From the NCBI RefSeq assembly GCF_009827435.1, contig NZ_WTYM01000033.1, positions 1 through 64,000 on the forward strand: a DNA stretch of 64,000 nt. Direction: 5' to 3'. This stretch comes from Croceibacterium salegens. GTDB lineage: Bacteria; Pseudomonadota; Alphaproteobacteria; Sphingomonadales; Sphingomonadaceae. Made by a program: the position numbers and the translations under genes. This document shows positions 1 through 64,000 of the stretch, one piece after another (positions within the stretch are counted from its first letter, which is position 1; every line of letters starts with the position of its first letter). The notes under the pieces are model-generated. The model was not told where the DNA came from. It did not search any database and saw only the letters and a list, made by a program, of their open reading frames with translations.

Positions 1-351
1 GCCCACCACTCGTTCGCCGCTGAATTCGACCGTAACAAGCCGATCAAGCTGGAAGGCTCGGTCGTGAAGTTCGAGTGGGTCAACCCCCACTCGTGGATCC
101 ACATCAAGCTTCCCAACGGCCAGGTCTGGCGCGTTGAGGGCGGTGCCCCGTCGGCTCTGCTGCGTCGCGGCTGGAACAGGAACTCGCTGCCGGCCGGCAC
201 CAAGATCATCGTCCAGGCCTTCCAGGCCCGCGACGGCGATACCCGCGCCAGCGCCGCGGAAATCAGCTTCCCCGACGGCCGCGAGCTCTCGCTCGGCAAC
301 CCGACGACCGAAGCGGTCGCCGCCGCCGCCAAGCGCGCCGAAGGCAATTAG
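1..351 (+). CDS. DUF6152 family secreted protein, 3' part (5' end outside window)
   Basis: The reading frame is open from base 1 and ends with TAG at 349-351, so the start and the signal peptide lie upstream of the window. The visible 116 residues begin with Ala-His-His-Ser-Phe and continue with a WVNPHSW core, a W-R-V-E segment and an RRGWNRNSLPAG turn, which is the pattern of the DUF6152 family of small periplasmic proteins. No biochemical role is established for that family. A second, more divergent member lies at 30714-31094. A strong hairpin terminator follows directly, so this is the last gene of its transcript. The family call is by motif recall and not from a database search. Confidence 0.8.
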   Translation, partial: AHHSFAAEFDRNKPIKLEGSVVKFEWVNPHSWIHIKLPNGQVWRVEGGAPSALLRRGWNRNSLPAGTKIIVQAFQARDGDTRASAAEISFPDGRELSLGNPTTEAVAAAAKRAEGN

Positions 352-388
352 GTACCCCCCGCCAGGCCCGCACAGGGCCTGACGAAAA

Positions 389-424
389 GAAGGCCCGCGA
401 GTTCGCGCTCGCGGGCCTTTCTTC
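389..424 (+). terminator. Rho-independent terminator after the DUF6152 gene
   Basis: An 11-bp perfect GC-rich stem (391-401 pairing with 408-418) with a 6-base loop is followed by TTCTT. It sits 39 bases after the stop codon of the upstream gene and about 50 bases before the next start codon. A flanking A run gives it partial symmetry. Confidence 0.8.
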
Positions 425-471
425 GTGCGCCGAGGCATGTCAGGTAGCGGTACTAGAGGAGACCAGACGCC

Positions 472-1116
472 ATGACCTTCGACGATCCCGACGTGCAGGC
501 AGTGTTTGCCGAATATGCCGCGAGGCACGAGGCCGATGGCGTGAAGGCACGCGAGCTTGGCGCGGAAATGTTCGCCCGGCGCGACGAGTTCCTGCTGCCG
601 GTCGGCGAAGAGGCGGCATGGCTGCTCCACGCCCTGATCGTCGCCCGCGCACCGAAGCGGATCTGCGAACTCGGCACGTCCTACGGCTATTCGACGCTGT
701 TCCTCGCCGACGCAGCGCGGCAGGTCGGAGCCGAGGTCGTGACGATGGATCTTGCCGACTACAAGCAGGCCCATGCCCGCACCCAGCTCGAACGCGCCGG
801 CCTCGCCGACAATGTCGACTTCCGCTGCGGCGATGCCATCGAACTGCTGGCGCAGGACGACGGCCCGTGGGACTTCGTCCTGCTCGATATCTGGAAGGAC
901 CTCTACGTCCCGTGCTTCGAGGCGGTCTATCCCAGGTTGTCGGAAGAGGCAGTGGTCTGCACCGACAACATGATCAGCCCCGAAGCCGCCCGCCCCAACG
1001 CCCGCGAACTCCGCGCGGCCATCGCTGCCAAAGGAGACCTGCAGACGGCGCTTCTGCCGGTCGGACAGGGCATCGAACTGACGGTGAAATGGAGCGCGGG
1101 GAACGCGAGCCTGTAG
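472..1116 (+). CDS. Class I SAM-dependent O-methyltransferase
   Basis: This 214-residue protein has the layout of the cation-dependent O-methyltransferase (CCoAOMT-like) family. The SAM-binding motif I, ICELGTSYGYSTLFLA, lies near residues 64-79, an acidic residue closing the second strand follows (VVTMDLADY, about 89-97), and an LLDIWKD segment (about 139-145) fills the place of the metal-binding Asp region. It is expected to be cytosolic; the substrate cannot be told. The ATG at 472 is preceded by an AGGAGA ribosome-binding site at about 457. The gene ends 8 bases from the end of the convergent GGDEF/EAL gene. The methyltransferase call is firm; the acceptor specificity is unknown. Confidence 0.85.
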   Translation: MTFDDPDVQAVFAEYAARHEADGVKARELGAEMFARRDEFLLPVGEEAAWLLHALIVARAPKRICELGTSYGYSTLFLADAARQVGAEVVTMDLADYKQAHARTQLERAGLADNVDFRCGDAIELLAQDDGPWDFVLLDIWKDLYVPCFEAVYPRLSEEAVVCTDNMISPEAARPNARELRAAIAAKGDLQTALLPVGQGIELTVKWSAGNASL

Positions 1117-1124
1117 AAGCGAAA

Positions 1125-2741
1125 TCAGCCGGCCGCGAGCCGCCCCTCGGGCGGCAGCACGTCCGATTCCTTGCTCCCTTCGGGCGGCTTGCGAGCGCTG
1201 AACCCGAAGCCTATCCGGACCTCGTTGGCAGTGAGCGCCTTGCTGTAGAGCCAGCCTTGGGCGTTCTCGCATCCAAGATCGGCCAGGTGGTTGCGGATTT
1301 CCGCATTCTCGACGCCCTCGACCGTGATCGGCAACTTGAGTCCCTTGCCCAGCGTCGCCACAGCCTTGACCAGCGCATTGCTCGTCCCGCCCTCTTCGAG
1401 CGAGAGGATGAACTGGTGATCGATCTTGATGCGATCGAAGGGAAGCGCCTGAAGTTGCGTGAGCGACAGGTAACCCTTGCCGAAATCGTCGACGGCGATG
1501 CCGATCCCGACGTTCTTCAGGCTGGTGACGGTCGCCATGGCTGCATCGAGATCGGTCAGCAGGCACTTTTCGGAAATCTCGAGCTCCAGCCGCGCCGGGG
1601 GAAATCCTGTTGCGGTCAGGACCTTGAGAAGGCGCTCCGCGATCATCGGGTCGTTGAATTGCATCGGCGATACGTTGACGGCGATCTTGTAGCTTGACGG
1701 CCAGTCCCGGGTGATCTCGAGCGCGTCCTGCATGACCTTCAGCGAGAGATCGGAAATCATGCTGGTGTCTTCGGCAATGGCGATGAACTCGCTCGGTTCG
1801 AGCATGCCCTTATCGGGATGCAGCCAGCGCGCCAGCACCTCGAACCCGACCACTTCCTCGCTCCTCAGGTCGAGAATCGGCTGGAAGTAGGGCACGAACT
1901 CTCCGCTCCGGATGCCGCGACGAATGTCGGCTTCAAGTTCGTTGCGTTTGACCAGTTCGATCTCCATGTCGGAATCGAAGAACACGAAGCAGTTGCGCCC
2001 ACGGCGCTTGCCTTCGTACATCGCGATGTCAGCGCGCTTGAGGAGTTCGCCGGGATCCTTGCAATTCTTCGACTGGATGGCGATGCCGATCGAGCCGCCG
2101 ATAACCGCGACGATGCCCTTCACGCTGACCGGATCGTGCAGCGTCATGACAATCTCTTCGGCCGCATTGGAAAGCGCTTTGCTGGCGATGTCGTCTCCAG
2201 CGAAGAAGACGGCGAATTCGTCACCGCCCAGGCGCGCGCAACTTGCATCTGGAGGACAGGCGTTGCGCAGCCGCTTTGCCGCAACCGTGAGCACGGCATC
2301 GCCGACCGCATGGCCATAGAGGTCGTTGACGCGCTTGAAGCGATCGAGATCGAGCAGGAACAGCGCGCATGGCAGGCCCGCGGCCTGGCATTCGGCAATG
2401 CGTTCGCGGATGTAGCGCCGGTTGAACAGGCCGGTGACCTCGTCGATGTAGGCCAGATCATGCGCCTTGGAGAGCGCGGCGTCGCGTTCGGCGCTGGCCC
2501 GCTTGAGCGCAACCGAGCGTTTCCATGAAAACACGATCAGGGCGATGTTGAGCAGGAAGCCGGTTACGTCGTCGGGCCGTATGGCGGACGCAGCATCATT
2601 TCCGGCAATGATGAGCGGCAGGATACGCGACCCCGTGTAGGTAAAGACGGCAATCGCAAACAGCGCCACTGTGCCCGTGATCCAGCGACCATCGCTGAAC
2701 AACCCGACGCGTGGAGCGATTCCTCCAGGTCCCCCGACCAT
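1125..2741 (-). CDS. Membrane GGDEF/EAL protein (c-di-GMP cyclase/phosphodiesterase)
   Basis: The 538-residue protein begins with two likely membrane segments (roughly residues 19-42 and 61-72), then a GGDEF domain with an intact RLGGDEF signature near residue 178, and an EAL domain. The signature of the latter reads EVLARW instead of EALxRW, but the other catalytic positions are present: NVSP, the ELEISE glutamates, DDFGKGY, KID, TVEGVE and QGW. No RxxD inhibitory site is visible at the usual place before GGDEF. It probably makes and/or hydrolyses cyclic di-GMP at the inner membrane. The ATG at 2741 has GGGAGG 5 bases upstream. Which activity dominates cannot be read from sequence. Confidence 0.9.
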   Translation of the reverse strand: MVGGPGGIAPRVGLFSDGRWITGTVALFAIAVFTYTGSRILPLIIAGNDAASAIRPDDVTGFLLNIALIVFSWKRSVALKRASAERDAALSKAHDLAYIDEVTGLFNRRYIRERIAECQAAGLPCALFLLDLDRFKRVNDLYGHAVGDAVLTVAAKRLRNACPPDASCARLGGDEFAVFFAGDDIASKALSNAAEEIVMTLHDPVSVKGIVAVIGGSIGIAIQSKNCKDPGELLKRADIAMYEGKRRGRNCFVFFDSDMEIELVKRNELEADIRRGIRSGEFVPYFQPILDLRSEEVVGFEVLARWLHPDKGMLEPSEFIAIAEDTSMISDLSLKVMQDALEITRDWPSSYKIAVNVSPMQFNDPMIAERLLKVLTATGFPPARLELEISEKCLLTDLDAAMATVTSLKNVGIGIAVDDFGKGYLSLTQLQALPFDRIKIDHQFILSLEEGGTSNALVKAVATLGKGLKLPITVEGVENAEIRNHLADLGCENAQGWLYSKALTANEVRIGFGFSARKPPEGSKESDVLPPEGRLAAG

Positions 2742-2917
2742 CGCAACCTCCCGCGGTTCTGCATGGGAGGGTTTAGGTTGACGGTGTATATATTCGGTTA
2801 AGGGCCTGAAACCAACAGTATTAGTAGCGGTGCATGGGCAAGTATTCGCTCGAATTACCGGATCGCATTAATCTCAAACCGGACGGGATCTCTTCGGACC
2901 GACGGCTGAATGCTGCG

Positions 2918-4378
2918 CTAGCCGACCGGTGCGAGTTCCATGCCCAGATCGCTCGCCAGACCTGGGATCAGCCGGTGCACCTGCGCCGAGATGAAGAACG
3001 CGCCGAGCGGGTCTCCGAACATTCCGGCGGTCAGGGGACCGATGGCGCGCAGGGATGGCGCCGCCCTGCCCTGCTCCGAGACAAGACGATTATCCGCATC
3101 GGTCACGATGCCGAAGCCGGTCGAGTGCGGGGTCAGCATACCCTTGCGGCGCAAAGCGAAGAGCAGAGGGTTATCGAACTGGCTCGCGCGGTCGAAGCCG
3201 GTGCAATTGAGGACCGCATCGAAGGTGACCGTTTCGCGGCTTCCACCTGGCGCTTGCAACGTGGCGAGCAATGCCCCCTCTGCCGTCGGTTCGAGGCCGG
3301 CCAGCCGGCTCTTGCGGAATTCCACCTGACCGCGCGCTTCGTGCGCGCGCACCAGGGCGTCGGTCATCGGCGGGGTGCGGAAGCGGTGCGCGTCGTATTG
3401 CGCGCGCAAGTGGCGCAGCGCGCGTTGCTTCTCGGCCAGCGGCAGGCGCGGCCAGATGCGCGACAAGGGAAACGCCATCGCGTCGAACGCGGCCTGCCAG
3501 CCGAGCCCTTCCGCCGTGGTTTCTGCGGCATGCTTGCGGACGCCGCGAAGGATTGAGAGTGCGCTCAGGTCCTCCGCTGCAAGGTAATCGGGCAAGTCGC
3601 TCTCCAGCAGGTCGAGCGGGATGACCGGCGGCGGTGGAAGGTCGGTCAGCGGACTGACGATTCGAGCCGGCTGCGGCTGGGGACGTAAACCGTGGCGCGA
3701 GATCGCGGTGATCGTCCCACGATGGCCGCGCCCGAGGAGCGAGGCGATGATGTCGAGCGCTGTCAGACCCGCTCCCACGACCAGCAACCGCGCATCCGGC
3801 GCGACATCGGAAGTGCCTGCATGCAGCGGATCGAGGTGGATGCCCGGGTGGCCAGCAACAGCGCCCGTCATCGCCGCCGGATGACGGAAACGTGGATTGC
3901 CCGTGGCCAGGATGACCTGCTCGCCGGCCAGCTTGCTACCGTCGTCGAGGACCACGGTCGCGCCCGTACCGTCCATTACGCAATCCACTGCCCTGCCCCG
4001 CACGTGGCCGATCCGCGTGCCGTTCGGCATAGCAGCGTGCGCCGCCACCGTGTCGCTCAGATAGCGCCCGTAGTCGCTTCGGCGCGCAAAGACCTCACCG
4101 CTGGCGACGCCCGCGCCGGGATCGCTCTTACGCAGGCCCTGCGCATCGAACCAGCGGGTGAAGTGCCATGGATCGGCGACGTCGATCGAATGCGCCAGAG
4201 ATATGGCGTTGAGCCGGTAGGACGGGTCGGCGGTGTCGTAGGGCAATCCCGGCCCGATCGAGGCAGCCGGCTCGATCACGACGATTTCGAGCGGTCCGGC
4301 GATCGTGCGCGCCAGTTGCACGGCTGCCGTTGCGCCGCTGAACCCGCCCCCGACGATGATGATCCGCGGTGCTGCCAT
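2918..4378 (-). CDS. FAD/NAD(P)-binding oxidoreductase (FAD_NAD_binding_9 type)
   Basis: The protein (486 residues) starts with a dinucleotide-binding fold, RIIIVGGGFSGATAAVQLA, at residues 4-22. A GPGLPYDTADPSYRLN segment typical of the PF13454 family follows, and a second nucleotide-binding motif, LLVVGAGLTALDIIASLLG, lies near the middle. A conserved ATGNPRF strand precedes it. Such proteins are predicted flavoprotein oxidoreductases or N-hydroxylase relatives, but the substrate is not known. I chose the ATG at 4378 because the flavin-binding motif begins just after it. The longer frame to 4462 would add 28 residues without family character. It is divergent from the permease gene at 4515. 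Confidence 0.8.
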   Translation of the reverse strand: MAAPRIIIVGGGFSGATAAVQLARTIAGPLEIVVIEPAASIGPGLPYDTADPSYRLNAISLAHSIDVADPWHFTRWFDAQGLRKSDPGAGVASGEVFARRSDYGRYLSDTVAAHAAMPNGTRIGHVRGRAVDCVMDGTGATVVLDDGSKLAGEQVILATGNPRFRHPAAMTGAVAGHPGIHLDPLHAGTSDVAPDARLLVVGAGLTALDIIASLLGRGHRGTITAISRHGLRPQPQPARIVSPLTDLPPPPVIPLDLLESDLPDYLAAEDLSALSILRGVRKHAAETTAEGLGWQAAFDAMAFPLSRIWPRLPLAEKQRALRHLRAQYDAHRFRTPPMTDALVRAHEARGQVEFRKSRLAGLEPTAEGALLATLQAPGGSRETVTFDAVLNCTGFDRASQFDNPLLFALRRKGMLTPHSTGFGIVTDADNRLVSEQGRAAPSLRAIGPLTAGMFGDPLGAFFISAQVHRLIPGLASDLGMELAPVG

Positions 4379-4514
4379 CGCCAGCCATGGTTGGCGCAAC
4401 CGCCGACCTGCTACAAGCCGGGGATGCAAAACGTCGTTGCGGTGGTGGCAATTCCTCCGCATGGTTTACGCGGGGGTGCCAGATGACCGACAATTGTTCA
4501 GAAATCCGCGCCGC

Positions 4515-5810
4515 ATGAGCGAGAGCGGCTCGAAAAGAACGGGCCAGCTCGGCCTGATCGCCGCCACCGCCCTCGTCATGGGCAACATGATCGGCTCGGG
4601 GGTCTACCTGCTGCCGGCGAGCCTCGCGCCCTACGGCTGGAACGCCATTGGCGGCTGGATCGTGACCATCGGAGGGTCGCTCGTGCTGGCCTGGGTCGTC
4701 GCCTGCCTGACGCGGCAGGTGCCTGAAGCGGGCGACCTCGTCGGCTGCATCACCAAAGCCTACGGAAAGCTGACCGCGTTCCTGGTCGGCTGGATCTATC
4801 TCGTCACCGTCTGGGTCGGCGTCGTTGCCGTCGCCGTGGCGGCCATTAGCTATCTGTCGAACCTGTTCCCGGGCATCGAGACAGTGCCGTTCGGCCCCGC
4901 CATCGGTGCGCTGGTGATCGTCTGGGCGATTACGCTCATCAACCTGCGGGGTGTACGTTCGGCGGGCGATTTCCAGGTGCTGACGCTCGCCATCAAGCTG
5001 ATCCCACTGGTCATGGTAATCGTCATTGCCGCCGCCCTCCTTGCGGGAGGGAATGCGGAAGTCGCGCCTCTGCAGTCGCACGAAATCTCCTTCTCCGCGA
5101 TCTCCGGCGCCGCCACGCTGACGCTGTTTGCCCTGCTCGGCTTCGAGGTGGCGGGCGTCGCGGCCGAGCGGGTGCGCAATCCCGAGGTCAACGTCCCGCG
5201 GGCGACGATGTGGGGCACCGCACTGACGGGATTGATTTACCTGTTCGTATGTTCCGCCGTCGCCCTGATGCTGCCGCAGGACGTCGCCACCACCTCTGCC
5301 GCGCCGCTTGCCACGTTCGTCGAACGCTACTGGAGTGCGGGACCGGCGGCGCTGGTTACCGTGTTCGCGATCGTCAGCTGCTTCGGAGCGATCAACGGCT
5401 GGATCCTGATCCAGGGCGAAATGCCACGTGCCATGGCCGAGAAAGGCGAATTGCCCGGTTGGTTCGGGGTGACCGACGCGCAAGGCACGCCGCGCCGCGC
5501 ACTAGTGACCGGCTCGGTCATCGCCAGCGTCTTCCTCCTGCTCAACGGCAGCCGGTCGATGCACGGGCTGTTCGACTTCTTCCTGCTGCTGACGACCTCC
5601 GGGGCGCTGTGGTTCTACCTGGTCATGGCAATGGCGGCGTGGCGGCTGAAGGTCGCGAGGCCATTCGCCGTGGTCGGTGTTGCCTACTCGTTGTGGACGT
5701 TGTGGGGCGCCGGGCTCGAGGCCGACCTGTGGAGCTTCGCGCTCATGCTGGCCGGTCTGCCGCTCTACTGGTGGACCCGGCGTGATCAGGCCGCCCGGCC
5801 CGCGGCCTAG
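4515..5810 (+). CDS. APC-superfamily amino acid permease/antiporter, AdiC-like
   Basis: This 431-residue polytopic membrane protein has about 12 hydrophobic segments. Its first helix carries MGNMIGSGVYLLPASLA (about residues 20-36), which closely matches the substrate-binding GSG helix of the AdiC/CadB basic amino acid and polyamine antiporters. It probably exchanges or imports an amino acid or amine across the inner membrane; the actual substrate is not visible. The ATG at 4515 was chosen because it directly precedes the first helix; the open frame extends to 4305 but overlaps the divergent gene there. The stop codon shares a CTAG with the stop of the convergent mscS-like gene. Confidence 0.88.
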   Translation: MSESGSKRTGQLGLIAATALVMGNMIGSGVYLLPASLAPYGWNAIGGWIVTIGGSLVLAWVVACLTRQVPEAGDLVGCITKAYGKLTAFLVGWIYLVTVWVGVVAVAVAAISYLSNLFPGIETVPFGPAIGALVIVWAITLINLRGVRSAGDFQVLTLAIKLIPLVMVIVIAAALLAGGNAEVAPLQSHEISFSAISGAATLTLFALLGFEVAGVAAERVRNPEVNVPRATMWGTALTGLIYLFVCSAVALMLPQDVATTSAAPLATFVERYWSAGPAALVTVFAIVSCFGAINGWILIQGEMPRAMAEKGELPGWFGVTDAQGTPRRALVTGSVIASVFLLLNGSRSMHGLFDFFLLLTTSGALWFYLVMAMAAWRLKVARPFAVVGVAYSLWTLWGAGLEADLWSFALMLAGLPLYWWTRRDQAARPAA

Positions 5811-8134
5811 CTCCCGGGCGCGAGCCGTTCGGCGATATGCGGGTCGCGAAAACGGATTTCGTTCTGCGGGAAGGGAATCTCGATCCCCGCCGCGCCAAAC
5901 TTCTCCAGCAACGTGAGGTAGAGTTCAGAGCGCACACGTCCCATCTCGCGCACGTCGTCAATGTAGGCGAAGACCCTGAGCGCGAGCGAGCTGGCGCCAA
6001 GTTCGGTCACCGTGACGCTCACCGGCGGTTCGGACATCACGTTCTCGTGCGCTTCGGTGACTGCCTTGGCGAGTTCCATCGCCTTGCGCACGTCGCTCTC
6101 GTAGGCGATCCCGATCACCAGCTCGACGCGGCCGTTGGTGTCGGCGAAGGTCTTGTTGTGGACGATGCCGGCGATCAGTTCGGAATTGGGCACTATCACG
6201 TCGTCGCGCTCGAACGACTTGATGCGCGTGGCGCGCACGGCGATCTTCTCGACCACGCCGCTGACCGAACCGACGGTGATCCAGTCGCCCTTCTTGATCG
6301 GCCGTTCGATCAGCAGGATGATCCCGCTGACGAAGTTCGCGACCACCGACTGCAGGCCAAAGCCGATGCCGACCGAGAGCGCGCCGAAGACTATCGCCAG
6401 GCTCGACAGGTCGAGGCCCGCAGCGGCAATCGCCACCAGCAGCGAGAGCAGCAAGCCGACATAGCCGACCCCGGTCACCAGCGCGCTGCGCGTGCCTTCG
6501 TCGAGGCCGATCTGCGAGAACAGCGTGTACTGCAGGATCCGCTGGGTCCAGTGCGTGATCACGTAGCCGGCCAGGAACACCCCGAAGAAGATCGCCACCG
6601 TCTTGAACGAGATCTGCATGTCGCCGATCTGGATGCCGTCGCGCAGGTAGGCCAGCAAGTCGAGCATCTGCGCCGCGCGCACGCCCCAGAATGTGGAAAT
6701 GAACGGCATCGCGACCAGCAGCAAGGCCACCGCGATCAGGAAATGGGCCACCGGGTGGTTGCGCGGCGTTTCCGGGCGCAGGCGGTCGATGAAGCCATCG
6801 CTGAGCTGGCAAAGGCGCCGCCAGGTGATGAGCGTAAAGGCAACGACGGTCAGCGTCTCGATCGTCGGCAGGAGGATCTGCCGCGACAGCGCGATGTATC
6901 CGATGCCGCCGGTCACCACCGCAGCTATGCCGGCGAACGCCATGGCCTTTGCCAGCACCGGCACGAACTGCACGTCCTGGTGCGCCTCGGGCAGTTCCAG
7001 GCTGCTTTCCGTCCCTTCAGGTGAAATCTCGGGCTGCACGCGCGATGCCTTGAGCACGCTGCCGAGGCGGAACAGGAGGAACGCCATCGCCAGTATCAGC
7101 AGGAATGGCGCAACGGACGCCGCGCGATCGCCGTAGGGATTGGTGACCTCGACCAGTTCGAGACCCGCCTCGAGGCTGATCACCACGCCAAGCAGGATGA
7201 AAACGACCAGCGCCTTCTGCGCGCCCGAATTGGTGATTTGCAGCTCGCGGATCTGAGGGACATCGGGCGACAGCAGGCTCTGACCCAGCCAGTAGGCGAT
7301 CACGGTAGGCAGGCCGATCACGAGCATGATCGATGCCGCTAAGTTGGCCATCTCCGGACTTGTCGCCAACGACAACGCAAGCGCAGTCGTGGCGCCGACA
7401 CCGGCAAGCAGGATTGCCAGCAGGACAATGTCGCGCGCAATCGAATAGCCGAAGACCGCGATCCTCCTTTCGCTCAACTCAAGTCGTCTGCGCACGAACT
7501 TGAGCCAGTATCGCTGGACGTAATAGGTCAGCCCGAGACCGACGATCATCGGCACGAATGTCGCCAGCAGTGCGCCGAGGCCGGTCTGCTCTTCACCCGA
7601 CCGCAAGGCGGCAAGCTTGCTCCCCGTTTCGCCGGCGAAGGAGACCCAGGCCGCAGGGTTAAGCGGAGTCGGTGAGCGAGCGAAGAGCTGGTCCATCTTG
7701 AGATCGGAAATCTCGTCGTCGAGCTGCTCGACCTGTATCTGGTAGCGCAAGTAGTCGCGGCGAATTGCGAGACGCGGCGCTTCGAGTCTGCGCAGGCGGG
7801 TTTCGAGATCGAGCCGCTCGCTCTCGATCAGCGGGGATTCCGTTTCCCCTTCGGCCGGGCGCGGTCCGAGGTCCTTGATCGACGCATCGAGCACGAGCGC
7901 ATCGAGGCTGCGCTTCTCGCTCATGACCTTGGTGCTGTCGCGCAGCTTGGCGAGTTCGGCGCGCCTTTTCTCGAGTGCCTCGATCCGCTCGCGAATACGT
8001 AGCGCGTCGCTCTTGGATTCTACGGCTGGTGCTGCTGCCGTAGATGCCGGGCCGGGTGCGGCGGCGGCAAGCGGTGCTTGCAGCAGCAGGCCCGTTGCAA
8101 CCGCCAGCAAGGCGGCCAGCAGGTGTCGGAGCAC
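5807..8134 (-). CDS. MscS-family mechanosensitive channel, large
   Basis: The 775-residue protein starts with a signal-peptide-like stretch (residues 1-25) and has an N-terminal region with heptad-like charged helices (about 40-160), a block of about eight transmembrane segments, and a C-terminal MscS core. The pore helix and beta domain are clear: VGIGFGLQSVVANFVSG, IERPIKKGDWI and VPNSELI. It is expected to gate on membrane tension during osmotic downshock, in the inner membrane. The length and extra domains are those of the larger MscS subfamilies. The start is GTG at 8134. It lies 11 bases downstream of the META lipoprotein gene, so the two are probably co-transcribed. Confidence 0.9.
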   Translation of the reverse strand: MLRHLLAALLAVATGLLLQAPLAAAAPGPASTAAAPAVESKSDALRIRERIEALEKRRAELAKLRDSTKVMSEKRSLDALVLDASIKDLGPRPAEGETESPLIESERLDLETRLRRLEAPRLAIRRDYLRYQIQVEQLDDEISDLKMDQLFARSPTPLNPAAWVSFAGETGSKLAALRSGEEQTGLGALLATFVPMIVGLGLTYYVQRYWLKFVRRRLELSERRIAVFGYSIARDIVLLAILLAGVGATTALALSLATSPEMANLAASIMLVIGLPTVIAYWLGQSLLSPDVPQIRELQITNSGAQKALVVFILLGVVISLEAGLELVEVTNPYGDRAASVAPFLLILAMAFLLFRLGSVLKASRVQPEISPEGTESSLELPEAHQDVQFVPVLAKAMAFAGIAAVVTGGIGYIALSRQILLPTIETLTVVAFTLITWRRLCQLSDGFIDRLRPETPRNHPVAHFLIAVALLLVAMPFISTFWGVRAAQMLDLLAYLRDGIQIGDMQISFKTVAIFFGVFLAGYVITHWTQRILQYTLFSQIGLDEGTRSALVTGVGYVGLLLSLLVAIAAAGLDLSSLAIVFGALSVGIGFGLQSVVANFVSGIILLIERPIKKGDWITVGSVSGVVEKIAVRATRIKSFERDDVIVPNSELIAGIVHNKTFADTNGRVELVIGIAYESDVRKAMELAKAVTEAHENVMSEPPVSVTVTELGASSLALRVFAYIDDVREMGRVRSELYLTLLEKFGAAGIEIPFPQNEIRFRDPHIAERLAPGS

Positions 8135-8145
8135 AGGCTTCGGCT

Positions 8146-8595
8146 TCAGTTCGGAGAGAATTCGAAAATCCCCCCGTCCAGCTTCAGGGCGAGGAACAGG
8201 TGACCGTCACGCATGGTATAGCTCGCCACGTCGGAAAGGCGCGCCGCGAGCATTTCGCCCATGTCGGGCGGTGGGCACAGGGCGCGGGTGACGGCGGCAG
8301 GCCCGAACGTCAGCGATCCTCCAGTCGCGCTCGTGTTGCCGACACTGTAGTTGGCCGAGCCGCGGTTGCAGTCGAGTTGCATTGCTGCCCTGCCGTCGGT
8401 GCCAAACGCCAGCGTGTAGTCTTTCCCGGCGGCGGGCTTGGTTGCCCCCTGCGCATCGTCCATCGACTGGAAGGAGACGAGCTTCCACGAAGTGCCTGCC
8501 AGCCCTTCCGCCGCGCCCCCGTCTGGCGTGGTGGCACACCCTGCGAGGCCGAGCGCGGACACAGCTGCTACGGCAATTGCGAAATGGCGTGTCAT
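8146..8595 (-). CDS. META domain (HslJ-like) lipoprotein
   Basis: The 149-residue product starts with a lipoprotein signal peptide ending in the lipobox LAGC (Cys at about residue 20). It continues with a META-type fold: W-K-L-V near residue 37, LAFGTDGRAAMQLDCNRGSANYSV, and LTFGPAAVTRALCPP. META/HslJ proteins are small envelope proteins, some linked to heat shock or novobiocin tolerance in Escherichia coli. The ATG at 8595 has GAAAGGAAG 5 bases upstream and gives the best signal peptide. It sits 35 bases after a TraB-like membrane gene and 11 before an mscS-like gene, suggesting a three-gene envelope operon. Confidence 0.85.
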   Translation of the reverse strand: MTRHFAIAVAAVSALGLAGCATTPDGGAAEGLAGTSWKLVSFQSMDDAQGATKPAAGKDYTLAFGTDGRAAMQLDCNRGSANYSVGNTSATGGSLTFGPAAVTRALCPPPDMGEMLAARLSDVASYTMRDGHLFLALKLDGGIFEFSPN

Positions 8596-8630
8596 GGCAC
8601 TTCCTTTCATAACGATAGGCTGCGGCCCGT

Positions 8631-9725
8631 TCAGATTTCCCCCTCGTAGGACTTGGGCGACTGCAATGGCCTGATCCACGTCACCGATTCAACCGTCCAG
8701 CGCGGATCGGCTTTCTGAAGCAGCGGGATGATCCCCTTGAGATGGTTGGCGCCATAGGTGATGTAGATCTTGTCATGCGGGTCGCTAACGATCCGCTCCA
8801 CCAGCTTGCGATTGCGGAAATCGAGAATGATCTTTTCGATCTGGCGCGGATCGCTTCCGCCTTTGGCGATGTTGCTCATCATGTAGCGGCAGACGTAACC
8901 GCTGAGTTTCTTCTGGTCGGGCGTCAGCGTTTCGGCGACGTTGACAGCTCCCACTTCGGTGCTGCCGGCCTCGGCCTCCGCGGCGCGTTCCTTCGCGTAT
9001 CCGGCGGCAAAGGTCGGATCGGTCTTCATCAGCCGCTCGAATTCATTCTGCATATCGAGCGTATCGACATCAGCCGCCACATGTCGGTCGGGATGCTCCT
9101 TCATGTCCTTCTGCAGCATGCCGAAGTAATCTAGCTGGAACTGCAGGCCGCAGGTCTCGCCCAACATCTTGTAGTTGGCCGAAAGGTCGCCCCCGCCCGC
9201 AAGGTTGTCGGAGAACCACTTGTCGCCGGCCGGGTTTGGCTGGACACCCTCGTAGTAGAGCACATAGCCGTCCGATAGCGCCTGCTCGGCATCGTAGACC
9301 ACCTGCTTGTAGAACGGCTCGGACCCGATGTGCATCATGCCCTGGTAGACGACCGTCTTCTCGCCGTTCGTCAGCACAGCGCGCGGCAGCAGCGCGGGAT
9401 CGGTCTCGGCCTTGACGGCCATAAAGTAGATCGGCGCCGCGCAAAGGATGCACAGCACGCAGAACGTGGCGAGCGCGAACTTGAGCCAATCGTGCAGGAA
9501 GCCGTGCACCGGCCCGGCAAAACGCCGGTAGAGCCAGGCGAAAGCGGCGCCGAGGAGAACCGCCAGCACTATCGCCAGCACAACCAGCACGGCGGTTGCG
9601 TCGAACATCACTGGCAAGGCCAGCAGGCAGCCGATGATCAACAGGGCCCAGAGGATTGCGGCAATCCGTATCTTCCACAGCGTTGCCTCAGGCAAAGCTG
9701 CCACCTGCGCTCCCGATCCGGCCAT
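8631..9725 (-). CDS. Membrane protein with TraB/GumN (TIKI-like) domain
   Basis: The protein (364 residues) has three strongly hydrophobic segments in its first 110 residues and a soluble C-terminal part. That part shows the two His-containing motifs of the TraB/PrgY/GumN (TIKI) superfamily: YQGMMHIGSEPF (about residue 130) and YITYGANHLKGIIPLLQ (about residue 330). A conserved acidic segment, VLYYEGVQ, lies between them. Members are proposed metal-dependent proteases; activity here is inferred only. The ATG at 9725 has GGGGAG 7 bases upstream. It is the first gene of a probable operon with the META lipoprotein and the MscS channel. The superfamily call rests on motif recall and is less sure than its neighbours. 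Confidence 0.6.
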   Translation of the reverse strand: MAGSGAQVAALPEATLWKIRIAAILWALLIIGCLLALPVMFDATAVLVVLAIVLAVLLGAAFAWLYRRFAGPVHGFLHDWLKFALATFCVLCILCAAPIYFMAVKAETDPALLPRAVLTNGEKTVVYQGMMHIGSEPFYKQVVYDAEQALSDGYVLYYEGVQPNPAGDKWFSDNLAGGGDLSANYKMLGETCGLQFQLDYFGMLQKDMKEHPDRHVAADVDTLDMQNEFERLMKTDPTFAAGYAKERAAEAEAGSTEVGAVNVAETLTPDQKKLSGYVCRYMMSNIAKGGSDPRQIEKIILDFRNRKLVERIVSDPHDKIYITYGANHLKGIIPLLQKADPRWTVESVTWIRPLQSPKSYEGEI

Positions 9726-9812
9726 AGAGACACTCCCCAAGAGTTGTGGCAGTGTGCACCGCGCCCGGGCACCTGGCAATATTCCAAAAGGTTGCCTCTG
9801 CCGGAAGCTGCC

Positions 9813-10727
9813 CTACTCCCAGAACGCCACGCTGCGGCACTCGATGCTTTCGCGGATGTTCGCAGCGGCAAAGCTCGGGTCGATGAAGGCGGTGTGCGGG
9901 CAGCGCCAGGTCTTGGAGTGGTCGCTGTCGTGGAACTTGAACAGCAGCGCGTCGTCGGCCTGCATGTTCGAGAAGTACCACCAGCGCATCGCCGGATTGT
10001 GGCTGAAGATCGAGGCGGCGAGCATCTTGTCCTCGCCCTCGACCGGTTTCTGCGCGTCTTCCTCGCTCGGGAACTCGTCGACAATGAACAGGGTGTTCGA
10101 TTTCTCTTCGCCGCCGAAGCTGGTGCGCCCGTCGCAGACCGCCAGTGGCACGTCCTGAGGCGGGGGTGAGAAGGTGCGCCAGAACGAACTGACGAGGAAC
10201 CGCTTGTAGCCTGAGCCATCGGGGAAGTGCTTCTTGTATGTCGCATCCGCCATCATCCGCGCGGTTGCGGTGTTGGTGTCGACGTGGGCCTCGCCCGCCG
10301 GAGGCTGCAGGCCGCCGGAGTGCGTGTAGCCTTCGACCTTCTTGCTGGCGTGCTCGGTCAGGTCGGCCGAGGTGCGGAGCATCCAGCCCCGCGCGACGAC
10401 CTTGTCGGCGCCGGTCAAGCGCTTGACCGCCGCCTCGACCTCGCTTTCGTAGAGCCGCTCGACCATCTCCTTGTCGTGGAAGTCGGTGACCGCCGTCGGG
10501 CACCTGGCGATGCGGAACCCATGGACGTCGAGTTCGAAGTGGTCGCGCATCGGCATCCCGTCGCGCACCGTGACCTCGTGGTCGGAATAGGTCCCGGTGT
10601 TCATCTCCTTGCCCGCGCTGACGTAGCGGCGAGTAAGGAAATCACCCGGATCGACGAAGCGGATCATGGTGCGCACCTGGCGCGCAGAGTCCTCGATGTC
10701 GTCGTACGGGATCGCGGCGGTGGCCAT
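9813..10727 (-). CDS. CmcJ/NvfI family oxidoreductase
   Basis: This 304-residue soluble protein matches the CmcJ/NvfI pattern. It carries DFHDKEMVERLYESEVEAAV near residues 102-121, then HVDTNTATARMM with a candidate His-x-Asp metal pair, and ends with FIDPSFAAANIRESIECRSVAFW. The family is named after a cephamycin 7-alpha-hydroxylase component and the fungal dioxygenase NvfI, and members act in secondary metabolism or modify aromatic compounds. The substrate here is unknown. It lies downstream of an outer-membrane porin gene on the same strand, with 107 bases between. An inverted repeat sits in that gap. ATG at 10727 with GGAGAG upstream. Confidence 0.75.
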   Translation of the reverse strand: MATAAIPYDDIEDSARQVRTMIRFVDPGDFLTRRYVSAGKEMNTGTYSDHEVTVRDGMPMRDHFELDVHGFRIARCPTAVTDFHDKEMVERLYESEVEAAVKRLTGADKVVARGWMLRTSADLTEHASKKVEGYTHSGGLQPPAGEAHVDTNTATARMMADATYKKHFPDGSGYKRFLVSSFWRTFSPPPQDVPLAVCDGRTSFGGEEKSNTLFIVDEFPSEEDAQKPVEGEDKMLAASIFSHNPAMRWWYFSNMQADDALLFKFHDSDHSKTWRCPHTAFIDPSFAAANIRESIECRSVAFWE

Positions 10728-10755
10728 GGCGGGTCTCTCCGTATCGAACTATTCT

Positions 10756-10770
10756 ATCGTTCGTTACGAT
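10756..10770. promoter_or_regulatory. Inverted repeat upstream of the CmcJ-like gene
   Basis: Two 5-base arms (10756-10760 and 10766-10770) form an inverted repeat with a 5-base spacer, in an AT-richer patch 29 to 43 bases upstream of the start codon at 10727. The position fits an operator at a promoter for the CmcJ-like gene. No regulator gene is adjacent and the repeat is short. Confidence 0.3.
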
Positions 10771-10834
10771 TGTGCATTGGGCAAGCGCGTTGCGCAAGCG
10801 TGCAGGCGCCCCGCTACGCCGGCAGGTCAGCCGG

Positions 10835-12133
10835 TCACAACACCCACTGGATACGCGTGAGGATCGTGTCACTTTCGCCGGTGAGGCCGTCCCGGTCGAG
10901 CCAGGTGTGGCCCCAGGTCACACCGAACTTCCAGCGGGTCGTCGCCCACCAGTTGAGGCCCAGCATGGTCTTCTTGAAGCTGCCGCCGTTGATGCCGTTG
11001 TCGTCGAGGTCGACCTGAGAATAGCGGGCGACGAGTTCGGGAGCGCCCCAGCGCCCTTTCGGGATCACCCGCCGGGCATAGCCGACGTTGCGATCGTAAG
11101 GACGCGTTTCGCCGGTCAGGACCCAACTGCCGGTGATGTACCAGCCCGTAAACTTGGGATCGCCGTAGAACGGCGAATGTACCTTGGCGAGGATGTATTC
11201 GCCGAGGAACGAGACCGGGCCAACGTTGAACAGTGCCTCGCCGCCGAAATGGTTGGCGTTGTCGGCGGCGAAAGTATCGGTATCCACCGCATTGTCACCG
11301 GCATTTGTTTCGGCGCGACCCTTGTATCGGATGGTCCCGTCGGCCGCGACGTGCCGGTAGGACAGGCCAATGTGGAAGAACTGGTTCTGGTCAGGCACAT
11401 CCCATAGCAGGCCGGTGGCGCGGACCGTGTAGTCCCACCCGCGGTCGGTGGTGCTGTTGAAGTCCCACTTGTCCCTGAAGGCGCCGACAGCAATCGTCGC
11501 GCGTTTGTCCTCGCCAAGGACCTGGATGATCTTGAAACCGAAATTGCGCGAGACGAAGAACGGATTCAGCACGCGTTCGTTCTGCGGCAGGTTGGCGGAA
11601 TCGCCGACCATTTCGTAGGAAAAGGTCTCCTTGGTCTTGCCCACCGTCAACTTGGCGTTGGCGCCCAGCGGGAAGGTCAGCGCGGCGTCGGTCAGTTGCC
11701 AGTCCTGCGCCGGATCGGAGGCGAAACCCTTGTACTCGCCGCTCACCTGGAAGCTCACACGATATTCCCCGCCAATCGAGCCCGAAACAGTCAAGCGGGC
11801 CGAGCGGACCTGGAATTCGTCGTCCTGCACACCGATCTGCGCGATGTTGTTCGCGTCCTGGTGGAAATCGGTCCAGTCGCCGATCCCGACCAGCCCGAAC
11901 TTGATCTTGATGAACGGCAGCGGCTTGTCCGGATCCGGGGCCTTGTGCGGGGGAAAGTCGGGAATGATGTAGTGCGGCGTCTCGTTGACGGTCGCAACGT
12001 CCTTCCCGGTGTGATCGCCTATCGGTTCTTCCAGCGATTCCGTATTCTGCGCCCTGGCGGGAAGCGCGAACGCACAGGCCGTGGCCAGCGCGATGGGAAA
12101 GAAGACAGGCTTACGGCAAGCGCGGCTCAGCAT
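10835..12133 (-). CDS. OprO/OprP-type porin
   Basis: The predicted protein (432 residues) has a signal peptide with a core FFPIALATACAFALPARA and a cleavage site near residue 26. Its mature part is rich in alternating aromatic and polar strands, such as RLTVSGSIGGEYRVSFQVSG and LMLGLNWWATTRWKFGVTWG. It ends in a short amphipathic strand typical of outer-membrane beta barrels. This pattern fits the phosphate-selective porin O/P family, which forms trimeric outer-membrane channels. The solute cannot be assigned. The ATG at 12133 was preferred to the frame start at 12187 because it begins the signal peptide. It is upstream of, and probably transcribed with, the CmcJ-like gene. Confidence 0.8.
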   Translation of the reverse strand: MLSRACRKPVFFPIALATACAFALPARAQNTESLEEPIGDHTGKDVATVNETPHYIIPDFPPHKAPDPDKPLPFIKIKFGLVGIGDWTDFHQDANNIAQIGVQDDEFQVRSARLTVSGSIGGEYRVSFQVSGEYKGFASDPAQDWQLTDAALTFPLGANAKLTVGKTKETFSYEMVGDSANLPQNERVLNPFFVSRNFGFKIIQVLGEDKRATIAVGAFRDKWDFNSTTDRGWDYTVRATGLLWDVPDQNQFFHIGLSYRHVAADGTIRYKGRAETNAGDNAVDTDTFAADNANHFGGEALFNVGPVSFLGEYILAKVHSPFYGDPKFTGWYITGSWVLTGETRPYDRNVGYARRVIPKGRWGAPELVARYSQVDLDDNGINGGSFKKTMLGLNWWATTRWKFGVTWGHTWLDRDGLTGESDTILTRIQWVL

Positions 12134-12236
12134 GGTCGATGCCCCGACGTGATTTGCGTCTGGATCGTCCCAATCGCTCCGCCACAATATCGGGTGAATT
12201 ACCGATCCGACCTCAATCCGGCCTTGCCTTATCGCG

Positions 12237-12267
12237 GGCCGGCGCGAACGGAACGCCCGCGCCGGCC
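12237..12267 (-). terminator. GC-rich hairpin downstream of the UrcA gene
   Basis: Perfect 10-bp arms at 12237-12246 and 12258-12267 flank an 11-base loop, 8 bases past the stop codon of the UrcA gene. There is no T run on the minus strand, so it may be a weak or Rho-assisted terminator or only mRNA end protection. Confidence 0.4.
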
Positions 12268-12274
12268 GCGCCGG

Positions 12275-12586
12275 TCAGGACCTTTTCTCGATGTTGCGCG
12301 CGGCGAGCATGAGGCCCTTCGCCTCAAGCTGGGCGGCAGCGTCGGCCAACAAGCCGGTCCGGCATCGGTCGGCCGATTGCAGGTCGCGAACTTCGCTCAG
12401 CCGGCCGCAGGCCCTGCTGACGTCGAGATCGATACGCTTGGCCAACTGCCTTGCGCCTTCGGGCGTGGCGACATCGCGTGTGTCAAACTCGATCGGCACG
12501 CGCAGGTCCTGTGCCTGGGCGGGAATGGCCGCAGGCGCGCAGGCGAGAGCGGCGACGGTGGCGGAAGTGAAGACAAACTTGGTCAT
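12275..12586 (-). CDS. UrcA family protein
   Basis: A 103-residue secreted protein with a signal peptide (residues 1-25, ending Ala-Gln-Ala) followed by the UrcA pattern. That pattern is a short strand (VPIEFDTRDVATPEGARQLAKRI, about residues 30-52) and two cysteines (VSRACG and ADRCR) placed to form a disulphide. UrcA proteins are common in sphingomonads and caulobacters, with no firm function. The product should be periplasmic. A hairpin follows the stop codon, and the gene is divergent from the methyltransferase gene with a 235-base gap in which I see no other gene. Confidence 0.8.
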   Translation of the reverse strand: MTKFVFTSATVAALACAPAAIPAQAQDLRVPIEFDTRDVATPEGARQLAKRIDLDVSRACGRLSEVRDLQSADRCRTGLLADAAAQLEAKGLMLAARNIEKRS

Positions 12587-12821
12587 GGGGAAAATCCTGA
12601 ATTTCGTTTAATCCCTGCTGCATGACCAAAGATAGGCTCCGGACCGCGGCCGACTACGAGCAAATTGGCGTAAATTGGCGCAGAATGTAGCGTTGCACCG
12701 GGATCCCGCGACATCGATGAACGCCGGATGACTCTCAGTACCTCTCGCAGGCATTTCCCGATTGCGCCGGCGGGTTCGCCCGGCCATGATTTGGATAAAG
12801 TCAAATAGGGGGAGATTCGGG

Positions 12822-13847
12822 ATGAGCGCACTGCCGCCGACCGTCGACGATCGCGAAATCTGGGATGCCTGGCTCAGCATGTTCAAGCTGCCGATCCTCA
12901 ACACCGCGATCGCGGTGGAGTTGTTCCCGGCCATCTCCGACAAGGGACTGACGACCGAAGACCTGGCGGCACAGCTCAAACTCGACGCGCGGGCGCTGGC
13001 CATGTTCCTCGCTGCGCTATGCGACATGGGCTACGTCGAGAAGAGACTGGGCAAATGGCAGGCGACGAGCCTGGCGCGCACCTGGTTCCACCCCGACGGC
13101 AAGGGCAACTGGAGCCACTTCTTCGACGCGATGGATCGCAACGAGCACCTGCGCAGCCGACTGCTCGAATCGATCCGCACCGGCAAGCGCCCGGCCAGCG
13201 GGACCGACGAACGCCCGGTCGGGTGGGAACAGGGCACGATGCCGCAGGAAGTGGCCGAAAACATCGCCCGCTTCATGCAGGCACACAGCCAGGCCCCCGC
13301 TCTCGGCGCCGCGCGCATGCCGGTCTGGGGCGAGGTCACGCACCTGATGGACGTCGGCTGCGGCAGCGGGGTCTACGGCATCGAGATCGCCAAGGCCTGG
13401 CCGGACATCGCCGTGACACTGATGGACCTCAAGGAGGTCGCCTTCGAGGCGGGCAAGTACGTCGCCGCGGCCGGTATCGGCGACCGGGTCGGAACGGCGA
13501 GCGTCAACATGTTCACCGAGGAATGGCCCGACGGACCGGACGCGCACTTCTTCTCCAACGTGTTCCACGACTGGAGCGACGAGACCTGCGCCGATCTTGC
13601 CGCCCGCAGCTTTGCAGCGCTGCCATCGGGCGGTCGGATCTTCCTCAACGAAATCCTGATGAACGACGACTACACCGGCCCGTTCCATGCCGCCGCGTTC
13701 AGCCTGCTTATGCTCACCGGCACGCTCGGCAAGCAGTTCAGCCTCGCCGAGTTCAAGGTCATTCTCGAAGGTGCGGGCTTTACCGATGTTTCCGCGCAGC
13801 GCACCGGCGGCGGCTATTACTCACTTGTCAGCGCGCGTAAGCCCTAG
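12822..13847 (+). CDS. SAM-dependent O-methyltransferase, COMT/ASMT-like (dimerisation + methyltransferase_2)
   Basis: The 341-residue protein has an N-terminal winged-helix dimerisation region (about residues 10-90) and a C-terminal Rossmann-type methyltransferase domain. The latter carries LMDVGCGSGVYGIEIAKAWP (motif I, about 176-195) and VFHDWSDE, whose His is in the position of the catalytic base in caffeic acid and hydroxyindole O-methyltransferases. It should methylate a small, probably aromatic, hydroxyl compound in the cytosol. The start ATG at 12822 follows AGGGGGAGA. It is isolated: UrcA is divergent and the next gene has its own leader. Confidence 0.82.
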   Translation: MSALPPTVDDREIWDAWLSMFKLPILNTAIAVELFPAISDKGLTTEDLAAQLKLDARALAMFLAALCDMGYVEKRLGKWQATSLARTWFHPDGKGNWSHFFDAMDRNEHLRSRLLESIRTGKRPASGTDERPVGWEQGTMPQEVAENIARFMQAHSQAPALGAARMPVWGEVTHLMDVGCGSGVYGIEIAKAWPDIAVTLMDLKEVAFEAGKYVAAAGIGDRVGTASVNMFTEEWPDGPDAHFFSNVFHDWSDETCADLAARSFAALPSGGRIFLNEILMNDDYTGPFHAAAFSLLMLTGTLGKQFSLAEFKVILEGAGFTDVSAQRTGGGYYSLVSARKP

Positions 13848-13980
13848 AGGCATGATTGGGCCAACCGGCGCAAAGACTTACGCTCTGTCGCAAATAGATG
13901 TATGCCCATAGGACTGGCGCGACACCGTGGCGTCAACTTGAGCCATGGAGGGGGCTGCGTCCAGCTTGGGGAGTGTTCGT

Positions 13981-14730
13981 ATGCATAGCTTGCGTGGAAT
14001 GATTTCGTGTGCCTGCGCCGCCGCACTTGTCGTGACGCCCATCTCGGCAACAATCGCCTCAACACCGTCGGGGCTGCGCGATGTCGTCGGCATGCGCGGC
14101 AGCAGCGGTGAATCGGAGCTGCAATCCCGGGGTTGGCAGGCAACCGACAAGTGGTCGGAAGCCTCGAACGGCAAGTACGTTTACTGGTGGAACAGCTCGA
14201 AGAAGAAGTGCGTGCGTGTTTACACCACCGATGGGCGCTACGCAGCGATTGACGAAGTCGGCAGCAAGGATTGCGGCAAGAACGATGACGGCACGGCCAT
14301 AGCCGTCGCTGTCGGCGCGGCAGCGCTCATCGGCGCCATCGCCCTCGCCACCAGCGGCGACAAGGACAAGGATCGCTACGACAACAATCGTGGCCACCTC
14401 TACAACCAGGGCTACGGTGACGGTTACGCCGGCCGCCGCTACAACGGCAGCGGCAACGAGTACTCCGAGGGCTACGGCGCCGGCATGCGCGCGCGCAACG
14501 GCAACGGTTCCTACGGCTATGGCGGCTGGCGTGACCTCGTCGGCCGGTCGAACGACTATGCCGATTCCGAATTGCGCAACCGCGGCTTCCTCTACCAGGG
14601 CAAGGACGAGCTCAGTTCGGGCCACGAGCGGATGTACTGGCAGCCGCGCAGCGAGACCTGCCTGCGCGTCCGCACCGAAAGCGGAAACGTCCAGAACATC
14701 GACGTCGTCCGCAAGCGCAACTGCCGCTGA
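13981..14730 (+). CDS. Secreted protein with a duplicated cysteine domain, unknown function
   Basis: I do not recognise this family. The 249-residue product starts with a signal peptide (residues 1-26). Two related domains occupy residues 32-98 and 183-248. Both show R-D-x-V-G, then E-L-x-x-R-G, an aromatic Y-W pair, C-x-R-V-x-T-x-x-G, I-D-x-V and a final Cys, so each may close one disulphide. Between them lie a hydrophobic Ala/Gly-rich stretch (about 102-125) that could be a membrane segment or glycine zipper, and a Gly/Tyr/Asn-rich linker (about 132-180). The ATG at 13981 has GGGGAG 7 bases upstream. The architecture suggests an envelope protein with two exposed binding modules. Confidence 0.85.
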   Translation: MHSLRGMISCACAAALVVTPISATIASTPSGLRDVVGMRGSSGESELQSRGWQATDKWSEASNGKYVYWWNSSKKKCVRVYTTDGRYAAIDEVGSKDCGKNDDGTAIAVAVGAAALIGAIALATSGDKDKDRYDNNRGHLYNQGYGDGYAGRRYNGSGNEYSEGYGAGMRARNGNGSYGYGGWRDLVGRSNDYADSELRNRGFLYQGKDELSSGHERMYWQPRSETCLRVRTESGNVQNIDVVRKRNCR

Positions 14731-14804
14731 GGAACCGACGGTAGGGCGGCGCGGGCGGACAACGCCGCGCCGCCCAATGCAAGGCCCTCACCGCTGGCCT
14801 TCGG

Positions 14805-16622
14805 TTATTCTTCCCCCATCCGCAACGCCGCAATAAACGCCTCCTGCGGGATGGAGACGTTCCCATATTCCCGCATCCGCGCCTTCCCCTTCTTCTGCTT
14901 TTCCAACAGCTTCTTCTTGCGCGTGATATCTCCGCCGTAGCACTTGGCGGTCACGTCCTTCCTCAGGGCGGCGATGGTTTCGCGGGCGATGACCTTGCCG
15001 CCGATGGCGGCCTGGATCGGGATCTTGAAGAGGTGGCGCGGGATGAGGTCTTTCAGGCGCTCGCACATGCCGCGGCCGCGTTCCTCGGCGACGGAGCGGT
15101 GGACGATCAGGCTGAGCGCGTCGACCGGCTCGTTGTTGACGAGGATGTTCATCTTGACGAGGTCGCCCTCGCGCAGGCCGATCTGTTCGTAGTCGAAGCT
15201 GGCGTAGCCGCGGCTGATCGATTTCAGGCGGTCGTAGAAGTCGAACACCACCTCGTTCAGCGGCAGCTCGTAGGTCACCTGCGCGCGGCCGCCGACGTAG
15301 GTCAGGTCGCGCTGGATGCCGCGGCGGTCCTGGCACAGCTTGAGGATCGCGCCGAGGTATTCGTCGGGGGTGTAGATCGTCGCCTTGATCCACGGTTCCT
15401 CGATCGTCTCGATGCGGCTCGGGTCGGGGTAGTCGGCCGGGTTGTGGAGCAGCATCTCGCCGGCGTCCTCGGTGCGGCTGGCGCGCAGCTGGATGCGGTA
15501 GACGACGCTCGGCGCGGTGGTGATGAGGTCGAGGTCGTATTCGCGGCTCAGGCGTTCCTGGATGATCTCGAGGTGCAAGAGGCCGAGGAAGCCGCAGCGG
15601 AAGCCGAAGCCGAGCGCGGCGCTGGTCTCCATCTCGTAGGAGAAGGAGGCGTCGTTGAGGCGCAGCTTGGCGATGGATTCGCGCAGTTTCTCGAAGTCGG
15701 CGGCGTCGACCGGGAAGAGGCCGCAGAACACCACCGGCTGGACTTCCTTGTAGCCCGGCAGCGCCTGGGTGGCGCCGTGCTTGACCGTGGTGATGGTGTC
15801 GCCGACGCGGGCCTGTTCGACTTCCTTGATCTGCGCGGTGATGAAGCCGATCTCGCCGGCGGCGATTTCGGCGAGGTCGGCGCGCTTGGGGGTGAAGCAG
15901 CCGACGCGGTCGATCAGGTGCTCGGTGCCGCCCTGCATGAACTTGACGTTGAGGCCCTTTTTGATGACCCCGTCGAGGACCCGGACGAGGATGACCACGC
16001 CGAGGTAGGGGTCGTACCAGGAATCGACCAGCAGGGCGCGCAGGGGGGCCTCGCGGTCGCCGCTGGGGGGCGGGATTTTCGCGACCACCGCCTCGAGCAC
16101 GTCCTCGATGCCGATGCCCGACTTGGCGGAGGTGAGCACCGCCTCGCTGGCGTCGATGCCGATGATGTCCTCGATCTCGGCGCGGACCTTGTCGGGTTCG
16201 GCGGCGGGGAGGTCGATCTTGTTGATGACGGGGACGATCTCGTGGTCGTGCTCGATGGACTGGTAGACGTTGGCGAGCGTCTGCGCTTCCACGCCCTGCG
16301 CCGCGTCGACCACCAGCAATGCGCCCTCGCAGGCGGCGAGGCTGCGCGAGACTTCGTAGGCGAAGTCGACGTGGCCGGGGGTGTCCATGAGGTTGAGCTC
16401 GTAGGTCTTCCCGTCGTGCGCGGTGTAGTTGAGGCGGACCGTCTGGGCCTTGATGGTGATGCCGCGTTCGCGCTCAATGTCCATGTTATCAAGGACTTGC
16501 TCGCTCATCTCGCGGTCGGTCAGCCCGCCGGTGAACTGGATCAGCCGGTCGGCGAGCGTCGACTTGCCATGGTCGATATGGGCAATGATAGAGAAGTTAC
16601 GGATCAACGATAGGTCGGTCAT
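14805..16622 (-). CDS. lepA: Elongation factor 4 (LepA)
   Basis: The 605-residue protein is full length for LepA, a translational GTPase that promotes back-translocation of stalled ribosomes. It begins [22 protein letters not shown] (P-loop), has ERERGITIK (switch I), DTPGHVDF (switch II) and NKIDLP. It also carries the LepA-specific C-terminal end with [21 protein letters not shown] (about residues 565-585). The family is cytosolic and partly membrane associated. ATG at 16622. The gene stands alone between two c-di-GMP-type genes and the duplicated-domain protein. Confidence 0.98.
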
Positions 16623-16705
16623 GGCGCGCCATTAGCCGCCTCGCCCCGCTCTGTCAGCAGATTGTGCTCAAGTAGCGCACAGCGCGGAAGCACACACAGG
16701 AAGGA

Positions 16706-18952
16706 TCAGGCCGCGCGGCTTGCTCCCATTGCGACGTCGACCTGCACGAAGCGGCGGCCTTCGGATCGCTGGCCGCTATGTGAGGCATTGCGGCGTTCGG
16801 GCAGCGAATAGTGGCCCGGCGGCAGCGCTGCGAGCGGCATGCCTGCGGCGGCCAGTGCGTAGGGCGAGATGCGGTGTCGCGTGCACAGGCCGTCCGACCC
16901 GTCGCTGACCAGCGGAGTTTCGAATTCGACGCCCTGCGTCGCGTCCTGCGAACGGCGCACGCGGCATATCGCGAGCTGGCCTTCGCCGAGGTCGAGCACA
17001 AGGTCGGTGCCAACCGGGACTTCGAGCAATCCCTCGATCATCGCCCCAGTGCGCGAGAGATTGCGCAGCACGGCGTCGTAGCGGTGATCCTCGTGGATCA
17101 CCCCTATGCGGCGGAATACGGTGCGGCGCTGCGAGCGCTGCTTCTCCGGTCCGTTCGCCTGGTAGATGAAGTTGCCGTCACTGAGCTTTTCGAGGACTTC
17201 CTCCTGCGGCACGGCCCGCGAAAAGATGAAGCCCTGGATCAATGTTGCGCCGCGCTTCTGGACGAGGGCCAGTTCGTCCATCGCCTCGACGCCTTCAGCG
17301 GTGGTCTCCATGTCGAGCGCATTGGCCAGGCTGACGATGGCAGCGATGATCGCCGAATTGGAGTTGTCCGGCTCGGTCGAACCGCGAACGAACGACTGGT
17401 CGATCTTGATCTTGTCGAAAGGCGCCTTGCGCAAGTAGCCGAGCGACGAATAGCCAGTGCCGAAATCGTCGAGCGCCAGGCGCACGCCGATCCTCTTAAG
17501 CTTGGCGAACATGGCATCTGTTGCCGCGGCATCGCCCATGAAGACACTTTCGGTGATCTCAAGCTCAAGCCGGCTCGGTTTCAAGCCCGACGAGGAAAGC
17601 GCGTTTGTGACGAGAGTCGGCAAATTCTCAGTAGAGAACTGCTGCGCCGACACGTTGACCGAGACGGTCAGGTCGCCGGGCCACTGAGAAGAATCCTCGC
17701 ACGCCTGACGCATGGCCCACTCGCCGAGCGCGATAATCAGGTTGGTTTCCTCGGCGATCGGGATAAACACGGCCGGGCTAATCGAACCGCGCTCGGGATG
17801 TTCCCAACGCATCAGCGCTTCGAAACCCTTGACCTTGTGGGTCTTGGCGCAAACCACCGGCTGGTAGTGCATCTTCAGTTCGCCGCGCGACAGCGCGTCG
17901 CGCAGGTCTTCCTCGATCTCCCGGCGCTGGTGAGCGATGTCCTTGAGGTCGTTCGAGTAGAACCTGTACTGTCCGCGCCCACCGCCCTTGGCGGCGTAGA
18001 GGGCGAGGTCGGCGGCCTTGACTAGTTCGGATGGTTCGATCCCGTCGTAAGGAGCGACGGCTATGCCGACGGAGGTGCCGATGATCGCGCGGCTGCCGTC
18101 GAGCGAATAGGGCTGCGAGATCATCTGGATGATCCGGTGAGCTAGGTCGCCGAGATCGCCGCGATCGTCCATGTCGGGCAGGATGATCTGGAATTCATCG
18201 CCGCCGAGGCGGCCGATTTCGCCTTTTGTACCGACGATCCTTTCGAGGCGCTGGGCAACCTGCTTAAGCAATTCGTCGCCGGCCGGGTGGCCGAGCGTGT
18301 CGTTGACAGCCTTGAACCGGTCGAGGTCGAGCATCAACAGTGCGCACGAACGTTTGGCCACCTTGTAGGCCGTGAGAATGGCGGTAAGCCGCCGCGTCAT
18401 GCGGTTGCGGTTGGCGAGACCTGTGAGGGAGTCGAATTGCGCCGCGCGGGTGTTGTCGCGCTGGCGTTCGAAATCGGCGGTGATGTCCTTGGCGCCGCCG
18501 CGATATCCCAAGAATGTGCCTTGCGGATTCAGATAGGGTTTGCCGGTGATCGTCCACCAGCACGTTTCGCCGCCGGCATCGACTTTAACAATCATGTTGG
18601 CGAACTTGGTGCGCGCGCTAAGCAGGAACGGAAGCGGGCGTTCAGCCGCCTCTTCGTCATCGCCGGCTTCGAGCGTGAACAGCGAAGCCAGCGGGCGGCC
18701 GATCAGGTCTTCGTGGCTCGCCTGAAAGGTCGCCGCTGCAGGAGGTGAAAGGTAGATCAGCCGGTTCTGGTCGTCGGTGGCCCAGAACCAGCCGATGTTG
18801 CCAGCCTCGAATTCGTCGAGGAGCTGCAGGCGGCTGGCTCCATCAGCCATCGCGATCGGCATCAGCGGGCGCTCGGAACCGTCGGCCGAAGCTCCTTCTG
18901 GTGAGGAGCTCTTACCGCCGATACCCTTCAGAAATCGACGCATCGCCGTCAC
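16706..18952 (-). CDS. PAS-GGDEF-EAL-PilZ c-di-GMP signalling protein
   Basis: The 748-residue protein has a PAS domain (about residues 45-155), a GGDEF domain with RLGGDEFQI near residue 255, an EAL domain with FEALMRW, EITES, DDFGTGYSSL, KIDQSF, TTAEGVE and QGFIFSRA, and a C-terminal PilZ-like domain (about 600-700). All EAL catalytic residues are present; no RxxD inhibitory site is seen before GGDEF. It could sense a small ligand or redox state, turn over cyclic di-GMP and bind it. It lacks clear membrane segments. The GTG at 18952 fits GGAGGT 9 bases upstream; ATG at 18943 is the alternative. A decayed paralogue lies immediately upstream at 19073-20703. Confidence 0.92.
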   Translation of the reverse strand: MTAMRRFLKGIGGKSSSPEGASADGSERPLMPIAMADGASRLQLLDEFEAGNIGWFWATDDQNRLIYLSPPAAATFQASHEDLIGRPLASLFTLEAGDDEEAAERPLPFLLSARTKFANMIVKVDAGGETCWWTITGKPYLNPQGTFLGYRGGAKDITADFERQRDNTRAAQFDSLTGLANRNRMTRRLTAILTAYKVAKRSCALLMLDLDRFKAVNDTLGHPAGDELLKQVAQRLERIVGTKGEIGRLGGDEFQIILPDMDDRGDLGDLAHRIIQMISQPYSLDGSRAIIGTSVGIAVAPYDGIEPSELVKAADLALYAAKGGGRGQYRFYSNDLKDIAHQRREIEEDLRDALSRGELKMHYQPVVCAKTHKVKGFEALMRWEHPERGSISPAVFIPIAEETNLIIALGEWAMRQACEDSSQWPGDLTVSVNVSAQQFSTENLPTLVTNALSSSGLKPSRLELEITESVFMGDAAATDAMFAKLKRIGVRLALDDFGTGYSSLGYLRKAPFDKIKIDQSFVRGSTEPDNSNSAIIAAIVSLANALDMETTAEGVEAMDELALVQKRGATLIQGFIFSRAVPQEEVLEKLSDGNFIYQANGPEKQRSQRRTVFRRIGVIHEDHRYDAVLRNLSRTGAMIEGLLEVPVGTDLVLDLGEGQLAICRVRRSQDATQGVEFETPLVSDGSDGLCTRHRISPYALAAAGMPLAALPPGHYSLPERRNASHSGQRSEGRRFVQVDVAMGASRAA

Positions 18953-19072
18953 TTTCGTAACACCTCCGACCTCCTATCTTGGTGCGCCCGCTTTGTTACC
19001 GGTCAGAGGTAACCGTTTTCGCTTAATTTATTGCTAAGTGGTTTCCGCTTTCGCGAGCCGCATACGCTCGCC

Positions 19073-20703
19073 TTAGGCAGGGCCGAGGGCTGCATGCCGG
19101 CCCGGCGTTCGCCGAATCTGGCAAAGCGCCCATTCTTCATGCTCTCGATCGACGTCGCGAATTCGTCCCCCCGCGCGATCGTCCAGCGACGAGCGGACTG
19201 TGGCGGTAACACTGGCGCCCTTCGGAAGTTGGATCTGGAGGATCGTCCTCACCGGTACGTTCCACAACCCCTCGAACAGCGCCCCACTGACTGAATTGTT
19301 GCGCACGGCGCCATCTTTGTTGCGCACGGTGCCATCTTTAACGTGCCCTTGGTGATCGAGCAGGACGTTGAACAAGGTAGTCTGACGCAGTGCTCGGGCC
19401 ACGCTCGGCCCCTGCGCGACGGCGACAAGCCTGGTGGCGAGGCGATTTGTCGCTCCCTCGCTGTCGAGCGGCCGCTCGTAGATGCATCTCTGGACGTGAC
19501 TACTCCCCTGCATGCGGAGGGCGTCGAGTTCGTCGAGCGTCTTGATGCCCTTTAAAGTGGTGTCCATGCCGCGCACCTGAGCAAGGCTCGAAATCGAGGC
19601 TATGATCGCGCCGTCTCGGCTACCCGGTTCGGTCGTCCCCCGCACGAAGCTTTGGTTGCTCTTGATCTTGTCGAATGGCGCTGTCTTCAGATAGCCTAGC
19701 GAGGAATAACCAGTCCCGAAATCGTCCAGCGCCAGACGCACGTCGATGCCCTTGAGAGCGGCAAACACAGACTCGGTGCCTTCGTCGTCGTTGAGGAACA
19801 CGCTCTCGGTGATCTCGAACTCGAAGCGCGAAGCGTCGATCTGGGTCTTGGCGATGGCATTGGTGACGATCGCTGAAAGGTTGCGGTAAGCAAACCGCAG
19901 CGACGAAACATTGACCGCGCAGCTTACTTCCTCGGGCCAGCGCGCGCGGTCCTTTTAGGCGCTGCGCAAGGCGCAAACGCCCATCAGCTCGATCAACTCG
20001 CTGTTCTCTGCAATTGTCACGAACTTGTCGGGCGAAATTCAGCCCTTCTGCGGGTCGTGCCAGCTCATCAGCGCCTCGAAACCAGCATTGGTCTCGGTCA
20101 GTTCCGGCACTATCGGCTGTTAATGCATTTCCAGCTCGCCACTGAGGATGCCGTTGCGCAGGCCCCTTTTTGAGTTGCGGCCGCGCCTCGGTTTCGGCGT
20201 GGAGTTGCTGCGCATAGAAATGGAACCGACCGCGCCCCCCATCCTTCGCCGCATAGAGCGCGAGGTCGGCGTTTCGGATCAGCTCTTCGCTGGTCGTACC
20301 GTCGTTGGGCGAAATCGCGATGCCGACCGATGCGCCGATGATCGCCGTATGGGCCTTCGAGGACATGCTCCATCTCGCGAGCCTTGCCACGCAGGACCAT
20401 ACCCATGATCAATGGACGGACGCCGCCAAGGTAGATCGACAGCGAGATTGCGGTGAGCATCGTCGCGGGGAACCACGGCCAGCTGTTGGGCAGCCATGCC
20501 TCGCCGGTCGGAGTTGCCGTCCTCGCCGTGCCGAGGCGCGATCCGTCGGGTACACGGCGCACCTTCTTCCGACGCTCCCTTTCGGGTTTTTCCGAGCGCT
20601 TCTTGAGGGTGGGTTGAGGTGCGGATTCAGGACGCGCAGCTTGCTCGGTCTTCGGGGCAGCAGGAGCTGCCTCGCGACGCGCAAGCTGTTTGGACCGGTC
20701 CAT
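19073..20703 (-). pseudogene. Decayed GGDEF/EAL/PilZ paralogue
   Basis: Read from 20703 down, the frame starts MDRSKQLARREAAP, has a basic stretch and one membrane segment (SIYLGGVRPLIMGMVL) and then jumps straight into the last third of a GGDEF domain. The GGDEF signature and everything before it are missing. A +1 slip in the C/T run at 20163-20171 shifts the frame. The EAL part then has three in-frame stops (20122-20120, one after QKG near 20040, one after LRSA near 19955). From 19801 to 19073 the frame is open and ends in a PilZ-like piece. Two EAL residues are lost (TLKGIK for TAEGVE; QRCIYERP for QGFIFSRA). It is an inactivated sibling of the adjacent intact gene. Confidence 0.85.
19299..19340. 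repeat. 21-bp tandem duplication inside the pseudogene
   Basis: Two near-identical 21-base units (19299-19319 and 19320-19340) lie head to tail in the PilZ-like end of the pseudogene and keep its frame, giving the peptide doublet TVRNKDG/AVRNN. The intact neighbour has a single copy of this stretch. Confidence 0.7.
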
Positions 20704-20828
20704 AGTGCGTTCATGCGCTTTTCGCTTTGAAAAGCGGTCAAGCAGGGGCCTTCGAAAACGGGGAATTTGCATATCGGAGAGCTTGCGGTACCGCGCGGTC
20801 TCGATAATCTCGCGCCGGGAGGAGCGAC

Positions 20829-22145
20829 ATGCGCCATATCGCGATCATCGGTTCCGGTCCTGCTGGGTACTATACGTCCGAAGCGGCGCAGAAGGCGTTC
20901 GGCGACGATGTCAGGATCGACGTGTTCGACCGCCTCCCGGTCCCATACGGCCTGATCCGCACCGGCGTGGCGCCCGACCACCAGTCGATCAAGGGCGTCT
21001 CACGGCGCTACGAAAAGACCGCGCTCACCGAAAACGTGCGCTTCGTCGGCAATATCACGATCGGGCAGGACGTGACGGTACCTGAACTGGCCGGGCTCTA
21101 TGACGCAGTCGTGCTCGCCACGGGAGCGCCGCACGACCGCGATCTCGGCATCCCAGGTGCCGAGCTTGGCAACGTGTTCGGGAGCGCCGCCTTCGTCGGC
21201 TGGTACAACGGCCACCCGCAGTTCGCCGCGCTGGCGCCCGATCTTTCGGGATCGACTGCGGTGGTCATCGGCATGGGCAACGTCGCGCTCGACGTGGCGC
21301 GGATCCTCGCCAAGACCGAGGCCGAATTCGCCGGTAGCGACATCGTCGGGCATGCGCTTGAAGCGCTGGATACGTCGCGGATCGAGCGGATCGTCATCCT
21401 CGGCCGGCGCGGACCGCATCAGATCATGATGACGCCCAAGGAGCTTGGCGAGTTGGGCGAACTCGAACGCGCTGCGCCGCATGTCGAGGCCCACGACCTG
21501 CCCGAAGTGGGCGAGGACGCCATTCTCGAACCCGGCCTGCGCAAGTCGGTAACTCTGCTACGAAGTTTCGCAGCGGTGCCCGAAGACATTCGCGCGGAAA
21601 AGCGCATCACCATCGAGTTCGACTTCTTCGCCCAACCGGTAGCGTTGCACGGTGAAGGAAAGGTCGAGGCGATCGAGGTCGAGCGAACCGAGGTCGTCGC
21701 CGGCCGCGCCACGGGTACCGGCGAAACCTACCGCATCCCCGCCAGCCTCGTGGTTAGCTGTATTGGTTACCGAACCGCTCCGATACCCGACGTCCCGTTC
21801 GACGAGCGCGCCGGGCGCTTCGCCAACGACGAAGGCTGCATAATGCCGGGCCTCTACTGCGTCGGCTGGGCCCGGCGCGGGCCGAGCGGGACGATCGGCA
21901 CCAACCGCCCCGACGGAGCCTCGATCGTCGAAAAGATCGGCGAGGATATTGCTGCTGGCCTGCTCGGCCATGCGGTCAAGACCGGCCGCGAGGGCTTCGA
22001 CAAGCTCGCTGCGGAACGCGGCCTCGACATCGTCACCTTCCGCGACTGGAAGAAGATCGAGGAAGCCGAAGAAAAGGCCGCGCGAGAGGGCGCGCCGCGG
22101 GAGAAGTTCGTCGATATCGAGGCGATGATCAGGGCAAGGGGCTAG
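20829..22145 (+). CDS. Ferredoxin/adrenodoxin reductase-type flavoprotein (FprA-like)
   Basis: The 438-residue protein matches the adrenodoxin reductase/FprA family, which moves electrons from NADPH through FAD to a ferredoxin. It has HIAIIGSGPAGYYTSEAAQK at the N-terminus, PVPYGLIRTGVAPDHQ, ATGAPHDR, VVIGMGNVALDVARIL for NADPH, GRRGPHQ and a C-terminal GWARRGPSGTIGTN flavin motif. It is expected in the cytosol and may serve a cytochrome P450 or Fe-S assembly ferredoxin; no ferredoxin gene is nearby. The ATG at 20829 follows GGGAGGAG. It is divergent from the decayed c-di-GMP gene. Confidence 0.9.
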   Translation: MRHIAIIGSGPAGYYTSEAAQKAFGDDVRIDVFDRLPVPYGLIRTGVAPDHQSIKGVSRRYEKTALTENVRFVGNITIGQDVTVPELAGLYDAVVLATGAPHDRDLGIPGAELGNVFGSAAFVGWYNGHPQFAALAPDLSGSTAVVIGMGNVALDVARILAKTEAEFAGSDIVGHALEALDTSRIERIVILGRRGPHQIMMTPKELGELGELERAAPHVEAHDLPEVGEDAILEPGLRKSVTLLRSFAAVPEDIRAEKRITIEFDFFAQPVALHGEGKVEAIEVERTEVVAGRATGTGETYRIPASLVVSCIGYRTAPIPDVPFDERAGRFANDEGCIMPGLYCVGWARRGPSGTIGTNRPDGASIVEKIGEDIAAGLLGHAVKTGREGFDKLAAERGLDIVTFRDWKKIEEAEEKAAREGAPREKFVDIEAMIRARG

Positions 22146-22182
22146 GGCGCCGAGCGCACGTCACCCCGGCCTTCCCCGAAAA

Positions 22183-23310
22183 TCACACCCTCATCGGCAT
22201 CAGCACGTAAAGCGCCGGGCTCTTGTCGCTCTCGCGGATGAGCGTCGGTGCGCCCGGGTCCGCGAGGTGCAGTTCGACGGTATCGCTGTCGAACTGACTG
22301 AGGATGTCCTTGAGGTAGTTGGCGTTGAAGCCGATCTCGAAGCCGTCGGACTTGTAGTCGGCCGCAATCTCTTCGGCCGCAGTGCCGTTGTCCGGGCTGG
22401 TTACTGAGAGCGTGACCTTGTCCGGCTCGAGCCCCATCTTGACCGCGCGAGTACGCTCAGTGGCGATGGTCGCGACGCGGTCGACTCCCTCGAAGAACGA
22501 CTTCGGATCGAGCTTGAGGAGCTTGTCGTTACCCGTTGGAATCACTCGAGAATAGTCAGGGAACGTGCCGTCGATCAGTTTGCTGGTCAGGACCACCCCG
22601 CCCTCGCCGCCGAGCGTGAAGCGGATCTTGCTCGCCGAGAGGTCGATCTCGACATTCCCATCGAGCGATTCATCGAGCAGCTTGCGCAGTTCGGCGACGG
22701 CCTTTCGCGGCACGATCACGTCGGGCATGCCCTCTGCGCCGTCTGGACGCGACAGGGTGAAGCGGGCGAGGCGATGGCCGTCGGTGGCGGCTGCCTTGAG
22801 CACCGGCTTGTCCTCGTCCGAGACGTGCAGGAAGATGCCGTTGAGGTAGTAGCGGGTTTCCTCGGTCGAAATGGCGAAGCGCGTGCGGTCGATCAGTTCG
22901 GCCAGCACCTTGGCCGGGATCTCGAAGCTGGTCGGCAGGTCGCCTTCGACGATTGTCGGGAAATCGTCGCGCGGCAGGGTCGGCAGCTGGAAGCGACTGC
23001 GCCCGGCCTTGACCGCCATGCGGTTGTCCGCGGTCTCGAGGCTGACCTGGCTGCCGTCGGGCAGCTTGCGGGCGATGTCGAACAGCAGGTGCGCCGAAAC
23101 GGTGATCGCCCCGTCGCTATCGACCGAAACCGCATCGAGGCTCTCGACGACCTGCAGGTCGAGGTCGGTCGCCATGATCTTGACGAGGCCATCCTTTGAA
23201 GCCTCGATCAGCACGTTCGAAAGGATCGGGATCGTGTTGCGCCGCTCCACCACCGACTGCACGTGAGACAGGCAGCGTAGCAATTTGGCGCGTTCGATTG
23301 TGGCCTTCAT
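22183..23310 (-). CDS. dnaN: DNA polymerase III beta subunit (sliding clamp)
   Basis: A full-length 375-residue beta clamp. It begins MKATIERAKLLRCLSHVQSV, has the three repeated clamp domains (for example the RNTIPILSNVLIEA stretch near residue 24) and ends in the typical LYVLMPMRV. The clamp encircles DNA and tethers polymerase III. The gene is not beside dnaA or recF here. It lies 154 bases downstream of fabG on the same strand; I see no clear terminator between, so read-through is possible. Confidence 0.98.
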   Translation of the reverse strand: MKATIERAKLLRCLSHVQSVVERRNTIPILSNVLIEASKDGLVKIMATDLDLQVVESLDAVSVDSDGAITVSAHLLFDIARKLPDGSQVSLETADNRMAVKAGRSRFQLPTLPRDDFPTIVEGDLPTSFEIPAKVLAELIDRTRFAISTEETRYYLNGIFLHVSDEDKPVLKAAATDGHRLARFTLSRPDGAEGMPDVIVPRKAVAELRKLLDESLDGNVEIDLSASKIRFTLGGEGGVVLTSKLIDGTFPDYSRVIPTGNDKLLKLDPKSFFEGVDRVATIATERTRAVKMGLEPDKVTLSVTSPDNGTAAEEIAADYKSDGFEIGFNANYLKDILSQFDSDTVELHLADPGAPTLIRESDKSPALYVLMPMRV

Positions 23311-23464
23311 CGGTCCGTCTTTAACCCCATTTGCGCCCCCGCGGCCGGATTCGCCCGCGAGCGCCGGAAAACTGTCCGCTTACCCTTAGCGAAAGGGGCT
23401 TAGGCGGCAAGGCTGACAGGCCCTCTCAAGGGCGAAACTGGGGATAAAATGCTCGTCCCCGGGG

Positions 23465-24229
23465 CTACGAGAACATCGCCATGCCGCCGTTGACGTGCAG
23501 CACCTGCCCGGTGACGTAGCCCGCCTCCTTGCTGGCGAGGTATGCAACGGCGGCGCCGATGTCCGGCCCCTCGCCCATCCGGCCCATCGGAATGCGGCTG
23601 TTGAGGGCTTCCTTCTGTGCATCGGGCAGAACGTCGGTCATCGCCGTGCGGATGAAACCGGGGGCGACGCAGTTGGCCGTGATCCCGCGGCTGGCGACTT
23701 CCTGGGCAAAGCTCTTGGTCATGCCGACGAGCCCGGCCTTGGCCGCAGCGTAGTTCATCTGCCCGGGATTGCCGGTCGCGCCGACGACGCTGGTAATGGT
23801 GATGATGCGACCGAACCGCGCCTTCATCATCGGCCGGGCGCTGGCACGCATCAGTCGGAAGGCGGCCTCGAGGTTGATCTTCATCACCGCGTCCCATTCC
23901 TCGTCCTTCATCCGCATGGCGAGGTTGTCGCGGGTCACCCCGGCGTTGTTCACGAGGATGTCGACCTGGCCAAGCGTATCGACCGCGGCGGGGACCAGCT
24001 CTTCGACCTGCTTGGTGTCGGAAAGGTCGCAGGTAATCTCCACATGCGCCCCGGCGTCATGCTTGTAGCTGTCGTTGAGCTCCTCGCGGAAGGAGCGCAG
24101 TTTCGAACCGTTCGAGCCCGAGATCGCCAGCCGTGCGCCCTGGCTAGCCAGCGCTTTGGCGATGGAGGACCCAATGCCCCCGCTGGCACCGGTGACGAGT
24201 GCGGTCATTCCCGTAAGGTCGAACATCAT
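23465..24229 (-). CDS. fabG: 3-oxoacyl-ACP reductase FabG
   Basis: A 254-residue short-chain dehydrogenase. It carries the NADPH motif ALVTGASGGIGSSIA (residues 9-23), the NNAGVTRDNL segment and the catalytic Ser/Tyr/Lys set with YAAAK. The NNAGVTRD and VAPGFIRTAMT signatures are those of FabG, which reduces 3-oxoacyl-ACP in fatty acid elongation. Its start overlaps the fabD stop by 4 bases (ATGA at 24226-24229), so the two are translationally coupled. Confidence 0.95.
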   Translation of the reverse strand: MMFDLTGMTALVTGASGGIGSSIAKALASQGARLAISGSNGSKLRSFREELNDSYKHDAGAHVEITCDLSDTKQVEELVPAAVDTLGQVDILVNNAGVTRDNLAMRMKDEEWDAVMKINLEAAFRLMRASARPMMKARFGRIITITSVVGATGNPGQMNYAAAKAGLVGMTKSFAQEVASRGITANCVAPGFIRTAMTDVLPDAQKEALNSRIPMGRMGEGPDIGAAVAYLASKEAGYVTGQVLHVNGGMAMFS

Positions 24230-25164
24230 GCATTCTCCCGCGCGTAGTTTTCGAGATCTTCCATGGTCACGAGGCTGAAGGGCGTGGCTTCGGGATCGAT
24301 ACGCGAGATCATCGGCGCAAGGACCTTGCCGCCGAGTTCCACGTATCGCTGGATCTTCGCCTCACGCATGGCGAGGATGCTCTCGCGCCATCGCACGCGG
24401 CCGGTGACCTGCTCGACCAACAGGCTTCGCTCTTCCTCGGCGTCGGTGACCCGGCCCGCGGTGACGTTGCTGTAGATCGGGACGGTGAAGGTATGCGGAG
24501 GCATCTCGGCAAGCGCTTCCCGCATTGCCTCTGCAGCCGGTTGCATCAGCGAGGAGTGGAAGGGCGCCGAAACCGCGAGCTTCACGCCGCGCTTGATGCC
24601 GAATTCCTTGGCCATGTGAACCGCGCGGTCGATCGCTCCCGCGTGGCCGGAGATGACCACCTGAGTGGGATCGTTGTCGTTGGCGATCTGGCAGACCTCG
24701 CCCTGCGCGGCAGCCTCGACCAGCGCGGTGGCCTTTTCGAGGTCGGCTCCCAGCAGGGCGGCCATGGCGCCCTCGCCCACTGGCACCGCATCCTGCATTG
24801 ACCGCCCGCGCAGTTTCAGGAGGCGCGCGGTTTCGGCGAGGCTGAAGGCACCGATCGCGCACAACGCCGTGTACTCGCCGAGGGAATGGCCCGCGACTCC
24901 CGCGCGGCCCTTGCTGATGTCGACACCGAATTCGCCCTCAAGCACGCGGAGCGTCGCGATCGAAGTCGCCATGATCGCCGGTTGCGCGTTCACGGTGAGC
25001 ATCAGCTCTTCCTCGGGACCCTCGCGCATGAGCAGCGAAAGCTTCTGCGACAGCGCTTCGTCGACCTCCTGGAAAACCTCGCGCGCAAAGCGGCTGTTGT
25101 CCGCCAGCTCCACGCCCATGCCGACCCGCTGGCTTCCCTGACCAGGGAAAACGAAAGCAACCAT
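24226..25164 (-). CDS. fabD: Malonyl-CoA:ACP transacylase FabD
   Basis: The 312-residue enzyme moves the malonyl group from CoA to acyl carrier protein. The N-terminal VFPGQGSQ (residues 4-11), the nucleophile motif GHSLGEYTA, the SAPFHSSLM histidine segment and YSNVTA are all present. The ATG at 25164 follows GAGGAGA; the open frame runs 26 codons further but the family starts here. It overlaps fabG by 4 bases and lies 22 bases downstream of the LD-carboxypeptidase stop. Confidence 0.96.
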   Translation of the reverse strand: MVAFVFPGQGSQRVGMGVELADNSRFAREVFQEVDEALSQKLSLLMREGPEEELMLTVNAQPAIMATSIATLRVLEGEFGVDISKGRAGVAGHSLGEYTALCAIGAFSLAETARLLKLRGRSMQDAVPVGEGAMAALLGADLEKATALVEAAAQGEVCQIANDNDPTQVVISGHAGAIDRAVHMAKEFGIKRGVKLAVSAPFHSSLMQPAAEAMREALAEMPPHTFTVPIYSNVTAGRVTDAEEERSLLVEQVTGRVRWRESILAMREAKIQRYVELGGKVLAPMISRIDPEATPFSLVTMEDLENYARENA

Positions 25165-25186
25165 TGTCTGTCTCCTCGCGGCGCGC

Positions 25187-26011
25187 TTACGAGCGGGATG
25201 CGCGCGCCTCAACCCCGAAGGGGACAATCCTGTTGGCAGCATCGTGCCCGATGTCGGCGCGCCCGAGATAGGGAATGCCCGACCGGTCGCACCAGTACTG
25301 CGCGATGGCGACCTCGTCGCAGCCGAACGGACGGTCGTTCTTCGGAACTTCGGTGATGCGGCCCAGCCGAATGCCGGCGCAGCCGCGCAGGTGCTGGGTG
25401 ACGTGGAAAAACAGGCGATCGATGGCGTAGAGGTGCTCGGCGACTTCCTCGACCATTACCACATGACCCGAAAGATCGGGCATCAAGTCGGTGCCGACCA
25501 GCATTGCCAGCGTCATCAGGTTGAACGCGACCGTCGGCTGGGCATCGAGCGGTTCGGGCGCTGTTTCCTGACCAGAAAGATACCGTAGCACACGACGTAT
25601 CGCATCATCGCCGCCTTCACGCCGGACATCGCCCGCAAGTGGGCCGTGAACGGGCGTGCCGATGCGGTCTCGGTAAAGTGCAGAAAGAAGAACCCCGGCA
25701 TCGGAATAGCCCAGATAGGTCTTGTCCCGCGCCTCATCGCCCAGCCGCGCCATGGCGTCCGCCGCAATCCTCGCTGCTCCATAGCCGCCCATGGCGAACC
25801 AGACCGCGTCGTATTGCGCATCGTTCGCAGCATTGACGAACGCCTCAAGCCGCGCGTCGTCGCTACCTGCAAAATGGCCGTCGTGTTCAAAGCACTGCTT
25901 GGAAAAACAGAGTTCTGCCCGAGGGAACTCCGCTTCCGCCAAAGCCAGCACGGCATCGGCCCGCTCTCGCAGGATCGGCTTGCCAGGGCATACTAGGGCG
26001 ATACGGGTCAT
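25187..26011 (-). CDS. LD-carboxypeptidase, peptidase family S66
   Basis: The 274-residue protein begins TRIALVCPGKPI and has the S66 signatures: FAMGGYGAARI, then GYSDAGVL, in which the Ser is the expected nucleophile, and a C-terminal GRITEVPKND segment. LdcA-type enzymes remove the terminal D-alanine from the tetrapeptide of recycled muropeptides, in the cytosol. The start at 26011 is set by the first strand; the Shine-Dalgarno is weak. It is divergent, 26 bases start to start, from a MurC-like ligase, and upstream of fabD with 22 bases between, so fabD-fabG may be on its transcript. Confidence 0.85.
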   Translation of the reverse strand: MTRIALVCPGKPILRERADAVLALAEAEFPRAELCFSKQCFEHDGHFAGSDDARLEAFVNAANDAQYDAVWFAMGGYGAARIAADAMARLGDEARDKTYLGYSDAGVLLSALYRDRIGTPVHGPLAGDVRREGGDDAIRRVLRYLSGQETAPEPLDAQPTVAFNLMTLAMLVGTDLMPDLSGHVVMVEEVAEHLYAIDRLFFHVTQHLRGCAGIRLGRITEVPKNDRPFGCDEVAIAQYWCDRSGIPYLGRADIGHDAANRIVPFGVEARASRS

Positions 26012-26037
26012 GCCGGCGCTTCTAGCTGGCTTGTGCG

Positions 26038-27489
26038 ATGCCCGACAACTGCCTAGCGGTTGGGCCGATGACTTCGAACCCCTCCCCCCTCGCCCACCCG
26101 TTGTTCTTTTGCGGCATCGGCGGATCCGGGATGCTGCCGCTTGCAATGATCGCCCGCGGCCTTGGCGCTGAAGTCGCCGGTTCGGACCGCAGCCGCGACC
26201 AGGGACGCTCACCGGAAAAGTTCGCCTGGCTGGAGAGCAAAGGCATTACCCTGTTCCCGCAGGATGGCAGCGGCGTGGTGTCGGCGGAGCAGGTGCTCGT
26301 CGCTTCGGCGGCGATCGAGGATACGGTGCCCGAAGTCGTCAAGGCCAACGAACTCGGTTGCAGCCGGATGACTCGTGCCCAACTGCTTTCCGACCTTTTC
26401 AACCGTTCGCAGTGCGGAATCGCCGTGGGCGGGACCAGCGGCAAGTCGACCGTCACCGCGATGCTCGGCTGGATCCTACAGGCCAACGGCTATGGGCCGA
26501 CCATCATGAACGGCGCCGTGATGAAGAATTTCGCCAGCGACGCTGAACCATTCGCCAGCGCCGTCGTGGGCGATGGAGACGTCTTCGTCTCCGAAGTCGA
26601 TGAGAGCGACGGCTCCATCGCGCTCTACAAGCCGGCGATTTCGGTCCTGCTTAACGTCAGCCTCGACCATATGCCTATGGAGGAGCTGCGCAGGCTGTTC
26701 CGCAACTTCCTGCGCGCGGGTAAGGCCCAGGCAGTCAACTACGATGACGAGGACGCCTACTTCCTTTCGGACGGCATGAAGGACGTCGTATCGTTCGCGA
26801 TCCACCATCCGGAAGCCCGCTTCACCGTGCTCGAGGAAGGTATCGCATACCGGGCGAACGGCATTTCCGCGTTACTGGTCGATCGCGGCGATGACGACAC
26901 CGTATTTCCGCTGCGGCTTGGCATGCCCGGGTTGCACAACCTCTCGAACGCCCTTGCCGCGATCGCCGGAGCCGTGGCGGCAGGGGTACCGGTGCACGAC
27001 GCCTGCTTGGCGCTGTCGACCTTCAAAGGGCTGGCGCGGCGTTTCGACGTGATCGGCACCAGCCCGGGCGGCGTGACAGTGATCGACGACTTCGGCCATA
27101 ACCCGGAAAAGTGCCGCGCCACGCTGCGCACGCTCAAGGCCCAGCCAGGCCGGGTCATCGCCTTCTTCCAGCCGCATGGTTACGGCCCGCTGCGGCAGAT
27201 GGGGCATGAACTGGCGAAGACCTTCGCCCGCGAACTCGGGCCGGACGATGTCACCATCCTGTGCGACCCGGTCTACTTCGGCGGGACGGTCGACCGCAGC
27301 GAAGGCAGCGAACGGATCATCGACCTCATCAACGAGGGCGGCGGCTGCGCCGAGCACATTCCCGAACGCGCCGCCGTGGCCGATCGCATCGTGGAGATCG
27401 CCCGACCGGGCGACCGCGTAGCCGTCATGGGAGCACGTGACGATACGCTGACCACATTCGCGAAGGACCTGCTGGCGCGGCTGGCCTAG
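26038..27489 (+). CDS. MurC-like Mur ligase, possible UDP-MurNAc-peptide recycling ligase
   Basis: A Mur ligase (483 residues from 26038, 473 if the start is ATG 26068). The N-terminal domain has FFCGIGGSGMLPLAMIA, the ATP P-loop reads GGTSGKSTVTAMLG rather than the GTHGKT of housekeeping MurC, the VDESDGS motif follows, and NVSLDHM and DDFGHNPEK match the central and C-terminal domains. No dcw genes are nearby, so this is probably not the main MurC. The divergent LD-carboxypeptidase makes tripeptide, the substrate of the recycling ligase Mpl, which suggests a similar role. Neither start has a good ribosome-binding site. Its stop shares CTAG with the DUF808 gene. Confidence 0.78.
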   Translation: MPDNCLAVGPMTSNPSPLAHPLFFCGIGGSGMLPLAMIARGLGAEVAGSDRSRDQGRSPEKFAWLESKGITLFPQDGSGVVSAEQVLVASAAIEDTVPEVVKANELGCSRMTRAQLLSDLFNRSQCGIAVGGTSGKSTVTAMLGWILQANGYGPTIMNGAVMKNFASDAEPFASAVVGDGDVFVSEVDESDGSIALYKPAISVLLNVSLDHMPMEELRRLFRNFLRAGKAQAVNYDDEDAYFLSDGMKDVVSFAIHHPEARFTVLEEGIAYRANGISALLVDRGDDDTVFPLRLGMPGLHNLSNALAAIAGAVAAGVPVHDACLALSTFKGLARRFDVIGTSPGGVTVIDDFGHNPEKCRATLRTLKAQPGRVIAFFQPHGYGPLRQMGHELAKTFARELGPDDVTILCDPVYFGGTVDRSEGSERIIDLINEGGGCAEHIPERAAVADRIVEIARPGDRVAVMGARDDTLTTFAKDLLARLA

Positions 27490-28442
27490 TTCTCTTCGGC
27501 CGCCTTGTGCGCGCCGATCCTAAGGACCTTGTGCAGGACGAACGCCGCGAAGGCACCCAGTGCGAGGCCGAACAGCGCCGATAGGGCTGCCTGGGTGGTC
27601 CATCCGATCACGACGCCGAGCGGACCGGTTGCATGCTCGACCGCCTGCTCGACCCCATGAACGATGCCGGACGGGACATGAAAGCCTAAGTCGTCGAGGC
27701 CGTGCAGGAAAATTCCACCGCCGACCCACAGCATCGCCACGGTACCGATGCCTGAAAGAGCGGTCAGTACCTTGGGCATCGCATGGACGAGTCCCCGGCC
27801 CAGTTTTTTTGCGCTGGGTGATTCCCGTTCCGCGAGATGCAGCCCGATGTCGTCCATCTTCACGATCAACGCGACCGCGCCGTAGACTGCGAAAGTGATA
27901 CCGGCACCGACGATGGCGAGGATCAGCGCACGGTTGAGAAGCGGCTGGTCGGCGACGCTGGCGAGCGTAATGGCCATGATCTCGGCCGACAGGATCAGAT
28001 CGGTACGGATGGCCCCGGCGACGCGTTCCTTCTCGAAGTTGGCCGGGTCATCGATGGGGTCGCCCAGCGTCTCTCCGTGCTTTTCGCCACCGAGCTTCTC
28101 GATGATCTTCTCCGCCCCCTCGTACGAGAGGTAGAGCCCGCCCATCATAAGAATCGGGGTGATCGCCCAAGGCAGGAAGGCGCTCAGCAGCAACGCCGCC
28201 GGAAGCAGGATGAGGAGCTTGTTCTTCAGGCTGCCGCGGGTGATCTTGGCTATGATCGGCAACTCGCGATCGGGCGTGAAGCCGGTGACGTAGTTCGGCG
28301 TCACCGCGGCGTCGTCGATAACCACGCCCGCTGCCTTGGCCCCGGCCCGGCTCGCCGCAACGCCGACGTCGTCGACCGACGCGGCAGCTGCGCGCGCGAT
28401 GACCGCAACGTCGTCGAGCAGGGCCATGAGACCGCCGGGCAT
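27486..28442 (-). CDS. DUF808 family membrane protein (YedI-like)
   Basis: A 318-residue protein with the N-terminal MPGGLMALLDDVAVIA pattern of DUF808, a soluble Ala-rich first part and about six transmembrane segments (from LLILLPAALLLSAFLPWAI onward, about residue 73). Function is not established. The start at 28442 is directly against the stop of the upstream DUF3237 gene (28443), so the two are probably co-translated. Its stop codon overlaps that of the convergent Mur ligase. Confidence 0.85.
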   Translation of the reverse strand: MPGGLMALLDDVAVIARAAAASVDDVGVAASRAGAKAAGVVIDDAAVTPNYVTGFTPDRELPIIAKITRGSLKNKLLILLPAALLLSAFLPWAITPILMMGGLYLSYEGAEKIIEKLGGEKHGETLGDPIDDPANFEKERVAGAIRTDLILSAEIMAITLASVADQPLLNRALILAIVGAGITFAVYGAVALIVKMDDIGLHLAERESPSAKKLGRGLVHAMPKVLTALSGIGTVAMLWVGGGIFLHGLDDLGFHVPSGIVHGVEQAVEHATGPLGVVIGWTTQAALSALFGLALGAFAAFVLHKVLRIGAHKAAEEN

Positions 28443-28964
28443 CTAGTTGGCCTTGTAGATGGTGATGACCACGGCCGGCTCCTTTACCGACGGATCGAAC
28501 CCTAGAGTGCCGATGTACCCACCTTTGCTCAGCCAGCCGTACTTGCCCAGCGGTGCCACGAACACCGGCGAGGTGCGGACCGGAATCGGAGCCTCGCCCG
28601 CCTGCGGGCGGCATAGCGCGCCCGAATTGACCACGTTGATGACCACGCCGTCGTCTGTCTTTAGGAAGTAGTCGGCGCGGATCTGGGTGCAGCCGTCGCT
28701 GCGGTCGAGTTGCCAGTCCCAGCCCATGGGCAGGATCTCGCCTTTCATCTCCGGCCCTTCGAAGGTCCCGCCGATGATCGGGATGAAGCGCCGTTCGCCC
28801 AGCGCGGTCTTGCCGACTTCGGTCGCCGGGCCGAGCTTGACCACGGAGCGGTAGAGCAGTTCGAGACCGGGCTCCGGCGGCGGCGGTGGCGCCTGTTGAG
28901 CCGATGCACCCTGCGACAGCGCGCCGGCGGCCGCCGCAACCATAATCAGTGTCCTTGTCATCAT
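28443..28964 (-). CDS. Secreted DUF3237 family protein
   Basis: A 173-residue protein with a signal peptide (about residues 1-22, cleavage after Ala-Ser-Ala) and a proline run, then the DUF3237 fold. Matching segments are LGPATEVGKTALGERRFIPI, GGTFEGPEMKGEILPMGWDW and the C-terminal strand VVITIYKA. Family members are small beta-barrel proteins of unknown role, here periplasmic. GGAGG lies just before ATG 28964; ATG 28961 is a possible second start. It probably heads a two-gene unit with DUF808. Confidence 0.8.
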   Translation of the reverse strand: MMTRTLIMVAAAAGALSQGASAQQAPPPPPEPGLELLYRSVVKLGPATEVGKTALGERRFIPIIGGTFEGPEMKGEILPMGWDWQLDRSDGCTQIRADYFLKTDDGVVINVVNSGALCRPQAGEAPIPVRTSPVFVAPLGKYGWLSKGGYIGTLGFDPSVKEPAVVITIYKAN

Positions 28965-29333
28965 GGGTCCTCCGTTCGCGCCGGATAGTTGCAGAAATTC
29001 GCTGTCCTACAAGGCCCTGCCTGCGCCATGCCGGTGGAATGAGCACGATGCGGCGATTCTCATCGGCAAACGAAGGCGTGGCCCAAATGTCGCGCTGCAA
29101 CGGGCGCCAACGGCTTCGTAACTGGCGGGAATCCGCGCTTATGGCTCCTACGCACAAGTCCACAATCAACGCGTTTTTCGTGTATTTAGGCCCGCCACGC
29201 CGCTTGCAATGCGGGCGGAAACCTGTATGTGCGCCGCTTCCCCGTCCCCGGGCAGGGAAAGAAGAAAGCCGGAGGGGCCCCGCGATCCGCGCGGACAAGC
29301 CAGCGATCGGCATGGATTGAAAGGAACGCTGAG
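28965..29333. other. 369-base intergenic region with the rpsF promoter and leader
   Basis: I see no coding region here. It separates the divergent DUF3237 and rpsF genes and must hold promoters for both, but I cannot assign confident -35/-10 boxes. A GC-rich hairpin (CCCGC 29191-29195 with GCGGG 29211-29215, or the alternative register CCGCC/GGCGG) lies about 115 bases before rpsF. It could be the S6:S18 autoregulatory leader known for this operon in other bacteria, but I cannot confirm its CCG bulge. Confidence 0.45.
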
Positions 29334-29696
29334 ATGGCTCTTTACGAGCACGTCTTTCTCGCGCGCCAGGACCTGAGCCAGGCTCAGGTGGATACCCTGG
29401 CCGCAGCCGCTACTGAAACAGTCGAGAAACTCAACGGCAAGGTCACCAAGACGGAGACCTGGGGCCTGAAGAACCTCGCCTACAAGATCGACCGCAACCG
29501 CAAGGCCCACTTCGTTCTGCTGAACATCGAAGGCCCCGGCGCGCTGGTCGAGGAACTCGAGCGGCAGAACCGGATCAACGAAGACATCATCCGCTGGCTG
29601 ACGATCGCCGTCGACGAGCACGAATCCGGCCCGTCGGTGATGATGCGCAAGAACGAGCGCGACCGTAAGCGTCGCAGCGAGCGGGGAGACGACTGA
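29334..29696 (+). CDS. rpsF: 30S ribosomal protein S6
   Basis: A 120-residue S6 that starts [20 protein letters not shown], has the central [18 protein letters not shown] strand and ends in a basic tail. S6 binds S18 in the 30S platform. The ATG at 29334 has AAGGA 8 bases upstream. The stop TGA overlaps the rpsR ATG by one base, giving the classic rpsF-rpsR-rplI operon. Confidence 0.98.
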
Positions 29697-29920
29697 TGGC
29701 CCGTCCGTTCTTCCGCCGCCGCAAGTCCTGCCCGTTTTCGGCCAAGGACGCCCCCGCAATCGATTACAAGGACGTGCGCCTGCTGCAGGGCTTCATGTCC
29801 GAGCGTGGCAAGATCGTGCCGAGCCGCATCACCGCCGTTTCCGCCAAGAAGCAGCGTGAGCTGGCCAAGGCGATCAAGCGCGCGCGCCACCTGGGCTTGC
29901 TGCCCTACATCGTGAAGTAA
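29696..29920 (+). CDS. rpsR: 30S ribosomal protein S18
   Basis: A 74-residue basic protein. It contains [19 protein letters not shown] and ends [11 protein letters not shown], both diagnostic of S18, which pairs with S6 on the 30S subunit. It starts on the last base of the rpsF stop codon and is followed 13 bases later by rplI. Confidence 0.98.
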
Positions 29921-29933
29921 GGGAGGACTGGTC

Positions 29934-30551
29934 ATGGATATCATTCTTCTCGAACGCATCGAGAACCTCGGCACGATCGGCGACGTTGTTTCCGTCAAGG
30001 ACGGCTACGCCCGCAACTTCCTGCTCCCGCAGAAAAAGGCGCTGCGTGCCAACGAAGCCAACAAGAAGGTCTTCGAAGCCAACCGCGAACGCCTCGAAGC
30101 CGAAAACGCCGAGCGTCGCGTCGAGGCTGAAAAGGCCGGCGGCAAGGTCGACGGTGAAACGATCGTGCTGATCCGCGCCGCCTCGAACTCGGGCCAGCTC
30201 TACGGTTCGGTCAATGTGCGCGACGTCGCCATTGCCCTCACCGAAAAGGGCCACGCCATCGACAAGCGTCAGGTCATCATGGGCGCGCCGATCAAGACCA
30301 TCGGCATGTTCGACGTGACCATCCAGCTGCACCCCGAGGTCCGCGTGACCATCAAGGCCAACGTCGCCCGTTCGGACGACGAAGCCGAGCTGCAGAGCCA
30401 GGGTGTCGACATCCTCGCCCAGGCCTTCGAGGAAGAGCGTGAGGCCGCCGAGGCCGAAGGCTTCACCGAAGAGGTCGATCCGACCCTCGAGCCGGGGGAA
30501 ATCCCCGCCGACATGCTCGAAAAGCCCGCCGAGGACGAAGCGGAAGCCTGA
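29934..30551 (+). CDS. rplI: 50S ribosomal protein L9 with long acidic tail
   Basis: The N-terminal L9 domain (MDIILLERIENLGTIGDVVS and KDGYARNFLLPQKKA, residues 1-40) is followed by a charged helix and the C-terminal L9 domain. From about residue 150 an acidic Glu/Ala/Pro-rich extension runs to residue 205, against about 150 for typical L9. L9 is a 50S protein near L1. The long tail is also seen in other alphaproteobacteria as far as I recall. GGGAGG precedes the ATG. A terminator follows. Confidence 0.97.
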   Translation: MDIILLERIENLGTIGDVVSVKDGYARNFLLPQKKALRANEANKKVFEANRERLEAENAERRVEAEKAGGKVDGETIVLIRAASNSGQLYGSVNVRDVAIALTEKGHAIDKRQVIMGAPIKTIGMFDVTIQLHPEVRVTIKANVARSDDEAELQSQGVDILAQAFEEEREAAEAEGFTEEVDPTLEPGEIPADMLEKPAEDEAEA

Positions 30552-30575
30552 GCGCTTCAGCATAGCGAACAAGCG

Positions 30576-30612
30576 AGGGGCGCGATCCGCAAGGGTCGCG
30601 CCCCTTTCTTTT
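30576..30612 (+). terminator. Rho-independent terminator of rpsF-rpsR-rplI
   Basis: A 13-bp stem (30576-30588 against about 30593-30605, one G-T pair) with a GCAA loop is followed by TTTCTTTTCT, 25 bases after the rplI stop. Confidence 0.9.
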
Positions 30613-30713
30613 CTGTTGATGCTGCACCGCAAAAAAGCACTTGCGCATCAGCAGTCCGACGATAACTTGTGGATTGGGCAGAGGATTGAACCTTTCACGG
30701 AGTTCCATTGCCC

Positions 30714-31094
30714 ATGTCCCCATCGCGTATCCTGCTCAGCGTCGCCGCGTTCGCCCTTCCGATGGCCGCAGCGGCCCAGGAAGCTGCACCCGAGTCCGAC
30801 TTCGCGACAGACCTCCGCGTGACGATCACGGGGACGGTCAGTTCGTTCGACTGGACCGACCCGCATTGCCAGTTGATGCTCAAGGTGCCGCTGCCAGACG
30901 GAGGCGAAATCTCTTGGAACCTCGAACTGGCTCCTCCTGCCGAACTCAAGGCGCGGGGCTGGAAGCCGAGTTCGCTCAAGCCTGGCAACAGGGTCGAACT
31001 GGAAATCAACCCGAGCCTCGACGGTACGACAAGCGGTTACGTCCTTGCCGCACGTAAGGAAGGCAAGCCGATCGGGAAGACTGTCGAGGGGTGA
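30714..31094 (+). CDS. Secreted DUF6152-like protein
   Basis: A 126-residue protein with a signal peptide (about residues 1-21, ending Ala-Ala-Ala-Gln). Its mature part follows the DUF6152 pattern: VSSFDWTDPHCQL, ISWNLELAPPAELKARGW and LKPGNRVELEINP. It lacks the N-terminal His-His-Ser-Phe of the copy at the window start, so it is a divergent member. The role is unknown, probably periplasmic. ATG 30714 gives the best signal peptide; TTG 30708 is closer to the CGGAG site. It stands between the rplI terminator and the AMP nucleosidase gene. Confidence 0.72.
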   Translation: MSPSRILLSVAAFALPMAAAAQEAAPESDFATDLRVTITGTVSSFDWTDPHCQLMLKVPLPDGGEISWNLELAPPAELKARGWKPSSLKPGNRVELEINPSLDGTTSGYVLAARKEGKPIGKTVEG

Positions 31095-31143
31095 GCCCCC
31101 TCCGGCACGTTGAATTGTCACAATTCCGGCGTTAACGGCGGTC

Positions 31144-32580
31144 ATGGATTCCACGACCGTCATTGCCGAACTCACGGCCATCTACGATGCCGCCGTCGAG
31201 CGCCTCCGCGCCGACATAGTCGCCTACGTAAGGGACGGGACAACCCCGCCCGACGGCCGCCGCAGCGACGGCAGTTACTGCTACCCCGAACTGAAGGTGC
31301 ATTATTCGGGCGGCTCTCGCGCTTCAGACCGTTCCCGCTCCTTTGCTCGGCTCGAGGAGCCCGGCACTTATGCCACAACGATTACACGCCCCGACCAGTT
31401 CGAGGGGTACCTCGCCGAGCAGCTCGATTTGTTGCTCGAAGACTTCGACGTCACGATCGAGATTGGTCGCTCGAATCAGGAAATCCCGTTCCCCTACGTA
31501 CTCGACGGCCAGCACGGCGCGGACATGGTTGGGGTAAGTCCGAACGAACTTGCGCGGCTATTCCCTACCACCGAACTGGCCCTGATCGGCGACGAGCTGG
31601 CGGATTCGATCCTCACGCACGCCCCTGGCGAACCGCTTCCGCTCAGCCTTTTCGACGCCCTGCGGACAGACTTTAGCCTCGCCCGGCTGGCCCATTACAC
31701 CGGATCGGACCCGCGCGACTTCCAGCGCTTCGTGCTGCTCACCAACTACCACCGCTATATCGACGAATTTGTCGAATGGGGCGGAGAACAGATCGGAGGC
31801 GGGACCTATACGGCTCTGACCGGTGCGGGCGGACTCTCGCTCACGGAAAAGACCGCGAATGCCAGCGCCCAGCTCAACGACACGACCTGGCGGCGTCACC
31901 AGATGCCGGCCTACCACCTCAAGGCGGCGGACAGGCTCGGCATCACGCTTGTCAATATCGGCGTCGGTCCCTCGAACGCCAAGACAATCACCGACCACCT
32001 GGCAGTTTTGCGTCCCGAAGCCTGGCTTATGATTGGCCACTGCGGTGGCCTGCGTTCGAGCCAGAAGATCGGCGACTTCGTGCTCGCGCACGCCTACCTG
32101 CGCGACGACCATGTTCTGGACGACGTGCTGCCGCCGGAAATTCCCCTGCCTGCCATCGCCGAGGTCCAGCAGGCGCTCTACGGCGCTGCGGAGGAAGTAA
32201 GCGGCGTGCAGGGAGCAGACATCAAGCAGCGCATGCGCACTGGCACCGTCGTCACCACCGACGACCGCAATTGGGAACTGCGCTATACCCTGACGGCACG
32301 CCGCCTGAGCCAGAGCCGCGCCGTCGGCATCGAGATGGAAAGCGCCACCGTCGCCGCGCAGGGCTTCCGCTTCCGCGTACCCTACGGCACCCTCCTGTGC
32401 GTCTCCGACAAGCCGCTGCACGGCGAGATCAAACTTCCGGGCCAGGCCAACAAGTTCTACGAGGAAGCCATCGCCGCCCACCTGCAGATCGGCATTCGCG
32501 CTTGCGAACGTCTGCGCGCCGAGGGTCCGCGCCTGCACAGCCGTAAACTGCGCGCCTTCAACGAGCCGCCTTTCCGCTGA
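31144..32580 (+). CDS. amn: AMP nucleosidase
   Basis: A 478-residue protein, full length for AMP nucleosidase, which splits AMP to adenine and ribose 5-phosphate. The N-terminal domain (about residues 1-170) holds the family segments LKVHYSGG and EIGRSNQEIPFPYVLD. The C-terminal phosphorylase-like domain has VGPSNAKTITDHLAVLRPEAWLM, GHCGGLRSSQ, the VGIEMESATVAA motif and SDKPLHGEIK. It is cytosolic and lowers adenylate when phosphate or energy is limiting in Escherichia coli. It lies 49 bases after the DUF6152-like gene on the same strand, so co-transcription is possible. Confidence 0.95.
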   Translation: MDSTTVIAELTAIYDAAVERLRADIVAYVRDGTTPPDGRRSDGSYCYPELKVHYSGGSRASDRSRSFARLEEPGTYATTITRPDQFEGYLAEQLDLLLEDFDVTIEIGRSNQEIPFPYVLDGQHGADMVGVSPNELARLFPTTELALIGDELADSILTHAPGEPLPLSLFDALRTDFSLARLAHYTGSDPRDFQRFVLLTNYHRYIDEFVEWGGEQIGGGTYTALTGAGGLSLTEKTANASAQLNDTTWRRHQMPAYHLKAADRLGITLVNIGVGPSNAKTITDHLAVLRPEAWLMIGHCGGLRSSQKIGDFVLAHAYLRDDHVLDDVLPPEIPLPAIAEVQQALYGAAEEVSGVQGADIKQRMRTGTVVTTDDRNWELRYTLTARRLSQSRAVGIEMESATVAAQGFRFRVPYGTLLCVSDKPLHGEIKLPGQANKFYEEAIAAHLQIGIRACERLRAEGPRLHSRKLRAFNEPPFR

Positions 32581-32641
32581 ATTTTGTCCCCGCGCTGCCG
32601 TCGTTTACCGGAAAGTAACCGCGCGGACCGACTGTCTGCGC

Positions 32642-33049
32642 ATGGCTACACTTCCCCACCAAAACGCCGCCCCGGCTGAACGCCGGTCGGCGCAGCGAGA
32701 GGAGGTGCGCCGTCCGGCAACCATGCGGACGTCCTATGCTGTCATTCCCGGGGAGATTCTCGACATCTCGACTGGCGGTGCGCGTTTCGAGGCTCCTAAG
32801 GTGCCTGGTCCGATGGTCTCATGCCTGCTCGAATGGGACGACCGGGAAGTCTTTTGCAGGGTCATATGGTCCAAGCACGACGCCTGCGGCGTTGCTTTCG
32901 ACAGACCGATCCCCGTCGACGCGGTCGGCGAAGCGGTCGAGGAGACGCGCCGCACCGAACCGCCCGCCGCAGTGAACAACATCCCACTCGGGACGCGTCG
33001 AAACAGGTTCCGAATGTCAACGTCGGGCGAGGAAACCGGGCAAGACTAA
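32642..33049 (+). CDS. PilZ domain protein, possible c-di-GMP receptor
   Basis: A 135-residue protein that is mostly one PilZ domain. It has the arginine motif QREEVRRPA (about residues 19-27) and the D-I-S-T-G-G motif ILDISTGGARFE (about 40-51), the two halves of the c-di-GMP site, followed by strands ending CGVAFDRPI. It should bind cyclic di-GMP, made for example by the GGDEF proteins in this window. No effector domain is attached. ATG at 32642, 61 bases after amn. Confidence 0.85.
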   Translation: MATLPHQNAAPAERRSAQREEVRRPATMRTSYAVIPGEILDISTGGARFEAPKVPGPMVSCLLEWDDREVFCRVIWSKHDACGVAFDRPIPVDAVGEAVEETRRTEPPAAVNNIPLGTRRNRFRMSTSGEETGQD

Positions 33050-33068
33050 CCGGTTCGAGAATCGCAAC

Positions 33069-33575
33069 TTAGTCGTCACTATAAAGCTTGTCGGACACTT
33101 CTGCGCCGATGTCGCCGAAGACTTCGAGCTGGGCCTTCAGGTTGCCCATGGTGATGCCTTCATCGAAGATGACGTAGGATTGACTGTATGTGTCGCCGCT
33201 CTCCGCCACGTAAAGTTTGGCGGCGGGATACCGATCGTTGAATTCTCGAACGGTGTCGCGCAACTGGTTGGGGGTCATGTTCTCCGGCGGGCTGAAGACG
33301 CCGATCAGCACGAGACCTTTGCAGCCGTCCTCACAGGCGCGAAAATAGCTGAACGCCTTGAATCCGTTCTGATAATCGATGGTGTAGAGCGTCGAGCCGT
33401 CCGTGCCCTTGTCGGTGCCGTGCTCCACCCCCATCGACTCGAGCGTCGCAACCAATGCCGCCTCGTCAATCGTCTTCAGCAGACGGCTCGTCTGATAGGA
33501 AGACTGTGCGGTTGCCGAAGCCAGCGGCAAAGAAGTACCGGCAAGAGCCAACGTGGCAAGAACGTAAAAACGCAT
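33069..33575 (-). CDS. Secreted YbjN domain protein
   Basis: A 168-residue protein with a signal peptide (residues 1-24, Ala-Thr-Ala-Gln) and a YbjN-type domain. Supporting segments are IDEAALVATLESMGVEHG, TIDYQNGFKAFSYFRACEDGCKGLVLIGVF and the helix LRDTVREFNDRYPAAKLYV. Two Cys in the ACEDGC segment may pair. YbjN domains are found in type III chaperone-like and stress-related proteins; no role is known for secreted forms. ATG at 33575 gives the signal peptide; GAGGGG is 8 bases before. Confidence 0.72.
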   Translation of the reverse strand: MRFYVLATLALAGTSLPLASATAQSSYQTSRLLKTIDEAALVATLESMGVEHGTDKGTDGSTLYTIDYQNGFKAFSYFRACEDGCKGLVLIGVFSPPENMTPNQLRDTVREFNDRYPAAKLYVAESGDTYSQSYVIFDEGITMGNLKAQLEVFGDIGAEVSDKLYSDD

Positions 33576-33737
33576 CGAAATCGACCCCTCTGTTGTGTCG
33601 GTATCGAGCTTGGCGTCCTTGCCGGACCCGCACAAGCGCGGGCGCGCGCGAGCGACAATGATTGCGTCAAGTTTTCCACGTTGAATGTCATCCCGCCGGC
33701 GACCCGGGATGAAGCTCAGGCCGCCGGGGACTTGGAC

Positions 33738-35576
33738 TCACCAGCCTTCCGGCTTGCCCTTGTTCTGCTCGTCGAGCCACTTCTTCAGCGGCGCGAAGTA
33801 TTCGACCATTGCCTTGCCGCTGATCTCGCGCTCGCCAGTGAAGGCCTCGAGCGCATCGGGCCACGGCTTGCTCGCGCCCATGGCCAGCATCTTGTCGAGG
33901 TTCTCGCCGACCTTCTTGTTGCCGTAGAAGCTGCAGCGATGCAGCGGGCCCTTCCAACCAGCCTGATCGCAGGCTGCCTTGTAGAACTGGAACTGCAGTA
34001 CGCGGGCAAGGTAGTAGCGCATGTACGGCGTGTTGGCCGGAATGTGGTACTTGGCGCCCGGGTCGAATGCGCTCGCCGGCCGAGCAACTGGCGGGGTGAT
34101 GCCCTGGTATTCGCGCTTCAGGCCCACCCAGGCGTCGTTGTAGTGATCCGGCGTAATCGAGCCGTCGAACACGCCCCACCGCCATTTGTCGATGATCAGG
34201 CTGAACGGCATGAAGGCGACCTTGTCGAGCGCCTGGCGCAGCAGCAGGCCGATGTCCTTGTCGGCAGCAGGAACCTTCGACTTGTCGAGAAGCCCGATGT
34301 CGACAAGGTATTGCGGTGTGATCGACAGCGCGATGAAATCGCCAATCGCCTCGTGGAAACCGTCGTTTGCCCCTTCAAGATAAAGGTAGGGCTGCTTGTT
34401 GTAGGCGCGCTGGTAGTAGTTGTGGCCCAGTTCATGATGGATCGTGGTGAAATCGTCCGAATTCACCTTGATGCACATCTTGATGCGCAGGTCGTCGACA
34501 TTGTTCAGGTCCCACGCGCTGGCGTGGCAGACCACCTCGCGGTCGGCTGGTTTGACGAACATCGAGCGCTCCCAGAACGTTTCCGGCAGCGGGTCGAGGC
34601 CGATCGACTTGTAGAAGTTCTCGCCGTAGCGGACCATGTCCAGCGGGCCCTTGCCATTGTCCTTCAGCAGGTCGCCGACTTCATAGCCGATGTCGCCGAC
34701 ACCTTCGGGAGCAACGAGCGGGTAGATGTTGCCCCATTCCTGCGCCCACATATTGCCGAGCAGGTCAGCGCGGATCGGGCCGGTCTTTGGCTGGACGGCA
34801 TCGCCGTACTTCTCGTTGAGCTTGCTGCGGACGTATGTGTGCAGCGCCATGTAGAGCGGCTTCACGTCCTGCCAGATCCGCTCGGTCATGGCAGCAAACT
34901 CTTCCGGCTTCATGTCGTAGTTGGACCGCCATAGCGCCCCGGTGTCGGCATAGCCGAGTTCCTGTGCGCCCTCGTTCATGATGGTCACGAACTGCTCGTA
35001 TTCGCCCTTCATCGGCGCTCCGACACTGTCGTGCCAAGTCGACCACATCTCCTTGTATTCGTCCGGCGTGTGCGGCTTTCCCATCTCCGCCTCGGCATCG
35101 ACGCCGGGGATCGGCTTGCCGTCGAGCATGGCCTGTCCCTTGCCGTAGGCGCTGCTCATACTGGTGCCGATATCGTTCAGCTCCTGAGCCGCTCCCGGAG
35201 TAGTGGGCGCGGGCTTGGTAATCGACAGGCGTAGCCTGTCGAGCTTTCGCCTCACGTCCGGATCGAGGCCTGGAACATTGGCAAACCTCGCCGCCTCATT
35301 AGCGTACCTGACCTGCTTTTCGGTGCCGACGGCACTGGTGCGGGATGACAACGCGTCGGTGTCCACCGTGATGTAGGTGGCGTTCACCCAGTCGGCCTGC
35401 GCGGACTCGATCGACCAGTCAAACAAGTCCTTTTCCGCCGCGGCCACGAAATCGGCGGCACCCTTCGGCGTCAGGGGATAGGCCGGCGCAGTAGAACTGT
35501 CGTGCGCATTAGCGATCGTCGGCACGCAAATGGAAATGGCAAGCGCCAACGGCCCGGCAAAAGTCCTGAATCTCAT
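33738..35576 (-). CDS. Peptidyl-dipeptidase, M2 family (ACE-like)
   Basis: A 612-residue zinc peptidase of the angiotensin-converting-enzyme family. It has a signal peptide (residues 1-24) and the HELGH zinc motif in IHHELGHNYYQRAY near residue 380, followed by EGANDGFHEAIGD, whose Glu is the third zinc ligand. Helical segments before (LGNMWAQEWGNIY) and after (YYLARVLQFQFYKAAC) match the family. It should be periplasmic and release dipeptides from peptide C-termini. ATG at 35576. Together with the DPP-IV-type peptidase at 42376 it suggests peptide use. Confidence 0.95.
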   Translation of the reverse strand: MRFRTFAGPLALAISICVPTIANAHDSSTAPAYPLTPKGAADFVAAAEKDLFDWSIESAQADWVNATYITVDTDALSSRTSAVGTEKQVRYANEAARFANVPGLDPDVRRKLDRLRLSITKPAPTTPGAAQELNDIGTSMSSAYGKGQAMLDGKPIPGVDAEAEMGKPHTPDEYKEMWSTWHDSVGAPMKGEYEQFVTIMNEGAQELGYADTGALWRSNYDMKPEEFAAMTERIWQDVKPLYMALHTYVRSKLNEKYGDAVQPKTGPIRADLLGNMWAQEWGNIYPLVAPEGVGDIGYEVGDLLKDNGKGPLDMVRYGENFYKSIGLDPLPETFWERSMFVKPADREVVCHASAWDLNNVDDLRIKMCIKVNSDDFTTIHHELGHNYYQRAYNKQPYLYLEGANDGFHEAIGDFIALSITPQYLVDIGLLDKSKVPAADKDIGLLLRQALDKVAFMPFSLIIDKWRWGVFDGSITPDHYNDAWVGLKREYQGITPPVARPASAFDPGAKYHIPANTPYMRYYLARVLQFQFYKAACDQAGWKGPLHRCSFYGNKKVGENLDKMLAMGASKPWPDALEAFTGEREISGKAMVEYFAPLKKWLDEQNKGKPEGW

Positions 35577-35642
35577 GAGTTGTGAACCTTCGTTCAATAC
35601 TAGTTTCGAATGCGACCGGTCTGCACGACCCGGCAAGGATGT

Positions 35643-36398
35643 TCAAGCCGTGAGGAAGCGGATCATCTCTTCCGAAAGCGCCGCTTCGGTCACCGAACTC
35701 ATGTGCGTACCAGGGATTTCGGCGATGGTGGCGTTTGGCAGCGCAGCAGCCAAAGCAGTTGGCGAACCATTGTCGCGATCCTTCTCGCCACACAGCACCA
35801 GGGTCGGCATGGTGATTCCGCCGAGTTCGCTTTCGACCGTGTCGTCGACAGCCTGCAACAGCAACCGCGCCGCCACGCGATCGATTTTCTGGGTCTTCAT
35901 AAACGAGACGGCGAAGAAGGCCGGATCGCCGTGTTTAACCTCGGCAAAGCGGTCGATCGCGTCGATGAAGAAGGCCGACCTCCGGTTCCAGCCAGCTAAC
36001 CCCTCGAGACCCATGCCGGCGAGCACCAGCCTACGCGGCGCCAGACCTGAGAGGACACAGCGCACCGCTGTCCGCGCGCCGAGCGAAAAGCCGGCAAGAT
36101 CGAAGTCGCCGAGGTGTAGGTGCGCCACCAGCGCCTTGGCATCGCGGACCAGCACGTCAGACGGATAGGCTGCCGAGTCATACGGCCTGGCACTATGCCC
36201 GTGCGCACGCAGGTCGGGCATGATCGCCTCAAACCCTGCCTCGGCCAGCCGCTGGGCGTGACCGAAGCGGATCCAGTTGGTCCGGGCATCGGAAAACAGG
36301 CCGTGGAGCAGGAGCAACGGGCGACCCTCGCCCATTCGGTGGAACGCCAGTTCGGTGCCATCGAAACTCGCGAAGGTCTCGTAACCAGCTTCGCTCAC
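35643..36398 (-). CDS. Alpha/beta hydrolase
   Basis: A 251-residue alpha/beta hydrolase. It has LLLLHGLFSDARTNW (oxyanion loop), PDLRAHGHS, the nucleophile elbow AGFSLGART and a late TLVLCGEKDRD acid segment and GTHMSSV histidine. The catalytic Ser-Asp-His set is complete. It is probably cytosolic; the ester or amide substrate cannot be told. Its ATG overlaps the stop of the GFA-family gene by 4 bases (36395-36398), so the two are coupled. Confidence 0.85.
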   Translation of the reverse strand: MSEAGYETFASFDGTELAFHRMGEGRPLLLLHGLFSDARTNWIRFGHAQRLAEAGFEAIMPDLRAHGHSARPYDSAAYPSDVLVRDAKALVAHLHLGDFDLAGFSLGARTAVRCVLSGLAPRRLVLAGMGLEGLAGWNRRSAFFIDAIDRFAEVKHGDPAFFAVSFMKTQKIDRVAARLLLQAVDDTVESELGGITMPTLVLCGEKDRDNGSPTALAAALPNATIAEIPGTHMSSVTEAALSEEMIRFLTA

Positions 36399-36844
36399 TC
36401 AGGCACCTGCAGCCCGGCATCCTGCCATTGCTTGACGACGCTGGCTGTCTCGTCGCTGCGCTTGCGGGGCAGTTTCGAGGTATCGAGCCAGCTTTCGTGG
36501 ATACTCTCCGCTCCGGCATGCGCTACCGGATCGAGGCCATAGGGGTCATCGAGGCTGCCCAGCGTCAAGTCCAGACCGGTACGATTGTTGAACTTGAAAC
36601 CGAGCGGAGTGCCACAGTCAGGGCAGAATGGCCGCTTGGCAACCGGAGAACTGCCATACCACGAAGGCTCGCCTTGCCATTCGATCGCACCGGTCGGAAT
36701 CTGCACGAAGCTGGCGGCAAAACCGCCGGTGGCGCGCTGGCACATCCGGCAGTGGCACAGGTATGCCTCCGCGCCTGTCATATCCACGTTGTAGCGAACC
36801 TTGCCGCACTGGCAGCCGCCGGATTTTCTGCCGATTTCAGTCAT
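36395..36844 (-). CDS. GFA family protein (glutathione-dependent formaldehyde-activating-like)
   Basis: A 149-residue zinc protein of the GFA fold. The zinc ligands are visible as GGCQCGKVRY (residues 9-18), LCHCRMCQRATG (about 29-40) and FCPDCGTPLGF (about 73-83). The name comes from Gfa of Paracoccus, which speeds the reaction of formaldehyde with glutathione; most family members have no proven role. The ATG at 36844 follows AGGAAAG. It is the first gene of a two-gene unit with the alpha/beta hydrolase. Confidence 0.85.
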   Translation of the reverse strand: MTEIGRKSGGCQCGKVRYNVDMTGAEAYLCHCRMCQRATGGFAASFVQIPTGAIEWQGEPSWYGSSPVAKRPFCPDCGTPLGFKFNNRTGLDLTLGSLDDPYGLDPVAHAGAESIHESWLDTSKLPRKRSDETASVVKQWQDAGLQVPE

Positions 36845-36970
36845 GATTTCTTTCCTAGGTCCGGGCAAGACGTTATGCCACGCGGCCGGAACGGAGAACA
36901 AGTGGCGCGGAGGATTGTTTAATTCGCTTCGGCCTACTATCTGGCCGACACGAGTTGCATTTGGAAACCT

Positions 36971-38032
36971 ATGGCTGAAGCCGATCCCAGCATTGTCGAG
37001 ACCGAAAGCGATACCCAACCCGCTGAAAAGCGTCGCTGGGGACGCCTCCTTGTCATGCTTTCAGTGCCGGTGGCACTGCTCATCGCCGGATTTATCTACT
37101 GGCAGGGGCTGCAAGGCAAGGTAAGCACCGATAATGCGTACGTGCAGCAGGACATGGTCGCGGTCAGCGCCGAAGTCGGCGGCAAGATCGTCGAAGTCCT
37201 GACCAAGGAAAACGACCAGGTGAACGCAGGCGACCTGCTGTTCCGGATCGACCCCGAACCCTACCAGTTGCAAATCGCCCAGGCGAATGCGGCCATTGCC
37301 AGCGCCCAGGCCAACGTCACCGCACTTGCCAATTCGGCCGACCTGTCCGGCGCGGATATCTCCGCCGCCCGAGAGGACATTGCCTTCGCCAAGTCGAAGT
37401 TCGAACGCCAACAGGAACTGATGAAGCGCGGCTTCACCACCAAGGCCGACTACGATGCCGCTGAACACGCCGTGGCGCAGGCGCAGGAAGATCTGCGGCA
37501 GGCCCAAGCTAATCAGGTCGCTGCCCGCGCCAAGCTTGCCCAAGGCAGCGCCGTGCCGGGCAAGAACCCGCAGATCGCGATCGCCGATGCGCAGAAAGCG
37601 AGTGCCGAATTGAGCCTGCGCCGCACCGAAGTGCGCGCACCTGCGAGCGGCCGTGTCGCGCAGGCCGATCGCCTGCAAGTCGGCCAGCAACTTCTGCCGA
37701 ACCTCCCGGTGCTGACCCTCGTCGAGGAAGACAGCACATACGTCGAGGCCAACTTCAAGGAGACCGATCTTGAGGACATGGCAGTCGGACAGGAAGCCGA
37801 GCTGACCTTCGACGCCTATCCGGGCATAAAGCTCAAGGGCCATGTACAGTCGATTGGCGCGGGCACGGGATCGGAATTCTCGGTTCTCCCTGCACAGAAC
37901 GCGACCGGCAACTGGGTCAAGGTCACGCAGCGAGTACCGGTCCGCATCCAGATCGACGAGAAGAGCGAACGTCCGTTGCTCGCCGGTCTCTCAACTCACG
38001 TGACGATCTTCACCGCCGACGGGAAACGCTGA
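36971..38032 (+). CDS. EmrA-like membrane fusion protein (HlyD family)
   Basis: A 353-residue membrane fusion protein. One N-terminal transmembrane helix (about residues 27-46) is followed by TDNAYVQQDMVAVSAEVGGKIVEV, typical of EmrA, a coiled-coil hairpin rich in Ala and Gln (about 100-195), and a lipoyl/barrel part with EVRAPASGRVAQ. It would link the inner-membrane pump EmrB to an outer-membrane channel, in the periplasm. It lies 3 bases before the EmrB-like gene. No regulator gene is adjacent and no TolC-like gene is in the window. Confidence 0.9.
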   Translation: MAEADPSIVETESDTQPAEKRRWGRLLVMLSVPVALLIAGFIYWQGLQGKVSTDNAYVQQDMVAVSAEVGGKIVEVLTKENDQVNAGDLLFRIDPEPYQLQIAQANAAIASAQANVTALANSADLSGADISAAREDIAFAKSKFERQQELMKRGFTTKADYDAAEHAVAQAQEDLRQAQANQVAARAKLAQGSAVPGKNPQIAIADAQKASAELSLRRTEVRAPASGRVAQADRLQVGQQLLPNLPVLTLVEEDSTYVEANFKETDLEDMAVGQEAELTFDAYPGIKLKGHVQSIGAGTGSEFSVLPAQNATGNWVKVTQRVPVRIQIDEKSERPLLAGLSTHVTIFTADGKR

Positions 38033-38035
38033 ACA

Positions 38036-39589
38036 ATGGCGAGTGCCGCGCCAGCCCGTGGCGGCAGGGCGAGGCCGCAGCTGCTCGAAGACGTCGCGGC
38101 CCTGCCCGCGGCGAATACCGGGCTGCTGATCTTCGGCGTGATGCTGGCATCGCTGCTACAGGTTCTCGACATCACCATCGCCAATGTGGCGATTCCGCAT
38201 ATGCAATCGGCGCTCGGGGCCACAGCCGACAGCATCACCTGGGTCCTGACCAGCTATATCATCGCCACTGCTGTAGCGATGCCGATCACCGGCTGGCTGG
38301 CCGACCGCGTCGGCGCGCGCAGGCTGTTCATACTCTCAACCGCAGGGTTCATCGCCTCGTCGATGCTATGCGGGCTGGCGCAGAACCTCAGCGAGATGGT
38401 GCTGTTCCGCGCTCTCCAAGGCGTATCCGGCGCCTTCATCGGTCCGCTCAGCCAGAGCTTCATGCTCGACTCGACCAGGCCGAGCAAGCACCCGCAGATG
38501 ATGGCCTTGTGGGGTCTCGGCATCATGATCGGGCCGATTGTCGGACCGGTCCTCGGCGGCTGGCTGACCGAAAACTGGGACTGGCGCTTCGTATTCTTCG
38601 TCAACCTGCCGGTCGGAATTCTCGCCCTTGCCCTGCTCGTAACCAACCTGCCTCACCGACCGACGCGGCGTCGGCGTTTCGATGTTGCCGGGTTCTTCTA
38701 CATCGGCCTGACGATGGCCACGCTACAACTGATGCTCGACCGCGGGCAGCAGCTCGACTGGTTCGATTCGCTGGAGATCTGGGTATACCTGTTCCTCACG
38801 ATCACAGGCGCATGGCTGGCGATCGTCCACTTCGTCACCGCGAAGGATCCGCTGTTCGAGCGCGAGTTGTTCGCCGACCGCAACTTCGTCGTCGCCGTGC
38901 TGTTCATGCTTGTGGTCGGTGTGGTGATGTTCGCGGTGATGGCACTGCTGCCGCCGATGATGCAACGGCTGCTCGGTTACGGCGTGATCGATACCGGGAT
39001 GGCGCTAATGCCACGCGGCGTAGGCGTTCTCATCTCAATGCAGCTGGCCGGGCTCGCGGTGCGTCACCACGCCGATCCGCGCGTGCTGGTCGGCGGGGGC
39101 TTCTTTATCGTCGGCCTGTCGCTGTGGGAAATGGCGCACTGGTCGCTCGACGTCGACTACTCGCACATCTGGTGGACGGGCATCTTCCAGGGGCTGGGGA
39201 TGGGATTCATCTTCATACCGTTGCAGGCGATCGCCTTCGCGACGCTGGCGCCGCGATTCCGCACTGACGGGTCCAGCCTGCTGAACCTGATGCGCTCGAT
39301 CGGTTCCTCGATCGGCATATCCGTGACGACGACACTGCTGATCCGCAGCGTCCAGATGAGCCACGAAGACCTTGCCAGCCACGTCACCGCTGCGAGCAGT
39401 AGCATGTTCGACGTCTCGGAGATGGATCGCTTCCAGACGGTCGGCGAGGCGGCACTGCAGTTCGGCGACGCGATGGTCAACCGCCAGGCGGCAATGATCG
39501 GCTACATCAACGACTTCTCGTTCATGATGTGGCTCAGCTTTGCAGCGATCCCGCTGGTGCTGTTCATGAGCAAGCCGCCGCGGCGGTGA
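38036..39589 (+). CDS. EmrB/QacA family (DHA2) drug efflux MFS transporter
   Basis: A 517-residue transporter with 14 predicted membrane helices. The DHA2 signatures are LDITIANVAIPHMQ (helix 1), GWLADRVGARRLF after helix 2 (motif A), FRALQGVSGAFIGPLSQ (helix 4 region) and GPIVGPVLGGWL (motif C, helix 5). It should export drugs or other hydrophobic compounds across the inner membrane with the EmrA-like partner encoded 3 bases upstream. The convergent GNAT gene ends 6 bases downstream. Confidence 0.92.
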   Translation: MASAAPARGGRARPQLLEDVAALPAANTGLLIFGVMLASLLQVLDITIANVAIPHMQSALGATADSITWVLTSYIIATAVAMPITGWLADRVGARRLFILSTAGFIASSMLCGLAQNLSEMVLFRALQGVSGAFIGPLSQSFMLDSTRPSKHPQMMALWGLGIMIGPIVGPVLGGWLTENWDWRFVFFVNLPVGILALALLVTNLPHRPTRRRRFDVAGFFYIGLTMATLQLMLDRGQQLDWFDSLEIWVYLFLTITGAWLAIVHFVTAKDPLFERELFADRNFVVAVLFMLVVGVVMFAVMALLPPMMQRLLGYGVIDTGMALMPRGVGVLISMQLAGLAVRHHADPRVLVGGGFFIVGLSLWEMAHWSLDVDYSHIWWTGIFQGLGMGFIFIPLQAIAFATLAPRFRTDGSSLLNLMRSIGSSIGISVTTTLLIRSVQMSHEDLASHVTAASSSMFDVSEMDRFQTVGEAALQFGDAMVNRQAAMIGYINDFSFMMWLSFAAIPLVLFMSKPPRR

Positions 39590-39595
39590 GCCAAG

Positions 39596-39955
39596 CTATT
39601 CCTTAGCTGTCGCGAAGCGCCAGCGCCAGACGAGACCGACATCGTCGTCCTCTCCCCATCCGTCTCGCACAAAGCAGGCCTTTTCGAGCACGCGGGAAGA
39701 GGCGGTCAGTTCAGGCAACGTGTGGGCAATCACCGAAGACGCGCCATTGTCGCGTGCAATTGCCAGGAGACCGAGCGTCAATTCCGTGGCGACGCTTTTG
39801 CCGGTGAACCCCGGAAAGGTGAGATAGCCGATTTCGACGACGCCGCCGTCACCCGGAGGTTCCTTGAAGCCTCCGAAACCAACCGGTCGGCCGTCGTCCC
39901 ACGCCACGTAGGCGCACCACGGCTTGACCTGTTCGGCCTCAGCGAGTTGCGCCAT
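39596..39955 (-). CDS. GNAT family N-acetyltransferase (start uncertain)
   Basis: From the first ATG (39955) the product is 119 residues with GNAT features: CAYVAWDDGRPVGFGGFKEPPG (strands 2-4), EIGYLTFPGFTGKSVATELTLGLL (acetyl-CoA loop) and LEKACFVRDGW. The frame stays open and protein-like for at least 27 further codons upstream, with a first beta strand TIIRLRPFAGEPELF that the family would need. A CTG at 40036-40034 begins exactly at the asd stop. That region has no ATG, GTG or TTG in frame, so either the protein is shorter or CTG is used. Substrate unknown. Confidence 0.7.
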   Translation of the reverse strand: MAQLAEAEQVKPWCAYVAWDDGRPVGFGGFKEPPGDGGVVEIGYLTFPGFTGKSVATELTLGLLAIARDNGASSVIAHTLPELTASSRVLEKACFVRDGWGEDDDVGLVWRWRFATAKE

Positions 39956-40032
39956 CTCGGCGGCGAAATCGCCGGTGATTTCCGGATCGAACAGTTCCGG
40001 CTCACCGGCAAAAGGCCGCAGCCGGATGATCG

Positions 40033-41058
40033 TCAGCCCTTCTTGAGGTGCCGCCGCCCGAGCAACTCGGCGATTTGCACCGCATTCAGCGCCGCGCCCT
40101 TGCGCAGGTTATCGGACACGCACCACAGGGTCAGGCCGTTGTCGACCGTCGGGTCCTCGCGCACCCGGCTGACGTAAGTCGCACCATCGCCGGCACATTC
40201 GATCGGGGTGACGTATCCGCCGTCCTCGCGCTTATCGACCAGCATTACGCCCGGTGCCTCGCGCAGCACGTCCATGGCTTCGGCGGCGGAGATGTCCTTC
40301 TCAAACTCGAGATTGATCGCCTCGGAGTGGCCGACAAACACCGGCACGCGCACGCAGGTGGCATTGACCTTGATCTTGGGGTCGAGGATCTTCTTGGTCT
40401 CGACCACCATCTTCCACTCTTCCTTGGTCGAGCCGTCATCCATGAACACGTCGATGTGCGGGATCACGTTGAAGGCGATCTGCTTGGTAAACTTCTTCGG
40501 TTCGACCGGGTCGCCGACGAAGATCGCGCGGCTCTGCTCGAACAGTTCGTCCATGCCGGCCTTCCCTGCGCCCGACACCGACTGGTATGTCGAGACGACG
40601 CACCGCTTGATCGTCGCGAGGTCGTGAAGCGGCTTCAAGGCCACGACCATCTGCGCGGTCGAGCAGTTGGGGTTGGCGATGATGTTCTTCTTCGAATAGC
40701 CGTCGATCGCGTCCGGGTTCACCTCGGGCACGATCAGCGGTACGTCGGGGTCCATGCGGTAGAGCGACGAGTTGTCGATCACAACGCAGCCGGCAGCGGC
40801 CGCCTTGGGCGCATATTCCTTGGCCGGGCCCGAACCCGCGGCGAACAGCGCGATGTCGTAGCCGGCGAAGTCGAAGTGCTCGATATTCTTGCACTTGAGC
40901 AACTTGCCGGTGTCGCCGAATTCGATCTCGGTGCCGGTCGAACGCGAAGAGGCAATCGCGGTAATCTCGTTGAGCGGAAACTCACGCTCGGCGAGAATCG
41001 CGAGCATCTCGCGTCCCACATTCCCCGTCGCACCGACAACAGCTACCCGGTAACCCAT
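40033..41058 (-). CDS. asd: Aspartate-semialdehyde dehydrogenase
   Basis: A 341-residue Asd, the second enzyme of the aspartate pathway to lysine/diaminopimelate, threonine and methionine. It has the NADP fold RVAVVGATGNVGREML (residues 4-19), the catalytic Cys in ANPNCSTAQM and the GAGKAGMDEL segment. The ATG at 41058 has GGAG 7 bases before; a GTG three bases earlier is also open. The stop overlaps the possible CTG start of the GNAT gene. Confidence 0.96.
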   Translation of the reverse strand: MGYRVAVVGATGNVGREMLAILAEREFPLNEITAIASSRSTGTEIEFGDTGKLLKCKNIEHFDFAGYDIALFAAGSGPAKEYAPKAAAAGCVVIDNSSLYRMDPDVPLIVPEVNPDAIDGYSKKNIIANPNCSTAQMVVALKPLHDLATIKRCVVSTYQSVSGAGKAGMDELFEQSRAIFVGDPVEPKKFTKQIAFNVIPHIDVFMDDGSTKEEWKMVVETKKILDPKIKVNATCVRVPVFVGHSEAINLEFEKDISAAEAMDVLREAPGVMLVDKREDGGYVTPIECAGDGATYVSRVREDPTVDNGLTLWCVSDNLRKGAALNAVQIAELLGRRHLKKG

Positions 41059-41154
41059 CACGCACTCCGCTAGTTCAGTCCGCCGCGGGACCTAACCCCG
41101 CGCGGGCGCGCCGCAATGCACAATTGCATGCCCCCGTGCAAGCGAGGCTTTGCC

Positions 41155-42366
41155 TCAACCGATTCCGGCGAGGTGCAGCGTCAGCAGCAAGGCGGCACTC
41201 AGCGAGCCGGTAAGGCCGACCAGCGCGATCCAGCGCTTGCCCGCCTTTCGCAGGATTGCCAGCAGGTTGACCAGCGAGAACACGCCGAGAAAGACCAGGC
41301 TGCCTCCCTCGACAAGCTGCTCGATCCCGCCGACCAGCACGAGGATTATCGCTGAGGCGGAAATGACGATGGTCCCGAACCATGGCACGTCGCGTTCGTC
41401 GCGGCGGGCGAACAGGGCGGGCATCTCGCCGTCCTGCGCCGCCTGTTCCGCAAGCCGAGCCGTGGCGAAGACCGTGGCATTGATGGCCGAGCCGGCTGAA
41501 AAGGTCGCGGCAATCGAAACGGCGATGAAGCCGAACAGGCCCAGCGCGTCGCGCCCCGCTATAGCCAGCGCCACTTCCTTGTTCTCGACGATCGACTGCG
41601 CCCCGGCGAGCATTCCCGCGCCGAGTGCGACAAGGATGTAGGTCACCGTCGTCACGAGGATCGCCAGCGGCATGGCCACGGCAATAGTCCGCGGGGCGTC
41701 GCGCATTTCCTCGTAATCGTAGCTGAGCAGCTGGAAGCCTTCGTAGGCCATGAACACCACGCCCATGCCGATCAGCGCGTCGTGGAACCCGATGGGCATT
41801 TCGTTGTCGAGCACCAGCCGCTCGGGCGCCCAGTGCCACAGCCCGAACCCGGAAAGACCGAGCAGGATCACAAGCTTGCCCCACACCGCGACCTTCTCCA
41901 GCACCGTCGCTTCAGTCGCTCCGAGCAGGTTGATCCCGGCAAGCCCGACGATTGCACCGATCCCGGCTAGCAGCGCGGCCCAATGAGGAGCGCCGAACAC
42001 GAAGGCGGCGTAAGCGCCGAAAGTCACCGCATAGACCGAGACCGTCAACGTATAGCCCGCGACCAGCACCCAGACGATCACCCGCGCCGCCCGCTTCCAT
42101 CCCATCTCGCGAAGGTAGGCATAGGAGCCGCCCGACTGGTCGATCTGCCGGGTCAGCGCCGAATAGGAATGGCCCGAGGCCAGGGCGACGATCCCGCCGA
42201 GCAGGAAACTCGCCCAGGCCCAGTGCCCGGCAACCGAAATGACCACCCCCAGCGTCGAGAATATCCCGCCGCCGATCATCCCGCCGACCGCCATCGCCCA
42301 TGCCCCGCCGGGCCCGAGCGCGTGCCCGTCCTTGCCTTTGCCGCCTTTCGCGTCGCTAGCAGGCAT
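41155..42366 (-). CDS. APC family amino acid permease
   Basis: A 403-residue transporter with about 11-12 membrane segments. The first helix contains AMAVGGMIGGGIFSTLGVV (about residues 24-42), the APC substrate-binding Gly-rich turn, and helix 6 holds VFMAYEGFQLLSYDYEEM. It carries a short hydrophilic N-terminus. It differs from the AdiC-like protein at 4515. The substrate cannot be assigned. The start follows the stop of the DPP-IV-type gene by 9 bases, so the peptidase and permease are probably co-transcribed, which suits import of released amino acids. Confidence 0.86.
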   Translation of the reverse strand: MPASDAKGGKGKDGHALGPGGAWAMAVGGMIGGGIFSTLGVVISVAGHWAWASFLLGGIVALASGHSYSALTRQIDQSGGSYAYLREMGWKRAARVIVWVLVAGYTLTVSVYAVTFGAYAAFVFGAPHWAALLAGIGAIVGLAGINLLGATEATVLEKVAVWGKLVILLGLSGFGLWHWAPERLVLDNEMPIGFHDALIGMGVVFMAYEGFQLLSYDYEEMRDAPRTIAVAMPLAILVTTVTYILVALGAGMLAGAQSIVENKEVALAIAGRDALGLFGFIAVSIAATFSAGSAINATVFATARLAEQAAQDGEMPALFARRDERDVPWFGTIVISASAIILVLVGGIEQLVEGGSLVFLGVFSLVNLLAILRKAGKRWIALVGLTGSLSAALLLTLHLAGIG

Positions 42367-42375
42367 GAGCGATGA

Positions 42376-44628
42376 TCATTCGGGCGGGGTCACTCCGTGG
42401 CTTTTCAGGAAGGACATGATCGTGTGCCACAGGTGCACGCTGATCTTCGGCCCGCCAACCCCGTGCGTCTGCCCGGGATAGAGCATCATTTCGAACGGCA
42501 CGGCATCGCCCTGCAGTTTGGCGATGAGTTCCGAGCTGTTCTCGAACACGACATTGTCGTCCGAGAGGCCGTGGATCAGGAGCATCGGGTCGGAGATGCG
42601 GTCGGCATCCTGCAGCGCATCCGACTTGAGGTAGTCCTGCGGATCGGTCTTGGGCGAGCCCATGTACCGTTCAGTGTAAAACGTGTCGTAGAGTTCCCAC
42701 TTTGTAACCGGCGCACCGGAAATCCCCACTGCGTAGAAGCCGGGATCGGCCTCGAGCATCTTGAGTGTCATGTAGCCGCCGTAGGACCAGCCGTAGATCG
42801 CGATCTTGTCCGGATCGACGAACGGCAGGCCCTTGAGATACTCGCCGCCGGCCTTCTGGTCGGCGACTTCGACACTGCCCATGGCGTGGTAGATCTGCTT
42901 TTCGAACGCGACACCGCGGTTCGACGAGCCCCGATTGTCGATCTCGAACCAGATGTAGCCCTGGTCCACGATCGCCTGCTGGAGCGCCCCGCCCCAGCCC
43001 TTGCTGACCTGCTGCGAGTGCGGTCCTCCGTAATGCGAAAAGAACACCGGGTAACGCTTGCCCGGCACCATGTCGGGCTTGATCATCTTCCAGTAAAGCG
43101 TCGAACCGTCGGGCCCCTTGATCGTGCCGAATTCAGGCTGATGCTGGCCGGCGATGTACGGGTGCCACGGGTGGTTCGTATCGAGCAGGTTCTGCTCGAC
43201 CCATGCGAGCTGCTTTCCGCTGCCGTCGGCGAGATAGGTCTGCGTCGGCTGAGTCGGCGAAGAGCGCGAGACAAGCAGGCTCTTTCCCTTGCCGTCCATC
43301 GTCGCGCCGTTGCTGAACGCGAGGTCGGTCAGCCGCTTGGGCTCGCGCGGCTTGAGGTAGTCGAGCGAATAGACCTGCTGGGCCAGCACCCCGTCCTTGG
43401 TCGCGGTGAAGAACAGCGTGTGGCTGTCCTCGTCGACGCCGTCGAGGCCGGTCACGACCCACGCGCCCTTGGTCAACTGCTGCCACTTTCCATTTGCGAA
43501 GCGATATAGATGACCAAACCCGTCGCGCTCCGAGCGCCAGACCAGGCTGCCGTCCTTGAGGAAGCGGTACCCGTCGGTGAGGTTGATCCAATGCCCGTCG
43601 GCGGCGTGCTCGCTGAACAACACGCTGCTCTTGCCGGTCGCCGGATCGACCTTGAGCATGTCGAGACGGTCCTGAAGCCGGTTGATCCGCTGAACGTAAA
43701 GCGTCTTGCCGTCGGGCGCCCAGTCGACCCGGGCGAGGTAGACGTCAGGATCGCTGCCAAGGTCGACCTCGACCTTGCTCGCACCATCGGGGCTCACGAC
43801 GTAGAGCGCGACATCGACGTTGGGCTGGCCTGCCGCCGGATAGCGCTGGTCGAAGGTCTTCGTGCCACTGGCGCCGATTGCCGCGCGGGTGACCACGCCG
43901 ACAGGCGATTCGTCAAACCGCTCGACCGCGATGTGGGTCTCATCCGGCGACCACCAGTAACCGTTGCGACGGTCCATCTCTTCCTGGGCGACGAATTCGG
44001 CTTCGCCCCAGTGGACCAGGTCGCCCTCGGAAGGCGTGATCGCCTGCGGCTCGCTGGCGAGTCGACCGACGAAAAGCCGGTTGTCGCGCACGAACGAGAG
44101 ATAAGTGCCTTTCGGGCTCAGCGCCGGGTTCAGCTCGCTGCCTTCGCTTTCGGTCAGGCGCTTCACCGAACCGTCGAGCCCGGCGAGGTAGAGATCGCCG
44201 TCCAGCGGGACGAGGATACTCATGCCGTCGGCGTTCCACGAATAGGTGATGATGCCCTTGAGCGAACCTACGCGCGAGCGTTCGCGCTGCATCTTCTCGG
44301 CCTCGGACAGTTCGCGGCCGCTACCGATCTTCTTAGAATCGACCAGCATGCTCCATTCGCCGCTGTCGCGGTCGAAGGCCCACAAGTCGTAGCGCTCCTT
44401 CTCGTCTTCGCGGTTGCGCAGCACTGTGAGGAAGCGCCCGTCGGGCGACAGCTTGGCCAAACGCGGCACGGGCCCATTCAGCGAAGGACTGGCAAAGACG
44501 CGCTCAAAGGTGAGCTGGCCGGGCTGGGCGGTGGACATCGTGGACTGGTTCTCCTGACCGAAGGCGTTAGCCGGAAGGATTGCCAAAGCAAGCGTGGCCG
44601 CAAGTGCGCGGTGCCGAACGTTATTCAT
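42376..44628 (-). CDS. Secreted dipeptidyl peptidase IV-type serine peptidase (S9)
   Basis: A 750-residue S9 peptidase. A signal peptide (residues 1-24) precedes a beta-propeller part with many WSPDE/SPDG-type blades and a C-terminal alpha/beta hydrolase. The nucleophile is in GWSYGGYM, the acid in HGLSDDNV and the His in PGQTHGVGG near the end. The catalytic domain and a propeller WGEAEFVAQEEMDR segment match DPP-IV, which removes Xaa-Pro dipeptides from N-termini. It is expected in the periplasm. The start at 44628 is chosen because the signal peptide begins there. Confidence 0.93.
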   Translation of the reverse strand: MNNVRHRALAATLALAILPANAFGQENQSTMSTAQPGQLTFERVFASPSLNGPVPRLAKLSPDGRFLTVLRNREDEKERYDLWAFDRDSGEWSMLVDSKKIGSGRELSEAEKMQRERSRVGSLKGIITYSWNADGMSILVPLDGDLYLAGLDGSVKRLTESEGSELNPALSPKGTYLSFVRDNRLFVGRLASEPQAITPSEGDLVHWGEAEFVAQEEMDRRNGYWWSPDETHIAVERFDESPVGVVTRAAIGASGTKTFDQRYPAAGQPNVDVALYVVSPDGASKVEVDLGSDPDVYLARVDWAPDGKTLYVQRINRLQDRLDMLKVDPATGKSSVLFSEHAADGHWINLTDGYRFLKDGSLVWRSERDGFGHLYRFANGKWQQLTKGAWVVTGLDGVDEDSHTLFFTATKDGVLAQQVYSLDYLKPREPKRLTDLAFSNGATMDGKGKSLLVSRSSPTQPTQTYLADGSGKQLAWVEQNLLDTNHPWHPYIAGQHQPEFGTIKGPDGSTLYWKMIKPDMVPGKRYPVFFSHYGGPHSQQVSKGWGGALQQAIVDQGYIWFEIDNRGSSNRGVAFEKQIYHAMGSVEVADQKAGGEYLKGLPFVDPDKIAIYGWSYGGYMTLKMLEADPGFYAVGISGAPVTKWELYDTFYTERYMGSPKTDPQDYLKSDALQDADRISDPMLLIHGLSDDNVVFENSSELIAKLQGDAVPFEMMLYPGQTHGVGGPKISVHLWHTIMSFLKSHGVTPPE

Positions 44629-44650
44629 GGGTTGGAAGCGACTCCGGAAA

Positions 44651-44690
44651 CCAAAAAAAAAGGGCGCCCGTTGCGGGGCGCCCTTTTCGT
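44651..44690 (-). terminator. Terminator after rplS
   Basis: A stem of about 11 bp built on the GGGCGCC/GGCGCCC arms with a 9-base loop is followed on the minus strand by about nine T. It lies 30 to 69 bases past the rplS stop and ends the trmD-rplS transcript before the DPP-IV-type gene. Confidence 0.9.
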
Positions 44691-44719
44691 TACCAATGAA
44701 ATTGGTTTGAGGAAAGGCC

Positions 44720-45088
44720 TCAGCCTTCCTTCTGCACCTCGCGGCGCTCGGCGATGCGAGCGCGCTTGCCGGTGCGGCCGCGCAGGTAATAGAGCTTCGC
44801 CCGGCGCACCACGCCCTTGCGGACGACGGTGATGCTCTCGACGTTCGGCGAATAGAGCGGGAAAACACGCTCCACGCCTTCGCCAAAGCTCATCTTGCGG
44901 ACGGTGAAATTGCTGTTGATGCCCCGGTTCGAGCGGGCGATGCACACGCCTTCGAAGTTCTGGACACGGGTACGCTCGCCTTCGACGACGCGCACGCCAA
45001 CGCGCAGGGTGTCCCCGGCGCGAAATTCGGGAATGTCCTTCCCGAGGTTCTCGATGGCCTCGGCCTCGAGCTGCTGAATCAGGTTCAT
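44720..45088 (-). CDS. rplS: 50S ribosomal protein L19
   Basis: A 122-residue L19. It starts [20 protein letters not shown] and carries [46 protein letters not shown] and [18 protein letters not shown], all diagnostic. L19 lies at the subunit interface. The ATG overlaps the trmD stop by 4 bases (ATGA, 45085-45088). A strong terminator follows. Confidence 0.98.
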
Positions 45089-45831
45089 TGACCCTGGTCC
45101 TTCTTTTCTCGCCGCTCGCCAGAGGCAGGTCGGGCCCGAGCACCGATGTGGCGCTCCCAAAGGTCCGGCCTGCGTAACCGTGTATCGTTCTCGCTCATGG
45201 CCTTGCGCCATGCCGCGATTTTCGCATGATCCCCCGATCGCAGCACTTCAGGGATCGTGCGCCCTTCCCATTCGACAGGTCGGGTATAGTGCGGATATTC
45301 GAGCAGCCCTTCCTCGAAGGATTCCTCGGCCCCGCTGGACGGCGCGCCCATTACGCCGGGAAGCAGGCGAATGCAAGCGTCTAACAGGGCCAGCGCGGCG
45401 GTCTCTCCGCCCGAGAGGATTATGTCTCCGAGCGAGACCTCTTCGACGCCCCTGCCCTCGAAGATTCGGTCGTCGAAGCCCTCGAAACGGCCGCACAGAA
45501 TCGTGACCCCGGGCCCTGTCGCGAGCTTACGCACCCGAGCTTGCGTCAAAGGCTTGCCGCGCGGTGTCATGGCGAGCACCGGACACTCCGGCTGGAGCCA
45601 GAGCGCATGGTCGATCGCCGAAGCTAGGACGTCGACCTTGAGCACCATCCCTGCCCCGCCCCCGGCAGGCGTGTCATCGACTGTTCGATGCTTGTCGGTG
45701 GCGAAGTCGCGAATCTGCACTGCCGCGCAGCTCCACACGCCTTCCTCCAGCGCACGCCCGGCCAGCGATATGCCCAGAGGCCCGGGAAACATCTCCGGGT
45801 AGAGCGTCAAGATGGTGGCAGCGAAGGTCAC
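45085..45831 (-). CDS. trmD: tRNA (guanine-N1)-methyltransferase TrmD
   Basis: A 248-residue SPOUT methyltransferase that makes m1G37 in tRNAs reading CNN codons. The N-terminal [16 protein letters not shown], the knot region [13 protein letters not shown] and [19 protein letters not shown] are intact. The start is GTG at 45831, which overlaps the LysR stop by 4 bases (GTGA). It therefore seems translationally coupled to a transcription regulator rather than to rimM, which lies 4.4 kb upstream. The stop overlaps rplS. Confidence 0.95.
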
Positions 45832-46745
45832 GTAATCGGTTCCCAGACATCGGGCGGCAGGAACTCGCGATCCGCTGCCAGCTCCTCCTTGAGCCATTCG
45901 CGGAATCGCTCGATCTTGCGTACGCCCACGCGGCTTGCCGGGTGGACCAGCCACTGCGCGCTGCCGGGCAGGTAGAGCGTTTCGAACGGTTGCACCAGCC
46001 GCCCGCTTTCGAGGTCGGATTTCCAGAAAAGGGGGCTCATCATGGCGATTCCGAAGCCGCCGAGCATCGTGCTTGCTTCCTGTAGCTGGCTGTCGAGCAC
46101 GACGCCGCGGCGCGGTTCGGGCGGAGTGCCGATCCCGGCGGCGGCGAACCAGTTGGTCCACAGGCTGTCGTTCGGCGCGAGGCGTTCGACCCGGAGCAGG
46201 TCCTCGGGTCGGGAAATGCCGTTGGCGGCAAGGAAGTCCGGGGCGCAGATCGGGGCATAGTGCTGGCGAAACAGGAAGTCGCTGCGCAGCCCGTCCCACA
46301 CGCCTCGCCCCGCGCGCACCGCCGCATCGATCCCGCCAAGCCCGAAATCGACCAGCTCGTTGGACAAGGTGAGGCGCAGCGCAAGGTCTGGATGGCGCAA
46401 CTGGAAGCGCCCGATGCGCGCGCTGAGCCAGGTTGCGCCGATCGAAGCCGAAGAATCGACTGAGAGAATGTCCTCGTCCTCCTCGCGCAGCGCGTCAAAC
46501 GCATCGGCGATCGCGTTGAAGCCGCTGGTCAGCGCCGGAAGCAGGCGACGACCACTGTCGGACAGGCGCACCCTTCCCCCGGCGCGGACAAACAGCGGCT
46601 TGCCGAGCCGGTCCTCGAGCTGGCGCACCTGGTAACTTATCGCCGCCTGGGTCATCCCCAGCTCTTCCGCCGCGCGCGAGAAATTCTCCAGCCGCCCGGC
46701 AGCTTCGAAGGCGCGAATGGCGGATAGTGGCGGCAGGCGGCTCAT
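45828..46745 (-). CDS. LysR family transcription regulator, GcvA-like
   Basis: A 305-residue LysR regulator. The winged helix-turn-helix is [20 protein letters not shown] through [18 protein letters not shown] (residues 7-48), followed by the two-lobe periplasmic-binding-type effector domain. The helix-turn-helix resembles the GcvA group. A palindrome with T-N11-A symmetry lies 8 bases upstream of its start, between it and the divergent 89-residue membrane protein gene. The stop overlaps the trmD start, so its expression may set that of trmD-rplS. The effector is unknown. Confidence 0.92.
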
Positions 46746-46753
46746 TCGCTAAT

Positions 46754-46770
46754 CATAAGTAGACCTTATG
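46754..46770. promoter_or_regulatory. LysR-type operator palindrome
   Basis: A perfect inverted repeat with 6-base arms (46754-46759 and 46765-46770) and 5-base spacer. The inner T46756 and A46768 enclose exactly 11 bases, the T-N11-A signature of LysR boxes. It lies in the divergent gap, 8 bases from the LysR start and 76 from the small membrane gene. Confidence 0.65.
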
Positions 46771-46846
46771 CTATTGGCTAGCCGTTTTGTTGGCATTCGG
46801 AGCCGCGTGGGTGCATTCCTCCACCCGTCAACGAAAGGAACAGGCG

Positions 46847-47116
46847 ATGATGATGGATCAGATGTTCACGCGCCATTGGGCGCTTCTTCACGACGAGTTT
46901 ACCAAGGATTTGCACCGCGGCGTGGCCAAGGTCTTCCGCACGGCCGCCGACGCTTTCAAGCACCGGCTTGGCATGAACGAGGCTTATGACCACCGAAGAC
47001 TGCTTTCGGCCCCGGCCAGCAAGTCCATCCTGGCGGGCTTTGCCGCCAGTGCGATGACCGTGGCCCTGTTTGTCGGCGCCTGGGCCGTCTCGGTACCCTC
47101 AATAGTCGTTGCATGA
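46847..47116 (+). CDS. Small single-pass membrane protein, unknown
   Basis: I do not recognise this 89-residue protein. It has a soluble, charged N-terminal helix (residues 1-60, with HDEFTKDLHRGVAKVFRTAADAF) and one C-terminal transmembrane segment (about 65-85). Any of three ATGs from 46847 could start it; AAAGGAA is 7 bases before the first. It is divergent from the LysR gene across a LysR-type palindrome, so it is the likely regulated target. A thioredoxin-reductase-like gene follows after 85 bases on the same strand. Confidence 0.7.
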   Translation: MMMDQMFTRHWALLHDEFTKDLHRGVAKVFRTAADAFKHRLGMNEAYDHRRLLSAPASKSILAGFAASAMTVALFVGAWAVSVPSIVVA

Positions 47117-47201
47117 TGTCCCGCAGGCAACGGCCCCCGCGGCCGACCCGTCCCCAGGCGGCCGCGGGGAGAATTTCGCAGTTCCGTGCGTTTGCCCCGC
47201 C

Positions 47202-48110
47202 ATGGACGATTGCATCATCATCGGGGCCGGTCCCGCAGGCCTGACCGCGGCGATCTATCTGGCACGATACCACCTGGCGATCAGGCTGTTCGATTGCGGA
47301 TCGAGCCGAGCAAGCCAGATACCATGCACACATAACCACGCCGGCTATCCCGAGGGCATCTCCGGCAAGGAGTTGCTCAATCGGATGTACGCGCAGGCGC
47401 ACAAGTTCGGCGCTATCCGCGAGGAAACCCGCGTCGAGCACCTCGCACTGACCGGGGACCATTTCACCGTTGGATCGGGCGATGGAACCTACACCGCGCG
47501 CACCGTCCTCCTCGCCACCGGCGTAACCAACAAGCGCCCCGAAAGCCTGCCCGACGACATTCACGATGCCGCCCTGGCCGCCGGGATGCTGCGCTATTGC
47601 CCGGTCTGCGATGGCTACGAGGTAACCGACCGGCGCGTGGCGGTGGTCGGCACGGGCGATCATGGCACCGCAGAAGCGCTGTTCCTGCGCGGCTATACCG
47701 CCGACCTGACACTGGTTTCACCCGATGGGGAGCATGACCTCGACGAGGCATGCAGCCGCAAGCTCGACGAAGCCGGTATCGCGCGCATCGCAGGCCCATG
47801 CGGCGGTTGGAAGATCGAGGGCCAGCGCCTCGCCTTCGACACCGCGGAAGGGCGCCTTTCCTTCGACAGCGTCTATCCGGCGCTCGGCTCGGTCGTGCGT
47901 TCCGAACTCGCAACGGCGGCGGGTGCCGAAACTACGGACGATGGATGCGTCGTTGTCGGAGACCATCTTGAAACCACCGTCCCGGGCCTGTTTGCCGCCG
48001 GAGACGTCGTCGTCGGACTCGACCAGATCAGCCACGCTATGGGCCAGGCCGGCGTTGCCGCCACGGCCATCCGCAACCACCTGGCCGAGCAACGACCGCT
48101 CCGCCGCTAG
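47202..48110 (+). CDS. Thioredoxin reductase-like FAD/NAD(P) oxidoreductase
   Basis: A 302-residue flavoprotein of the short thioredoxin-reductase shape. It has DCIIIGAGPAGLTAAIYLAR (FAD, residues 3-22), a Cys pair in YCPVCDGYE (about 137-140) like the redox CxxC of thioredoxin reductases, VAVVGTGDHGTAEALFL for NADPH and GLFAAGDVV near the end. The CPVCDG spelling differs from the usual CATCDG. The partner is unknown; no thioredoxin gene is adjacent. ATG 47202 begins at the FAD motif. The stop shares CTAG with the convergent SRPBCC gene. Confidence 0.85.
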   Translation: MDDCIIIGAGPAGLTAAIYLARYHLAIRLFDCGSSRASQIPCTHNHAGYPEGISGKELLNRMYAQAHKFGAIREETRVEHLALTGDHFTVGSGDGTYTARTVLLATGVTNKRPESLPDDIHDAALAAGMLRYCPVCDGYEVTDRRVAVVGTGDHGTAEALFLRGYTADLTLVSPDGEHDLDEACSRKLDEAGIARIAGPCGGWKIEGQRLAFDTAEGRLSFDSVYPALGSVVRSELATAAGAETTDDGCVVVGDHLETTVPGLFAAGDVVVGLDQISHAMGQAGVAATAIRNHLAEQRPLRR

Positions 48111-48607
48111 GCTGTTTCGGCGAGGTATTCGTCGAGCTTGTCGAAGCTGCCGCCCCAGCCGCCCGCCATGCCAGCCATCTGCTTTGCGAATATGGCGAGC
48201 GCTTCGTCGGTGTATTCTATCGGCGTCCAGTGCAGCGTGACCTCGGTTTTGCCGTCTTTCTCGGCGAGGTCGACCTCGGTCAGCAGGGTCGCCGGCCAGT
48301 GCTCGAAAAACGGCGGTGTCACCTTGTTGCCGTCGGCATCGCAAATGCTCTGTTCCCACACCACCCGCGTCGGCGGAGTGAACTCCCGCCACAGGCACAA
48401 GGCGTGGAGATCCATGGTGTCGGACGTGTTGCGCGCAATCGACGACTTTCCCTCTGCAACCTCGCCCTGCACGATCTCGTAGGTCGATCCCTTCGGGCCG
48501 GACCATTGGACCATCTTCTGCGGATCGGCCCAGGCATCGTAGACCCGCTCGATCGGGGCATCGAAGGTGCGGCTAATGACGAAGACGGGCACATCGGGAG
48601 CGGTCAT
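48107..48607 (-). CDS. SRPBCC (AHSA1-like) protein
   Basis: A 166-residue START-like protein of the activator-of-Hsp90-homologue-1 group. It has FVISRTFDAPIERVYDAWADP at the start, MVQWSGPKGSTYEIVQGEV and a C-terminal amphipathic helix with GGWGGSFDKLDEYL. Such proteins bind hydrophobic ligands, and many are encoded after an ArsR repressor. Its ATG overlaps the ArsR stop by 4 bases (ATGA). A second ArsR/SRPBCC pair lies at 56148-57000. Confidence 0.88.
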   Translation of the reverse strand: MTAPDVPVFVISRTFDAPIERVYDAWADPQKMVQWSGPKGSTYEIVQGEVAEGKSSIARNTSDTMDLHALCLWREFTPPTRVVWEQSICDADGNKVTPPFFEHWPATLLTEVDLAEKDGKTEVTLHWTPIEYTDEALAIFAKQMAGMAGGWGGSFDKLDEYLAETA

Positions 48608-48930
48608 TTCGAGTCCTTTTCGGAATCGAGGAATTGTTCGAGCCGGTCGAAGCGGTCGGGCCAGTAGCTTGCCATTTCGGCGAGGAAGCGTTGAGCCTGT
48701 TCGGCCCCCTCGGGCCGCAGGCGGCGCGGGCGCGACTGGCCGACGCGCGCAGTCTCGATCAGCCCGGCCTCTTCCAGCACCTTGAGGTGGCGGGAGATCG
48801 CCGGCTGGCTGATCGGGAAATTCTCAGCAATGTCACCGACATTGGCCTCGCCCTTTGCCAGCCGGCGCAGGATTGCCCGGCGCGTGGGGTCCGCCAGTGC
48901 AGCGAAGGCAAGGTCGAGCAACTCATTCAT
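48604..48930 (-). CDS. ArsR family winged-helix repressor
   Basis: A 108-residue ArsR-type regulator. It starts LDLAFAALADPTRRAILRRLA (residues 4-24) and has the recognition helix in NFPISQPAISRHLKVLEEAGL. No metal-binding Cys cluster is present, so it is of the organic or SRPBCC-linked type. It is the first gene of a pair with the SRPBCC gene. An AT-rich inverted repeat (48945-48960) lies 14 bases upstream of its start, toward the divergent aldo/keto reductase gene. Confidence 0.88.
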   Translation of the reverse strand: MNELLDLAFAALADPTRRAILRRLAKGEANVGDIAENFPISQPAISRHLKVLEEAGLIETARVGQSRPRRLRPEGAEQAQRFLAEMASYWPDRFDRLEQFLDSEKDSK

Positions 48931-48944
48931 AGCCCCTTATTTAT

Positions 48945-48960
48945 ATAACAATTACGTTAT
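48945..48960. promoter_or_regulatory. Probable ArsR operator in the divergent gap
   Basis: ATAAC at 48945-48949 and GTTAT at 48956-48960 form an inverted repeat with a 6-base spacer, in an AT-rich stretch between the ArsR start (48930) and the aldo/keto reductase start (49007). Its place fits autoregulation and possible control of the reductase. Confidence 0.55.
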
Positions 48961-49006
48961 GTAAAGATTTTCATTCTTTCCCGGGCGTTCGTGGTAGTTG
49001 GAAACC

Positions 49007-49867
49007 ATGGCACGCCTTGGGGGCACCCACCGAATCGCTGGCCGCACCGTGCACCGAATGGGCTACGGGGCGATGCAGTTGGCTGGGCCCGGCGCATTCG
49101 GCCCGCCGCGCGACCGCGACGAGGCAGTGGCGGTGCTTCGCGAAGCGATTTCGCTCGGCATCGATCACATCGACACCAGCGACTATTACGGCCCCTATAC
49201 GGTCAACCGGCTGATCCGCGAGGCGCTGGACCCCTATCCGGCGAACCTGCTGCTGGTGACCAAGCTCGGCGCCCGGCGCAACGCGGCAGGCGAGTGGCTG
49301 CGCTGGAACGCGCCCGACGAACTGGAGCACGGCCTTCGCGACAACATGTGGCGCCTCGGCATCGAGGCCGTCGAGGTCGCCAACCTGCGGCTGATGTTCG
49401 GCCACGTCGGTCCGGCCGAGGGAGATATCCGCCCGCTGCTCGAACCGCTGATCGCCTGTCGCGAGAAAGGCATTCTCAAGCACATCGGCATCAGCAATGC
49501 CCTGCCCTCGCAGGTCGCCGAAGCGCGGAAGATGACGGAGATCGCCTGCGTGCAGAACGCCTACAACCTCGCCAATCGCGGCGACGACGCGCTGATCGAC
49601 GAACTTGCCGCGGCGGGCATCCCCTACGTCCCGTTCTTCCCGCTCGGCGGCTTCAACCCGCTGCAGTCCGCAAAGCTCGACCGCGTGGCGGCCGAACTGG
49701 GTGCGACGCCGATGCAGGTAGCGCTGGCCTGGCTGCTGCAGCGTTCGCCGAACATCCTGCTGATCCCCGGCACGTCCTCGCTCGCCCACCTTCGCGAAAA
49801 CATCGCCGCGGCGGAGTTGGAGCTGCCCGCAGATGCGGTGGCGGAACTGGACAAGATCGGGGGCTAG
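49007..49867 (+). CDS. Aldo/keto reductase
   Basis: A 286-residue aldo/keto reductase. It starts THRIAGRTVHRMGYGAMQLAG and has DHIDTSDYYGPY (catalytic Asp and Tyr), LLVTKLGARR (catalytic Lys), HIGISN and IPGTSSLAHLRENIAA at the NADPH site. The usual catalytic His position reads LRLMFGHV. It should reduce an aldehyde or ketone with NADPH in the cytosol; the substrate is unknown. ATG 49007 is preferred over TTG 48998. It is divergent from the ArsR/SRPBCC pair and may share its operator. Confidence 0.88.
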   Translation: MARLGGTHRIAGRTVHRMGYGAMQLAGPGAFGPPRDRDEAVAVLREAISLGIDHIDTSDYYGPYTVNRLIREALDPYPANLLLVTKLGARRNAAGEWLRWNAPDELEHGLRDNMWRLGIEAVEVANLRLMFGHVGPAEGDIRPLLEPLIACREKGILKHIGISNALPSQVAEARKMTEIACVQNAYNLANRGDDALIDELAAAGIPYVPFFPLGGFNPLQSAKLDRVAAELGATPMQVALAWLLQRSPNILLIPGTSSLAHLRENIAAAELELPADAVAELDKIGG

Positions 49868-49877
49868 GCCCCAGCCT

Positions 49878-50207
49878 TCATTCGAACATCGAAGCGTCGA
49901 AGATCGCCAGCTTCTCGATCCTGCGAAAGGCCAAGTAAGCGACGGGCCAGCAAGGGATCATCGCGACGACAACTATCATCACGGCGATGCCCAAAATCGT
50001 GCCGATGTCTTCGCCACTTTCCGCGAATATCATGATGACGAGGAAGAATGCGGCGACCACGGCGGCACCGCCCAATGCGGCATAGGGAGTCCTGGTTCTT
50101 CGCGCCGTGGTCGTCGCAAACATCAGGACAAGCAAAACAGCCGACATCGTTGCCATCGTGGACATCAACAGCCCCATGAACACCACCACGACGGTATCGG
50201 AATCCAT
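49878..50207 (-). CDS. Hypothetical small membrane protein
   Basis: A 109-residue protein with three hydrophobic segments (about residues 5-30, 43-63 and 70-92) and a short charged C-terminus. I do not recognise a family. The ATG at 50207 has GGAG 7 bases upstream and lies 2 bases after the rimM stop (50210), so it may be co-translated with rimM. It is the gene nearest rimM in the inserted segment and is convergent with the aldo/keto reductase. Confidence 0.7.
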   Translation of the reverse strand: MDSDTVVVVFMGLLMSTMATMSAVLLVLMFATTTARRTRTPYAALGGAAVVAAFFLVIMIFAESGEDIGTILGIAVMIVVVAMIPCWPVAYLAFRRIEKLAIFDASMFE

Positions 50208-50209
50208 GC

Positions 50210-50701
50210 TCACTCCACCGCAAATTCGTTGGCGACGACCACCCGCTCCCCATCCCACTCGGGCACGGCGGCCTCGATCATCGGCACCATGAAGCGCTTT
50301 CCGGTCGGGCGTTCAATCTCGAGGATATCGCCCGCGCCGTAGTTTTCGACAGCGACGACCACGCCCAGCGCCTCTCCGGCATCGGATATCGCGACGAGGC
50401 CCAGCAGGTCGGCGTGGTAATACTCGCCCTCGCCCAGCGCCGGGAGCGCGCTGCGCGGGACGGTGAGGACGGTACCGCGAAACTGTTCGGCGGCGGTGCG
50501 GTCGGGGAGTTCGGCAAAGCGGGCGATCGCCCCGCCCTTGCCGTCGTCGCGCAGTTTCTTAAGTGTCAACGCGCCGTCGTTGAAGCTCTTGTGACGCTTG
50601 AGGGCATCGATCCCCTCGCCGAACAGCTTCAGGCGGACTTCGCCCGTCACGCCGTGCGCGCCGGTGACGGCGGCCAGGTTGACGGGCTTGTCCTGTACCA
50701 A
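50210..50701 (-). CDS. rimM: Ribosome maturation factor RimM
   Basis: A 163-residue RimM. It has PVNLAAVTGAHGVTGEVRLK (residues 5-24), the PRC-barrel part with YYHADLLGL and an IEAAVPEWDGERVVV end. RimM binds S19 and helps 30S head assembly. It follows rpsP by 6 bases. The next gene is an unknown membrane protein instead of the usual trmD. Confidence 0.96.
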   Translation of the reverse strand: MVQDKPVNLAAVTGAHGVTGEVRLKLFGEGIDALKRHKSFNDGALTLKKLRDDGKGGAIARFAELPDRTAAEQFRGTVLTVPRSALPALGEGEYYHADLLGLVAISDAGEALGVVVAVENYGAGDILEIERPTGKRFMVPMIEAAVPEWDGERVVVANEFAVE

Positions 50702-50707
50702 GGGAGC

Positions 50708-51319
50708 TTAGCCCTCTGCCTTCTCTTCGCCGGCGTCTTCGGCAACGGCTTCCTCAGCCGGAGCTTCTTCCGCGGCAGGCTCTTCGGCCGGAGCCTCGTC
50801 CTGGGCAGCGACTTCCGCGGTGGGAGCTTCCTCAGCCGGAGCTTCCTCAGCCGGAGCTTCCTCAGCCGGAGCTTCGTCCTGGACCGCAACTTCCTCAGCC
50901 GGAGCTTCGGCAACGGTTTCCTCAACCGCGGCTTCTTTCGCGACCGGAGCGGCTTCGGCAGCCTTGGCGGCTTCCTCGGCCTCGGCGAGCTTGGCCGCCT
51001 TCTCTTCGGCGCGGTCCTTGGCGGCCTGGCCCGGTTCACCCTTCTTCGGGTTGTTGCGGGCGGCGCGCTCCTTGATGCCGGCGGCATCGAGGAAACGGGC
51101 GACGCGGTCCGACGGCTGTGCGCCGACGCCGAGCCAGTAACGAGCGCGGTCTTCGTTCAGCACGACGCGCTTGTCGTCATCCTTGGCGAGCAGCGGGTTG
51201 TAGACGCCGATCTGTTCGAGATATTTGCCGTCGCGCGCGCTGCGGCTGTCGGCCGCAACGATGCGATAATACGGACGCTTCTTCGCGCCACCGCGCGAAA
51301 GCCTCAATGCAATTGCCAT
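50708..51319 (-). CDS. rpsP: 30S ribosomal protein S16 with long repetitive tail
   Basis: The first 85 residues are a normal S16 ([49 protein letters not shown]). From there to residue 203 is an Ala/Glu/Pro-rich acidic extension with several APAEE pentapeptides, encoded by near-perfect 15-base repeats. S16 is usually 80-165 residues, so this tail is long. S16 binds 16S rRNA in the body of the 30S subunit; the tail would be exposed. ATG at 51319, 35 bases after the ffh stop. Confidence 0.96.
50823..50879. repeat. 15-bp tandem repeats in the rpsP tail
   Basis: Three perfect 15-base units (50823-50837, 50838-50852, 50853-50867) and a partial fourth encode the APAEE repeats of the S16 extension. 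Imperfect related units lie on both sides (50740-50930). Such repeats can change copy number by slippage without changing frame. Confidence 0.85.
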
Positions 51320-51354
51320 TTCACTTCACCTTTCTGAATCAAATACCTGTAAAA

Positions 51355-52806
51355 TCATTTCTTCTTGAGAAGGTCTGCCATGTCGGGCGGGATCTGGCCG
51401 CCGGGTAGCCCGGGCATTCCGCCAGCTGCTCCGCCGCCGCCGAGACCGCCCATTCCGCCCATTCCGCCGCTTGCGAAAAGCTGGCCGAGGCCCTTGAGCC
51501 CGCCCATCTTGCGGATCTGCTTCATCGCCCGGCCCATTTCCTGGTGCATCTTGAGCAGCTTGTTGACGTCCTGCACTTCGGTGCCCGAACCGGCCGCGAC
51601 GCGCTTCTTGCGCTTGGCGTTCATCAGTTCGGGACGGGCGCGTTCCTTTGGGGTCATCGAGCCGATGATCGCATCCATGTGGACCAGCACCTTGTCGTCC
51701 ATGCCCGACTGGGCCATCGCCTGTTTGGCCTTCTTCATGCCGGGCAGCATACCCGCGAGCATGCCCAGCCCGCCCATGTTCTGCATCTGCCGCAGCTGAG
51801 TGCGCAGGTCGTTCATGTCGAACTTGCCGGCCATCATGCGCTTGGCGAGCGCTTCGGCCTCTTCTTCCTTGATCGATTCGGCGGCCTTTTCGACCAGCGA
51901 GACGACGTCGCCCATACCGAGGATGCGGCCGGCGACGCGATCCGGGCTGAACGCCTCGATCGCGTCGAGTTTCTCGCCGGTACCGGCGAACTTGATCGGC
52001 TTGCCGGTGACCGCGCGCATCGAAAGCGCCGCGCCGCCGCGCGCATCGCCGTCCATCCGGGTCAGCACGACACCGGTCAGCGGCACCTCGTCGGAGAACG
52101 ACTGCGCGACATTGACCGCGTCCTGGCCGGTCAGCGAATCGACCACCAGCAGCACTTCGGCCGGAGTGGCGACGGCAGCCACGGCCTTCATCTCGGCCAT
52201 CAGCGCTTCGTCGACGTGGAGGCGGCCCGCGGTGTCGAGCAACAGCACGTCGACCGCCTGCAGCTTCGCCGATTCGAGCGCGCGGCGGGCGATATCGACA
52301 GGCTGCTGGCCCTGAACGATCGGCAGGGTGGCGACCGAGACCTGCTCGCCGAGGACAGCGAGCTGCTCCTGCGCGGCCGGGCGGTTGACGTCGAGCGACG
52401 CCATGAGCGCCTTCTTGCCGTGCTTTTCCTTGATCAGCTTGCCGAGCTTGGCAGTCGTGGTGGTCTTGCCCGAGCCCTGAAGGCCGACCATCATGATCAC
52501 CGCCGGCGGGCGGACATCGAGGTTGAGCGGCGCAGCGCCTTCACCGCCAAGCATCGCGACGAGCTCATCGTTGACGATCTTGACGACCTGCTGACCGGGG
52601 GTGACCGACCTGAGGACGTTCTGGCCGACCGCCTTCTCAGTGACGGCAGCGATGAAATCGCGCGCCACCGGCAGGGCTACGTCGGCCTCGAGCAGCGCGA
52701 CGCGCACTTCGCGCATCGCTTCGCGCACGTCCTGTTCGTTCAGCGCCCCACGCCCGCGCAGGCGGTCGAAGACCCCGGTCAGGCGATCGGACAGCGTGTC
52801 GAACAT
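51355..52806 (-). CDS. ffh: Signal recognition particle protein Ffh
   Basis: A 483-residue Ffh, the SRP GTPase that binds signal sequences and 4.5S RNA. The NG domain carries GLQGSGKTTTTAKLGKL (P-loop), DTAGR and TRMDGDARGG. The M domain is rich in Met with GMLPGMKKAKQA, and the C-terminus is Gly/Met-rich. It is the first gene of the ffh-rpsP-rimM unit. The tRNA-Ala gene lies 86 bases upstream. Confidence 0.98.
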   Translation of the reverse strand: MFDTLSDRLTGVFDRLRGRGALNEQDVREAMREVRVALLEADVALPVARDFIAAVTEKAVGQNVLRSVTPGQQVVKIVNDELVAMLGGEGAAPLNLDVRPPAVIMMVGLQGSGKTTTTAKLGKLIKEKHGKKALMASLDVNRPAAQEQLAVLGEQVSVATLPIVQGQQPVDIARRALESAKLQAVDVLLLDTAGRLHVDEALMAEMKAVAAVATPAEVLLVVDSLTGQDAVNVAQSFSDEVPLTGVVLTRMDGDARGGAALSMRAVTGKPIKFAGTGEKLDAIEAFSPDRVAGRILGMGDVVSLVEKAAESIKEEEAEALAKRMMAGKFDMNDLRTQLRQMQNMGGLGMLAGMLPGMKKAKQAMAQSGMDDKVLVHMDAIIGSMTPKERARPELMNAKRKKRVAAGSGTEVQDVNKLLKMHQEMGRAMKQIRKMGGLKGLGQLFASGGMGGMGGLGGGGAAGGMPGLPGGQIPPDMADLLKKK

Positions 52807-52892
52807 AGGCTCACGTCACTCCAAACGGCAAAAACGCCGGCGGACGAAACCTCGTCAGCCAGCGGGGCACAAGTCCCTGAAAACTCGTTGAA

Positions 52893-52968
<76 letters not shown>

Positions 52969-53185
52969 GTGCCATTCATAAACCGGCCCACCCTGGGAGG
53001 TGTGCCGTCCTTGCGGAGGCAGCCCTTTATTGGCTGCCCCCGAATTTCGCAAGTACCTATCTTGCACCTTTTAGCACAAGTTTGCCGCCAGGTCGCGGAA
53101 GGCAGAGCGCGGATGCGCCCAGCCGGTCAGGCCGGAAGGCAAGCAGCGTGGTTGCGCTGCGACCGCCGGCCGAAGGTATGAGGAA

Positions 53186-53509
53186 TCAGGAGTCGTCTTC
53201 GTCGTCGTCCGACGTCTTGGTAACGCCGAGGTCGTCGTCGCCACCGAGGTCCACGTCGTTGTCCGGCGAATCGTCGTCCTCGTCGATATCTTCCAGTTCT
53301 TCGTCGGCCAGGTCGGAATCGGAATCCTCCTCTTCCTTCTTCTTTTCGGCTTCCTCGAACGGGATCGGCTGCTTCGACTTCAGCACCGGTTCCGGATACC
53401 ACTCGTTGCCGCACTCGATGCAGCTTACGGGTTCGTCCTTCTCCAGGTCGTAAAAGCGCTCACCGCACTTGGGGCAGGTGCGCTTGGAGCCCCATTCTGG
53501 CTTGACCAT
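53186..53509 (-). CDS. TIGR02300 family zinc-ribbon/acidic protein
   Basis: A 107-residue protein. The N-terminal part is a zinc ribbon with CPKCGERFYDLEKDEPVSC and a further Cys pair (CIECG), the FYDL/CPKC layout of the TIGR02300 family. From residue 50 it is a run of Asp, Glu and Ser. The function is unknown; it is widespread in alphaproteobacteria. A hairpin with 7-base arms (53018-53024 and 53032-53038) lies between it and the tRNA gene and could act as its terminator. Confidence 0.85.
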   Translation of the reverse strand: MVKPEWGSKRTCPKCGERFYDLEKDEPVSCIECGNEWYPEPVLKSKQPIPFEEAEKKKEEEDSDSDLADEELEDIDEDDDSPDNDVDLGGDDDLGVTKTSDDDEDDS

Positions 53510-53656
53510 TGTATATCCTCGAAACTGCCCGCGCCTGACGCGGGACTGAAAATCCGTGATGCTTGATGGGTGCCGGGCGCAAGCAAATCAAGGCCCGGAA
53601 TCAAGAGCGCGCGCGCCTTGCCACAGGGCAAGTGCGCTGTCAAAAGCCCGCGCGCC

Positions 53657-54994
53657 GTGAACAGCCATGACCCCATAGCCGCGCGACCGCGCCGTTTCGC
53701 CCCTTCCGGCCCGCTCAAGGGCCGAATCCGCGTGCCCGGCGACAAGTCGATCAGCCACCGCTCGCTGATGTTCGGCGCGCTCGCCGTGGGCGAAACGCGC
53801 GTTTCCGGGCTGCTTGAAGGCGAAGACGTCATGGCCACCGCCGCGGCGCTGCGGGCGATGGGCGCGACGATCGAGAATCAGGGCGACGCCTGGTCGATTC
53901 ACGGCGTCGGCGTCGGCGGGCTGCTGCAACCGGCGAGGCCGCTCGACATGGGCAACTCGGGCACCTCGACGCGCCTGTTGATGAGCCTCGTAGCCAGTCA
54001 CCCGATCAGCGCAACCTTCGTCGGCGACGCCAGCCTGTCGAAGCGCCCGATGGGCCGGGTAATCGATCCGCTGTCGCTGATGGGCGCGAATTTCGAGTCG
54101 AGCGAAGGCGGCCGCCTGCCGCTTACCGTGCGCGGCATCTCGCCCGCCGTGCCGATCGAATACCGCCTCCCGGTCGCCTCGGCCCAGGTCAAGAGCGCGG
54201 TGCTGCTCGCCGGGCTCAACACCTCGGGGATCACCAAGGTCATCGAACCTGTCCCGACGCGCGACCACACCGAACGGATGCTGAGGGGCTTCGGCGCCGA
54301 GTTGGAGGTATCCAACGACCTAGGCGAGCGCGTCATCACAATCCGCGGCGAGGCCGATCTCAAGCCGCAGGACATCGTGGTGCCGGGCGACCCCTCGTCC
54401 GCCGCCTTCTTCATCGTCGCCGCGCTTGTGGTTCCGGGCAGCGAGCTGACGATCGAGAACGTCGGCATGAACCCGACTCGCGCCGGCCTCGTCGGCGTGC
54501 TGCAGGCAATGGGCGGACGGATCGAGGTCACGAACGAGCGCGTGGTCGGTGGTGAGCCGGTCGCCGACCTGGTGGTGAAGCACTCCGAACTTTCGGGCAT
54601 CGAGGTCAATCCGGTCGTGGTGCCGAGTATGATCGACGAATTCCCGGTCTTCTTCGTCGCCGCCGCATTGGCCAAGGGGCAGACCGTGACCACAGGGCTC
54701 GACGAGCTGCGGGTCAAGGAATCCGACCGCCTGACAGCCATGGCCGAGGCGCTGACCGGCGCGGGCGCCCGGGTAGTCGAGCGCGAGGACGGTCTGGTCA
54801 TCGAAGGCACCGGCGGCGAACCGCTGCGCGGCACCACCGACAGCTGCACCAAGACTCACCTCGACCACCGCATCGCCATGGCCATGGCCGTCGCCGGCCT
54901 CGCCAGCCGCGACGGTGTGGAGGTGGACGACACCCGGCCGATTGCGACAAGCTTTCCGGCGTTCGAGGCGCTGCTGGCGGAATGTGCGGGTTGA
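53657..54994 (+). CDS. aroA: EPSP synthase (3-phosphoshikimate 1-carboxyvinyltransferase)
   Basis: A 445-residue AroA that joins shikimate 3-phosphate and phosphoenolpyruvate in the path to chorismate. It has [42 protein letters not shown] and [13 protein letters not shown]. The segments [14 protein letters not shown] and the Ala after NSGTS type are like those of class II enzymes, but I cannot assign glyphosate sensitivity. Start GTG at 53657 is the codon that best fits family length; the frame is open to 53570. Confidence 0.95.
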
Positions 54995-55017
54995 ACCCGC
55001 TCGCTCCCCCATTCTTG

Positions 55018-55106
55018 TCACCCCGGACTTGTTCCGGGGCCGGGCTTCCTGCTGGCCGACGTGACGCAAGAGGACAAAGCACTACCCCGGAACAAGTCGG
55101 GGGTGA
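55018..55106. repeat. Dispersed-type inverted repeat after aroA
   Basis: Two 22-base arms (55018-55039 and 55085-55106) are complementary with one mismatch and each is itself nearly palindromic around CCCCGGA/TCCGGGG. The 45-base centre holds no gene. It lies between aroA and the small membrane gene and could act as a transcription terminator or mRNA end structure. This CCCCGG-type palindrome resembles REP/ERIC-like elements of sphingomonads. Confidence 0.75.
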
Positions 55107-55124
55107 TATTGTGCGGTTTGCGTC

Positions 55125-55469
55125 GTGAGTTTCGATCTCGCCAACCTGGCTGGCCTGCTCGGCGCGGGACTGATCGTCGTTGCCTACGCTTACAACACGG
55201 CCAAGGGCGAGCAGACGAACCCTTTCGTTCAGCACGGCCTCAATTTCGTCGGAGCAAGTCTGCTCATCGCATCACTGCTGGTCCACACCAACCTGCCCTC
55301 GTTGCTGCTTGAGGGTATCTGGGCCTGTGTCGCTGTCTGGGGGCTCGCGAAGGCGTTCTCGAACCACTCCCCCTCCCGCAAGCGGGAGAGGTCAGGGGTG
55401 GGCCGGAATGCCACCTATTCTGCTAGCCCACCATCCAGCCCCCTACCGCCTGCGGGAGGGGGAGAATGA
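55125..55469 (+). CDS. CBU_0592-like small membrane protein with repeat-derived tail
   Basis: A 114-residue protein. The first 83 residues have three hydrophobic segments (about residues 7-22, 37-55 and 58-77) with the CBU_0592-type pattern GLLGAGLIVVAYAYNT and NFVGASLLIASLL. The remaining 31 residues (SPSRKRERSG to PLPPAGGGE) are encoded by the palindromic repeat at 55367-55464 and look like the usual translation of that repeat. The stop overlaps the cmk start (ATGA). GTG at 55125. The original C-terminus is probably replaced. Confidence 0.75.
   Translation: MSFDLANLAGLLGAGLIVVAYAYNTAKGEQTNPFVQHGLNFVGASLLIASLLVHTNLPSLLLEGIWACVAVWGLAKAFSNHSPSRKRERSGVGRNATYSASPPSSPLPPAGGGE
55367..55464. repeat. 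Palindromic repeat inside a coding region, upstream of cmk
   Basis: Outer arms of 14 bases (55367-55380 and 55451-55464) are perfectly complementary, with an inner pair GGTGGGC/GCCCACC (about 55397-55403 and 55425-55431). The right arm ends in GGGAGGGGGAG directly before the cmk ATG. The whole element is read through in frame by the small membrane gene. Confidence 0.8.
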
Positions 55470-56095
55470 TCATCGCTGTTGATGGACCTACGGCCAGCGG
55501 CAAGGGCACCATAGCCCGTGCGCTGGCCGCGCATTTCGGGCTGCCGCATCTCGATACCGGGCTGCTCTATCGCGCGGTCGGCTATCAGGTTGGACTCGAC
55601 GGCGGCAATCCGGATGAGGCGGCGGACGCTCTCGCCGCCTGTGCGTTTCCCGACGCCCTGCTCGAAAATTCCGAACTGCGCAGCGAAGCCACCGGCGGGC
55701 TCGCGAGCCGAGTTTCGATCCATCCAGCCGTGCGGCAGGCTCTTTACGAGCGGCAGCGGCAGTTTGCACTGCAACCCGGGGGCGCGGTACTCGACGGACG
55801 CGACATAGGTACGGTCATTGCTCCCGAGGCCGAGGTGAAGCTGTTCGTCACCGCCTCGGTCGAAGCTCGCGCCGAGCGCCGTTTCCGCGAGATGCAGGCG
55901 CAGGGCCGCGCGGCAACGCTCGCCGAGATCGCAGAGGACCTGCGCCGGCGTGACGAGCGCGACCGCACACGTGCTACGGCCCCGCTGGTCGCCGCGCTCG
56001 ACGCGGTGCAGCTCGATACCTCCAGCCTGTCGCCCGACCAGGCGGTGGCGGAGGCCATTCGTATCGTCGAGCAGAAGCCCAACCACCACGCCTAA
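55466..56095 (+). CDS. cmk: Cytidylate kinase
   Basis: A 209-residue CMP kinase that makes CDP/dCDP from CMP/dCMP. It has the P-loop VDGPTASGKGTIARALA (residues 5-21), DTGLLYRAV and the DGRDIGTV motif. The ATG at 55466 overlaps the preceding stop (ATGA), and its Shine-Dalgarno GGGAGGGGGAG is the last part of the inverted repeat at 55367-55464. Length and motifs are normal. Confidence 0.97.
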   Translation: MIIAVDGPTASGKGTIARALAAHFGLPHLDTGLLYRAVGYQVGLDGGNPDEAADALAACAFPDALLENSELRSEATGGLASRVSIHPAVRQALYERQRQFALQPGGAVLDGRDIGTVIAPEAEVKLFVTASVEARAERRFREMQAQGRAATLAEIAEDLRRRDERDRTRATAPLVAALDAVQLDTSSLSPDQAVAEAIRIVEQKPNHHA

Positions 56096-56111
56096 CCGAA
56101 TCCAAGCGCGC

Positions 56112-56155
56112 TTGCGCGGGTTCGCGTTCGTCTATATACTGAACCATATGGTTCA
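56112..56155 (+). promoter_or_regulatory. Promoter and palindromic operator on the start of the second ArsR gene
   Basis: TTGCGC (56112-56117) and TATACT (56135-56140) are 17 bases apart, a good sigma-70-type promoter. A perfect 16-base palindrome (56140-56155) starts at the last base of the -10 and covers the ATG at 56148-56150. The expected start of transcription is at or just before the ATG, so the mRNA has almost no leader and no Shine-Dalgarno. Confidence 0.7.
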
Positions 56156-56510
56156 CTATTCAGAAGCCCGACTCGACACCGCCTTTGCCGCCTTGTCCGA
56201 TGCGACCCGGCGCGGCGTGCTCGAACAGCTCGGGCGATCCGAAGCCTCGATCACCGAACTCGCCGACCGCTTCCACATGACCCTAACCGGCATGAAGAAG
56301 CACATCAGCGTGCTCGAGCGCGCGGGCCTCGTCACCACACGCAAGGTAGGGCGCGTGCGGACCTGCCGATCTGGCCTCAGCGGGCTGGAGGAAGAGGCGG
56401 CATGGATCGAGAACTACCGCAAGATGTGGTCCGCTCGGTTCGAGGCGCTGGACGAGGTTATCGAGGAACTGCAGGCACAGGAGAACGACGATGAACGACA
56501 TGGCAAGTGA
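56148..56510 (+). CDS. ArsR family repressor, very short or no leader
   Basis: A 120-residue ArsR-type regulator. It has LDTAFAALSDATRRGVLEQLGRSEASITELA (residues 7-37) and the recognition helix FHMTLTGMKKHISVLERAGL. It has no metal-binding Cys cluster. Its start ATG is within a 16-base palindrome. The stop lies 17 bases inside the next gene, SRPBCC, so the two form one unit. The start is chosen for the promoter/operator arrangement and the family length. Confidence 0.88.
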   Translation: MVHYSEARLDTAFAALSDATRRGVLEQLGRSEASITELADRFHMTLTGMKKHISVLERAGLVTTRKVGRVRTCRSGLSGLEEEAAWIENYRKMWSARFEALDEVIEELQAQENDDERHGK

Positions 56511-57000
56511 ACCCGCCGGGGCGGCGCACCCGACAACGGCGGAACGCGTTTCAGACCGGGAAATGGCCGTCTCCCGCGTCTTCGCGGCCCCACCGCGCAT
56601 CGTCTTCAAGGCATGGTCGCGCTCGGAATTGTTCCAGCGCTGGTGGGTGCCGCAGTCGATGGGACTCAACCTGCAATCGTGCGACATGGACGTCCGCACC
56701 GGCGGCACATACCGCCTCGAGTTCGGCTTGCCGGACGGTACCTCGATGGCCTTCTTCGGACGGTATCTCGAAGTAATCCCGGAAGCGAAGATCGTCTGGA
56801 CCAACGAGGAAAGCCCCGAAGGCAACGTGATTACGGTGACCTTCGAGAACCGTGGCGACACGACACTGCTGACCTTCCACGAGCTCTATCCCTCGAAAGA
56901 GGCGCTGGATCGGGCACTCGAAGACATGGACGACGCCCTGCTCGAACCGTTCGAACAGCTCGACGCGCTGCTTGTCGAGATGGGGGCAAACCACGGCTAG
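56491..57000 (+). CDS. SRPBCC (AHSA1-like) protein, second copy
   Basis: A 169-residue START-like protein. It has AVSRVFAAPPRIVFKAWSRSELFQRWWVPQ (residues 26-55), DVRTGGTYRLEF and the C-terminal helix of the AHSA1 group. It differs strongly from the copy at 48107, so the two are not recent duplicates. It overlaps the ArsR gene by 20 bases and is probably regulated by it. The ligand is unknown. Confidence 0.87.
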   Translation: MNDMASEPAGAAHPTTAERVSDREMAVSRVFAAPPRIVFKAWSRSELFQRWWVPQSMGLNLQSCDMDVRTGGTYRLEFGLPDGTSMAFFGRYLEVIPEAKIVWTNEESPEGNVITVTFENRGDTTLLTFHELYPSKEALDRALEDMDDALLEPFEQLDALLVEMGANHG

Positions 57001-57117
57001 CCGCGGCGCCTTGGCGTGCGATACATCTGCGCTTAATGGCGTGACCGTCATTGCCGCAGCGATCCGGCTGGCACAGGCGCGGATCGCCGGTTAGAAGTCG
57101 ACAGGGATCGAATTGCC

Positions 57118-57438
57118 GTGTTACGCTGTACCTACCTGCCTCTCGCTCTGCTGGCGCTCGGCGCCCCGGCCATTGCCCCTGCGCAGACCTATGGCCCGAC
57201 GCAAAGCTATGGCCCGGCGGTGGTCGACGAGCAGTATTACGAGATGTACCGCGGCGATTCCCTCGACATCAATATCGAGAAGGAAGCCGACTGGGCCAAG
57301 GTCGACGGCGAGGCGGTGGCGGCGATCCTCAGCACCGGCAACAAGCTGCGGCTGGTCGCGGTCAAGACCGGCAAGGCCGAAGTGACTGTGACCAATCACG
57401 AGAAGCTTGTCTGGCGCGCAGCCGTCGTCGTTCGCTGA
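57118..57438 (+). CDS. Small secreted protein like the CpaC/RcpA N-terminal domain
   Basis: A 106-residue protein with a signal peptide (about residues 1-22). The mature part has MYRGDSLDINIEKEADWAKVDGEAVAAIL and LRLVAVKTGKAEVTV, which follows the pattern of the N-terminal domain of pilus secretin CpaC (PF13629-like). No secretin or other pilus gene is nearby. It should be periplasmic. The start is GTG 57118 after AGGGA. The domain assignment is by pattern only. Confidence 0.55.
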   Translation: MLRCTYLPLALLALGAPAIAPAQTYGPTQSYGPAVVDEQYYEMYRGDSLDINIEKEADWAKVDGEAVAAILSTGNKLRLVAVKTGKAEVTVTNHEKLVWRAAVVVR

Positions 57439-57706
57439 GCCGCCAGAAGCAATCCGGGGCGGTTTCCCTTGCTTCGCAGCCGGTTTTCGCCTAGGCGCGC
57501 GCCCGTCCGACGGACAGTTCCCGACGATGCCCGGCGAGGATGCGCTTCCGGCGCCCCGCATCGCATTTGACGGTCCTGCCCCGAAGGCGCCCGTGACGGT
57601 ATTCGGCCGCGCGGGCAGTTCGGCCACAAAGACCGGCGGATCCAACCGCCTGGCCGGAAAGACGTCAGTCCTAGCGAAGGCCGGGACGAAGTAGGATAAT
57701 TGACAC

Positions 57707-59416
57707 ATGGCAACCACTGCCAACCCCACTCGCGACGATTTCGCGAAACTCCTCGAAGAACAGCTCGGCGGCGCCGGCGAAGACGGTTTCGAAGGCCGTG
57801 TCGTCCACGGCACCGTGACCGCGATCGAAAACGGCATGGCCCTGATCGACGTCGGCCTGAAGAGCGAAGGCCGTATTTCACTGCGCGAATTCGCTCGCGG
57901 CGAAGGCGATGAGCCGCTCAAGGTCGGTGACGACGTTGAAGTGTTCGTCGACCGTGTCGAGAACGCCGACGGCGAAGCGATGCTCAGCCGCGACCGCGCC
58001 CGCCGCGAAGCCGCCTGGGACAAGCTCGAAAGCGAATTCGGCGAAGGCAAGCGCGTCGAAGGCCGCATCTTCGGCCGCGTCAAGGGCGGCTTCACCGTCG
58101 ACCTCGACGGCGCCGTGGCCTTCCTGCCCGGCTCGCAGGTCGATATCCGCCCGGTTCGCGACGTTGGCCCGCTAATGGACATGCCGCAGCCCTTCCAGAT
58201 CCTGAAGATGGACCGCCGCCGCGGCAACATCGTCGTTTCGCGCCGCGCGGTCCTCGAAGAGACCCGCGCCGAACAGCGCAGCGAACTGATCGACCGCCTC
58301 ACCGAAGGCCAGGTCATCGACGGCGTGGTCAAGAACATTACCGACTACGGCGCCTTCGTCGACCTCGGCGGCATCGACGGCCTGCTCCATGTGACCGACA
58401 TGAGCTACAAGCGAGTCAACCACCCGAGCGAGGTGATCAACATCGGCGACACCGTCACCGTGCAGATCATCCGCATCAACCAGGACACGCAGCGCATCAG
58501 CCTCGGCATGAAGCAGCTGGAGAGCGATCCGTGGGACGGCGTGGGTGCCAAGTACCCGGTCGGCGCCAAGGTTTCCGGCACCGTCACCAACATCACCGAA
58601 TACGGCGCCTTCGTGGAGCTGGAAGCGGGCATCGAAGGCCTCGTCCACGTCTCCGAAATGAGCTGGACCAAGAAGAACGTCCACCCGGGCAAGATCGTCT
58701 CGACCTCGCAGGAAGTCGACGTGATGGTGCTCGAGGTCGACGCCGAGAAGCGCCGCATCTCGCTTGGCCTCAAGCAGGCCCAGCGCAACCCGTGGGAAGA
58801 GTTCGCCGAGACTCATCCGGTCGGCTCGAAGGTCGAAGGCGAAGTCAAGAACGCCACCGAGTTCGGCCTGTTCATCGGCCTGCCCGGCGACGTGGACGGC
58901 ATGGTTCACATGTCGGACATCGCCTGGGGCATCTCGGGCGAGGACGCGCTAGCTCTGCACCGCAAGGGTGAGCAGGTCGAAGCGATCGTGCTCGACGTGG
59001 ATGTCGACAAGGAGCGCATCAGCCTCGGCATGAAGCAGCTCGAGAAGGGCGCGCCGGCTGCCGGCGGCGTCGCGACCTCGAGTGGCCTGAAGAAGGGCGA
59101 CGTCGTCACTGTCACCGTCCTTGAAGTCCGCGATGGCGGCCTCGAAGTGCAGGCGGGCGACGATGGCGCGACCGGCTTCATCAAGCGCAGCGACCTCGGC
59201 CGCGACCGCGACGAACAGCGTCCCGACCGCTTCCAGCCGGGCGCCAAGGTCGACGCCATGGTCACCGGGTTCGACCGCTCGAAGAAGCCGAACTTCTCGA
59301 TCAAGGCGCGCCAGATCGCCGAAGAGAAGGAAGCTGTCGCGCAGTTCGGTTCGTCCGACTCCGGCGCCTCACTCGGCGACATCCTCGGCGAAGCGCTGAA
59401 GGGCAAGAGCGAGTAA
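57707..59416 (+). CDS. rpsA: 30S ribosomal protein S1
   Basis: A 569-residue S1 with six S1 (OB-fold) repeats, the later ones carrying YGAFVDLGGIDGLLHVTDMS and FVELEAGIEGLVHVSEMSW. S1 binds mRNA and unwinds it on the 30S subunit. ATG at 57707, preceded by AGGA 8 bases away. The 268 bases before it contain no gene that I can support; they should hold its promoter and leader. A terminator follows. Confidence 0.98.
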   Translation: MATTANPTRDDFAKLLEEQLGGAGEDGFEGRVVHGTVTAIENGMALIDVGLKSEGRISLREFARGEGDEPLKVGDDVEVFVDRVENADGEAMLSRDRARREAAWDKLESEFGEGKRVEGRIFGRVKGGFTVDLDGAVAFLPGSQVDIRPVRDVGPLMDMPQPFQILKMDRRRGNIVVSRRAVLEETRAEQRSELIDRLTEGQVIDGVVKNITDYGAFVDLGGIDGLLHVTDMSYKRVNHPSEVINIGDTVTVQIIRINQDTQRISLGMKQLESDPWDGVGAKYPVGAKVSGTVTNITEYGAFVELEAGIEGLVHVSEMSWTKKNVHPGKIVSTSQEVDVMVLEVDAEKRRISLGLKQAQRNPWEEFAETHPVGSKVEGEVKNATEFGLFIGLPGDVDGMVHMSDIAWGISGEDALALHRKGEQVEAIVLDVDVDKERISLGMKQLEKGAPAAGGVATSSGLKKGDVVTVTVLEVRDGGLEVQAGDDGATGFIKRSDLGRDRDEQRPDRFQPGAKVDAMVTGFDRSKKPNFSIKARQIAEEKEAVAQFGSSDSGASLGDILGEALKGKSE

Positions 59417-59484
59417 CGCCAGGACCTCGTAGCGCGCTTGTGGACGTCAACCGTCCTCAAGTAGCGAAGCGATAGGACAACAAG

Positions 59485-59523
59485 AAGGCCCGCTTGCTCA
59501 AAGGAGCAGGCGGGCCTTTCCTA
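59485..59523 (+). terminator. Rho-independent terminator after rpsA
   Basis: A 15-bp stem (59485-59499 and 59504-59518) with a 4-base loop followed by TTTCC lies 69 bases after the rpsA stop. Confidence 0.85.
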
Positions 59524-59554
59524 TGGCGCGGCGCACGCGTAAATTCGCGACTCG

Positions 59555-60319
59555 ATGCTGCAAGTCCACCAGTTCCCCTGCCTGAGCGACAACTACGGCT
59601 ACCTGCTGCACGATCCTGCCAGCTACGAAACGGTTTGCATCGATACCCCCGATGCCGAGTCCTACCTGCGCGAGGCCGACGCGCAGGGCTGGCCGATCAC
59701 CGCAATCTGGAACACCCACTGGCACCCCGACCACGCCGGAGGGAACATGGCGATCAAGGCCGCGACCGGCTGCGAGATCATCGCCCCGGCGATCGACGCG
59801 CCGAAGATCGAGGGCGTCGATCGCATGGTCAAAGGCGGCGACACGGTAATGATCGGCGAGTTCGCGGCCTACGTGATTGACGTTGGCGGACACACGATGG
59901 GACACATCGCCTACCACCTGCCCGAGGCGGGCATCGCGTTTGTCGGGGATTCGGTCTTCGCGCTCGGCTGTGGCCGGATGTTCGAGGGCACCGCACCACA
60001 GTTCTGGGCCAGCCTCCTTCGCATCAAGGCCATGCCGCTCAGGACGACGCTCTACTGCGCACACGAGTACACCCAGGCCAACGCCAGGTTCGCGCTCCAT
60101 GCCGATCCCGACAACGAGGAACTGCGGCATTACAGCGAGGAAATCGACGACAGGCGCGCCACGGGCAAGCCGACCGTGCCGATGGTCCTGAAGCGCGAGC
60201 TGGCCACCAACCCGTTCCTGCGCGCCGACACGCCCGAAATGCAGGCCCGCTGGGGCGGCTCCGGCCCCGCCGAGACCTTCGCCGCGCTGCGGGCGGCGAA
60301 GGACAATTTCAGGGGTTAG
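59555..60319 (+). CDS. gloB: Hydroxyacylglutathione hydrolase (glyoxalase II)
   Basis: A 254-residue metallo-beta-lactamase-fold enzyme that hydrolyses S-lactoylglutathione in methylglyoxal detoxification. It has the metal motif THWHPDHAGG, GHTMGHI, GDSVFALGCGRMFEG and the C-terminal part with YCAHEYT and ATNPFLR of true glyoxalase II. ATG at 59555. Its stop codon overlaps the stop of the convergent NAD(P)H-binding gene (TTAG). Confidence 0.95.
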   Translation: MLQVHQFPCLSDNYGYLLHDPASYETVCIDTPDAESYLREADAQGWPITAIWNTHWHPDHAGGNMAIKAATGCEIIAPAIDAPKIEGVDRMVKGGDTVMIGEFAAYVIDVGGHTMGHIAYHLPEAGIAFVGDSVFALGCGRMFEGTAPQFWASLLRIKAMPLRTTLYCAHEYTQANARFALHADPDNEELRHYSEEIDDRRATGKPTVPMVLKRELATNPFLRADTPEMQARWGGSGPAETFAALRAAKDNFRG

Positions 60320-60930
60320 TAACCGACGGTAAAGCGGCTGCGGATGGAGTTGCCCTGCTCCAGCTCGTCGACCATGGCGATGGCGTAGTCGGCGTAGCTG
60401 ATCTTGCTCTCGCCGGCATCGTCAACCACCAGGTCGTCCTTGCCGAGCCGGAAGCTGCCCGGCCCCTTCCGGTCACCGACAAAGATGTTCATCGCCGGGG
60501 AGAAGAACGTCCAGGCGGTGTGCGCCTCCTTCTTCAGGTCGTCGAGGAAATCCATGCCCGGCTTGACGATCGGCTTGAGGAATTCCGGGAAACCCGCGGA
60601 ATCGAACACCCGCACGCCTTCGGGGTTGGTCAGGCTGGCCGCGCCGCCCATCACCAGCAGCCGGTCGATACCGGCCTTCTTGACCGCACCGAGCAACGTC
60701 GAGGCCGGAACGTCGAAATGCAGCGCGCTGATGACCGCGTCGGCACCGGCGACGAGGCCGGGCAGCGCATCAACGTCGGAAGCATCGCCCGGACGCTGTT
60801 CGATATGATCGCCGCTGGGGAGCGTGTCGGCATTGCGCCCGATGGCGATCACCTCATGCCCGCGCGAAACGAGCTCCTTGGTGATCTCCGAACCGCCCTT
60901 CCCGCTCGCGCCGAGTACTGCAACTTTCAT
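60316..60930 (-). CDS. NAD(P)H-binding SDR-like protein (YwnB/BVR-B-like)
   Basis: A 204-residue protein. It has MKVAVLGASGKGGSEITKEL (residues 1-20) with the NAD(P) Gly motif, GDASDVDALPGLVAGADAVI and the later LLVMGGAASL segment, typical of the NAD(P)H-binding (PF13460) group of atypical short-chain reductases. The substrate is unknown; relatives include biliverdin reductase-B-like proteins. The start at 60930 is set by the first strand. It is convergent with gloB. Confidence 0.8.
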   Translation of the reverse strand: MKVAVLGASGKGGSEITKELVSRGHEVIAIGRNADTLPSGDHIEQRPGDASDVDALPGLVAGADAVISALHFDVPASTLLGAVKKAGIDRLLVMGGAASLTNPEGVRVFDSAGFPEFLKPIVKPGMDFLDDLKKEAHTAWTFFSPAMNIFVGDRKGPGSFRLGKDDLVVDDAGESKISYADYAIAMVDELEQGNSIRSRFTVGY

Positions 60931-61007
60931 CACGCTCTCCTGACCTGTCTTTGCATAGCAACCTAACGGCAGCGTGCAGGCAGCGAAAGCCCGGAGTGCA
61001 GATACGA

Positions 61008-61044
61008 CAGGGCCGCGCGGCGCCAATGGCGCCGCGCGGCCCTG
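61008..61044 (-). terminator. Strong hairpin after the F0 ATP synthase genes
   Basis: A perfect 17-bp GC-rich stem (61008-61024 and 61028-61044) with a 3-base loop lies 18 bases after the atpF stop on the minus strand. The T run is weak, so it may be Rho-assisted or stabilise the mRNA end. Confidence 0.7.
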
Positions 61045-61061
61045 CGAATTTCGGACCGAGG

Positions 61062-61592
61062 TCAAATGTTCGAGATGATCTCGTCGGCCAGCTTACTGTC
61101 TTCCTTCTCGCCATGCTTGGCGGCGATCAGCTTGCGGGCGGCCTCGGCAGCCGCGCTGGCGACCTTTGCGCGCAGTTCCTCGACCGCGCTACGCTCGGCC
61201 GTGGCGATCTTTTCTTCGGCCAGCGATTTGTGACGCTCGATCAGCGCAGTCGCGTCGGCCTTGGCCTTCTCGACGATCTCGGCGGCCTGCTTTTCGGCAC
61301 CGGCGCGCAGGGCTGCGATGTCCTTTTCGGCGTCGGCAGTCTTCTTGGCGTAGCTGTCGCGCAGCGCCTCGGCCTCGGCGCGCAGCGCCTTGGCTTCATC
61401 GAGCTGCTTGCGGATGCCCGCAATGCGGTTGTCGAGGATGCCGGCGATAATCCCCGGCACGCCCTTCCAGAGCGCAATCGCAAAGACCATGATCATCGCC
61501 AGGGCGACATAGCCGCCCGGCGAAATACCGAACGCGGTCGGCTCGACGTGGTGTTCGGCTTCGGTGGCGGCGTGGGCGAGAATCTCAAGCAC
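61062..61592 (-). CDS. atpF: F0F1 ATP synthase subunit b
   Basis: A 176-residue b subunit. One N-terminal membrane segment (about residues 27-44, GGYVALAMIMVFAIALW) is followed by a long charged coiled coil (LDEAKALRAEAEALRD onward) to the end. It joins F0 to F1 as part of the peripheral stalk. It starts on GTG at 61592 and overlaps the b' gene by 8 bases. It is the last gene of the F0 operon. Confidence 0.93.
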   Translation of the reverse strand: MLEILAHAATEAEHHVEPTAFGISPGGYVALAMIMVFAIALWKGVPGIIAGILDNRIAGIRKQLDEAKALRAEAEALRDSYAKKTADAEKDIAALRAGAEKQAAEIVEKAKADATALIERHKSLAEEKIATAERSAVEELRAKVASAAAEAARKLIAAKHGEKEDSKLADEIISNI

Positions 61593-62079
61593 GGCTCAGG
61601 GCTTCCGCAACGGCGGTGCGAGCGGCGGCATCATCCACCTTCGAACCGGTCAGTTTGGCGACGATTTCACGGGTCGCATCGGCGGCCATGGCTTCGACTT
61701 CGGTCAGGGCCGAACGGCGCGCCTCGTCGAGTGCGGCAGAAGCCTCGTCGAGCTTCTTGGCAAGACGCTTATCGGCAGCCGCGACGCGCTTGTCGGCGTC
61801 CTTGGCAGCTTCTTCCTTGGCCTTGGCGGTGACCGCCTGGGCTTCGGCATGCGCCTCGTTGATCGTCGCGCGCCAGGCTTCTTCGGCCGTGGCGGCTTCC
61901 GCACGCAGGTGCTCGGCCGCGGCGAGGTCGGCGGCGATCTGTGCGTCGCGCTGGTCCACCGTCTCCTCTACCTTGGGGACGATCCCGCGGCCAACGAAGA
62001 AGTAGATCACGCCAAGCACGATCAGCAGCCAGAACCACTGCGACTGATAGACGAGGGCAAGTTGCGCAAGTTGGGGCAT
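61585..62079 (-). CDS. atpG: F0F1 ATP synthase subunit b'
   Basis: A 164-residue b-type subunit. A membrane segment near residues 15-30 (FWLLIVLGVIYFFVGRGIV) is followed by an Ala/Glu-rich coiled coil. The place directly after atpE and the two-b arrangement is the alphaproteobacterial one, in which b and b' form a heterodimeric stalk. The call of b' rather than b rests on gene order and the PKVEETVDQRD stretch. Confidence 0.88.
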   Translation of the reverse strand: MPQLAQLALVYQSQWFWLLIVLGVIYFFVGRGIVPKVEETVDQRDAQIAADLAAAEHLRAEAATAEEAWRATINEAHAEAQAVTAKAKEEAAKDADKRVAAADKRLAKKLDEASAALDEARRSALTEVEAMAADATREIVAKLTGSKVDDAAARTAVAEALSRA

Positions 62080-62144
62080 CGGATGGCCTTTACACGAAAA
62101 TTCGCTGTCAGGACCCGGCGGCGCTTGCCGCCGGGCCGGCTGGA

Positions 62145-62372
62145 TCAGCGCGCGTAGAGGATGATCATCGCGACGGCGAACGCCATCAGGCCGAGCAGTT
62201 CGGCCGCGGCGAAGCCGATGTACAGCGTACCGGTCTGGCTACCGGCAGCAGCCGGGTTGCGCAGCGCGCCCTGAAGGAACGAACCGAACACGAAGCCCAC
62301 ACCGGCAGCGGCGGCGCCGACACCGATCGCCGCGATACCGGCACCGATAACCTGAGCAGAAGCGAGTTCCAT
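62145..62372 (-). CDS. atpE: F0F1 ATP synthase subunit c
   Basis: A 75-residue hairpin of two membrane helices. The Gly-rich first helix (GAGIAAIGVGAAAAGVGFVFG) and the proton-binding Glu in FAAAELLGLMAFAV are intact. About ten copies form the rotor ring. ATG at 62372. Confidence 0.97.
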   Translation of the reverse strand: MELASAQVIGAGIAAIGVGAAAAGVGFVFGSFLQGALRNPAAAGSQTGTLYIGFAAAELLGLMAFAVAMIILYAR

Positions 62373-62405
62373 TTTGTTAACTCCGTTGGATAAATCGTTG
62401 AAAGA

Positions 62406-63185
62406 CTAGTGAAGATTGACCGCGTCGTTGATGTACAGCGCGGTAAGAAGGGCAAACACGAAGGCCTGGATCGCACCCACCAGCAGCTCGAGCGCGCTGA
62501 CGAAGGCGACGAACAGGAAGGCGAGCAGCGAAATGCCGTAGCCCATCGGACCGCCAGCGTTCAGGCCCTGCACCACGAAGTTGCCAAACACCTCGAGGAG
62601 GATGTGACCGGCGAACATGGCGATGAACGGACGCAGACCGAGGCTGAACGGGCGCACCATGAACGAGACGAACTCGATCGGCGCGATCAGCAGGGTCAGG
62701 ATAAACGGCGTTCCCTTGGGCACGAACAGGCTGAAGAAGTGCAGCCCGTGCTTCCAGAAACCGACGCCGAGGACGATGGCGAAGCTGATGATCGACATCG
62801 TGCCGGTCACGGTGAACTGGCTAGTGACGGTAAACGGATGCGCGCCGGGGACGATGCCGAACGGCATGGCGCCGATCCAGTTGGCGGCGAGGATGAAGAC
62901 GAAGGCGGTAAACACCCACGGCAGGTACTTGCGGCCTTCGGGGCCGATAGACTGCCGGGTGACGTTTTCGAGGAAGCCGGTCAGCATCTCGACGGCCGTC
63001 TGCCAGCGGCCAGGGACCAACTGGCGCTTGGTGCCGCCCCACATGAACGCCACGATCACCGCGAGGACGATGAGCATCCACAGCGCGGAATTGGTGAACA
63101 TAAACGGCGATGCCTGCAGTTCTCCGCCGCCGAGCGACGTGATCTGGAACTGGTGCATCGGGTCGATCTTGGCGGGACCTGCCAC
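62406..63185 (-). CDS. atpB: F0F1 ATP synthase subunit a
   Basis: A 259-residue subunit a with about six membrane helices. The essential Arg is in SLGLRPFIAMFAGHILLEV, and the C-terminal ELLVGAIQAFVFALLTALYI is intact. It forms the proton half-channels next to the c ring. It lies between atpI and atpE, 27 bases after atpI. Confidence 0.97.
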   Translation of the reverse strand: MAGPAKIDPMHQFQITSLGGGELQASPFMFTNSALWMLIVLAVIVAFMWGGTKRQLVPGRWQTAVEMLTGFLENVTRQSIGPEGRKYLPWVFTAFVFILAANWIGAMPFGIVPGAHPFTVTSQFTVTGTMSIISFAIVLGVGFWKHGLHFFSLFVPKGTPFILTLLIAPIEFVSFMVRPFSLGLRPFIAMFAGHILLEVFGNFVVQGLNAGGPMGYGISLLAFLFVAFVSALELLVGAIQAFVFALLTALYINDAVNLH

Positions 63186-63212
63186 TTGGTCGTCTTTCCT
63201 GTCCTTGGGAGC

Positions 63213-63524
63213 CTATTGGCCGTTCTTGTTCATCCGCACGACGTGAATGCACGCGCCGGCGAATGCCATGAACATGAGGATGATGGTGAGCCACGGCAGG
63301 GTGCCGAGGACGTTGTCGAGCACGAGGCCGATGATAATGCCGCCGAGCGGATAGCCGACCATCGTCGAGACGACCTGCATGCCGATCGCCGGGCCCGACT
63401 TGCTCGTGCCATGCTCTTTCGCGACGCGTTCGTCTTCCGCCTTGCGCGCGGCGGCAATGCGTTCCTCAAGCGAATCGATCTTAGGATCTTCGCCGATGGG
63501 TGCGTTATCGGGATCGTTGGCCAC
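63213..63524 (-). CDS. atpI: ATP synthase assembly factor AtpI-like
   Basis: A 103-residue protein with a short charged N-terminus (IDSLEERIAAARKAEDERV) and two membrane helices (VGYPLGGIIIGLVLDNVL, WLTIILMFMAFAGACIHV). AtpI helps assemble the c ring. I chose the GTG at 63524 because family proteins begin with this NDPDNAPIGEDPKID stretch; the frame also stays open to 63602. It is the first gene of the F0 operon. Confidence 0.88.
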   Translation of the reverse strand: MANDPDNAPIGEDPKIDSLEERIAAARKAEDERVAKEHGTSKSGPAIGMQVVSTMVGYPLGGIIIGLVLDNVLGTLPWLTIILMFMAFAGACIHVVRMNKNGQ

Positions 63525-63642
63525 GATGAAGCTTTTGCCTCGCGCAGGGGTTGCAATGAAATTCGCGGCCAGAGTTGCCCCCGGCCGACGACGCGCCGCC
63601 ATTAGGGGGGCTGGCAGGCCGAGTCAACCGCGGTTGCCGCGG

Positions 63643-63690
63643 TGCAAAAACGACAGCGCCGCCTGCCGGTCAGAAGCCGGCAGGCGGCGC
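63643..63690 (-). terminator. Terminator of the YdbL-family gene
   Basis: A 14-bp stem (63656-63669 and 63677-63690) is followed on the minus strand by GCTGTCG and then TTTTT. It lies 24 bases after the YdbL-family stop and separates it from the atp operon. Confidence 0.75.
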
Positions 63691-63713
63691 AAGCCTATTC
63701 AATGATGTACGCC

Positions 63714-64000
63714 TTACGGACAGCGCGGATCGCGCACAGGAGGTCCGTTGCCGCGGGTCTGCCACGAACCATCGGGCGCCTGGTACTTTTCCCCCGGGGC
63801 GGTACGGGCAATTGCAAGACAACCGGCGGTGAAGGCGTATTCCTCGAGGGTAGCCGAGGCTGCTTTGGCCTTGTCGGCATAGACCGCGCGGCGCTTGATG
63901 TTGAGGTCGTCGACGAGCTGGCGCAGCGTCGCGTCCCCGGCACCGACGATCGCCAGGTAGCCATCCATCTTTTCGCCGATCTTGCCCGATGCGCGCGCCG
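63714..64000 (-). CDS. YdbL family (DUF1318) protein, 3' part
   Basis: The open frame runs off the window at 64000 and ends with TAA at 63716-63714, so 95 residues are seen. The segment GEKMDGYLAIVG, then NIKRRAVYADKAKAASATLEEYAF and PGEKYQAPDGSWQTR match the YdbL/DUF1318 family of small periplasmic proteins, often encoded with YdbH/YnbE. Its partners, if present, lie beyond the window. The first ATG in view (63968) is inside the domain, so the true start and signal peptide are probably further out. Confidence 0.78.
   Translation of the reverse strand, partial: ARASGKIGEKMDGYLAIVGAGDATLRQLVDDLNIKRRAVYADKAKAASATLEEYAFTAGCLAIARTAPGEKYQAPDGSWQTRGNGPPVRDPRCP

Follow-up and report, generated by a model that had tools for sequence, protein, structure and literature searches.

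A dispersed palindromic repeat extends a small membrane protein and provides the putative Shine-Dalgarno sequence of cmk at an overlapping gene junction of Croceibacterium salegens

Rickettsia palindromic elements were reportedly described by Ogata et al. in 2000 and 2002. In the sections of the literature consulted, these are palindromes, 105–146 bp long in PMC2229807, that occur in frame in unrelated, often conserved genes (PMC2229807; PMC10969869), and enterobacterial RU/ERIC repeats can likewise remove a stop codon and add a C-terminal tail, as in amidase ECA3499 (Delihas, 2007; PMC2759123, text available in part). REPs with GTAG or CGTC tags are described in the accessible text of Di Nocera et al. 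(2013; PMC3733652) as short hairpins, often arranged as inverted dimers near gene 3′ ends; copies are found within ORFs and at ORF ends, among others in tRNA synthetase genes of X. oryzae, E. litoralis and S. alaskensis, and ORFs that flank a GTAG REP often take their stop codon from its terminus. As for repeats and translation signals, ORFs formed by BOX elements in pneumococcus are stated, in the part of the source consulted, to have no good Shine-Dalgarno candidates. Independently of repeats, ATGA gene pairs are translationally coupled, and removal of the Shine-Dalgarno sequence from five E. coli pairs abolished reinitiation in one, reduced it by 60–90% in three and left one unaffected; structures that hide a downstream start and are opened by translation of the upstream gene are also known (Huber et al., 2019; PMC6728339, sections consulted).

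The locus described here lies in a 64,000 nt stretch of the C. salegens genome, analyzed as a whole and hereafter called the window, and comprises the following features:

53570–54994: aroA, the 5′ neighbor of the CBU_0592-family gene.
55125–55469, + strand: gene for a CBU_0592-family small membrane protein (GTG start, 114 aa; NF047864, E 4.4e-16), its 3′ end extended by the repeat.
55359–55466, + strand: coding sequence of the 36 extra tail residues that follow KAF, made up almost wholly of the repeat.
55367–55464, no strand assigned: inverted pair of repeat units, a REP-dimer-like palindromic element of 98 bp (inverted arms; related pairs in the same genome).
55371–55403, + strand: left repeat unit, with hairpin 55371–55390 and inward GGGGTGGGC tail; 1 mismatch to the unit CCCTCCCGCNNGCGGGAGGGGNNNGGGGTGGGC.
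55426–55464, − strand: right repeat unit, inverted and more diverged; hairpin 55441–55460, found with one substitution; right arm 83% complementary to the left.
55454–55459, + strand: GGGAGG, candidate Shine-Dalgarno sequence of cmk, 6 bases before the ATG, in the right hairpin stem.
55466–55469, + strand: ATGA, in which the upstream stop and the cmk start overlap; 53 of the 109 other loci have a similar overlap, by ATGA or GTGA.
55466–56095, + strand: cmk, (d)CMP kinase, 209 aa (TIGR00017, E 2.1e-50; PF02224, E 5.1e-54).

In a profile search, the match to NF047864 spans residues 6–76 of the 114 residues of the CBU_0592-family protein; the frame continues across the whole repeat, copies of which encode about 33 of the last 36 residues, and its stop (55467–55469) overlaps the cmk ATG (55466–55468). 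Past residue 78 the tail has 36 aa, vs. 4–20 aa (median 9) in 72 other homologs found with phmmer, a set that includes a few loci twice. A first-pass annotation of this DNA had proposed an in-frame, repeat-coded tail that would be missing from the protein where the repeat is absent, and this agrees with the shorter homologs; conservation of the tail as protein without the repeat DNA was not seen among the homologs compared. It also placed the end of the repeat just before the cmk ATG, with an ATGA stop/start overlap, and indeed GGGAGGGGGAG (55454–55464), at the repeat end, stands one base 5′ of the ATG. The extra tail is probably neutral. The GTG start of the gene (55125) has no evident Shine-Dalgarno sequence, and in the same-genus genome G003 AAGGAGGAAAG precedes an ATG start.

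The outer arms at 55367–55380 (ctccccctcccgca) and 55451–55464 (tgcgggagggggag), read directly from the sequence, are perfect reverse complements (14/14), as previously annotated, and an inverted-repeat search lengthens them to 30 nt at 83% (55367–55396 and 55435–55464). The repeat unit has the structure CCCTCCCGC-NN-GCGGGAGGGG-NNN-GGGGTGGGC, and each half of the palindrome is one copy of it, in inverted orientation. This organization recalls the REPs of PMC3733652, although, as far as these are described in its accessible text, the unit CCCTCCCGCNNGCGGGAGGGGNNNGGGGTGGGC differs in lacking a GTAG or CGTC terminal tag and in having a 2-base loop vs. the 4–5 base loops of the CGTC families. It also resembles the Rickettsia palindromic elements, to which we liken it by the partial descriptions consulted, except that the copy examined here also forms the putative initiation region of the next gene. 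Conversely, the stop/start overlap and the location of a Shine-Dalgarno sequence inside the upstream gene are shared with the ATGA pairs of PMC6728339, but here a dispersed repeat is the origin of that sequence, which lies hidden in its palindrome, and repeats go unmentioned in the consulted sections of that paper. The words Shine, ribosome and start codon do not appear in the main text of PMC3733652, although the family could be in its figures or supplements; similarly, the accessible text of PMC2759123 does not contain Shine, ribosome binding, start codon or initiation, and a takeover of a Shine-Dalgarno sequence is not described there under those words. Among the open-access matches listed, no paper was found in which a repeat provides an essential gene with its Shine-Dalgarno sequence. 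We regard the case as genuine: the element belongs to a known kind, and the novelty lies at the translation signal.

We compared 110 cmk loci, including that of the window, of which four were fetched twice (L009/L122, L012/L142, L018/L133 and L020/L116). In 54 of them, the window and 53 of the 109 others, which lack the repeat, the stop codon of the CBU_0592 gene and the start codon of cmk overlap; in 19 of the 110, the CBU_0592 homolog lies upstream of cmk with a gap, and in 37 no CBU_0592 homolog was found upstream of cmk. None of the 109 other loci has the hairpin at the CBU_0592/cmk junction, and the insertion is therefore present in one locus out of 110. In G003, the protein ends in SGRSKA followed by a stop that overlaps a GTG start (GTGA), with ggacggagcaaggc before the start. 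Since the ATGA or GTGA overlap occurs in 53 of 109 repeat-free loci, including that of the same-genus G003, it does not require the repeat, and the earlier proposal of a gene fusion, or of a coupling, brought about by the insertion is not supported. The simplest reading of this comparison with relatives, notably G003, is that at a junction that already overlapped, the repeat would have taken the place of the final codons and of the native Shine-Dalgarno-like stretch.

The only Shine-Dalgarno-like sequence at a proper spacing for cmk lies within the repeat. Its duplex energy, −10.8 kcal/mol, is the joint second (with L118) of the 54 overlapping junctions, calculated with an anti-Shine-Dalgarno assumed as CACCUCCUUU because the exact pattern of the 16S 3′ end was not found in the draft genome. 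Conversely, the region has a predicted mean unpaired probability of 0.08, the joint lowest of the 54 junctions (with L076), because GGGAGG sits within the palindrome, and the predicted fold of the junction reaches −75.5 kcal/mol over 146 bases. Repeat-free junctions have other sequences upstream of cmk, in line with the first-pass annotation, and these are mostly weaker; several relatives show very weak matches, down to −0.4, and a strong Shine-Dalgarno sequence may thus not be needed at this junction. A dependence of cmk on the repeat is plausible.

Taken as a whole, we consider it probable that a palindromic repeat inserted at a pre-existing ATGA junction, replaced its native end and Shine-Dalgarno sequence, and left cmk more strictly coupled. 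A non-autonomous repeat, an inverted pair of hairpin units of about 33 bp, would have entered the CBU_0592-family gene at its 3′ end, swapping out its last few codons along with the native Shine-Dalgarno-like stretch, with no stop codon introduced before the pre-existing ATGA. While crossing the repeat, ribosomes engaged on the upstream gene would then melt the hairpin and terminate at the ATGA, where either these terminating ribosomes or newly recruited 30S subunits would start cmk via the exposed GGGAGG. Upstream translation should be needed to open the Shine-Dalgarno sequence because the site lies inside the palindrome, and cmk translation would thereby be more strictly coupled than in relatives. 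Against this mechanism, few ribosomes may arrive through the upstream gene because of its GTG start without an evident Shine-Dalgarno sequence. If the reading is true, it shows how a selfish repeat that lands where two genes already overlap can change, in a single step and without being lethal, the way in which translation of an essential gene begins.

A serious competitor, which we place somewhat short of an even chance, is that the repeat is simply tolerated at the overlap and that cmk is translated by Shine-Dalgarno-independent termination-reinitiation at the ATGA, GGGAGG being incidental because the outer ends of the copies generally carry it. The very weak matches among native junctions fit this reading, as does the E. 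coli pair that was insensitive to loss of its Shine-Dalgarno sequence, although, in the sections of PMC6728339 consulted, that pair was uncoupled in the authors' construct and the other four pairs lost 60–90% or all of reinitiation. The junction itself also argues against it, since the Shine-Dalgarno-like stretch of G003 is missing here and the repeat alone supplies one, at a 6-base spacing.

The position of other copies with respect to start codons bears on the same question. Outside the window, we retrieved 120 out of 122 clusters of the repeat, spread over 21 genomes; they come from the matches listed (e.g., 26 of the 65 sites of G129), plus one from the search of the window's own genome. 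A hairpin search of the clusters yielded 125 elements after six hairpin clusters within 250 nt of the end of a region had been dropped. Among the matches listed, 40 of 89 outward-facing called starts lie 3–20 nt from a repeat end, whereas uniform placement within these gaps leads one to expect 36.9 from a formula and 34.6 from simulation (highest value in 2000 runs, 47), and 8% of 20,000 placement simulations reach 40. Enrichment of the repeat beside start codons is therefore not clear, in agreement with a neutral insertion, and these figures give no evidence of selection for the domestication suggested in the first-pass annotation. In 53 of the 89 cases, the neighboring gene lies no more than 20 nt from the opposite repeat end, which indicates that placement near starts is mostly explained by tight gaps.

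We can only tentatively entertain, as a rather doubtful extension, that the repeat family is a portable two-ended ribosome-binding module, of which cmk and the CBU_0592 gene of G002 would be two independent products. With GGGAGG on the outgoing strand within a hairpin at each end, insertion before a start would install a strong but locked Shine-Dalgarno sequence, and the downstream gene would become reliant on ribosomes coming from the upstream gene. In G002, from the same genus, a repeat pair located one gene upstream extends AroA by 32 residues (SPSRLRERIGEGATTLGNTDPPPTPSASGRGE); the extended frame stops in an ATGA that also contains the start codon of the CBU_0592 gene, with GCGGGAGGGGAGA just before that codon. 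The outer flanks of the elements mostly start with G[AG][AG]. Adding the window and G002 to the 40 cases above, the Shine-Dalgarno-like match at the 42 near-start repeat ends, among the matches listed, derives from the repeat only in 23, from the repeat plus flank in 10 and from the flank in nine, although in three of these nine flank-only ("NATIVE") cases (L224, L269 and L270, d=19) the stretch is the repeat's own inward tail. The starts called elsewhere are provisional, and the count of 23 out of 42 depends on them, because our home-made gene caller missed the CBU_0592 gene and made one spurious call of 17 codons in the window. Median accessibility was 0.17 in the 23 repeat-supplied cases vs. 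0.41 in the 53 repeat-free cmk junctions (Mann-Whitney p 3e-7, a value that is only indicative because different genes and related sequences are compared).

Besides the window, the complete arrangement of a tail plus ATGA was found in G002 (a single locus, fetched as both L009 and L122), and reading the sequence adds a thiolase gene of G142 (L273), whose junction keeps a native-looking Shine-Dalgarno sequence. Read-through from the upstream gene into the repeat is not a general rule: among two-hairpin elements that lie outside genes and have a called start nearby, two were listed in which the frame of the upstream gene continues into the repeat, and none in which it extends as far as the start. 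Separately, copies occur just before a gene starting with MRYL (gcvPA, by reading) in five genera (L197, L213, L246, L259 and L293), and in all five loci a native Shine-Dalgarno-like match lies between the repeat and the start.

It is unlikely, in our judgment, that the palindrome acts mainly as an RNA element, through stability, RNase processing or attenuation, that lowers cmk relative to the upstream genes and has the tail and the Shine-Dalgarno sequence as side effects. The strong predicted fold at the junction and the joint lowest accessibility of its Shine-Dalgarno region would suit such a role, and the REPs of PMC3733652, which according to the accessible text lie mostly just downstream of genes, have been proposed as RNA elements; however, the upstream frame spans the whole palindrome, whose structure would be opened by its translation, and, as read from the sequence, there is no run of T 3′ of the palindrome.

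Allowing up to 3 mismatches, we found the unit 11 times in the genome of the window, once within the window itself, with the right unit of the palindrome outside this set; this is in line with the dispersed repeat that had been postulated, and copies are not confined to this junction. Of the 149 family genomes sampled, 57 carry the unit at up to one mismatch, with up to 65 sites in G129, and in a class-wide sample of 241 genomes it appeared in three, all among the four from the window's own family. Additionally, 24 plasmid records were matched at E up to 0.1, of which 22 are from Sphingobium, Sphingomonas or Novosphingobium. That the palindrome is an assembly or chance artefact, with unrelated GC-rich stretches complementary by accident, is extremely improbable: although the insertion is known from one genome, a draft of 63 contigs, the 33-base unit matches once in the window vs. 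none in 100 shuffles of it, the reversed pattern gave no match in the same genome or in 148 others, and G002 offers a parallel case in another assembly.

Two hairpins are present in 79 of the 125 elements (among the matches listed); in 57 of the 79 they form an inverted pair in which each unit has its inward tail. We found no RAYT-type transposase (Y1_Tnp, PF01797) in the genome of the window; Y1_Tnp, a profile broader than RAYT, was present in six of 15 repeat-bearing genomes and in five of 14 controls, and absent from the other nine repeat-bearing genomes, including G129 with its 65 sites. The absence from the window's genome and from these nine rules against a RAYT-driven REPIN. Likewise, the repeat is not specially open in all reading frames, with 290 of 474 frames open (61%) vs. 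0.61 in base-shuffled copies.

Among the matches listed, 19 of the 125 elements are inside called ORFs. Eight repeat-bearing ORFs, at least several of them cut by the fetched region, were scanned by profile; scores were above the curated cut-off for gcvPB of the window's genome (L198), valS (L304, with two copies) and an acyl-CoA thiolase (L273), and strong but below it for valS (L272), metH, pyruvate phosphate dikinase, biotin carboxylase and the ABC-F ATPase Uup. In-frame palindromes in core enzymes, best known from Rickettsia, thus recur in several genomes of the window's family, which is not that of Rickettsia. In the window's genome (G000:C46:241282-241375, L198), the same palindrome is in frame in gcvPB, spanning about 30 codons. 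The gcvPB linker was recovered in 10 of 15 loci, the five without the motif used being left out; palindromes occur in G000 and G001, and the other eight, including the same-genus G002, G003 and G004, are empty sites. The palindrome in the G001 linker is a different one, of CCCCTCCCCTTCAGGGGAGGGG type; the presence of different palindromes at one linker in G000 and G001, and of none in G002–G004, suggests that this linker is an insertion hot spot. Such natural filled and empty sites are available for studying hidden Shine-Dalgarno sequences and coupling.

In three genera (G113, G142 and G129), in-frame copies occupy one site of valS (L262, L272 and L304), and a second valS site has copies in L266 and L304, L262 and L266 being named by reading only; these shared sites are either old insertions or the result of repeated targeting. 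Finally, a second, unrelated palindrome lies at 55018–55106, between aroA and the CBU_0592 gene (TCACCCCGGACTTGTTCCGGGG..., arms of 30 nt, 87%); its TGTC-type end is reminiscent of the CGTC REPs in the accessible text of PMC3733652, and a similar stretch is found upstream of the CBU_0592 gene in G003.
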